Of a stretch of 36,053 nt of DNA, positions 1 through 36,053 are shown piece after piece. The translations under genes were made by a program, and so were the position numbers. Position 1 is the stretch's first letter. Each line of letters opens with the position of its first letter. The notes beneath the pieces were generated by a model. It had not been told where the DNA came from, did no database searches, and worked only from the letters and a program-made list of their open reading frames with translations. The DNA comes from Sulfobacillus benefaciens. Lineage in GTDB: Bacteria; Bacillota; Sulfobacillia; Sulfobacillales; Sulfobacillaceae. The stretch spans positions 1-36,053 of the forward strand of contig PXYT01000038.1 of NCBI GenBank assembly GCA_003023725.1, read 5' to 3'.

Positions 1-21
1 CTACAATATTGGAGCATTGAT

Positions 22-98
22 CGGGGAGTAGCGCAGCTTGGTAGCGCGCCTGCTTCGGGAGCAGGAGGTCGCAGGTTCAAATCCTGTCTCTCCGACCA
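22..98 (+). tRNA. tRNA-Pro (anticodon CGG)
   Basis: A 77-nt cloverleaf with a 7-bp acceptor stem (CGGGGAG with CTCTCCG, one G-T pair), a D-arm, an anticodon stem CCTGC/GCAGG around loop TTCGGGA giving anticodon CGG, the T-arm motif GGTTCAAATCC and an encoded CCA end. The promoter lies mostly outside the window. Confidence 0.95.
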
Positions 99-566
99 TT
101 TCTATGCTCCAAAGACACCCATTGCCACTCTTTTTCATAATCCAAGTACCAATAATCCGCCAACAAGATGGGATTCCTACGACTGCGACAGCCTTTCCTC
201 TAAAGAATCATTTAGCCATAGTGAACTTTTCGTTCAGGGGGGCAACGCGAACAGACAACAGGCATTCAGCCCCAAAAAATCACAAGACGACCCGTAATTC
301 GGCCCCCGGCACGCAAATTGAGGTTTTCCAACCCTATGGGCAATTAAAGTGATTCTTCTCCTCGGATGGAGATTACCGGGAAAGAAGCCGGGAACACGAA
401 GCGCTCTCGGCCATGAAGTCCCCTGTTGGCTATTTCTCCCGCCTTACCGCAGAATCTATCCCACCAATGACAGGGCAGGGTTTGGCAACACCGGAGTGGA
501 TTGTTCAGGTATTATTTTTATAATTTAGATTGAAACGGGCATCAAAAAGTGAAGGAGAGTACTGTG
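99..566. other. Gene-free stretch after tRNA-Pro
   Basis: I see no convincing gene here. The only longer open frame runs out of the tRNA itself and lacks a ribosome binding site. An AT-rich patch near 510-530 could hold the promoter for the downstream NmrA-like gene, but I could not assign clear -35/-10 boxes. Confidence 0.5.
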
Positions 567-683
567 ATGAGTGTAAGTTCCACCTTCCCTGTTCACGACG
601 TACTGGATATTCTGACTCATGGGTGTCTTCATGTATTCCGGGTGATCGGATTATTCATAAGAAACCCAGATTCGGCGCTATGA
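567..683 (+). CDS. Possible 38-aa leader/small ORF upstream of the NmrA-like gene
   Basis: A 38-codon frame starts with ATG at 567 (a GTG lies at 564) after AAGGAGAG, a good ribosome binding site. Its TGA ends one base before the ATG of the next gene. That next gene has no Shine-Dalgarno sequence of its own, so translational coupling is plausible. The peptide begins MSVSSTFPVHDVLDIL; I recognise no family. It could also be the decayed N-terminal part of an older gene. The signal rests on the ribosome binding site and the junction geometry only. Confidence 0.35.
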   Translation: MSVSSTFPVHDVLDILTHGCLHVFRVIGLFIRNPDSAL

Positions 684-684
684 T

Positions 685-1590
685 ATGATCAGGAAGTCCA
701 AAGGCCCCGTTCTAGTCATTGGCGCCACGGGAAATCAAGGCGGCCAGGTAACCCAGGCTTTGCTGGAAGCCGGTTGGACGGTGCATGCGTTAACCCGCCA
801 CGGCACCAGTTCGAAAGCACAAGCTCTGAAAGCCCAAGGGGTCCATCTTATCAACGGCAACATGTCGGACCGCACCTTGCTGACTGACATCTTCCCGTTC
901 GTCACAGGCGTTTTTAGTGTTCAGAACTTCTGGGATCTTGGCCTCGAAAGTGAAGTGCAGCTTGGCACGAATATCATTGAGGCAGCAACCCGTGCAGGGA
1001 ATCACCTCCATGTCGTGTATAGCTCAGGTCTTGGAGCAAACCAACGTCAAAATGTTGCGGCCATCGATGGCAAGACAGTCCTCGAAGAAAGATTGCGCAC
1101 CTCGGGGCTGCCGTACACCATTTTGCGACCAGGGCTCTTTATGGATGACTTTTGCGGAGCCTCACTACCTTTCGCCCGTCCCCTTCAACAACTCCTCGAT
1201 CATCATCGACCTCTTGTGGGACGTTTGTTTTTGGCGACCCTGCAGGCCGTGTTTCCACAGGACCGTAAGATTCCTCTAACCACACTACATGATGTTGGCC
1301 GTCTCGTTCAGTGGGCATTTGAGCACCCTGACTTGAGTCAAGGTGAAACTGTGGAAATGATTGGCGCGTCCGAGACCTGGACCAATCTCTATGACATTTG
1401 GGAAAGCGTGACCGGACGGTCTATCCTCAAAGTGCCCGGGTTCGGCGCAGGCATCCGGGTATTTCATCCGAAAATGGCGGCCTTGTTGACGTGGCTGGCT
1501 GAGCACCCTTACGCGGCCAACGCGGCGCCGATTGAGTTGCAAGGCTTCAAAGAATGGTTGCAGAACGCAAAACGACGCCAACAATGCTGA
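685..1590 (+). CDS. NmrA-like / atypical SDR NAD(P)-binding protein
   Basis: A 301-aa protein with an N-terminal Rossmann dinucleotide motif VIGATGNQGG at residues 11-20, followed by the pattern of NmrA/HSCARG-type atypical short-chain dehydrogenases: VYSSG near residue 111 and LRPGLFMDDF near residue 147. Proteins of this family often bind NADP(H) as redox sensors or reduce small substrates, and the lack of a clear YxxxK triad fits the sensor-like branch. The start at 685 places the Rossmann loop at the normal distance from the N-terminus. The gene has no ribosome binding site and follows a 38-codon frame with one base between them. It is separated from the downstream aceB gene by about 380 bases, so it is probably a separate unit. 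The substrate cannot be told from sequence. Confidence 0.85.
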   Translation: MIRKSKGPVLVIGATGNQGGQVTQALLEAGWTVHALTRHGTSSKAQALKAQGVHLINGNMSDRTLLTDIFPFVTGVFSVQNFWDLGLESEVQLGTNIIEAATRAGNHLHVVYSSGLGANQRQNVAAIDGKTVLEERLRTSGLPYTILRPGLFMDDFCGASLPFARPLQQLLDHHRPLVGRLFLATLQAVFPQDRKIPLTTLHDVGRLVQWAFEHPDLSQGETVEMIGASETWTNLYDIWESVTGRSILKVPGFGAGIRVFHPKMAALLTWLAEHPYAANAAPIELQGFKEWLQNAKRRQQC

Positions 1591-1972
1591 GAGGGCTGGG
1601 TAAGCCAGACATTTTGTACGGCCAGCACGAAGGAAGGACAACCTTGAACGTCACTACCGCAAGCCCGCCCCAAAAGCTTGAACCCTCAGTCTGAGCGGAT
1701 TTTCATAATGCGGTTCTCTGTCGAACACCTTCACCGTTCTTGATTTGATTACGAGATCATGTTTGTTGTCAACCGCATTCTTCTTTAACCCTGAATTCTT
1801 GCCACTGACCACGGCCAAACGAAATTCCACCATCCCCTGGACGCGATTCACCGGAAAGCAATTGCCGTGTGAATTCCTGTGCCGCTACCATGAATGTGGT
1901 TACAGTGTTTCCCAATCTGCTCTACAACAGGACCTTTACTCACAAAACCCAGGATGTGGGGGTATGAATGTC
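1591..1972. other. Intergenic region upstream of aceB
   Basis: About 380 bases between the NmrA-like gene and aceB. An in-frame extension of aceB upstream to 1745 exists but looks noncoding. The ace operon promoter should lie here; no confident boxes were found. Confidence 0.5.
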
Positions 1973-3571
1973 ATGAGCATTCGCGTTGTAGGACCCAAAA
2001 TACCGGGCGGAGAGCATGTGTTGACCGATGGTGCGCTGAACTTTTTGGAATCGCTGCATCATCAATTTGAATCGCAACGCCAGGCTTTACTGCAACGGCG
2101 TCAAGAAGTGCAGCAGCGCATCACGGAAGGGTGGAAACCATCATTCCGAGACGACACTCTCTCCATTCGGAGCAGTGAGTGGTCAGTGGGTGATATTCCT
2201 CCGGATCTTACGGACCGCCGAGTTGAAATTACCGGGCCCACCGACCGGAAGATGATGATAAACGCCCTCAATTCCGGAGCCAAGGTATTTATGGCCGATT
2301 TTGAGGATGCCAATAGCCCAACCTGGAGGAATATGGTTGAGGGACAGATAAACTTGACGGATGCCATTCATCGGGAAATTACGTTTCCTGCCCCCAGTGG
2401 CGGCCTTTATACACTCAAACCCGATATCGCCACACTGGTAGTTCGTCCCAGAGGATGGCATTTACCCGATCAACATCTTCTTGTTGACAATCAGCAGATG
2501 TCAGGTTCTTTGGTGGATTTTGGCCTTTATGTGTATCGCAACGCCCACGCACTTCTGGAACATGGCAGCGCCCCGTACTTTTATCTGCCCAAATTGGAAA
2601 ATATGGAAGAAGCTCTATTGTGGGAAAACGTGTTTTGTTTTGCAGAAGACGCGCTGAAACTCAAGCGAGGCACTATCAAGGCCACGGTTCTTGTTGAAAC
2701 GATTCTGGCGGCCTTTGAAATGGATGAGATTTTGTGGGCTCTCAGACCGCATATCGTGGGATTGAATGCCGGGCGGTGGGACTACCTCTTCAGTATCATC
2801 AAGAAATTTCGCAATGAGCCAGGTGTTTTGGCTTCCGATCGCCAACAAATTACTATGACAGTGCCGTTTATGCGTGCGTATACGCAGCTTTTGGTGAAAA
2901 CAGCCCATCGGCGCGGAGCATACGCCATAGGAGGAATGGCCGCGTTTATTCCGAGCCGTCGTGACCAGGATGTCAACCGTGTCGCTCTGGCCAAGGTCGC
3001 CGAAGACAAGGAACGAGAAGCTAATGATGGATTCGACGGAACATGGGTTGCTCATCCCGATTTGGTACCCGTAGCCAACGAGATTTTTACCCGGGTGCTG
3101 GGGCCCAGTAGTCATCAACGCCACCGTCTTCTTGAAGATGTCCATGTTCATGCTGAAGATTTGACAGATTTTCATGTTCCCCAGGGATCGATGACGGAGG
3201 ATGGATTGCGTAACAACATCGCGGTAGCCATTCAATATATTGCCTCGTGGCTCGGTGGAGCCGGTGCAGTCGCCCTCTACCATTTAATGGAGGACGCGGC
3301 TACCGCAGAGATAGCCAGGGCTCAAGTCTGGCAGTGGGTCAACTCCCAAGCAACGCTGGATTCGGGTACCCGTGCCAGTGCCGAATTCGTCGAGCAAATT
3401 ATCCGGGAGGGATTGGAAGAATGGCGTTCACTGTGGCCTATGGCCGATGAGTCCGTAGTCCTCTTTCGACAAGTAGCCTTGTCGAAAGAGTGGATTGACT
3501 TTCTGACACTTGCCGCCTATTCACGTCTTGTGGCAATGGAGCAAGATAGCGAAGGAGGACATCATTCATGA
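1973..3571 (+). CDS. aceB: Malate synthase A
   Basis: Condenses glyoxylate with acetyl-CoA to malate, the second step of the glyoxylate shunt, in the cytoplasm. From ATG 1973 the protein is 532 aa, the usual length of malate synthase A. Visible hallmarks are [13 protein letters not shown] (82-94), [20 protein letters not shown] (98-115+), the catalytic arginine in RPRGWH (159), metal-binding [12 protein letters not shown] (241-252) and [12 protein letters not shown] (263-274). An in-frame ATG at 1964 and a longer open frame back to 1745 exist. I chose 1973 because GGGGG at 1958-1962 is then about 10 bases upstream and the protein begins where the family begins. The stop overlaps the aceA start (ATGA), indicating translational coupling in one operon. 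Confidence 0.95.
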
Positions 3572-4857
3572 AAAGAAACGAGGAACACCATAATCTCCAG
3601 GAAATTTGGAACGGTACACGATATAAGGGAATAACACGCCCGTACTCGCCTGGCGATGTTCTGAGACTGCGCGGCTCAGTTTCCATTGAATATACCCTAG
3701 CCCGACGCGGTGCCGAACGGCTATGGACATTATTGCACGAACGTCCCTATGTTCCCGCCTTGGGAGCTTTAACTGGAAACCAGGCGGTTCAACAAGTCAA
3801 AGCCGGACTTGAAGCCATTTATCTCAGCGGTTGGCAGGTGGCGGCTGATGCCAACTTGGCGGGACAAACCTACCCGGACCAGTCTCTTTACCCGGTAAAC
3901 AGTGTGCCCGAAGTGGTTCGGCGGATCAATCGGGCACTTCAGCGCGCCGACCAAATCGACGTCCTGCAAGGTGGGCGTTCCACTGACTGGTTTGCCCCCA
4001 TCGTTGCGGATGCAGAAGCAGGGTTTGGCGGTCCCTTGAACGTCTTTGAACTGACCAAAGCTCTTATTGAAGCCGGAACTGCGGGCGTTCACCTCGAAGA
4101 CCAGTTATCGTCGGAAAAGAAATGCGGCCATATGGGAGGCAAAGTACTCATCCCGACTTCTTGGGCCATAAGAAATCTTGTGGCGGCTCGGTTAGCCATG
4201 GACGTGTTGGACGTCCCTACGATTTTAGTGGCTCGGACTGATGCGGCAGGGGCTCGGCTAATAACTTCGGACATTGATCCCCGCGACCAAGAATTTTTAA
4301 CGGGAGAACGCACGGAAGAAGGGTTCTACCGTATCAACAATGGCATTGAGCTAGCTATTCAACGCGGACTGGCATATGCCCCCTATGCCGACATGATCTG
4401 GTGTGAGACATCAGAGCCGGATTTGGATGAGGCACGCGAATTTGCCCGCGGCATTCATGAACAGTTTCCCGGGAAATTATTGGCCTACAACTGTTCTCCG
4501 TCATTCAACTGGCGTCGTCGCTGGGATGAGCAGGGGTTGGAGCGTTTCCAGGCAGACCTGGCCGACATGGGATACAAGTTCCAGTTTATCACTTTGGCTG
4601 GTTTCCACGCCTTGAACTTTAGCATGTTCCAACTGGCTGAACAATACCGCCAGAGTGGCATGAAGGCTTATGCCGATTTGCAGGATCAGGAATTCGATGC
4701 CGAATCCCGGGGTTATACCGCTGTACGCCACCAGCAGGAAGTGGGTGCCGGTTATTTCGATGAGGTTTCCCTGGTTATCGGCGGCGGTTCCTCATCAACC
4801 CAAGCCCTGATCGGATCCACGGAAGAAGCGCAGTTCGGAAATTCTGTGCGGACATAA
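3568..4857 (+). CDS. aceA: Isocitrate lyase
   Basis: Cleaves isocitrate to glyoxylate and succinate, the first glyoxylate-shunt step. The 429-aa product carries the family signature KKCGHMGGK at 184-192, with the catalytic cysteine at 186. Upstream are [25 protein letters not shown]-type substrate-binding sequence and DAEAGFGG (148-155). Length is normal for bacterial AceA. The ATG overlaps the aceB stop by 4 bases (ATGA), so the two are made together. A zinc-ribbon gene follows 21 bases after the stop and is probably the third gene of the operon. Together with aceB this gives net assimilation of acetyl-CoA. Confidence 0.97.
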
Positions 4858-4878
4858 AGACTCGTTAAGGAGGGAACA

Positions 4879-5061
4879 ATGATGATGCAATGTGTCAATT
4901 CCGGGATACATGGGGAGGACGGCGTTGTGGTCGACGTTTTTGGGTGCGCCTCATGCCAGACATTATGGTGCCCTCAATGTGGGCCCCATTCTGCCATCTG
5001 CCCTAAGTGCGGCAGCGAACAAATCGAACAAATGACTTTGAGTGATGACGCCTACCTTTAA
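4879..5061 (+). CDS. Small zinc-ribbon protein
   Basis: A 60-aa protein with three CxxC knuckles: CASC (23-26), CPQC (31-34) and CPKC (41-44). The last two look like a rubredoxin/zinc-ribbon fold. It has a perfect AAGGAGG ribosome binding site about 8 bases before the ATG (another ATG codon follows at once). It lies 21 bases behind aceA on the same strand, so it is probably the last gene of the ace operon. No catalytic domain is present; a metal-binding or protein-interaction role is inferred from the cysteines. I do not recognise a named family. Confidence 0.75.
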   Translation: MMMQCVNSGIHGEDGVVVDVFGCASCQTLWCPQCGPHSAICPKCGSEQIEQMTLSDDAYL

Positions 5062-5407
5062 AGCTCCTACAAGCTGAGTACAACACCGCGAAATCACCGC
5101 GTCATCCACTCTCAGGAAGAATTGCCCCGGGCCTCGGCGTTCGGGGCAATTGGCTGCCGCTTGGCCACTGATCAGGCACGGTGATAGGGGCGCCCGATCA
5201 AGACAATAATAAGCCGGATTCCCGGTTTTATTGATCCACAGCGTATCCTGGATAACCAAGCTGATCCGGTGCCTGACGCAAGAAGCGGTTTCCGAACTAT
5301 AGGTCCCGGTGCCATGGCCGATCCTTTCCCTGGTTGCTTGAGTGCGGCTACGACTATCTAAAACATCATATCCTTCTCGCTACAATATAAATATTCTCTT
5401 ATGATCT
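5062..5407. other. Intergenic region between ace and cbb operons
   Basis: I see no gene. The stretch contains the hairpin at 5121-5150 and then AT-rich sequence leading into the cbb promoter region. A 98-codon frame on the minus strand crosses it, but it lacks a ribosome binding site and overlaps the zinc-ribbon gene, so I treat it as chance. Confidence 0.5.
5121..5150. terminator. Hairpin, possible terminator of the ace operon
   Basis: A perfect 9-bp stem, ATTGCCCCG with CGGGGCAAT, around a 12-base loop, 60 bases after the zinc-ribbon stop codon. There is no T-run directly after it, so it may end transcription weakly or act as an mRNA 3' stabiliser. Confidence 0.45.
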
Positions 5408-5453
5408 TTTCACAGAATCCATATTTCACAAATACTGTCCATACCGCTATGCT
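5408..5453 (+). promoter_or_regulatory. Candidate cbb promoter with direct repeats
   Basis: TTTCACA occurs at 5408-5414 and again at 5424-5430, a 16-base period. The second copy overlaps a possible -35 box (TTCACA 5425-5430), followed 17 bases later by TATGCT (5448-5453). LysR-type regulators such as CbbR bind upstream of or overlapping the -35 box of cbb promoters, so the repeats are candidate operator half-sites. The assignment is by eye only. Confidence 0.35.
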
Positions 5454-5507
5454 TGATACGTAGACCTTTACCATCCAATTAGCAAGCGTCTAAATTTACT
5501 GAATTAA

Positions 5508-6977
<1,470 letters not shown>

Positions 6978-6996
6978 ATTAAGGAGGACATAACCG

Positions 6997-7425
6997 ATGG
7001 CTTTTCATCTGACCCAAGGCACGTTTTCATACCTGCCACCCTTGACCGATGACGAAATCAAGATGCAAATCGATTACGCTCTGAACCACAACTGGCCCCT
7101 GAGTGTAGAGTTCACCGACGATCCGCATCCGCGCAACACCTACTGGGAAATGTGGGGGTTGCCCATGTTCGACCAAAAAGATCCGGCGGCAATTCTGTAC
7201 GAAATCAACGAATGCCGGAAGGCGTATCCCAATCACTACATCCGGCTCAATGCCTACGATCCTTCCAGAGGACGGCAGACATTGGCTCTTTCGTTCATCG
7301 TCAACCGCCCGGCCAATGATCCCGGATTTCATCTCCATCGTCAAGAAGTTGCCGATCGGCAGATTCACTACACTCTTCACAGCTATGCGACCGATAAACC
7401 CAAAGGAGAGCGCTTTTCCGACTAA
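6997..7425 (+). CDS. cbbS: RuBisCO small subunit
   Basis: The small subunit caps the L8S8 holoenzyme. The 142-aa product has the family core: [14 protein letters not shown] at the N-terminus, [21 protein letters not shown] (50-60) and [12 protein letters not shown]-terminal extension after about residue 105 ([14 protein letters not shown] and beyond) matches the extra beta-hairpin that red-type small subunits carry. The AAGGAGG site sits 9 bases before the ATG. It is co-transcribed with cbbL and followed within 12 bases by a strong hairpin, so the cbb operon here consists of these two genes only. Confidence 0.96.
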
Positions 7426-7436
7426 AGAGGAATACC

Positions 7437-7470
7437 AACAAAACAACCCGCTTTTGCGGGTTGTTTTGTT
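7437..7470. terminator. Bidirectional rho-independent terminator between cbbS and cbbR
   Basis: A perfect 15-bp stem, AACAAAACAACCCGC with GCGGGTTGTTTTGTT, closed by a TTTT tetraloop. Read from either strand the stem ends in a T-rich tail, so it can stop both cbbLS and the convergent cbbR. It touches the cbbR stop codon (7469-7471). Confidence 0.92.
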
Positions 7471-8392
7471 ATGCCTCAATGCGTGCCGACTGCAGCAACA
7501 AATCCTTCAGTGCTTTGGCAGGAGGGGGGAGATAATGGCCGCGCAAATGCACGACATACCAGTACCGTTTCAACGGAAAACCTTCCACTGGCAAAATCAC
7601 CAACCGTCCCGATTCCAATTCCAATTGGATAACCCGGCGAGAAATGACAGCTATGCCCAGTCCATGAGCGACGCCCTGCTTAATCGTACTGTTGTTGCCG
7701 AGTTCCATGTCGACCCGCAGTTCAACCCCCGCTTGGTTAAAATACCGCTCCATGGTCGCCCGGGTCCCTGAACCGACTTCCCGCACCAAAAATCCCTCGT
7801 GGGCCAGTTCGTTGACGCCAATGAACCGTTTACGAGCCAGAGGGTGAGTAGGACTGGCGATGATCACCAAATTGTTTTGCAAAAAAGGTGTGGCATCCCA
7901 CTCAGCCAGATCCTCGGGAATTTGTCCCATCACCGCCAAGTCAGCTTCCCGGGCCGCTATACGGTCCATCACCGTGGCCCGGTTGGCAACGTCGAGCATA
8001 ATGCCCACCTGAGGAAACGCACGGCGAAACTGGCCTAAATACTCCGGAACAACATAAACTCCTGCCGTCGTATCGGCCGCAACCCGCAATTGACCGATCT
8101 GACCACCTTTCAGGGCGGTCATCACCTGCTGAGTTTCATCCAGCAAGGCAAAAATCTTTTGACTATAGGACCATAAAGACTCGCCTGCCACCGTCAAGCG
8201 TATACGGTGCCCCACCTTTTCAAAGAGCGGAAGGCCGACGGCTCGTTCCAAGCTTTTAACATGCATGGAAACCGCCGATTGGCTAATCAATAGCTCCTCG
8301 GCGGCGCGTGAAAAGCTTAAGTGTCGAACGACCGTCTGAAACACTCGCACATGATGTAAATTCAGCGTGCCAAAATGGTTGTCGTCATTCAC
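7469..8392 (-). CDS. cbbR: LysR-type regulator, CbbR
   Basis: A 307-aa LysR-family protein. The winged helix-turn-helix spans about residues 11-70 (LHHVRVFQTVVRHLSFSRAAEEL, then SQSAVSMHVKSLE), and a periplasmic-binding-type effector domain follows from about 95 to 300. Sequence style and position beside cbbLS support CbbR, which activates RuBisCO operons in response to cellular metabolites. It is convergent with cbbS rather than divergent from cbbL, the more usual place. The ATG follows the rrf2 stop codon with no gap, and cysK-rrf2-cbbR probably form one transcript. A role in cbb control is inferred, not shown. Confidence 0.88.
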   Translation of the reverse strand: MNDDNHFGTLNLHHVRVFQTVVRHLSFSRAAEELLISQSAVSMHVKSLERAVGLPLFEKVGHRIRLTVAGESLWSYSQKIFALLDETQQVMTALKGGQIGQLRVAADTTAGVYVVPEYLGQFRRAFPQVGIMLDVANRATVMDRIAAREADLAVMGQIPEDLAEWDATPFLQNNLVIIASPTHPLARKRFIGVNELAHEGFLVREVGSGTRATMERYFNQAGVELRVDMELGNNSTIKQGVAHGLGIAVISRRVIQLELESGRLVILPVEGFPLKRYWYVVHLRGHYLPPPAKALKDLLLQSARIEA

Positions 8393-8854
8393 TTAAATCC
8401 CTGCCCCATCCCGCCATATCGGCGCATCCGGCAATACCACGGAATGAGCCATCACGTGAAAGCTCTCCTGAGATATCAGATGCGCCAACGAAATACCCGC
8501 TAGCGTGTTTCCGAGGCACAACTCCAAGGCGTTCCAGATTTCCGGGCGCACACAGTCAGAACATTCCTGTCGTCCACAATCGCAAAATTCAATAGGCCCT
8601 TGCAACGCGGTGACAATGTCCAATAAGGAAATGTTTTCTGCAGGTTTGGCCAGCACAAATCCGCCGTTGGCGCCCCGGGTTGAGCGAACCAATCCCGCTC
8701 GTTTAAGGATCATCAACAATTGCTCCAAATATTTGTCCGACAGTCCCAGTTTTGGTGTCATGGCACTGATGGACACCGGCGTTCCCACAACATTTTCGCC
8801 CAGCAATGCCAAAATACGCAACCCCGATTTCAATCCCGCCGACAGCTTAAACAC
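8393..8854 (-). CDS. Rrf2-family transcription regulator with four-cysteine motif
   Basis: A 153-aa Rrf2 protein: winged helix at the N-terminus (FKLSAGLKSGLRILALLG, LGLSDKYLEQLLMIL, GLVRSTRGANGGFVLAK), then a dimerisation helix. Cysteines 91, 93, 98 and 101 in FCDCGRQECSDC could bind an Fe-S cluster, as IscR and related members do; CymR, the cysteine regulator of Bacillus, lacks such a cluster. I chose GTG 8854 because AGGAGG lies 6 bases upstream and the protein then begins like its family; a GTG at 8869 would extend it by five residues. It overlaps the end of cysK by 8 bases and abuts cbbR. Control of sulfur/cysteine genes is likely from the cysK linkage. Confidence 0.87.
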   Translation of the reverse strand: MFKLSAGLKSGLRILALLGENVVGTPVSISAMTPKLGLSDKYLEQLLMILKRAGLVRSTRGANGGFVLAKPAENISLLDIVTALQGPIEFCDCGRQECSDCVRPEIWNALELCLGNTLAGISLAHLISQESFHVMAHSVVLPDAPIWRDGAGI

Positions 8855-9785
8855 CCCGGACCTCCTCACGATACAATGCCGTACTCAAGTATCTTTCTCC
8901 GGAATCAGGCAAGACAACAACGATGGTAGCATTCTCATAGTGTTCTTGCATTAGCCAGCGATTCGCCGCTGCAATAGCTGCCCCACTGGAAATGCCCACC
9001 AATAAGCCCTCGGTTCGTGCCAGCTCACGAGCACTCGCGAAAGCTTCCTCACTGGTGATAGCAATGATTCCATCAAGAACAGACACATCTAGCGTATTGG
9101 GCACAAACCCAGCACCAATCCCCTGAATTTTATGCGGACCGGGATTCCCGCCGGAAATGACTGCCGACTCCGCAGGTTCCACTCCAATCATTTTGACGGT
9201 GGCATTTTTTTCCTTGAGAAATTGTCCCACTCCGGTTAAAGTTCCCCCCGTACCAATTCCTGCAATGACTGCCCCCACGGTTCCGTCCGTATCTTCCCAA
9301 ATTTCGGGACCGGTAGTCAGGCGATGAATCTCCGGATTGGCGGGATTGTCAAATTGATGCAGGCTGATGGCTCCCTGGATTTCATGTTCCAGTTCTTTTG
9401 CACGGTTAATAGCCCCCGTCATTCCGTTCTTTCCGGGTGTCAATTCCACTTCCGCTCCAAAGGCTTGGAATAACAGTCGGCGCTCTATTGATGCCGTGTC
9501 GGGCATCGTCAATATGCAGCGGTAACCGCGTGTCGCCGCCACCATAGCCAGACCCACCCCGGTGTTTCCCGAGGTGGGTTCGATGATGACGCCTCCTGGT
9601 TTCAGGATCCCGTCACGCTCGGCATGTATGACCATATTTAACGCAATTCGGTCCTTTACGCTGCCTCCCGGATTGAACGATTCAAGTTTCCCATATACGT
9701 TGCATTGGCGTAACTCTGATATTCGACTCAACTTCACCAGGGGCGTTCGGCCAATTAAGTCGCCAACGGAATCAAAGGTTCGCAT
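8847..9785 (-). CDS. cysK: Cysteine synthase (O-acetylserine sulfhydrylase)
   Basis: A 312-aa PLP enzyme that makes cysteine from O-acetylserine and sulfide. The PLP lysine lies in NPGGSVKDR (K44). The substrate loop TSGNTG (71-76) and the PLP-phosphate loop GTGGTLTG (about 174-181) are intact, as is the C-terminal serine motif VGISSGAA. Length and layout are typical of CysK/CysM. It is the first gene of a minus-strand run with rrf2 and cbbR. A promoter with an overlapping dyad lies 40-65 bases upstream. CysK is known in Bacillus to form a complex with the Rrf2 regulator CymR, so the linkage here is meaningful. Confidence 0.95.
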   Translation of the reverse strand: MRTFDSVGDLIGRTPLVKLSRISELRQCNVYGKLESFNPGGSVKDRIALNMVIHAERDGILKPGGVIIEPTSGNTGVGLAMVAATRGYRCILTMPDTASIERRLLFQAFGAEVELTPGKNGMTGAINRAKELEHEIQGAISLHQFDNPANPEIHRLTTGPEIWEDTDGTVGAVIAGIGTGGTLTGVGQFLKEKNATVKMIGVEPAESAVISGGNPGPHKIQGIGAGFVPNTLDVSVLDGIIAITSEEAFASARELARTEGLLVGISSGAAIAAANRWLMQEHYENATIVVVLPDSGERYLSTALYREEVRGV

Positions 9786-9826
9786 AAGCTACCCCCCTTA
9801 TCCATGTTATTCATAAACCTGTATCC

Positions 9827-9851
9827 CGATAAGCATTATCGCCTTATTATA
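9827..9851 (-). promoter_or_regulatory. cysK -10 box with downstream dyad operator
   Basis: On the minus strand TATAAT (complement of 9846-9851) is a perfect -10 box. Right after it comes the perfect inverted repeat CGATAA-GCA-TTATCG (9827-9841), covering the expected transcription start. A regulator bound there would block initiation, and the Rrf2 protein encoded in the operon is the natural candidate. No good -35 box is visible, which suggests that the promoter is regulated. Confidence 0.55.
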
Positions 9852-9913
9852 TCATAGCTTCTGCGGCACACTACGGCTGATTGTTTAAAAGCTAATCCAA
9901 GGAGGACGTCAAG

Positions 9914-10084
9914 ATGTCGGCTACAAAAAAGTCGCTAAATCGACAGGTTCGGGACGCACTGGACAAACTGCGCGAGGAAGTGCTCCGGGATTTGCGCCAC
10001 GATCATCAGCCTATGCGTGATCAGTTCCGTGCAACAGCACGCCGCATCGCAGAACGCGACGAGGAGGCTAAACAGGATCAATAA
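9914..10084 (+). CDS. 56-aa highly charged hypothetical protein
   Basis: A short gene with AAGGAGG (9899-9905) 8 bases before ATG 9914. The 56-aa product is rich in arginine, aspartate and glutamate and probably all helical; for example VRDALDKLREEVLRDLRHDH and ATARRIAERDEEAKQDQ. It has no cysteine or membrane segment. It starts divergently from cysK and its end overlaps the convergent dapB by 17 bases. I do not recognise a family. The ribosome binding site and clean helical composition support a real gene. Confidence 0.6.
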   Translation: MSATKKSLNRQVRDALDKLREEVLRDLRHDHQPMRDQFRATARRIAERDEEAKQDQ

Positions 10085-10817
10085 TCTCGCCTAAATCGTA
10101 AACAACACGCCCGCGAAAACCGCTAACCTTGCGCACGGCCGCTAATACCCCCTGGGCATAGGCCGTACGGTCATGCACATCGTGGCGCATAGTCAAGGTC
10201 TGCCCCATAGTGCCGAACACGACCGCCTGATGAGCTACCATACCCGGCAGCCGGATCGAATGAACAGGGATATCAACCGCGTTGATTTCCCACGATTCGG
10301 CAAGAATTTGCGCCATGCGTGCAGCTGTTCCCGAGGGCTTGTCTTTCTTGGTATCGGTGTGGGCTTCCAGCACTTCGGCCTTTTTGAAATAGCGGCTAGC
10401 CTGTTGGGCCAGTTGTTCCATCACCCATGCACCCAGAGAAAAATTGGCGATCATCACCGCTCCCACGTGGTACTGCCTAACCAGACTGTCTATCGACCCG
10501 CGCTCATCGGCGCTGAATCCGGTCGTGCCAACAACAATGTCCCATCCTCTGACAATCGCTTCGGTCACGCGCTGGTAGGATGAATGGCGTTCGGTAAAAT
10601 CCACCAGAACTGCGTAAGGGGCATCAATGTCCGACAAATTTCTTTGTAAAATCACAGAAACCGGTTCGGACCACAAGTCCTTTAAGGCACTGCCGGCATA
10701 ATGGGCGGCAATGGCTCCAACGAGCTCCATATCGGGAGCGTGCGCAATAGCCTTGCCCACCTCTCGGCCGGTTTTCCCACTCGCTCCGGCGACCACTACT
10801 GGAATCGACGTTGTCAT
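10068..10817 (-). CDS. dapB: 4-hydroxy-tetrahydrodipicolinate reductase
   Basis: An NAD(P)H-dependent step of lysine/diaminopimelate synthesis. The 249-aa protein has the N-terminal Rossmann loop GASGKTG (11-17), VGTTGFS (96-102), ANFSLGAWVMEQL and the substrate motif EAHTDTKKDKPSGTA (151-165). In E. coli DapB the corresponding motif has two adjacent histidines; here the first is kept (H153) and the second is T154, while the catalytic lysine is kept (K157). This is a mild divergence, and the fold motif PSGTA is intact. It is the last gene of a minus-strand operon: the AGGAGG site overlaps the stop codon of the acyl-CoA dehydrogenase. The link of dapB to acyl-CoA genes is unusual and probably only an operon arrangement. 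Confidence 0.9.
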   Translation of the reverse strand: MTTSIPVVVAGASGKTGREVGKAIAHAPDMELVGAIAAHYAGSALKDLWSEPVSVILQRNLSDIDAPYAVLVDFTERHSSYQRVTEAIVRGWDIVVGTTGFSADERGSIDSLVRQYHVGAVMIANFSLGAWVMEQLAQQASRYFKKAEVLEAHTDTKKDKPSGTAARMAQILAESWEINAVDIPVHSIRLPGMVAHQAVVFGTMGQTLTMRHDVHDRTAYAQGVLAAVRKVSGFRGRVVYDLGEIIDPV

Positions 10818-10825
10818 GAACCCTC

Positions 10826-11989
10826 CTATATGTTTCCTAAATCGTATTCTTTCAGCAATCGGCTGGCAATGACCAACCGCATAATTTCCGAGGTTCCCTC
10901 ATAGATTTCCGTTACTTTGGCATCGCGCAGCAGTCTCTCCACGCCATATTCCCGCATATACCCGTACCCGCCGAAGATTTGAATCGCATCTATCGCATGA
11001 TTGACCGCCTTTTCGGATGCGAACAATTTCGCCATGGCAAATAACGGCCGTTGCGAAGGCCCTTCATTCCGGCGTCTGGCAGCTTCATAAGTCATCAGTC
11101 TGGCAGCATGCAGATCTGTGGCCATATCCGCCAGACGCCACTGCACCCCTTCAAACTGGCCAATCGCTTTTCCGAACTGTTTCCGTTCTCGGGCATATTC
11201 CAATGATCGCTCCAGCGCAGTCGTCATAATGCCGACGCTTTGTGCCGCAATGCCGATTCGTCCTCCGTCCAGTAAATACAGCGCAATCTGATAGCCTTCC
11301 CCTTCAGTTCCCAGCCGGTCTTCAACCGGCACGACAACATCATCGAGAATCATTTCGGAGGTCCTAGACGCCCGGATTCCCAATTTGTCTTCCGGCGGCC
11401 CGAAAAGGAGACCTTTGGCTGTTTTCGAGACGATAAAGGCGGTAATGCCTTTTTCTTTCAAAGCCGGATCAACCGTTGCAAACACAATATACTGCTCGGC
11501 TTCTCCCGCACTGGTGATAAACATCTTACGGCCCGTCAAATGATAGCCGTCAGCTTCCTTGACGGCCCTAGTTCGCATACCGGCCGCATTGGAACCCGAA
11601 TCCGCTTCAGTAATGGCAAACGCCCCAATCGCCTGTCCCCGACACAAATCAGGCAAATAACGGCTCTTTTGCTCGTCAGTGCCAAAACGCCAGATTCCTT
11701 CGATGTGCAACGAATTGTGCACCTCGTAAATCACCGCCGTCGCCGGATCGGCGGCCGCAATAGCTTCCACAACCAGCGTTTGGGCCAGATAAGTGGCTCC
11801 GGACCCTCCCCACTTGGGGTCGACAATCATTCCCAGATATCCCTGTTGTCCCAAGAGCTCCATGTTCACCCGAGGAAAAATGGCCTTCTGGTCGAACTCC
11901 TGCGAGCGTTTGGCAATCGTCTCGCGAACCAGATCCAGAATCGCATCGCGAATTGCATTCTCATCGTCATTTAATATGCTTAGCGCCAT
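10826..11989 (-). CDS. Acyl-CoA dehydrogenase (short/branched-chain type)
   Basis: A 387-aa flavoenzyme that oxidises an acyl-CoA to the 2-enoyl-CoA and passes electrons to ETF. It shows the three family domains, with AFAITEADSGSNAAG (123-137) and RKMFITSAG (154-162) at the FAD/substrate site, RKQFGKAIGQFE (269-280), QIFGGYGYMREY and the catalytic glutamate in IYEGTSEIMR (E364), as in short-chain and butyryl-type enzymes. ATG 11989 was chosen because GAGGAGAG lies just upstream; a longer frame to 12025 only overlaps the previous gene. It follows the MeaB gene by 5 bases and precedes dapB by 8. Substrate is uncertain; the B12-mutase context suggests branched-chain or propionyl-type metabolism. 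Confidence 0.92.
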   Translation of the reverse strand: MALSILNDDENAIRDAILDLVRETIAKRSQEFDQKAIFPRVNMELLGQQGYLGMIVDPKWGGSGATYLAQTLVVEAIAAADPATAVIYEVHNSLHIEGIWRFGTDEQKSRYLPDLCRGQAIGAFAITEADSGSNAAGMRTRAVKEADGYHLTGRKMFITSAGEAEQYIVFATVDPALKEKGITAFIVSKTAKGLLFGPPEDKLGIRASRTSEMILDDVVVPVEDRLGTEGEGYQIALYLLDGGRIGIAAQSVGIMTTALERSLEYARERKQFGKAIGQFEGVQWRLADMATDLHAARLMTYEAARRRNEGPSQRPLFAMAKLFASEKAVNHAIDAIQIFGGYGYMREYGVERLLRDAKVTEIYEGTSEIMRLVIASRLLKEYDLGNI

Positions 11990-11994
11990 TGTGC

Positions 11995-12954
11995 TTACTC
12001 TCCTCGTGAAGTCGCATTCAACCATGTTTCAAACAATTTTCTGACATAACGGGAAGCGTCCTGTCCCGCCAGAATTTCTTCGACGGCTTCTTTCCACAAA
12101 GCCTTGCGCCGAAAATCTACCTCAATTTCTTTTCTCACGTCGTCCAAAGACTGTTCCAAGACATGCTCCGCCTGACGGTAACGACGGTCATTCAGGAGAT
12201 TATGCTGGCGCAGATACGTTTGGTGTTGCTCTATGGCATCTATCAACTGGTCAATTCCGACAGCTCGGTCCGCCTCAGTCTTAATAATAGGAGGGGTCCA
12301 GTCGACCGACTCGGGAGTCAGACTCAAAAGGCCGCGCAACGAACGCACCGTCAATTCTACTCCCTCGCGGTCGCTTTTATTGACCACAAATACATTTCCG
12401 ATTTCCAAAATCCCGGCCTTTATAGCTTGAATGTCATCTCCCAGGCCTGGAGCTAACACAACCACGACGCTTTGGGCATATCGCATAATATCCACTTCGG
12501 CCTGCCCCGCCCCGACAGTCTCCACCAGGATGGTATCGAATCCGGCTGCATCCAAAAGAGTAATCGCCCCAAATGCCGCACGGGAAAGTCCGCCCGCATG
12601 ACCCCGGCTGGCCAAACTACGCATATACACCCCTTTATCATCCACGGATTCCTGCATTCTGATCCGGTCCCCCAGAATCGCTCCTCCAGTGAAGGGGCTG
12701 GAAGGATCCACAGCCAGAATGCCCACCGTATTTTGCCGATGGCGCAAGCTAATAGCCAAGGCATTGACCAGTGTCGATTTTCCTACACCAGGAGCTCCCG
12801 TAATCCCGATAACCCTGGCTTTGCCCGCATGGGAAAAGAGACGGTGAGCCAGATCTTTGCCTCGTGTGCCTCCCTCGTCGATCCATGTCAGTCCCCGCGC
12901 CACAGCCCGGCGATTCCCGGCCAAAATTCCGTCATATAACATCTGTACATTCAT
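11995..12954 (-). CDS. meaB: MeaB/ArgK-type GTPase, B12-mutase chaperone
   Basis: A 319-aa G3E-family P-loop GTPase. Walker A GAPGVGKST is at 53-61, followed by AVDPSSPFTGGAILGDRIRM (switch region) and VETVGAGQAE, then VNKSDREG for the base-recognition NKxD element. MeaB proteins load and protect adenosylcobalamin in methylmalonyl-CoA mutase and its relatives. The ATG shares one base with the stop of the preceding B12-binding subunit (TAATG), with a GGGAG site upstream. The C-terminal dimerisation arm is present. The adjacent mutase subunit supports the role strongly. Confidence 0.93.
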   Translation of the reverse strand: MNVQMLYDGILAGNRRAVARGLTWIDEGGTRGKDLAHRLFSHAGKARVIGITGAPGVGKSTLVNALAISLRHRQNTVGILAVDPSSPFTGGAILGDRIRMQESVDDKGVYMRSLASRGHAGGLSRAAFGAITLLDAAGFDTILVETVGAGQAEVDIMRYAQSVVVVLAPGLGDDIQAIKAGILEIGNVFVVNKSDREGVELTVRSLRGLLSLTPESVDWTPPIIKTEADRAVGIDQLIDAIEQHQTYLRQHNLLNDRRYRQAEHVLEQSLDDVRKEIEVDFRRKALWKEAVEEILAGQDASRYVRKLFETWLNATSRGE

Positions 12955-13343
12955 TAGCGCTCTCCCGCATGTTGTTTGATATATTCCACGATCTCCTGGG
13001 TGTCGGTGCCGGGGCCATACACTTTATGCACGCCAACATCCAGCATAGCGGACACATCTTCGTCCGGAATAATCCCTCCCAACAACACGAGGATATCGTC
13101 CATGCCATTTTCGCGCAACAATGCCATGATTCGGGGAACAAGAGTCGGATGAGCCCCGGATAAGATTGAAATGGCTAACACGTCGACATCTTCAGACAAT
13201 GCGGCCTCTACGATTTGATCAGGCGTTTGATGAAGCCCAGTGTAAATGACCTCCATACCGGCATCTCTTAACGCTCGGGCAATGACTTTTGCTCCGCGGT
13301 CATGACCGTCGAGCCCAGGCTTGGCCACTAAAACGCGAATCAT
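12954..13343 (-). CDS. B12-binding small subunit of an acyl-CoA mutase
   Basis: A 129-aa stand-alone cobalamin-binding domain. It shows the base-off ligand motif [10 protein letters not shown] (cobalt-binding histidine H14), [10 protein letters not shown] and [10 protein letters not shown], the DxHxxG...SxL...GG pattern. In split methylmalonyl-CoA or isobutyryl-type mutases this chain pairs with a large catalytic TIM-barrel subunit of about 550 aa. That subunit is not in this window. ATG 13343 was chosen (AGGAG about 10 bases upstream); a TTG at 13376 gives an 11-residue extension without support. It is the first gene of the run with meaB, acyl-CoA dehydrogenase and dapB. Confidence 0.9.
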
Positions 13344-13444
13344 ATCCGATTCACTCCTCACTTCAGCTACTGACAATCTACGGAAATAGACGTCATGTGT
13401 TAATGTGCCGGGTCACTACTCAGTGTACCACCCCTGAGTAATAA

Positions 13445-13482
13445 AGAAGAGAAAAAGCCGGTAAAGTGGCTTCTTCTCCGGC
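13445..13482 (-). terminator. Probable rho-independent terminator
   Basis: On the minus strand GCCGG and CCGGC (13457-13482) pair around a 16-base loop and are followed by TTTTTCTCTTCTTT. It lies just after the membrane-protein gene ending at 13495. The stem is short, so confidence is moderate. Confidence 0.55.
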
Positions 13483-13494
13483 AAGTCAGAATTG

Positions 13495-14172
13495 CTACCG
13501 GCTTCCTGCAGCAGACTGCGATTTGGACCGCCCTTGCTGTGAAGACCGAGAATAGACGTAGCCCAGGAATATTAACACCAGTCCAACAATATTCATGAGC
13601 GGGAGAATACCTAATGCTACCCCCTGCGATGCCAGAGTGCCACCCACTCCAGCTGCGATGGCACCGGCCGCGATCAATAAATTGTAATAGCGGCGGGTCT
13701 TCCACCATGACCACAAAGCCCCGATTACAACAATCGTCCCGCCCAACGACGCCATGATGATGTACATCACTTGGGTGAGACCCACAATTCCACCCTTGCC
13801 GCCGTTAAGAGCCAGCCAGGATCCCTGCATCACCGGCGGCGTGACAAACACAGAAACCGCGAGCACCGCGAATAGCGCGGTAATCAAACCAGCATAGCTG
13901 TGGGCTATGGTCTTGGGAAAGGCCAGATAGCTTGTTCCGACGGACATGGTCCCGACCAGTGTGGCCGAGGCAATAATATAAAGCTGATAAGGAACAAGAG
14001 TCCAATGAGTGCCGACAGTAATTGCCTCTACAATATAGGCCAGCGTGTAAAACACGAACGAAAACGTCCACCAAAGATAAAATGGAGCAGGATGCTGCTG
14101 GTAACGTGACATCAACGCCAAAGCAAAAATCACCGCCAACAGCGCCGCAGCCCAAAACAACGCTTCGACCAT
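13495..14172 (-). CDS. Polytopic membrane protein of unknown function
   Basis: A 225-aa very hydrophobic protein with about seven membrane segments: near residues 2-20, 31-50, 61-82, 93-112, 130-153, 162-181 and 187-206. It ends in a short basic, serine-rich tail (about 208-225). No signature motif for transport or enzymatic activity is visible, and I do not recognise the family. A GAGGGGGG site sits about 11 bases before the ATG. The gene stands alone with a terminator behind it. A candidate -10 sequence, TTATAAC, lies about 80 bases upstream on the minus strand. Confidence 0.75.
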   Translation of the reverse strand: MVEALFWAAALLAVIFALALMSRYQQHPAPFYLWWTFSFVFYTLAYIVEAITVGTHWTLVPYQLYIIASATLVGTMSVGTSYLAFPKTIAHSYAGLITALFAVLAVSVFVTPPVMQGSWLALNGGKGGIVGLTQVMYIIMASLGGTIVVIGALWSWWKTRRYYNLLIAAGAIAAGVGGTLASQGVALGILPLMNIVGLVLIFLGYVYSRSSQQGRSKSQSAAGSR

Positions 14173-14608
14173 GAGTCCATGCCCCCCTCTTTTCTCGCAC
14201 GATATAACTCCTCGCGGCCATCATCAACCGACAATGGGGCTAGTTTTGTTATAACACGAAAGTTTCCCGCCATGGGCACAAGAGCGGTCCAATATCCCGT
14301 TAAACTTTCGGGTCCCCAGAAACGGAAATAGAAGCCCTGGGTTTGATTGCTTGCTTCTCTGTGTTTCCCATTGATCCTCAATCGTCTTGAAGTCACGAAC
14401 GAGCTGGCTGCTTTATTTGAGCATTTCCGACATAAAATCGAACACTCAAACAACATTTAGAGGAACCCCCACAAATATGTGCCCCAGGTACCTGTTCTTC
14501 ACGGATGTTGGTATGGCAACGATATCACAGCACTACCGCGTAACCGTCTTCTCTTACGTGTTACGGCCGGATTTCCACCGGCCTCACCACAAGGTCTTTA
14601 GCAGCATG
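14173..14608. other. Gene-free stretch upstream of tRNA-Leu
   Basis: About 440 bases between the divergent membrane-protein gene and the tRNA-Leu promoter. Frames on both strands are short and lack ribosome binding sites. I see no repeats or RNA genes. Confidence 0.5.
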
Positions 14609-14637
14609 TTGCGCAACTTGATTGAACATGATACACT
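14609..14637 (+). promoter_or_regulatory. Promoter of tRNA-Leu(CAG)
   Basis: TTGCGC at 14609-14614 and TACACT at 14632-14637 are 17 bases apart. The expected start is near 14644, about 20 bases before the mature tRNA. Confidence 0.55.
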
Positions 14638-14665
14638 ACATTTTGCACGTCAAAATGTTGGCGAT

Positions 14666-14752
14666 GCCGAAGTGGTGGAATCGGCAGACACGCGGTGTTC
14701 AGGGCGCCGTGAGCAATAGCTCGTGTGGGTTCAAATCCCACCTTCGGCACCA
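14666..14752 (+). tRNA. tRNA-Leu (anticodon CAG)
   Basis: An 87-nt class II tRNA. Acceptor stem GCCGAAG/CTTCGGC, anticodon stem CGGTG/CGCCG around loop TTCAGGG, a long variable arm (GTGAGCAATAGCTCGT), T-arm GGGTTCAAATCCC and encoded CCA. Confidence 0.95.
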
Positions 14753-15817
14753 TAAACGGGTTTGGTCACATCGCACTCAGCAGTCTAATCGGATAAGGCC
14801 CTCACAATTTCTGTGGCGGCTATTTTTTATAAGAGCTACTTCTCGTCCACGAAACATGTGACGTAAATTTGGCTTTTTGCCGTTCTTTAACGACACTTCT
14901 TCACGACCTGTGCAGACTACACCAAAACTTGCGCCGCTATCAAACGGAACTCAACGGGTGATTGCACCGTTTCCTTCAGATTACAAAATTTGAGCGTGAA
15001 GTCCCCCCACGACACAATTATTGCGTTAGCCCGTTAGGGTCAAAAGTTTCTTATAGAGGCGTACATTAGACAACGTTGTAGTATGTAGTTTCACAACGTC
15101 GTATATTTCTGCATATCACGTGGTCTGGTGCCCACAATGTTGCAGCTAGTCCATCACCCCAGGAAGCCGATAGCCATGCAAGACGACGCAAAATTACGGC
15201 GAAGAGTTGGGTGAATGACCATAGGGTCTCTACCTGACACGTTAGAACTATACTTAAGAGGTTGTGCTGCCTATTGTCGGGACGATTGGTTTTCACCTTT
15301 ATATTTGCGAGACTTTCGAAACTGGAACACTGGCACAGGTTCAATCTTCATCAACGTACGACTTGTCGCCGATCCAGATCGCGACGGATGCGTTTACCCT
15401 TCTGAGCCAAAGTCTCCGAACGGGTCTCCCATCACACAATTGGACGGCCCGTGAGCGTCGTCTCGAAGGCGCATCTAAATCGTTTACGCTAGGAATTGGT
15501 CGGCCTAACCAAGTCTGCATCCACTCCACCATCTTCTTTGTCAGGGTCAAGGCACCGTGACGATTTTTCATTGGCGTTGACGTGCAGTTTGGGGTTCGGG
15601 GATGGGTTTCGGAGGATCTTGAATCCTGGTCGCTTCCGCATCATCGGACTTTAGAGGCAAATCCGATATACAATTATTCAACGGGTGCGGCTTCTTGCCG
15701 CTGACCATAGTCGGCGCTCTCCTTTTGGGAACTTTGACGCTACGGGCGCAGCATTCGGGTCCGCAATCTTGCAAGTCCGAAGACGTCGCCACCGGCGTAC
15801 AGACCGGGAAGTGAAAT
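14753..15817. other. 1-kb stretch without a recognisable gene
   Basis: No convincing gene. Three minus-strand frames (15568-15849, 15341-15571, 15066-15344) follow each other with 4-base stop/start overlaps behind the acetyltransferase. They lack clear ribosome binding sites, the last uses TTG, and I recognise no family. A near-identical pair, ACAACGTTGTA (15070-15080) and ACAACGTCGTA (15093-15103), has a 23-base period. The stretch may contain a decayed gene. Confidence 0.4.
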
Positions 15818-16411
15818 CTAAGGAGGCGTCGGGTATCCCCACGATCCATCCCGCAACCGCAGCCTCACGTAAATCAGCGTATCTCTCGGCACACCATCCA
15901 CACCCGGTTCATCCTGCAACAACACCGCTTCGAGGTAGAATCCGGCTCGCTCGGCTACTTTACGACTGCGATCGTTCCGGGAATCACAGCGAATTTCAAT
16001 GCGCTGAGCATCCAAATAGTCCGAGGCAAACTGCACGATCCCGTTGACAGCCTCCGTGACCAACCCTTTGCCGGACTCCGAAGAGCGAGCCCAGTAGCCA
16101 ATCTCGAAGCGCCCGACCTCCCAGTTCATGCGATGCAGGCCCGTGCTGCCGACAAAACGTCCTGTATCCCGTCGAAACATATGAAGGCGGAGATCCTCCC
16201 TCAGAAGAAACCGCGCATGGGCACGGCGAACATTTTCTTCCGACTGCTCGACTGACGGAAGATTTACGGCAAACGGCATCCATTGTTTCAGAGACTCCTG
16301 CGATTCCCAAATGGCTTCATTGACCCGTGGACCGTCTCCGGGCAACGGGCATCGAAGCAATAACCGCTCAGTTTCAAATTCATGGGGAAAATCGCGCAGA
16401 ATGGGGATCAT
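15818..16411 (-). CDS. GNAT acetyltransferase, RimJ/RimL type
   Basis: A 197-aa GCN5-related N-acetyltransferase that would transfer acetyl from acetyl-CoA to a protein N-terminus or a small amine. It begins FETERLLLRCPLPGD, typical of RimJ/RimL-like enzymes, continues with RFVGSTGLHRMNW, and has motif A/B sequence FEIGYWARSSESGKGLVTEAV (acetyl-CoA loop) and SRNDRSRKVAERAGF (NxxSxxVxEkxGF-like) near the C-terminal third. ATG 16411 has GAGAGGAG 7 bases upstream; an open frame further up to 16510 lacks family similarity. It stands alone. The substrate is unknown. Confidence 0.88.
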   Translation of the reverse strand: MIPILRDFPHEFETERLLLRCPLPGDGPRVNEAIWESQESLKQWMPFAVNLPSVEQSEENVRRAHARFLLREDLRLHMFRRDTGRFVGSTGLHRMNWEVGRFEIGYWARSSESGKGLVTEAVNGIVQFASDYLDAQRIEIRCDSRNDRSRKVAERAGFYLEAVLLQDEPGVDGVPRDTLIYVRLRLRDGSWGYPTPP

Positions 16412-16551
16412 ATCATGGCTCCTCTCACAATCCATTGTTCCACATTCCGCGGGCGATAACAAATTAGTTGGGATGTTATGGAGCGGAGCCTGCACGTCTT
16501 CGACCCCCATCCGTTACAATCAAACCAGCACATTACTGAAAGGACGGTAAC

Positions 16552-16671
16552 ATGGAACGCCGCTTGGAAGAGATAGCGACTTGGGAACTGTGGAACGCAG
16601 CGAAAACACCATGGTCAAAAATGACGAATGGATGTGCCACCATTGGGAATGCCCGGCACTATGGAGGTTAA
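16552..16671 (+). CDS. Doubtful 39-aa small ORF
   Basis: A short frame with AAAGGACGG about 4 bases before ATG 16552, starting divergently from the acetyltransferase. The peptide begins MERRLEEIATWELWNAAK and has no known motif. It may be chance or a gene remnant. Confidence 0.2.
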   Translation: MERRLEEIATWELWNAAKTPWSKMTNGCATIGNARHYGG

Positions 16672-16749
16672 TGATCGCCGACTCGACTAGCTTTCAACCA
16701 CCGTGACAAGGGCTTTTGCGACATGCGAACACCAAACTTTTAAGAACAG

Positions 16750-16798
16750 TTGCCTATGGTGCGTGCCTGTGGTAGAATAAGACCGCTGTTCAACAGCG
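16750..16798 (+). promoter_or_regulatory. Promoter with start-site dyad
   Basis: TTGCCT (16750-16755), a 17-base spacer and TAGAAT (16773-16778) are followed at once by the near-perfect palindrome CGCTGTTCAACAGCG (16784-16798), which covers the expected start site. It faces tRNA-Leu(GAG), 118 bases downstream. Confidence 0.45.
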
Positions 16799-16851
16799 TG
16801 AGGTATTTTTGGTTTCTTATTCGGAATACACTATCCAAAACCGAAAAGTTC

Positions 16852-16880
16852 TTGACAATGAGACAGCGTGGTTATGTTTA
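16852..16880 (+). promoter_or_regulatory. Proximal promoter of tRNA-Leu(GAG)
   Basis: A consensus -35 box TTGACA (16852-16857) with candidate -10 sequence TATGTTTA at 16873-16880 (15-17 base spacing), about 40 bases before the tRNA. Confidence 0.5.
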
Positions 16881-16916
16881 GTTTTTTACTTTTGGAGCGA
16901 GGAAAACGAACTTTTT

Positions 16917-17001
16917 GTCGGGATGGCGGAACTGGCAGACGCTTACGTTTGAGGGGCGTATGGAGCAATCCGTGGGGGTTCGAGTCCCCCTCCCGACACC
17001 A
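16917..17001 (+). tRNA. tRNA-Leu (anticodon GAG)
   Basis: An 85-nt class II tRNA. Acceptor stem GTCGGGA/TCCCGAC, anticodon stem TACGT/GCGTA around loop TTGAGGG, a variable arm, T-arm GGGGGTTCGAGTCCCCC and encoded CCA. Confidence 0.95.
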
Positions 17002-17657
17002 ACGTGACTACCCCTACCATCTTAGTCTAAAACCGGAAAATCGAAACGCATTTCGCATGGGATGCCAGCGGTTTCAATTCATATTCACTAAGGATGGATA
17101 CCCACCCAGCAATTGAAATTGTATGCACACCCCCGCAACCACAAACCGGGTTTACTCTTCTGGTACGAGCAGCCCACAGGGAATCCCCCTTCGGGAAACC
17201 GTTGAGTTCTCCAAACACTGACAAGTATGGATGAACCGGCTCTCATTGCTGGAGGTTCCTTATCGCGTCGTGGTGATGAATTTCTTCCTTCTCGAGAATG
17301 AAGAGCAAGCGAGCCAAAGTCAAATGGGTTACATGAATCCTCTCCGTACAATTGAATATGGTCCAGGATAAACTTTCGACCATTTGTCAATCAGCGAAAC
17401 GTGAAAGATTCAACCGAGGGCGATATTTCTTGGTCTGCTTAGCTGCCTTACTCACGAAACGCCTATACTTTGCCCGAGAACCGCTCACTCCATCCACCAT
17501 TTTCGTTTAAAAATCGGACGAAAATGCCGGTCAAATTCGCTTGTTATTGGATGGGATCTTTGGTGCCGAGTATTTTCTCAGCCTCAATGCTGATACACTT
17601 ATACAACAACGAGACAGATTCCTAGCAAACGCCTCAATTGCAGGCGGAAGACTCATT
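17002..17657. other. Gene-free stretch before the tandem repeat
   Basis: About 650 bases with only short frames lacking ribosome binding sites. I recognise no domain, repeat or RNA. Confidence 0.45.
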
Positions 17658-17729
17658 AGTTACGCCAGTTACGCCAGTTACGCCAGTTACGCCAGTTACG
17701 CCAGTTACGCCAGTTACGCCAGTTACGCC
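17658..17729. repeat. Tandem array, 8 x 9 bp
   Basis: Eight perfect, head-to-tail copies of AGTTACGCC. The unit is 9 bases with no stop codon in most frames, so several frames stay open through it (Ser-Tyr-Ala, Val-Thr-Pro or Gly-Val-Thr repeats). None of these frames has a ribosome binding site or recognisable flanks. The identity of all copies implies recent expansion or active homogenisation. Confidence 0.97.
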
Positions 17730-18200
17730 AAAACCATTAGCCATAATCCTCTTACAAATAGCGCCGCTAACTATTCGTGTCCAATCCGTTTTCGATAGGA
17801 GATCCGGATACCACATATGACCATACTGAAGAATCTGACAAAGCTGAAAGACCCTTAACAACGGACGAAAAACGGGGACACCACTCTGTACCCCAAATTC
17901 CAAGATATAATTTCAAAGTATCATGTGATATCTCGCCCACCGTCCGGCAATTCATGCTGTTGAGTCTTGGTCATCCGTTATAACCACGAACATCCACGAA
18001 GTCTAGGCATAACGAGATTCCACTTCAATGACACCCATGACGGCCATAAGCCAGGGGTATTCCGCTAAGTTGCAGCACACCAAATTTTCCCTATCAAGCA
18101 CAAGGACCGCCTCTTGCAAGTTTCCTAGTGTTTCTTCCCAGTCCGAGGCATTCGGCACCATACCTCGGGCCTACCCCAGAACATACAACCGCTTGACATA
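17730..18200. other. Gene-free stretch between tandem repeat and TnpB element
   Basis: I see no gene with a ribosome binding site or recognisable protein. The last 20 bases (18181-18200) border the right end of the TnpB element and would supply the guide segment of its RNA. Confidence 0.45.
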
Positions 18201-18204
18201 TTGA

Positions 18205-18420
18205 CATCCTCCCCACGGCTGAAGCCGGGGGATTCCCGCGTCTCACGGCGTCGGGTTCCTGCTTCATCGCACCATTGCTTCTTAGGGCTTGCGCCGTTCG
18301 TCCACAAGAGGGTGCTCCCCAGGCTCACCGGGCGTGTCCCGCCCTGTCGGGTGCTTCGCAAAGGCGAAGCGTTTAATATTGTTCGCCGCTAGTACATCAC
18401 GGTCATGGTGGCGTCCGCAA
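18205..18420 (-). ncRNA. Predicted omega RNA (reRNA) at the tnpB 3' end
   Basis: TnpB guide RNAs are made from the 3' end of tnpB plus the right end of the element and run into flanking DNA. This stretch holds the end of tnpB and the GC-rich hairpin CCCCCGGCTTCAGCCGTGGGG near the tip. The flanking minus-strand bases after TCAA, TATGTCAAGCGGTTGT, would be the guide. Exact 5' end unknown; the position follows from known TnpB biology. Confidence 0.5.
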
Positions 18421-19439
18421 TTCGGACAATCCCACTGACTGTCGGCCAGCGTGAGATCGTGGTTGTAGTAGCCACAAAGGCAGACGCGCGAGGATGGCGC
18501 AAACCGTCCGATGACGCGCACATGCTTGCCATACCATTGAGCCTTATATTCCAGTTGGCGACGAAATTCCGCCCAACCGGACTGCGCAATCCGTCGGGCT
18601 AAGGCATGATTCCGCGCCATTCCGGCCACGTTCAGATCCTCGATGCAGACGGTATCAAACCGACGCACCAGGTCCGTACTCAGTTTGTGCAAGAAATTCT
18701 GTCGCCGGTTCGCCATCTGCTCATGCAATCGCGCAATTTTGTGGCGAATCTTCGTTCGATTCTTCGACCCTTTAGCCGTTTTGGCTAATCTCCGCTGGAG
18801 GATCTTCAGGCGATACAATTCGGATTCCAACCATTGGGGATGCCCACACTTTTCCCCGGTAGAAAGCACCAAGAAGTCGTGGAGTCCGAGGTCGCCACCT
18901 ACGGCACGTTCCCATGTTCCTGCTATTGCGTCAGGGACTTGGTTTTCGTCCTCAACGAGTACCGAGACAAAGAACTTGCCGGAGGGCACGCGACTGACGG
19001 TGACGGTTTTCACGGTGCCCGAAAAGCGGCGGCTGAATACGGCGCGAATCCATCCCGCCTTGGGCAAATAGATGACGCCGTTCTCCCAATGAATTTTGAC
19101 GCCTTGGGGATAGGTCGCGCTTTGCTTGCCGCGCTTCGACTTGAAGCGGGGATACCCTTTTTTCTCCCGAAAAAACCGCGTGAACGCTTTATCCAAATGC
19201 ACCAACGCTTGTTGCAAGGGTTGCGACGCCACTTCGCCCAACCACGGCAATTCCTGTTTGAGCGCGGTGAGACGTTTGTCTAACTGAAACCGCGTGATCC
19301 CCTGACCTTGCGTCTGGTAGGTCGTGGTCGCCAACGCTAACGCCCAATTGTAGACATACCGCACTGATCCAAACTGGCGGTTCAGGAAGACAGCTTGCTC
19401 GTCGGTTGGATAGAGACGATAGCGATAGGCTTTCAGCAT
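18282..19439 (-). CDS. tnpB: TnpB RNA-guided nuclease of an IS605-group element
   Basis: A 385-aa TnpB. The N-terminus MLKAYRYRLYPTDEQ is the family start. The RuvC-like site is complete: aspartate in GGDLGLHDF (about D182), glutamate in IEDLNVAGM (about E270) and aspartate in HDRDVLAANNI (about D346). The zinc ribbon reads SSRVCLCGYYN...WDCPNCG, so the first knuckle is CxC instead of the usual CxxC. TnpB cuts DNA next to a target-adjacent motif matching the element's insertion site, here predicted to be TTAC. No tnpA is present. The C-terminal codons overlap the predicted guide RNA. Confidence 0.93.
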   Translation of the reverse strand: MLKAYRYRLYPTDEQAVFLNRQFGSVRYVYNWALALATTTYQTQGQGITRFQLDKRLTALKQELPWLGEVASQPLQQALVHLDKAFTRFFREKKGYPRFKSKRGKQSATYPQGVKIHWENGVIYLPKAGWIRAVFSRRFSGTVKTVTVSRVPSGKFFVSVLVEDENQVPDAIAGTWERAVGGDLGLHDFLVLSTGEKCGHPQWLESELYRLKILQRRLAKTAKGSKNRTKIRHKIARLHEQMANRRQNFLHKLSTDLVRRFDTVCIEDLNVAGMARNHALARRIAQSGWAEFRRQLEYKAQWYGKHVRVIGRFAPSSRVCLCGYYNHDLTLADSQWDCPNCGRHHDRDVLAANNIKRFAFAKHPTGRDTPGEPGEHPLVDERRKP

Positions 19440-19614
19440 GGTTATAGAATACTACAGATTCCTATAACTTTCAGTCGATCTTCACGGCCTTCGGGGCATT
19501 GAGCCCCTTGGCCGTCGCGCCTTATATCCCCATGACTAAAGTCAGGGGCTTTACGGCACACTTTGGTAAGGCTTCTGCACGGTCTCGGTTGATGGGAGTT
19601 CCCCTCAATCACCT

Positions 19615-20055
19615 TTACCACTTTTTATATGGCAAAAATTTTCCATTCATCGTAACCACAACACGATCGCCAGCGGGATCCGTTTTCTTGTCAATGTCCA
19701 TGGTAAAGTCTATTGCGCTCATAATGCCATCTCCAAATTTCTCATGAATCAACTCTTTTATGGTGTCACCGTAAACCAATAGGATCTCGTACAGTCGATA
19801 AATAGTTGGGTCTTGGGGTATCACTTCGGAACGGCCACGGTAAGGAACCGTGGCGAGAATCTCTAGCTCTTCTTTTGGCAAGTCCATAATTTCAGCTAAT
19901 TTCTTAATATCGTCTTGTGAACATGTGGCCTGACCTAAACATGCAGCTGTGGTCCACACTTCCGATCGGCCAATGCTCTGAGCAATATCAGCCCACGTGA
20001 GTTTCAGGCGCAATTTGGCATCCAAAATTTTCCTTGTGGCCGCAGTCCGATCCAT
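19615..20055 (-). CDS. cynS: Cyanate lyase (cyanase)
   Basis: Decomposes cyanate with bicarbonate to ammonia and two CO2. From ATG 20055 the protein is 146 aa. The catalytic residues of E. coli cyanase (R96, E99, S122) correspond to R87, E90 and S113 in DPTIYRLYEI and GDGIMSAIDF. The N-terminal helical DNA-binding-like domain (KLTWADIAQSIGRSEVWTTAACLGQ) and C-terminal GDRVVVTMNGKFLPYK are intact. GAGAGGGG sits 8 bases before this ATG; a longer frame to 20106 is not supported by family length. No cynT (carbonic anhydrase) or cyanate transporter is beside it. The TnpB element lies directly behind. Confidence 0.95.
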   Translation of the reverse strand: MDRTAATRKILDAKLRLKLTWADIAQSIGRSEVWTTAACLGQATCSQDDIKKLAEIMDLPKEELEILATVPYRGRSEVIPQDPTIYRLYEILLVYGDTIKELIHEKFGDGIMSAIDFTMDIDKKTDPAGDRVVVTMNGKFLPYKKW

Positions 20056-20298
20056 TGGTTTAACCCCTCTCGATAAATTGATAAAGTGCTGAAATTCTTT
20101 TTTCAATCTCGTAAGTCCACCCCATTCATGGAATATGTGCCTGGATGACGTTCATGTTAAAGTTTTGGACATTTCCATTCATTAGGCCCAGTGACAAATC
20201 TTATGCAAGATCGAGATAAGGATATTTCTGTCCAGAGTTTCAAAAACCTGTTACAGCGTCTCTAGACTGAACCGAAGAACGCACCGACTCTTTGTAAC

Positions 20299-20553
20299 TC
20301 ACTGGCTGAAATCGTGAGGATGGCCGCAGGTTAAGCTCTTTGCCGAGTTCTTGAAATCTTTGATGAATGGCTGAGCCGCACGCATGGACAAGTACTGACT
20401 GACTATCGAGCGAGTAAACCATTCAAAGCGATTATCACGAAAATGAATGGAGCAAGAACCCACTTGTTGCGTCAAGACGGCCCACTTGGAATCCTGGGTC
20501 ATTAATGCCCGAACTTCTCGGCTGAACCGGTTGTATTCACCGGATTCCATCAT
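20299..20553 (-). CDS. Hypothetical 84-aa protein
   Basis: An 84-aa frame starting MMESGEYNRFSREVRALM, with GAGG 7 bases before ATG 20553; the open frame extends up to a GTG at 20640. Composition looks protein-like (aromatic and charged residues mixed; FRDNRFEWFTRSIVSQYLSM), but I recognise no family. It could be an isolated gene or the remnant of one. Confidence 0.35.
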   Translation of the reverse strand: MMESGEYNRFSREVRALMTQDSKWAVLTQQVGSCSIHFRDNRFEWFTRSIVSQYLSMRAAQPFIKDFKNSAKSLTCGHPHDFSQ

Positions 20554-21088
20554 CTCATGACCTCGCTTATTTCTCCTGGGGCTGAGATCACGCAACCACA
20601 ACGGACGAGACCCCTGTTTGACCCGCTCTTTGTCAAACACGCATTGTTATCCCAATGCGTCTTCTTCGTACCTTTCATTTCATTCAGTGTACACGAGTAC
20701 TAAGGTGGCAGGTCATAATGCCGCACTCGTTCTCAAGCACAACGTGGTCGCCTCGGGCCTCGCCAGACCATCATACAAGAAGGATTGAGCGCACGTCTCA
20801 GCACCATCTGCAGCGTGACGAAAGCACATCGGCTTCTTGTAAGCCGAAGAGTAAGATCAATCGCACGGGCCCACCGCTAAAGTCAGCACTCGGTGGACAG
20901 ATAAGGGCCCTGCCAGCCAGATCGCACTGTCAGCAAATAAACGATTGTAGAGAGCGGGATTGATTAAAGTTGTAATTTTTCTCCCTCCAGCCCATCAATT
21001 GAGTCATGAGAACACGGAAAGGTCCGCCATATCATCCAGGAGATGCTAAACTTTACGTACCAGGACGTTAAAGGGAGGTGAATGGAAA
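20554..21088. other. Gene-free stretch
   Basis: About 530 bases without a supportable gene. A short plus-strand frame near 20700-20790 (VAGHNAALVLKHNVVASGL) looks coding-like but ends at a stop and has no start, and may be a gene fragment. Confidence 0.4.
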
Positions 21089-21367
21089 ATGACGTCTAAT
21101 CCCGATACTCTGTTCTTTTGCCAAAGTTGTTCCGTGCCTTTGGTCAGGATCGAGGATTTCGGAACCAATCGTGACGGAAGCCCCAACGAAGACTACTGCA
21201 GCCACTGGTATCGAGACGGGCACTTCACCGAACCTGATATAACGGTTGAAGATATGGTCTCCCGATGTGTTTCGATTATGCACGGCATGCATCGTCCCGA
21301 CTCCGAAATCAAGCAAACCGAAGAAGCCATTCCTTTTTTAAGACGGTGGCGTACACCCTTGGTTTAG
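21089..21367 (+). CDS. Small zinc-ribbon-domain protein lacking the fourth cysteine
   Basis: A 92-aa protein of the 'putative zinc ribbon' family (pattern CQSCxxPL...FGTNxDGSxNEDYCxxCYxxGxFT...). It has CQSC (11-14) and DYC (C37), but where relatives have the second cysteine of the last knuckle it has W40 (YCSHWY); H39 could serve as ligand instead. Positions after that (TEPDITVEDMVSRC) match the helix that follows in the family. AGGGAGGTG lies 9 bases before ATG 21089. The gene stands alone. Function of the family is unknown. Confidence 0.75.
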   Translation: MTSNPDTLFFCQSCSVPLVRIEDFGTNRDGSPNEDYCSHWYRDGHFTEPDITVEDMVSRCVSIMHGMHRPDSEIKQTEEAIPFLRRWRTPLV

Positions 21368-21809
21368 CCGTGAGTCCAAATTGTGCCCCTGCATAAAAGA
21401 TGAAATTTACTCGATCTCTGATGCACACTATGACGCTAGACTTCATACCGTTGCCGGTCATACTTCACAAAATCAATCTGATGGGGTTTCCTCTAGTAAA
21501 GGGAACGTGACCACAACGCGCAGCTAAACATCTGACTGGAGGAAAAGATGACTGTAAATAAGCCGAAAGAACTGGCGTCACCCCTGCATTCGGAGTAATT
21601 TCGTCAAAAGCCCTACACTTATGGTCTCCGCTAGGATCGTGCCCCTCAATTCCACGGATACAATTGTACGCAACTCGCAGTGATCCAAATTATGTACTAA
21701 ATATGGTGTGTCAATTGGATGAATGGACAGGTTGCCAAGCCAATCCGGTTCACTAAAACTGCCCCCAAATCCTTAGCGAGAAACGCAAATCACAGAAGGG
21801 GAGATAGCA
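21368..21809. other. Region upstream of the FUSC gene
   Basis: About 440 bases. It contains a 16-codon frame with a strong ribosome binding site (21548-21598). If the stop at 21596 were read through, the same frame would continue to 21633. I could not assign the remnant to a family. No clear promoter boxes were found. Confidence 0.4.
21548..21598 (+). CDS. Possible 16-aa leader peptide
   Basis: ATG 21548 follows GGAGGAAAAG, an excellent ribosome binding site, but the frame closes after MTVNKPKELASPLHSE. It may be a leader peptide for the FUSC gene 211 bases on or the start of a gene broken by an early stop. Confidence 0.25.
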   Translation: MTVNKPKELASPLHSE

Positions 21810-23810
21810 ATGGCGTCGAAGCGCAATAGTGCGGAGAACGTCTTAAAAAGTCTAGTGATTTATGATCGCAGTCAATGGCGTTGGTCTGCGGGGTTACGCA
21901 ACGCGCTAGGACTTGCAATACCGCTAATGATTGGCCTCTTGATAGGTCACGTGCTGCCCATGGTTTCCATGGCGGTGGGCGCCTTGGTTACCGGATTTGC
22001 CGCAGTAAGCGGCACCCGCCGCAAACGAATACGGACCATCCGCATGGCCATCATCTGGATGGGACTCGCCACCTTCGTGGGAACTGTTAGCGGCCACTGG
22101 CTTTGGATATTACTTCCGGTCGTACTGGTGAGCGGCTTTGGTGCAGGATTAGCGGCGGCAGTGGGACTTGACACGATGCAAATCGGAATATTGGCGACAA
22201 CTGCACTGATCATTTTTAGTGCGTTTCCTGAGCCGCCACGAGAATCCGGCGAACAAGCCATTTTGGTCATGACGGGTGGCTTGTTGCAGCTCGTACTCGT
22301 TATTCTATTTGTTCGATGGGAGCCGCGATCCGAAGAAGAACAAAGTCTTGAGACCGTGTTCGCTCGTCTAGAAGATTATATTCGTCAGCCCAACCGAACC
22401 CGCGATCTTAACATCGCTCTCGCCCTATTACATGCCGAAGAACAGCTCAACGACTCGGATTTACGTCCTCAGCGGTGGTCTCGACTCAAGGCGCTATTAG
22501 GCGCGGCCGAATCACTGCGCAACGATATTTTGGCATTCATGCAAACCGAACCCAAAAATAACGAAGATGTTCGCGCCTTTAATGAAATATGCGCCACGGC
22601 ACTACACCACATTCGTGTCCACATTCGGCAACCCGCTACCCACCCATACGAAGAGAGTCTGACGCTACCAAACCCAAACGATGCACGCTTATCGCATTTC
22701 TTACGATCACTGCAGTTTGCGTTGAGTCTGGTTAGCAATTCGCCGATACCAACAAACATCCTAAGTAAGGCACCGACGACGCATCGGCACCACTTATGGC
22801 CACGTCTCCATGCTAACCTCACAGGCTCTTCGGCGGCGTTTCGCCACGGAATCAGACTTGCGGTCACTTTGAGCATCGCTCTTCTTCTCTATCGGCTTCT
22901 CCCGCTCACCCGAGGCTACTGGGTTCCACTAACTATATTGGTTGTCCTAAGGCCAGACTTTCAAGCCACCTTTACCCGCGGTCTAGCCCGTGTAGTCGGA
23001 ACCTTCGCTGGTGTCCTATTCGCCACCGGCCTACTCATTCTCGCAGCGCCAGATACCCAACACCTCATCGGGACCACCTTGGTCGTTCTATTTGCCATCG
23101 CTCTGTATGCCGCACTTAACGTCAATTACGCTCTCTTCTCGGTCTTTGTCACCGGAGAAGTGGTGATTCTTCTCTCCTTTTTCGAACATGCCTCCTCCAT
23201 GGTCACCTTGCATGACCGTCTAGAAGACACCCTCATCGGAAGTGCGCTAGCTTTACTGGCCTATGTTATTTGGCCAACCTGGCAACGAAAACAAATTCCT
23301 TTGGTGTTAGCGAATTGGGTCGCCGATGAGCGCAGATACCTCTATGCTCTTCTTACTCCCGGAACGTCTATCGAGTCCTATCGCAAAAATCTCCGGCTTA
23401 GCCGAACCAATGCTGTGGCTACCATCAACCAAGCCTCCGCAGAACCTGTGAAAGTCGGTATGGATATGATCGCTCTGGGACGATTTGTCACTGCTTTACA
23501 CCGCTTAACGGAAATCTTACTCACTCTGGAGTTCACGCTTGAACAAGAGGTCGGTTCTTCTTCCGCAAAACAACAGTTTGTGGGCCAACGATCCCTTTGG
23601 GCCCAACAACTCGACTTGATTGAAAACGCTCTCCGGCAGCCCGAATTGGACCTTAAGCCAACAATCGAGCCTGCGGAACCCATAGACGCCAAGGATTATT
23701 GGGATATTGTACGCGTTCAGTTGCAAACGGATCTCGCCATCCTGGAAAGGGCCCTTCCGTTGATATTCCCGGATCGGCACGATTCTCCTGAGAAGACCCC
23801 GCATGCTTAA
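21810..23810 (+). CDS. FUSC-family membrane protein
   Basis: A 666-aa inner-membrane protein with the two-block layout of the FUSC/aromatic-acid exporter family. An N-terminal group of about five or six membrane segments spans residues 30-170. A soluble helical domain covers about 175-345, a second membrane block 350-480 (SIALLLYRLLPLTRGYWVPLTILVVLRPDF is the characteristic FUSC stretch), and a cytoplasmic helical tail follows. Relatives such as AaeB and YccS are implicated in export of aromatic acids or other small molecules; no substrate can be inferred here. AAGGGGAG sits about 7 bases before the ATG. It has no partner membrane-fusion protein next to it, so it probably acts alone in this Gram-positive envelope. 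Confidence 0.85.
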   Translation: MASKRNSAENVLKSLVIYDRSQWRWSAGLRNALGLAIPLMIGLLIGHVLPMVSMAVGALVTGFAAVSGTRRKRIRTIRMAIIWMGLATFVGTVSGHWLWILLPVVLVSGFGAGLAAAVGLDTMQIGILATTALIIFSAFPEPPRESGEQAILVMTGGLLQLVLVILFVRWEPRSEEEQSLETVFARLEDYIRQPNRTRDLNIALALLHAEEQLNDSDLRPQRWSRLKALLGAAESLRNDILAFMQTEPKNNEDVRAFNEICATALHHIRVHIRQPATHPYEESLTLPNPNDARLSHFLRSLQFALSLVSNSPIPTNILSKAPTTHRHHLWPRLHANLTGSSAAFRHGIRLAVTLSIALLLYRLLPLTRGYWVPLTILVVLRPDFQATFTRGLARVVGTFAGVLFATGLLILAAPDTQHLIGTTLVVLFAIALYAALNVNYALFSVFVTGEVVILLSFFEHASSMVTLHDRLEDTLIGSALALLAYVIWPTWQRKQIPLVLANWVADERRYLYALLTPGTSIESYRKNLRLSRTNAVATINQASAEPVKVGMDMIALGRFVTALHRLTEILLTLEFTLEQEVGSSSAKQQFVGQRSLWAQQLDLIENALRQPELDLKPTIEPAEPIDAKDYWDIVRVQLQTDLAILERALPLIFPDRHDSPEKTPHA

Positions 23811-24449
23811 TCTGAGAATCTACCTCGCAAAATGAGGCAAGGGAGCGTATTTACCGATATCTGACAGCGAAGATATCTCAGGGTCCCTATCCGGGATATA
23901 GGGTACGGCAATTGGATGAATCGGCAGAACCGACGATAAAGGTTGTCCACTCAGTCCTATTTACCTGAACAAGGTTTCAACATCGCTCAATGGAACCAAA
24001 ATATGATAAATGTCGAGCCTCGGCGATTTTCTACCAGTATTAACTGGACCGTTGATCTAATTCGGAAAGATCCCCATGTTTCACAAACATAAAAAAGAGA
24101 AGGGTCGAAGATAGCAGCGGCAGTATCTATGCGTCCTCGTCATCTCATGCCGTCATTTTCAGCATTTACGAATTTTCAGCAAACATGAGCACGAATTGTC
24201 AGCCCCAAGCACATCCCCTGACAAGGATACGGCACGGACTCCTTCCCTTTGGAACGCCCTACAGTAGCTTACCCTTTCGACCTTCGCATCACTGTGAAGA
24301 GACGGGGAACATCTTCCTTGCAGCCAACCCGGTACAACTTGTTACCCCTCGGCTCGGCATTTGATCATTGCGCATTCATACGCTCTCCGTCATGTCAAAT
24401 TCAGGCGTTTTCGACAGTTGCTCCTTGGCGCACACCTCAGTCCCGTTTG
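23811..24449. other. Gene-free stretch between convergent FUSC and phosphoribosyltransferase genes
   Basis: About 640 bases with no supportable gene. A short inverted repeat CCCTAT/ATAGGG lies at about 23884-23902. No T-run terminator is apparent on either strand. Confidence 0.45.
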
Positions 24450-25070
24450 TCAAGGCGCACTGTGTCCGAAATATGCCGCGACGTCTTCATCGTTCACCGG
24501 ACGGAAATCATGGTAGTAACCCCCAACAGCGTAAAAATTAGAAGGGGTTAGGAGAGCAACCACCTCGTCGGCTTCCTCTTTGACACTCTCAAGCGCCTCA
24601 ACAGGCGCGACAGGTACCGCCGCCACCAATCGAGACGGGCGAAATGCCCGCACTCGCCGAAGGGCAGCTTTCATACTGGATCCCGTAGCTATTCCGTCAT
24701 CGACTACAACAACCACACGGTCCAAACAAACATCCAACGGCGTGGCAAAACCAAAGCGGCTACGCCAGTCCTCCAGTTCCCGCTCCCGGCGCCGCACCAC
24801 CTGCCGGACATAGTCTTCGTCAGTTGGAGTCAGATCGGACCAGACAATTTCCTTCTGGTCGGTCATAGCCCCCAGAGCGTATTCCGGGTTTCCCGGTGCT
24901 CCGATCTTTTTCACCCAGATCATGCCCAAGGTGCCATCCAAGTGTCGCGCCACTTCGAAGGCCACCGGCACTCCCCCTCGGAGGATTCCCAATACAACCG
25001 GTTTTGTGCCTTGGAGATGACGGAGGCGCCATGCGAGTTGTTGGCCCGCATCCAAACGATCGCGAAACAT
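24450..25070 (-). CDS. Phosphoribosyltransferase-domain protein
   Basis: A 206-aa type I phosphoribosyltransferase fold. The PRPP-binding motif VVVVDDGIATGSS is at 119-131, and an upstream loop GILRGGVPVAFEVAR (28-42) matches the pyrophosphate-binding region. The sequence WVKKIGAPGNPEYALGA (52-68) is typical of stand-alone PRTase proteins annotated beside hydrolases and heat-shock genes, whose substrates are unknown. ATG 25070 was chosen because AAAGGAG lies 7 bases upstream and the protein begins where the family begins; the frame extends further to 25280 without similarity. No neighbour suggests a pathway. Confidence 0.88.
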   Translation of the reverse strand: MFRDRLDAGQQLAWRLRHLQGTKPVVLGILRGGVPVAFEVARHLDGTLGMIWVKKIGAPGNPEYALGAMTDQKEIVWSDLTPTDEDYVRQVVRRRERELEDWRSRFGFATPLDVCLDRVVVVVDDGIATGSSMKAALRRVRAFRPSRLVAAVPVAPVEALESVKEEADEVVALLTPSNFYAVGGYYHDFRPVNDEDVAAYFGHSAP

Positions 25071-25370
25071 TGGCCCACTCCTTTCCCTATCATCAAACGG
25101 CCTGCAAGCATGGCACAAATATCTTGGCAACACATCCAAGAATCGAAAGGGCCAACAATAATGCGTGGTTCCATGCTGTAGTCTTTTACCATACAAATCG
25201 CAAGCGACATTGTCCCCCAGCATAACCTTTTCGAAACCGCACCTCGGTACCGGTTGCCTCCCTTCTTGGGTCCACTCCACTCCACTCTATACGCCCGACC
25301 CCGGACATCCCTGGCAATCTGTCCTTTCCCGCGCCTAAACCGGACAATGCTGTTTTTCTCCCTTTACCTG
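25071..25370. other. Gene-free stretch upstream of the phosphoribosyltransferase
   Basis: About 300 bases with overlapping frames that lack family similarity. The promoter of the phosphoribosyltransferase should lie here; no clear boxes were found. Confidence 0.4.
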
Positions 25371-25375
25371 GTTAG

Positions 25376-25594
25376 AAAAACCTTATGATCATCTCTTTCG
25401 GCTTGCTTCGGCCGCTCACGAGATCCGCAGGATTCGTCTGTTCGGGGGTAGCTTTCGCCCCTGGAGCGTAGACGCTTTCCCCATGCTCCCCGCTCAAGAT
25501 CCTACCCAGAAGACAGATGTGATGGAACCCCCATCGGGGTCCTGACAGCAGGGGTATCTTGAGCCCCAGTGTTACGGGGTCCCCGTGACACTGC
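25376..25594 (-). ncRNA. Probable structured RNA of unknown class
   Basis: A run of nested inverted repeats. A 13-bp stem (25567-25579 with 25581-25593, one G-T pair) is followed by a 9-bp long-range stem GCTCAAGAT/ATCTTGAGC (25492-25500 with 25556-25564) enclosing a GGA-CCCC/GGGG-TCC hairpin (25524-25542). Then come AGCGT/ACGCT (25465-25476) and ATCTC/GAGAT (25391-25424) enclosing CGGC/GCCG. On the minus strand it ends in GGTTTTTC. A 117-codon frame runs through it without a ribosome binding site; its tail resembles, from memory, C-terminal tails of RNA-guided transposon nucleases. An orphan omega-like RNA is one possibility; strand is inferred. Confidence 0.5.
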
Positions 25595-26638
25595 CGCGTC
25601 TCTCCTTTCCCTCCGCGGTGGCGACGGGGACGATCCGGGTACGGCATTCGAGGCATAACGTCTTCAGGATATCCTAACCAGGGCGGAAAATATTGATGGT
25701 GCAGTGCTAACGGCTGCGTCATCAAACCTGTCAGTCGGGCCCAGGCACTCCCATCATTTTTTCCGGTAGGTACATCGTTCCATTGATTTTGGGATTGTTG
25801 TCAAGGGATTTGTGGTCCCATTTGTCTTCCGGCTTAACTTCTTCTTTCTGACAGATCGGGGAACGCCGACAATTTCTTTCACTCAGAGCTAACCATGGAA
25901 TGAATCGTGAATATCAAGCCGGTCAGATTGTCGCTTTTGTTGTACTCCCTTTCCCCGTTGTTGACAAGTATTTGGGGATATATTTATTCCACGGATTCTC
26001 CTGGGTAGATCACACGAAAAGATGGTGACGGCCTTGTCGTCCATTGCGCCATCCGTGCGAATCCATTTCAGATACAATCTCTGGCACAATTCACCAGCAC
26101 CAAACTGGAGAAGATTGCCATGCCGGAACACGGCCATTATGGTCAACGGACCGTCATCCTGCCTCTTCGCGATTGAGTGACAACCCATTCGCCCACATCC
26201 TGGAAACCCCGTCATAGAGGACGTTTGCGTCAAGCATGTCTGCTCCGTTAGCGATATTACACCGTGCTCACATGGCTCCGGTGTCGGGGAATTAATGTAT
26301 TTGTTTCATGTAGCTTTTCCACTCACGACGCGGGGAACAATATGACACAAATAAGGAGGTGCGACCACTCCCTGGACCAGGTTATGGCCCCAAAAAGGCC
26401 AGTTCCTCGTACGATTTCTGGAGTGCCGAGATTGCATGACGGTGACTTTCGCTCTTTATGGATTGAATCCGTCCACTTGACCGGATTCGTCCACAACATA
26501 TCATGGACTCACCAAGACCAGTGCAAAGTTGTGAAACCCGTTCCCCGGCGTCTCATCGCCATTGAAAAAGAGAGTGGATTTTTCTCGTGGTATGTTGCCA
26601 GAATTATGCTACAGACATTATCACCGTAAATCGGAAAT
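25595..26638. other. 1-kb stretch without a recognisable gene
   Basis: Open frames at 25889-26233 (minus) and 26264-26629 (plus) are long but have no suitable ribosome binding site or recognisable domain. An isolated AAGGAGGTG at about 26354 has no start codon at the right distance, as if a gene had been lost. Confidence 0.4.
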
Positions 26639-27265
26639 CTACTCCCCAGAATCTCGATTAGCCGGTGTCTTCAGCCGAACGTGCGACATGGCTCCTTTCT
26701 GCTCTATTACCTCGAATCCGACTTTGAGATACATGGCCAGTGGTCCATGATGAGCCAGTTGGTCAGGACCCAATTCCTTTTCCGACTCGGAGAGTGCTTT
26801 CGGGTCGGTAGTCACATAAGCATCTACGTTCTTTACCCCGCTTGCCCAAAGGGCTTCCACCGCTGCATTCAATAATTGACGGGCAATTCCTCTAAGTCGC
26901 AATCGGGGATCGACAACAAAACACGCCACAATCCCGGTAGCCGGATCAACTCTCACGCCCCACTCGTCATAACGCTTCAGCCTGGTCCCTATGTCGGCAT
27001 TTACCCATCCCACGATACGGCCTTCCCCATAAGCCACAATCCAGTGACCTCGTTTATCCTCGACCATCCGAGTCAATGCCGTACGGTTATCGGAGCAGGA
27101 GCGTATCGTCCAGTCACCGTCCCGCTCATCAGAAAGGTAATGAAAAACGCAGTAACATCCTCTCCAACGGGGATTATCAGAAAAGGCATCCGTTTCCATA
27201 AAATTGAGAAGATCATCCAGATTTTCCACGGTCAAGGGACGGCAGTCCACGGGGAATTCGTTCAT
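26639..27265 (-). CDS. GNAT acetyltransferase
   Basis: A 208-aa GCN5-related N-acetyltransferase. The acetyl-CoA loop lies in CFVVDPRLRLRGIARQLLNAAVE (motif A, R-x-x-G-I-A form) at about 114-136, preceded by the beta-4 strand and followed by HGPLAMYLKVGFEVIEQ (motif B). The N-terminal part (FSDNPRWRGCYCVFHY) is typical of a GNAT subgroup with conserved cysteines there. ATG 27265 has AGGAGG 5 bases upstream; the ATG just before it (27268) is too close to that site. A 63-codon frame ends on the start codon. Substrate unknown. Confidence 0.85.
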   Translation of the reverse strand: MNEFPVDCRPLTVENLDDLLNFMETDAFSDNPRWRGCYCVFHYLSDERDGDWTIRSCSDNRTALTRMVEDKRGHWIVAYGEGRIVGWVNADIGTRLKRYDEWGVRVDPATGIVACFVVDPRLRLRGIARQLLNAAVEALWASGVKNVDAYVTTDPKALSESEKELGPDQLAHHGPLAMYLKVGFEVIEQKGAMSHVRLKTPANRDSGE

Positions 27266-27456
27266 CATTGCCTCCTCACAAAAGGCTCGGGGAGAACCGG
27301 GTGCGTCACAAGGTGTAACATTGGGTTCCCTTTTGTCGGGACATTCTGTGGACTCTGAAGAGAGACGTTAACCTGCGTTAAACCGGTGTGCGGAACCCAA
27401 TAAGAATGATGCCAGCTGAACAATCCGTCCCCATAGCTTGGATGCTCGCTATTCAT
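27265..27456 (-). CDS. Doubtful 63-aa ORF upstream of the acetyltransferase
   Basis: A 63-codon frame rich in Pro, His, Ser and aromatic residues (begins MNSEHPSYGDGLFSWHHSYW). Its TGA overlaps the acetyltransferase start codon (ATGATG), which would fit translational coupling. No ribosome binding site precedes its ATG. I recognise no family. Confidence 0.25.
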   Translation of the reverse strand: MNSEHPSYGDGLFSWHHSYWVPHTGLTQVNVSLQSPQNVPTKGNPMLHLVTHPVLPEPFVRRQ

Positions 27457-27540
27457 GCTGTAAAACTAGGTCTATACTAACACAAATGCCCGATGTCCAC
27501 CGATCCTTATATGCTCGCCCTTTTCTGGTTTTATTTAGAT

Positions 27541-28185
27541 ACTACCTGAAACCGTGACGGCATCCATTATCCACTTGGCCGAAGACCAGGGGTAACTCAG
27601 CACGATTCAACGGCGGTTATCGTCGATCTCGGTGGCCCATAAAACGGCCAATATGCCGAGCCCACCCAGAGCGCTCAGGTGAGCATGGTATTGGCTGGCC
27701 TCCAGAAAACCTATGGGACCGCGCAACATCCGAAGAAAGCAGCGACCCTGGAAGACATTCGGCAGATGATCCACCAGATCCCCGCGAGTCGGTTAGGCAT
27801 TCGGGATCGACCCCTCTTGCTGATCGGTTTTGCTGGAGCTTTCCGCCGATCAGAATTGGCAGGCCTTCAGCGTGAAGATATTGAGATGACGCCAGATGGC
27901 CTGCGCGTGACCTTGCGGCGGTCCAAAACCGACCAAACCGGACAAGGGCGCGGGGGTGGGTATTCCTTACGGATCGCACCGGGAGACACGGGCATGGCAG
28001 GCAGGGAAAGCGGTCATGGACGCGAACGGCATAACCACAGGATTTGCGACCACGGCAGGACGGGCCCATGTCAGTGAACGGATGATCATGAAACAGACCG
28101 GACACAAGTCGACGGCGATGGTCCGCAAATACATTCAGGATGGTGCTTTGTTTGAGGACAATGCGGCTGCTGAAATTGGTCTCTG
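27541..28185 (+). pseudogene. Tyrosine recombinase/integrase, multiply broken
   Basis: A decayed phage-integrase-family gene. The N-terminal SAM-like part reads LPETVTASIIHLAEDQG, stop TAA (27593-27595), LSTIQRRLSSISVAHKTANMPSP. A shift near 27670 leads to the catalytic domain (RLGIRDRPLLLIGFAGAFRRSELAGL, with the first catalytic arginine). A further shift falls in GGGGG at about 27949-27953. The segment with the HxxR box (about 45 residues in relatives) is missing between ANGITTG and FATTAG. The end is preserved with GHKS and the nucleophile context MVRKYIQDGALF. It cannot be active. It marks a former mobile-element or phage site. Confidence 0.88.
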
Positions 28186-28218
28186 ATCAAAGAACTTCCC
28201 ATTGTAAGGAGGCTTTAA

Positions 28219-28440
28219 ATGTTTACGGAAGAATTTATCCAAGGGCTCCAGAATAGCCCTTTCATACAAAAAGTAGCCCGGCAGTATGATCAGTGTCCCA
28301 TCCCGGAAGACACAATTGATTTCATCTGTAAAACATTTGGCTTTCCACGTCCGATTCCGTATACGGATTACCCATGCGATGGCTGTGAGGCTTCGCACAT
28401 TCCCATCAGTTTGATGACACTAAATGCCAAGTGTGGGTAA
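28219..28440 (+). CDS. Hypothetical 73-aa protein with CxxC
   Basis: AAGGAGG lies 6-7 bases before ATG 28219. The 73-aa protein starts MFTEEFIQGLQNSPFIQKVA, has a possible metal- or disulfide-forming CDGC (53-56) and ends in a cysteine-glycine. I recognise no family. It follows the broken recombinase by 33 bases and may have travelled with it. The strong ribosome binding site and clean composition support a gene. Confidence 0.6.
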   Translation: MFTEEFIQGLQNSPFIQKVARQYDQCPIPEDTIDFICKTFGFPRPIPYTDYPCDGCEASHIPISLMTLNAKCG

Positions 28441-28540
28441 AGATCGATCCTCGCGCAAAACACAAGCAGCCTGCTCAATAGGGCAAGCCGGTTATACAAT
28501 CGTGGGGAGGCTCCGCTCATTTGTAACCTCCTAGAAAAGG

Positions 28541-28649
28541 GGTGAGAGCGGACGCCTATCATACGGACAGTCACCATCTCGCTACCTGGCGCCCTGGTGC
28601 TGTATTGCGAGTGGTGCTCTAAACGCCGGAAACGACCTGAGCTCTCACC
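28541..28649. repeat. 9-bp inverted repeat with 91-base loop
   Basis: GGTGAGAGC (28541-28549) and GCTCTCACC (28641-28649) are perfect complements. On the minus strand they lie just after the exported-protein gene ending at 28671, so they could form a 3' structure. There is no T-run. Confidence 0.4.
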
Positions 28650-28670
28650 GTCCCCCTGTTTGATAATGTC

Positions 28671-29174
28671 TCATGTCATCCCTACCCCATGCCTAATCAG
28701 TTTTTCGAAGGGTACAACTTGGATATCGGACATTTGTAAGGGATATCCAGGGGGAGGATCATCGTACGTCACGAGAAGTTTCAGCGATTTGTTTTGTTCT
28801 CTATAGTGTTCACCTATTAGATGTATAAAGGGTTGAACCGCATAATCATAGGTGGTTCGTGCGAGGGCCCACCATGCATGAAAATAATTCCACGCCACAT
28901 GGAATTCAGACTCTCCTTCGCTAGTTAGCGCGAATAAGGGGCGAAAGTACTGCGCAGGATCTGCTAAACATTTACCGTCTTGACGTGCATCCCCCAACTG
29001 TTCTATTGCTGACAGTTGTTCAGTCCAGACAGTGGCAAAGCGATGAATCAACTCGTCACCTGGCGAGAGGTTTGAGTTCGGACGACTGCTAACCTCAGCG
29101 CTTACTCTCCACACGTAAACAATGAAGTTCAGCCCAGCGAGGAAGGTTACTATGATCTTGGCAGTCCTCACCAT
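28671..29174 (-). CDS. Exported or membrane-anchored hypothetical protein
   Basis: A 167-aa protein with an N-terminal hydrophobic segment (KIIVTFLAGLNFIVYVWRVSA, about 5-25) that could be a signal peptide or anchor, followed by a soluble domain rich in aromatic residues (EFHVAWNYFHAWWALARTTYDYAVQPFIHLIGEHY). No catalytic motif is recognised. GGAGGAGG precedes ATG 29174. It starts 24 bases behind the stop of the frameshifted exported-protein gene, so the two probably formed one operon. Confidence 0.65.
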   Translation of the reverse strand: MVRTAKIIVTFLAGLNFIVYVWRVSAEVSSRPNSNLSPGDELIHRFATVWTEQLSAIEQLGDARQDGKCLADPAQYFRPLFALTSEGESEFHVAWNYFHAWWALARTTYDYAVQPFIHLIGEHYREQNKSLKLLVTYDDPPPGYPLQMSDIQVVPFEKLIRHGVGMT

Positions 29175-29197
29175 CACCCCTCCTCCATAATTTCATG

Positions 29198-29658
29198 TTA
29201 TTTAGCAAGGTACCATGATACCTCACAACCTGGCAACACCGTATCCTTGTCACCTATGATATCGGTAGCTGTGCCGTCTAGAGTGGCAGTGTAACTCAAT
29301 CCCGTCGTGAATCCTCCCATGCCAACATAACCCCCGACCATTCCATCAGGCTGTACGTTCCACGGTAACTTTTTTCGGTTGTGAGGACATTTAACCGTGC
29401 CACACTGCCCGCACCAGAGGTACTTGCCAACGAACTGAGTTTGGAATTGGAGTGAAATGCCATTCCACTCTGTGCCTGTAATGGATAAGATGTGTTTTTA
29501 ACGGATCCTGGTGTATAAGTTTTATCTACGTTGGTACGTACGAGTAATGAAGACATTCTCTGAGGAACCGTGGCCGCTAAAGTCACATTGGGCCACATCA
29601 TGGTTGTTCCCCACGCTATCATGCTGGCGACTGCCATGTTTGCGGATTTCTTTTTCAT
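29198..29658 (-). pseudogene. Exported protein interrupted by a frameshift
   Basis: The N-terminus MKKKSANMAVASMIAWG...TLAA is a classic signal peptide. The first frame runs to 29296, but from about 29350 the coding character moves to another frame, reading VGGYVGMGGFTTGLSYTATL and ending ...PGCEVSWYLAK at TAA 29198. One missing base in or near ATGGAATGG (29349-29357) would join them into about 153 residues. The end then lies 24 bases before the next gene, as in an operon. It is either a real frameshift or a sequencing error. Family not recognised; a secreted glycine/serine/threonine-rich protein. Confidence 0.6.
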
Positions 29659-29970
29659 AGCTTTTTAGCTCCCTTCCGAGTTCGCTGAAGACTTTGATGT
29701 AGCGCACCTTTGCTGAGCGCCAATGCCCAATTTACGATAAAGGCATGGTTCGTATGGGCTATCATCTCGTTTAACCACTTCATTATTTCTCGTCAGGGTT
29801 TACCATATCTCGACAATCCGTGGAAAACTTGCAATCTGTTCCATCATGGGACGGCTTTCATGATAACCCATTTTCTGCCATGTTTGCCAACTCGGAGGGA
29901 GTCTGTGGGGACCGGGAGACTCCTGTGGGTACTCGTCATAACGGCATAGTTGTGCGCTTGACCTTGGTTT
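29659..29970. other. Gene-free stretch
   Basis: About 310 bases upstream of the exported-protein gene. It holds a 7-bp hairpin GGAGTCT/AGACTCC near 29895-29920. No gene is supportable. Confidence 0.4.
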
Positions 29971-29973
29971 GAA

Positions 29974-30281
29974 GTCCCTAATTTCGGCTGGCAATTGCGC
30001 TGTTGCCGTCACGGTAGGGACTCGAAGCGAACCCGCAAACCCGTATTTTATGCGATTGTCCCATGGCTCTGCCGTGGGGGCGGGGGCAGATTCCCCTAAT
30101 CCTGCGTATTTTTGCTTTGGGCCTCGCCAACCCTGTTTCGGGGTTTTGAATCGCGTTAGACATCGTGTCCTGGCGAGTAGCTGGCCTACGGCCACGTCTA
30201 AGCCATCACTTCATGATGAAGAAGACGTAAACCGTAAACGGTCATAGCCATCACCGCTCTCTCCTCAATGATGGGCGGTGA
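29974..30281. ncRNA. Second inverted-repeat-rich stretch, possible structured RNA
   Basis: Paired elements in order: GTCCCTA/TAGGGAC (29974-29980 with 30015-30021) enclosing GGCAA/TTGCC (29990-30007); TGGCC/GGCCA (30182-30194); ACGTCT/AGACGT (30194-30228) enclosing CTTCAT/ATGAAG (30209-30221); TCACCGC/GCGGTGA (30251-30281). Frames run through it on both strands without ribosome binding sites. A plus-strand frame here contains LSHGS, which from memory recalls TnpB C-terminal tails. Strand and class are uncertain. Confidence 0.35.
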
Positions 30282-30446
30282 GAGGCATCGTCTGCTGCTT
30301 TTCCCGCACTTTAGGGCCTCGGAAAACTCGGAAGCCGGGATAGTTGCCAGTCTACTGCGTGAAACGAGAAATAGATCCTAGGATGTCGGTATCGTTGTTT
30401 TGACAATGCGTAGCCTTCATTTATTCCCCTTAGGTGTGGAGAAGAA
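30282..30446. other. Short gene-free stretch
   Basis: No gene or structure seen between the inverted-repeat stretch and the broken helix-turn-helix gene. Confidence 0.4.
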
Positions 30447-30782
30447 TTAAAGGGAATGCAATTCTTTGTTTAGCCATGCATTGAGCCCACGCACGACTTG
30501 TTCCGCTTCCTCGGGAGGCGAGGGGGTGACCCCATGATGATGAAACCATTCAATGCAGGTCCCCCGTGAAAGACCTACACGCTCTGCGACATCACTCACG
30601 GACAAGGGTTATGTTGCGTAGACAATGGAGACGGTATGTCTACGCAAGGTCTCAGGATCCCCCGTAATCAAAAGGCTCCGTGTGTCTTGTTCCGATAAAC
30701 CTGATAGCTGCCTTAACTCGTCAATGGTAGCGATTTGTTCTGGAGAAGACGCTACACGATCTAAGGCCACTACGTCAGACAC
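30447..30782 (-). pseudogene. Helix-turn-helix protein split by a stop codon
   Basis: A minus-strand frame from GTG 30782 reads MSDVVALDRVASSPEQIATI and on to SIVYAT, meets TAA (about 30609-30611), then continues in the same frame as PLSVSDVAERVGLSRGTCIE, a clear helix-turn-helix, and ends ...NAWLNKELHSL at 30447. One base change would restore about 111 residues. The open frame fuses upstream into the transposase remnant, so the true start is unknown. It may be a decayed regulator or resolvase-like tail; I do not recognise the family. Confidence 0.5.
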
Positions 30783-31400
30783 GCCAGCTGGAGTCCGAGC
30801 GGGTTGGTGGCTTGCCCGACGGCAATCGCTCTAAATCCACATCCGTCTTGACTTCGCTATGATACTGTTCCATCGTGCCATGATCCGGGTACCACGGAAG
30901 CACATCGTCCGGGGACGCGGTTTAGGACGTCCAGTACGCAGCGACTTCAATGTCCGGAATGAGTAAGATCTGCCCATCGACGGTCACGGTGCGTTCAATG
31001 ACTGGGTACACGCACTATTCCGGCGCGTGGCCGCGCCGGGGAGCTTCCTCAAGCGCGCCCCGATAGACCGTTTTCCCCTCGCGCGGCCGCTTGGTCCAGG
31101 TGTTGCCGTAGAGTCAACGAGGAGGGCAACTGGGGCAATGCCCAGACTCAAGCCGAAAAACGGATCCGCACGATACGCCTCAATATGGTCAAAGTCGCTT
31201 TTGCCTGGCGCCAAGAGCCCGATGTAGGCAGCCACCACGTCGCGATGGCCAATATCCGGGTGGAGATTCTCGGGGACACGGGTCCGATTTAACCGAGGAC
31301 CCACGGGCAATTGGTCGAAGAGTGTCCCGATTATCCCCAGGCCACCTTGGGCCGAGAGGACTTCATTGCCTTCTTCCCACACCACAATCGGTCGAACCAT
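30783..31400 (-). pseudogene. IS1380-family transposase remnant
   Basis: The first frame has LHPDIGHRDVVAAYIGLLAP, GKSDFDHIEAYRADPFF and LGIAPV, the conserved N-terminal part of IS1380 transposases. A shift then gives PSSLTLRQHLDQAA (the VPSxxTLRQRLD motif). Another shift gives EGKTVYRGALEEAPRRG, a stop, then VIERTVTVDGQILLIPDIEV and DHGTMEQYHSEVKTDVDLER, LPSGK, the C-terminal catalytic-glutamate region. The centre of the protein (about 250 residues) and the end are missing. No terminal inverted repeats were found. The element is dead. Confidence 0.85.
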
Positions 31401-32338
31401 TCCTTCACCCTCCGGGGCGGACTGCCAGTTCGCGTTTTCCCTTATTTTATGCCATAGGAGAAAGGTTGGTCAGGCTTTTATCACGGATTCAGGTACTAGC
31501 TAGAGGGCCGATCCCTGCTCTGTGTGAGAGTTTTCCAGAGTATACGGCTTACCCGCTTATCCGTCAGTACATTCTTAGGGATAAGGGATATTTATGCCAT
31601 GTTCTTCCTATCAACGCACATGCACCTTCGAGTAGAAGGGCATTCGGGACTTAAGGCAAGAAAGGGTCATTCATTGTCCTTCTCCGGAAGCTTGTGGATG
31701 AGGGGGTATACAATAGTGCAATACGTTCTTGTGGACTTGTTTCTGGCACCCCTTATTCCTAATCTTCATGATGATCCGTTTCCCAGCAAGGCTCATGACT
31801 TGAAGGACCGAACTTCGGGGTTCAAGTTTCAGAAGTTAGTCCGCTATACAGTAAGTCATTTGGACCGAGGAAAATACCTGCTGAGCACATGTATGCTATG
31901 GCCTAGCGGACTTGACACAAGCGTCCTACTCAAGGTTTTTGGCTCGAAGGAGGACGCTTGTGGGAATCTTTTCTCTTAACCGGGAATGTGCATCAACTCC
32001 GGTTTAAGAGCCATCATTCGCCTGGATACCCGGCTTGTGCAAATGAAATCGCCTCACGCTGCCGAGAACGTGCTTTTCACGGCATAATACAACTGATGAC
32101 AGTGTTTATCTAGCGGTCCTACGCCGCCGTTGGTTGAGCTTTCTACCAATCGGATATCATGCTGTAGGGCCGGGCATCGGGTGTATATCCTCGTTGTACA
32201 GCGTGTTTTAGCTGAAACATCCCTGCTTTAGCCCTGGAACCAACAGCAGGCAAGATGACGGATTGGTCATATGGCGCGTATGGGGTGCGGAAATGAAGAG
32301 TTTGGCCATTTTGACACAACCTGAAAACGTGAGCTTAA
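31401..32338. other. Long stretch without a recognisable gene
   Basis: A 151-codon plus-strand frame (31524-31979) covers part of it. It lacks a ribosome binding site and similarity, and its 3' end is occupied by the hairpin at 31916-31962. Otherwise I see nothing. Confidence 0.4.
31916..31962 (+). terminator. 12-bp hairpin, possible terminator
   Basis: CACAAGCGTCCT (31916-31927) and AGGACGCTTGTG (31951-31962) are perfect complements around a 23-base loop, followed by GGAATCTTTTCTCTT. The tail is only moderately T-rich and the loop is large. Confidence 0.4.
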
Positions 32339-33880
32339 TCACCCCTTGTTGTTGGCTTTCTTCAATCCCGCCCACTCCCCGGGAACTGCGGATTCAAATA
32401 TTTCTCGGTACAAATCCTCGCCATAGCTGGTTTCCAACGGTTCTCCCTCGATCAGTTTGAACGTGCGAGTTCCGTCTTGCTTCCTCTCTGCCCGCAAGAA
32501 GAGCTGGCTATCCAGTCTTCGGTCATAATACCCGCGAGCCAGGGTATAGGCATGAGTGACAAAGAACACGGTCACCTGCTGTTCCAGCAGGGCATCGATG
32601 ATTTGTCTCGCAATTTCTGATCCTTCCCGTTCATTAGTCGCGGCGAACGACTCGTTAAAGAGCACCAAAGAATGCATCCTAAGGCGGTCGGCTAACTGGC
32701 TCATCCTGTGCAGTTCTTCATCCAGTTTCCCATGGGTCATAGAAGCGTCTTCTTCACGCCGGTAGTGCGTAAACACACCGTAACAGACACTAGCCCGATA
32801 TTCTTCGGCGGGCACAAACATCCCGCACTGCATCATCAATTGGGATAAACCCACACTGCGCAAGAACGTTGATTTTCCGCCCTGATTGGCCCCGGTTATG
32901 AGCACAAGATTTTTTCCGTCTCCGTGAACCGTATTGCCGGTGATCGGAGCCGCGAGATTTAACGCCAGAGACACATCATATAAACCCCTACACGTGAAGT
33001 GTCTGGGACTAGGGCTCAAAGCCTCAGGAAAACAAATTGATGTTCCTTTCCGAACCAGTTCATCGCGTAAATTTATGCATCCCATGTAAAATGCCACTTC
33101 CGTTCGCATGCGCACAAAAAAACCCAGAACATGATCCACCGCCTGAGCCAAGGCATTCGCTACCAGGTTCGTGCCCTGATCCTGCAACTCGGCCAACGCT
33201 CTGAATCCCGCGTCATCACGCTCCGCAATCACAATCGTGTATCCAGGCTCAGCCTTCTGTGTCAGGCGCTGAAACCAGGATCGACTCTCCTGACGAGACT
33301 TGTGCAGAACATAGTGCACACCCTTATTGCCCTTGCCCAGTTGCGCACTGATGCGGATGCCGTGGCGAAATTGCAGTTCTTGCAGCTGATGTTCTACGTG
33401 CGCGAAATACTCTTCCCCCAAATCCTCATCAATCATGGCAAAAAATCGGTTAAACCCCGCCGAGACAAATAGGCGGCTATGGGCGACCGAAATTCGTTTA
33501 AGTTTTTTCAACAATTCAACAAAAATCTGCATCACTTTCAGCGATCGGCGCAAAATGGTGGTGGGTGAATGACTAAAGAGACCAAAATACTCCCGCTTCT
33601 CTCGTTCCATTGCTTCCACCGCGATGCCGTAGAGTTCGCGGACGACAGACGCATGGTTCAAGCAATCTCGCAGAATATCCTGGCGATAGCCTATTTCAGC
33701 CGGATCATTCAACATCTCTAAAGTCGCATGTCGTGCCACCTCCCGCACAAAGCCATCCCCCTGTGCCATCTGATTCCACACAGTGTCCAGTCCCAAATCC
33801 GAAGCCAGATCCTGATGATTTGGCGGCAACTCGCTTTCGTGATCAAAGTCCTTGTCGGCGTACATGAGCAAGACCTTCAT
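32339..33880 (-). CDS. MutS-like ATPase without mismatch-recognition domains (second of pair)
   Basis: A 513-aa protein. The C-terminal ATPase domain is of MutS domain V type: Walker A ITGANQGGKSTFLRS (328-342), a Walker B-like SLVLFNESFAATN (404-416) and the TH loop FFVTHAYTLA (439-448). The N-terminal 300 residues are helical lever/clamp-like with no mismatch-binding domain I (no FxE motif), as in short MutS-related proteins of unknown function. The usual Walker B Asp-Glu reads Asn-Glu here. ATG 33880 has AAAGGAG 8 bases upstream and overlaps the stop of the partner gene (ATGA). The pair is probably a heteromeric ATPase acting on DNA; that is inference. Confidence 0.85.
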   Translation of the reverse strand: MKVLLMYADKDFDHESELPPNHQDLASDLGLDTVWNQMAQGDGFVREVARHATLEMLNDPAEIGYRQDILRDCLNHASVVRELYGIAVEAMEREKREYFGLFSHSPTTILRRSLKVMQIFVELLKKLKRISVAHSRLFVSAGFNRFFAMIDEDLGEEYFAHVEHQLQELQFRHGIRISAQLGKGNKGVHYVLHKSRQESRSWFQRLTQKAEPGYTIVIAERDDAGFRALAELQDQGTNLVANALAQAVDHVLGFFVRMRTEVAFYMGCINLRDELVRKGTSICFPEALSPSPRHFTCRGLYDVSLALNLAAPITGNTVHGDGKNLVLITGANQGGKSTFLRSVGLSQLMMQCGMFVPAEEYRASVCYGVFTHYRREEDASMTHGKLDEELHRMSQLADRLRMHSLVLFNESFAATNEREGSEIARQIIDALLEQQVTVFFVTHAYTLARGYYDRRLDSQLFLRAERKQDGTRTFKLIEGEPLETSYGEDLYREIFESAVPGEWAGLKKANNKG

Positions 33881-35409
33881 ATGATTCGCTCCTTTAACCA
33901 CCTATACGTCACACGGTGTTTTTCGGCAATGGCCAAAGCATAAGCCAGCCCGTCCGCGGGTTTTCGCACGAGTTTGTAGGTGCGAAGGGCCGGTTGTTCG
34001 GGGACAACACTTCCCACCACACTCACGGTTTTGTCATTGAATGATGCCAATTCATCGATAAACGTGACCCACACGCATAAGGCATCCCGTTCCAGGATTT
34101 GCTGCAGAATCTTATAGCTTAAAAAACTGGCATCCTTAAGGCTGGTAGACGTAAAGATTTCGTTGAGAATGATCAGGCTGTCGCCGGTGGCTTCGGACAT
34201 GATATCTTTGATGCGGATGAGATCATCCTGCAATTTACCGCGAAGGCTCGCCGTGTTTTCTTCTTTTTCAAAGTGCGTCAGGATTTTATCACACAAAAAG
34301 AGACGCGCACTGTGTCCTGGCACGGGACACCCCAGACGCGCCAAATAATGGAGTTGGCCGACCATACGGGAAAAAGTGGTTTTCCCCCCTTGATTGGGCC
34401 CGGTTACAACCAATATGCGTTCCGAATCTTTGAGCAACACATCGTTGCACACCACAGATGCCTGTTCCTGGGTCAGCTTGGAGGCCAGAGCCAAGTCAAA
34501 TGCCTCCTGGACAGAAACCGCTTTACGCGAAGAGGACAAGTGGGGATAACAAAAAGGCAACCCCGCTTGCTTTAATGGCTCTATAAATTCCAGTGTCGCT
34601 AGATAGAATTGGATTTCACGGTCGAAGACGGCTAACGTCTCATCCATGTAGTCCGCATGATTAACACAGTAACGATCCACATTGCCAAAAACGTCAGGGA
34701 ACAGTTGAGCCACTCGTTCCAGAATCCGGCCTTCCAACTGGTTCATATCAGGACCTTGCGGAAACCGGACCAAGTAACTTTTGACGGCTCCTTGACTAAA
34801 TTTCTCGAAAGTTTGTCTGACTTCCTGGCTGTAATCCGGTTCTTCATGATAGGGCCGGACGTCGACGCGGTTACCTTTGATTCGCAAAGAATAACGAACT
34901 CGTGCCAATTCTTGTTTCATTCTGTGTGTATCTGAGCGCAGGGCCCGAAAGGAATCCGACCCGACATAGCCGTCAAGATATTGTTGAAAGAGGGCCAGTC
35001 CCCGAGCAGTGAATTGGCAGCTGGTTAAATCCTGGAGCAACTTAACCACCGCATCCCCGTATAACTCCACCGCATCCAAAAACCAGGCTTTCTGCTGATA
35101 GGGGTAATACATTTTGTCGAGTTGGGCCAAACGTTCCCGCATCGCCCGCATGGACTGGGCAAAAGAACGAAATACCCCAGCCAACTCCGGATTTTCCAAA
35201 TCTCGCATGATTTCCTGACGGTAACGCACGGGATCGACCTCGTTCAAAGGAGTATAAAAGACAGAATTCAAGTGATACGACGCTTTACGATCCGTTATGG
35301 CCTGAGTAATCTGGTCAAGATTTAGATCGGAAAAAAATTCCGGGGCTTGCAGAGGATCCGACGCGGGACGATCATAATTTTCCGGGTAGAGAATACTGAA
35401 TAAACTCAT
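33877..35409 (-). CDS. MutS-like ATPase without mismatch-recognition domains (first of pair)
   Basis: A 510-aa protein with the same layout as its neighbour. A helical N-terminal part (about 1-320) precedes an ABC-type MutS ATPase domain: VVTGPNQGGKTTFSR (334-348), Walker B-like SLIILNEIFTSTSLKDA (411-427) and WVTFIDELA. As in the partner, Asn replaces the usual Walker B Asp, so the change is probably a family trait rather than damage. There is no N-terminal mismatch-recognition domain and no Smr nuclease tail. ATG 35409 follows AGAGGTGA; the frame extends to 35454 without support. The stop overlaps the next start (ATGA), implying equal synthesis and a complex. Confidence 0.85.
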   Translation of the reverse strand: MSLFSILYPENYDRPASDPLQAPEFFSDLNLDQITQAITDRKASYHLNSVFYTPLNEVDPVRYRQEIMRDLENPELAGVFRSFAQSMRAMRERLAQLDKMYYPYQQKAWFLDAVELYGDAVVKLLQDLTSCQFTARGLALFQQYLDGYVGSDSFRALRSDTHRMKQELARVRYSLRIKGNRVDVRPYHEEPDYSQEVRQTFEKFSQGAVKSYLVRFPQGPDMNQLEGRILERVAQLFPDVFGNVDRYCVNHADYMDETLAVFDREIQFYLATLEFIEPLKQAGLPFCYPHLSSSRKAVSVQEAFDLALASKLTQEQASVVCNDVLLKDSERILVVTGPNQGGKTTFSRMVGQLHYLARLGCPVPGHSARLFLCDKILTHFEKEENTASLRGKLQDDLIRIKDIMSEATGDSLIILNEIFTSTSLKDASFLSYKILQQILERDALCVWVTFIDELASFNDKTVSVVGSVVPEQPALRTYKLVRKPADGLAYALAIAEKHRVTYRWLKERII

Positions 35410-35863
35410 AGAGCTTTCACCTCTAAAGCCATAAGGTGACAGCCCCGAGTCCATAAACTATGTCGCGCTATTTCAACCCAGGAATCACGTATCACACGAG
35501 CACCATTGTCCCAATCGGTGGTGAAAAATGAAAGTGCCACGAGCAAAAAAATATGGTGACACCTAGCCCTTGAAACAGCAACGCCGCGCTCTTGACTTAA
35601 TGAATAATACACGAACACCCACCCTTCCCTTTACCAAGTTTCGAGTAGGTGTTATTAGCATGGCCCCGAGCCTGCATTTTGATTGGATTCCGGTCAACAC
35701 CATGACCCTTCCACAGAACAGCAGCAAATCTCTGTGTTTATTATCTCAAAACTGCAGGTCTTTTGACAACTTACCATCATAGACTGAAGCATGTTCGACC
35801 ACATGGGTAAAGAGGTGCTAGCAGATGCCATCCTGCCGCTCTTACCCTTTCCCGTCATTAAAG
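35410..35863. other. Region upstream of the MutS-like pair
   Basis: About 450 bases. A 30-codon frame (35791-35883, MFDHMGKEVLADAILPLLPF...) may be part of the broken gene that follows. The promoter for the MutS-like pair should lie here on the minus strand; I could not assign boxes. Confidence 0.4.
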
Positions 35864-36053
35864 ATGTCGCACGCTTTATATGAAGAAGGAAGATACCATC
35901 TCACTAGTGAAGGATTTCACCTGATATCCACGCCATTCAACCCCCGTCGTCTATAACAAGGGTTCCAAGATGGCGGGCAAACGGCGCAAGAAGCCTATGA
36001 GCGTTTTGATCCCGGTTTGCATCTCCGGATCTTTGATCACGCGCAAAAGACTC
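35864..36053 (+). pseudogene. Broken gene running off the right edge
   Basis: One frame reads MSHALYEEGRYHLTSEGFHL, then TPFNPRRL, TAA (35954-35956), and continues without stops as QGFQDGGQTAQEAYERFDPG and on to the window edge. The composition on both sides of the stop looks coding. An overlapping frame upstream (35791-35883) could be its N-terminal part after a shift. Family not recognised. Confidence 0.3.

Follow-up and report, generated by a model that had tools for sequence, protein, structure and literature searches.

Two coupled MutS-like ATPases of Sulfobacillus benefaciens form an obligate gene pair that is very probably under fluoride control

Introduction

What might two adjacent genes for short MutS-like ATPases do in a genome that also encodes MutS1 (859 aa) and MutS2 (844 aa) in genes of their own? 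The two genes, A and B, lie in a contig of Sulfobacillus benefaciens (PXYT01000038.1) of which we analysed a stretch of 36,053 nucleotides, referred to below as the window. An initial annotation, made from the letters of the window, described the pair and left its role open, naming recombination control and defence as possibilities. We examined the domain content, predicted structure, leader, relatives and genomic neighbours of the pair, and we report that it constitutes a two-gene unit, distinct from MutS1 and MutS2, whose recurrent context is fluoride resistance.

Results

Domains, active sites and predicted structures

Both proteins belong to the MutS superfamily, with a MutS domain V ATPase in A (Pfam MutS_V, 76.5 bits) and in B (72.2 bits; cut-off 30.2). 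No further Pfam family was found above its own cut-off in A or B, the MutS_I mismatch-recognition domain had no match at E<=1, and there was no match to the Smr tail, both proteins stopping after domain V. The frame of gene A is open up to position 35454; ATG 35409 was chosen as the start for its GAGGTG ribosome site and because relatives keep it. Profile comparison revealed paralogy of A and B over nearly their full length (hhalign probability 99.9, 23% identity, 446 columns), including the N-terminal 300 residues. The Pfam and hhalign results thus bear out the earlier description of two intact paralogous proteins of ~510 aa that have neither a mismatch domain nor a nuclease tail.

Table 1. 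Features of the gene pair and its leader in the window (strand in brackets; motif numbers are residues of the protein).
Feature	Coordinates	Strand	Description
Gene A	35409..33877	(-)	510 aa, MutS-core ATPase
Gene A, regions		(-)	Lever, short beta-hairpin clamp tip, ATPase (AF2 model)
Gene A, motifs			Walker A GPNQGGKTT 337-345; Walker B N416-E417; H-loop TF (449-450), not TH
Gene B	33880..32339	(-)	513 aa, MutS-core ATPase
Gene B, motifs			Walker A GANQGGKST 330-338; Walker B N409-E410; H-loop TH (442-443)
Gene B, clamp region			Conserved LGKGNKG
ATGA stop/start overlap of A and B	33877..33880	(-)	ATG 33880-33878 over TGA 33879-33877
Sigma-70-type promoter-like site	35740..35769	(-)	TTGTCA-18-GATAAT; TG before second hexamer; 10/12 consensus matches
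Probable fluoride riboswitch aptamer, RF01734 (crcB motif)	35639..35716	(-)	Full length; pseudoknot GGUGUU/AACACC
11-bp hairpin	35614..35653	(-)	AACACCUACUC / GGGUGGGUGUU; shares the 3' pseudoknot strand of the aptamer; likely expression platform (off state)

The AF2 single-chain model of A (pLDDT 84) has an N-terminal part that corresponds to the lever of MutS, tipped by a short beta-hairpin, and it matched MutS, MSH and MutS2 chains with VIA Z scores of 22-31. The best superposition (Z 31.2, rmsd 3.5, 373 aligned, model positions 1..482) indicates a MutS-like overall fold. The single-chain model of B was weaker (pLDDT 69.7, best VIA Z 8.1), but its fold can be placed through the profile homology with A across those 446 columns. 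The clamp region of B is basic and Gly-rich, with a net charge of +4.2, a property that says little by itself about the substrate.

One scan of bacterial and archaeal genomes recovered 306 relatives of A, and the best 80 (about 50-76% identity) were taken for analysis. Going by the titles of their records, they include members of Bacillota, Chloroflexota, Proteobacteria, Spirochaetota and Campylobacterota, besides an archaeal MAG and further groups. Walker B is Asn-Glu in 80 out of 80 A sequences of this best-80 set, while in B the Asn was found in 74 out of 75 and the Glu in 75 out of 75 sequences; the exchange seen at first in the two window proteins therefore holds for the family. Every MutS1, MutS2 and KamC sequence compared with the pair has Asp-Glu at this place. 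The Asp-to-Asn exchange of the pair is the counterpart of the D693N mutation of E. coli MutS (structure 3k0s). The H-loop is Thr-Phe in all A sequences of the same best 80 of 306 relatives (80/80) and B retains Thr-His, so that the ATPase sites of A and B are not equivalent.

An obligate two-gene unit separate from MutS1, MutS2 and KamC

B lies directly 3' of A. The two genes overlapped in 77 of the 78 loci with both ends readable, at exactly -4 in 70 of them, and the distance matrices of A and B were correlated (r = 0.93, a value reached in 0 of 1000 permutations). In the domain V tree, A+B were split from MutS1, MutS2 and KamC with a support of 0.999 (B alone had only 0.485), and KamC clustered with MutS2, apart from A+B. 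Coupling, correlated distances and the A+B clade together indicate that A and B are old sister paralogs that were inherited together, and not copies of the resident MutS1 or MutS2. The pair is real, not a product of chance, and an obligate two-gene unit.

The model scores agree with the tree. A and B reached 63-81 bits with the MutS1 models TIGR01070 and NF003810 (cut-offs 641.7 and 480), about 70 bits with the MutS2 model TIGR01069 (cut-off 400) and 57-74 bits with the KamC model NF052383 (cut-off 300); a place beside KamB or aminomutase genes was not found for the pair. An ordinary mutS or mutS2 copy was rejected on domain content, scores and tree. Membership among KamBC-type cobalamin enzyme reactivases, suggested by the sub-threshold NCBIfam hit, was likewise rejected, given the Asp-Glu of KamC, an unrelated KamB and the other clade.

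These results touch several points of the initial annotation. It had proposed a survey of adjacency, with genes commonly apart or divergent copies of a known mutS or mutS2 as outcomes that would tell against it; the genes were found together, and they are not such copies. Its reading of the ATGA overlap as a sign of a translationally coupled heteromer is probably right. Domain searches and the neighbour survey of the relatives also agreed that a mutL-like or nuclease partner is absent.

Within the phylum the unit is rare and patchy: of 148 further genomes sampled there, 4 have it, as do about half of the congeners, compared with MutS1 in 26 out of 26 relatives. Some genomes, G145 among them (e.g. 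at locus L136), hold several copies of the pair, and at locus L025 two tandem pairs are followed by crcB. In a phage collection we found distant matches only, one of them near full length at 28% identity.

A probable fluoride riboswitch in the leader

The leader of gene A (35410-35769) lies outside the interval described in the initial annotation. It contains, in this order, a promoter-like site, an aptamer and a sequestering hairpin (Table 1). The promoter-like site, defined by consensus match only, is the sole one found in 32200-36053 and is placed 23 nt 5' of the aptamer; its GAGATAAT block is kept in the two closest relatives (L005 and L054). The aptamer, 230-307 nt upstream of gene A, was the one match of the Rfam leader scan (27.7 bits, E 1.9e-5) and does not reach the gathering cut-off of 34; when the window site was kept out of model building, it scored 21.8 bits. 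The same 11-bp hairpin is present in both closest relatives, in which the aptamer-hairpin block is near-invariant and divergence is seen in the 200 nt that follow, up to the start codon. No canonical U-run follows the hairpin in the window leader. All 12 loci examined from the nearest relatives have an RF01734 match 5' of A on the right strand, 4 of the 12 at or above the gathering score.

The promoter-like site, the switch-like hairpin, the conservation of the leader and the 12 out of 12 nearest relatives make the window aptamer convincing; its score below the gathering cut-off is the reason to term it a probable divergent member of RF01734. We thus regard the leader element as a probable, divergent fluoride riboswitch.

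Fluoride aptamers and fluoride genes around the relatives

Aptamers were surveyed with our own scan model, built from six training loci without the window site. Among the best 80 of the 306 relatives, 47 loci had an aptamer less than 500 nt 5' of A on the right strand, against about 1.5 expected from the aptamer density elsewhere within the same loci. With the training loci left out and at >=25 bits, an aptamer was present in 36 out of 74 loci. Of those best 80 loci, 70 had an aptamer, a core fluoride gene or both, and 10 had neither in the flanks examined. Genes for crcB, enolase, DUF190, UspA, antiporter, phosphoglycerate mutase (PGM) or pyrophosphatase (PPase) were present in 44 of the 80.

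By number of loci, the neighbours were a dynamin-like GTPase (28), an MFS transporter (25), enolase (23) and a cation/proton antiporter (13); CrcB was a neighbour in 12 of the 80 loci, with 6 more in a second cluster. Further recurrent neighbours were UspA, DUF190, phosphoglycerate mutase, hydrogenase subunits and pyrophosphatase. The dynamin-family GTPase (about 560-630 aa; L055:6317-8017, also L076 and L063) is thus the commonest neighbour, above crcB, and its L055 copy has a Cys-rich C-terminal part. The MFS transporter often directly adjoins the pair (e.g. L065:11083-12294) and is also found on Rhodococcus, Rubrobacter and Burkholderia plasmids. Some small proteins recur in the islands (L060:3575-3943, L061:3624-4070, L047:9333-9767, L027:7354-7791); three of the four had no Pfam hit, and the fourth is a zinc-ribbon and HEAT protein.

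The pair is also carried on plasmids. On a conjugative Klebsiella plasmid, a 59.4-bit riboswitch is followed by antiporter-uspA-A-B, with crcB, gpm, eno, uspA, a DHHA2-domain protein (ppaC type) and a CLC channel adjoining. A Burkholderia plasmid has a 57.4-bit aptamer 136 nt 5' of A in a fluoride-resistance island, and a Rhodococcus plasmid has a comparable island with the pair. Linkage to fluoride aptamers and to crcB, eno and PPase genes therefore recurs in independent lineages. In the annotation of plasmid NZ_CP018696.1 (149263-152318), A and B are both named 'DNA mismatch repair protein MutS', a label that is likely a misannotation on the plasmid copies.

In the host genome, other fluoride aptamers accompany hydrogenase/formate-hydrogenlyase-like clusters and a DUF190 gene (contigs C46, locus L093, and C134, locus L094), and two adjacent crcB genes lie on a contig other than that of the window. 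The window (18282-19439 and 27617-31400) also holds a TnpB/OrfB-like transposon protein, and integrase- and transposase-like remnants that separate the pair from the rest. Judged from translations only, malate synthase- and isocitrate lyase-like genes adjoin RuBisCO large and small subunit-like genes, with a cyanase-like gene (1745-7425 and 19615-20106).

Taken with the leader, this context makes it very probable that the pair is under fluoride regulation. The role that had been left open is thereby narrowed as to its inducer, indicated to be fluoride by the riboswitch and the fluoride genes.

Discussion

We propose, with a rough probability of 0.6 and from sequence evidence, that the pair forms an accessory module of fluoride resistance, namely a fluoride-induced heterodimeric ATP-gated clamp that does not serve mismatch repair. 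A place behind a fluoride-sensing RNA makes it most likely that the pair aids survival of fluoride and not the correction of replication errors. Its induction is read from the anatomy of the leader: fluoride would stabilise the aptamer and prevent the sequestering hairpin, so that the pair is switched on. The obligate coupling, the paralogy and the precedent of MSH-type proteins point to A and B acting as a heterodimer, which we consider probable. This would be an asymmetric MutS-core dimer with lever arms, clamp tips and composite ATPase sites that have Asn for the Walker B Asp, and by homology it would close round a macromolecular substrate in an ATP-dependent manner.

That this substrate is nucleic acid or the ribosome has, in our view, slightly under an even chance; a nucleic acid or ribonucleoprotein is favoured by the conserved lever and clamp and by the basic, Gly-rich clamp region of B. 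It could be a stalled ribosome or a DNA or RNA junction that arises when fluoride inhibits Mg-dependent enzymes, e.g. pyrophosphatase and enolase, and that the dimer would stabilise or dislodge in a mode closer to that of MutS2 than to that of MutS. As a speculation, the Asp-to-Asn exchange may weaken Mg coordination and shield the ATPase from Mg-fluoride trapping. A stronger version, which we think rather doubtful, is a dedicated fluoride-damage machine whose Asn-Glu sites would resist such trapping and which would spend ATP on releasing fluoride-locked enzymes, or ribosomes and polymerases that have stalled.

Known systems resemble the pair in part. The MutS2 core (Thermus 7vuf/7vuk, Thermotoga 9kce, Bacillus 7qv3) likewise combines lever, clamp and ATPase and has no mismatch domain, and A superposes on it at Z about 25-28; the pair differs in its two paralogous subunits, the lack of an SMR/KOW tail, the Asn-Glu Walker B, its own clade and the fluoride link. 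MutS and MSH2-MSH3 or MSH2-MSH6 share the domain V ATPase, and the MSH proteins are paralog heterodimers with unequal sites, whereas the pair has no domain I or II, no MutL, Asn-Glu and another context. KamC (NF052383, lysine 5,6-aminomutase reactivase ATPase) is likewise a MutS core of about 500 aa annotated outside mismatch repair, but it is a single MutS-like subunit with Asp-Glu in an aminomutase operon.

The alternative that survives best, itself unlikely, is a KamC-like reactivase, in which the A-B dimer would use ATP to pry Mg-fluoride-phosphate off locked Mg enzymes (enolase, pyrophosphatase), the Asn of Walker B sparing the pair's own site from fluoride trapping. It is kept alive by the frequent enolase and pyrophosphatase neighbours, since enolase, in its 23 of the 80 loci, at times stands directly beside the pair, and PPase and PGM occur too; Asn-Glu is diagnostic of the A/B family, and among the sub-threshold NCBIfam hits of B, that to KamC ranks first (73.7 bits). 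Most loci, however, have no adjacent enolase, and KamC itself has Asp-Glu, groups with MutS2 and not with A+B, has in KamB a neighbour that is no MutS paralog, and is known here as a reactivase from its family name alone.

A little less probable still is DNA repair or anti-recombination proper, in which the pair would mend DNA damage from fluoride stress. In the portion of Weinberg et al. 2010 considered here (PMC2864571), 'mutS' is named, as a DNA repair gene, among those that follow the crcB RNA, and a DNA-damage response is guessed; that 'mutS' is very probably of the same family, of which the paired structure, the Asn-Glu signature and the islands are undescribed in that portion. A 2020 review repeated 'DNA repair proteins' and cautioned about misannotation in the fluoride regulon, and a 2024 review of fluoride resistance leaves MutS unmentioned. 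The MutS-core fold with lever and clamp would suit such a role, but A and B are without a mismatch or connector domain and without a MutL, nuclease or SMR partner, and the genome has its own MutS1 and MutS2.

That the window aptamer is a chance match or decayed, leaving the local copy without fluoride control, is very improbable. The site scores below the gathering cut-off and was missing from the first listing of the genome search; yet the match is full-length with a paired pseudoknot, it is near-identical and in the same place in two congeners with a diverged leader around it, and relatives score above the Rfam cut-off. Anti-phage defence or recombination control with no fluoride link, of the kind that the initial annotation named as possible, fits the patchy, mobile distribution but is the most improbable of all, as PADLOC gave weak P-loop similarity only (best E about 0.003), neither PADLOC nor the neighbours of relatives placed the pair in a known defence family or a defence island, and the neighbours are fluoride genes with a fluoride aptamer 5' of most copies.

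The fluoride-induced clamp would be an accessory. Weighing against the proposal are the window aptamer's score under the Rfam cut-off, the missing U-run after its hairpin, the 10 loci with neither aptamer nor core fluoride gene, and the case of a known operon. The six-gene fluoride operon of Enterobacter cloacae FRM confers very high resistance, and its island table has no mutS-like gene (PMC5533749), so the pair is non-essential for resistance; the Klebsiella plasmid island has nearly the same gene set as this operon, which lacks the pair. We found no functional study of the pair in the literature searched. As far as these tools reach, what is new is that the two subunits make up an obligate family which has a signature of its own, differs from MutS1, MutS2 and KamC, and is carried in mobile fluoride islands.

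Cells are known to respond to fluoride by export, by balancing protons and ions, and by overproducing the inhibited enzymes. If true, a MutS-like heterodimer induced by fluoride would be a separate layer beside these responses, and the fluoride-damage version, if true, would amount to a way of repairing fluoride poisoning, apart from export, pH control and enzyme overproduction. The pair represents a branch of the MutS superfamily outside mismatch repair in which the Walker B Asp-to-Asn change is fixed in both subunits. 'MutS' genes of this kind in public annotation, including those carried by conjugative Klebsiella plasmids, seem to serve in fluoride stress, and the substrate of the pair, if found, would show what fluoride damages in cells.
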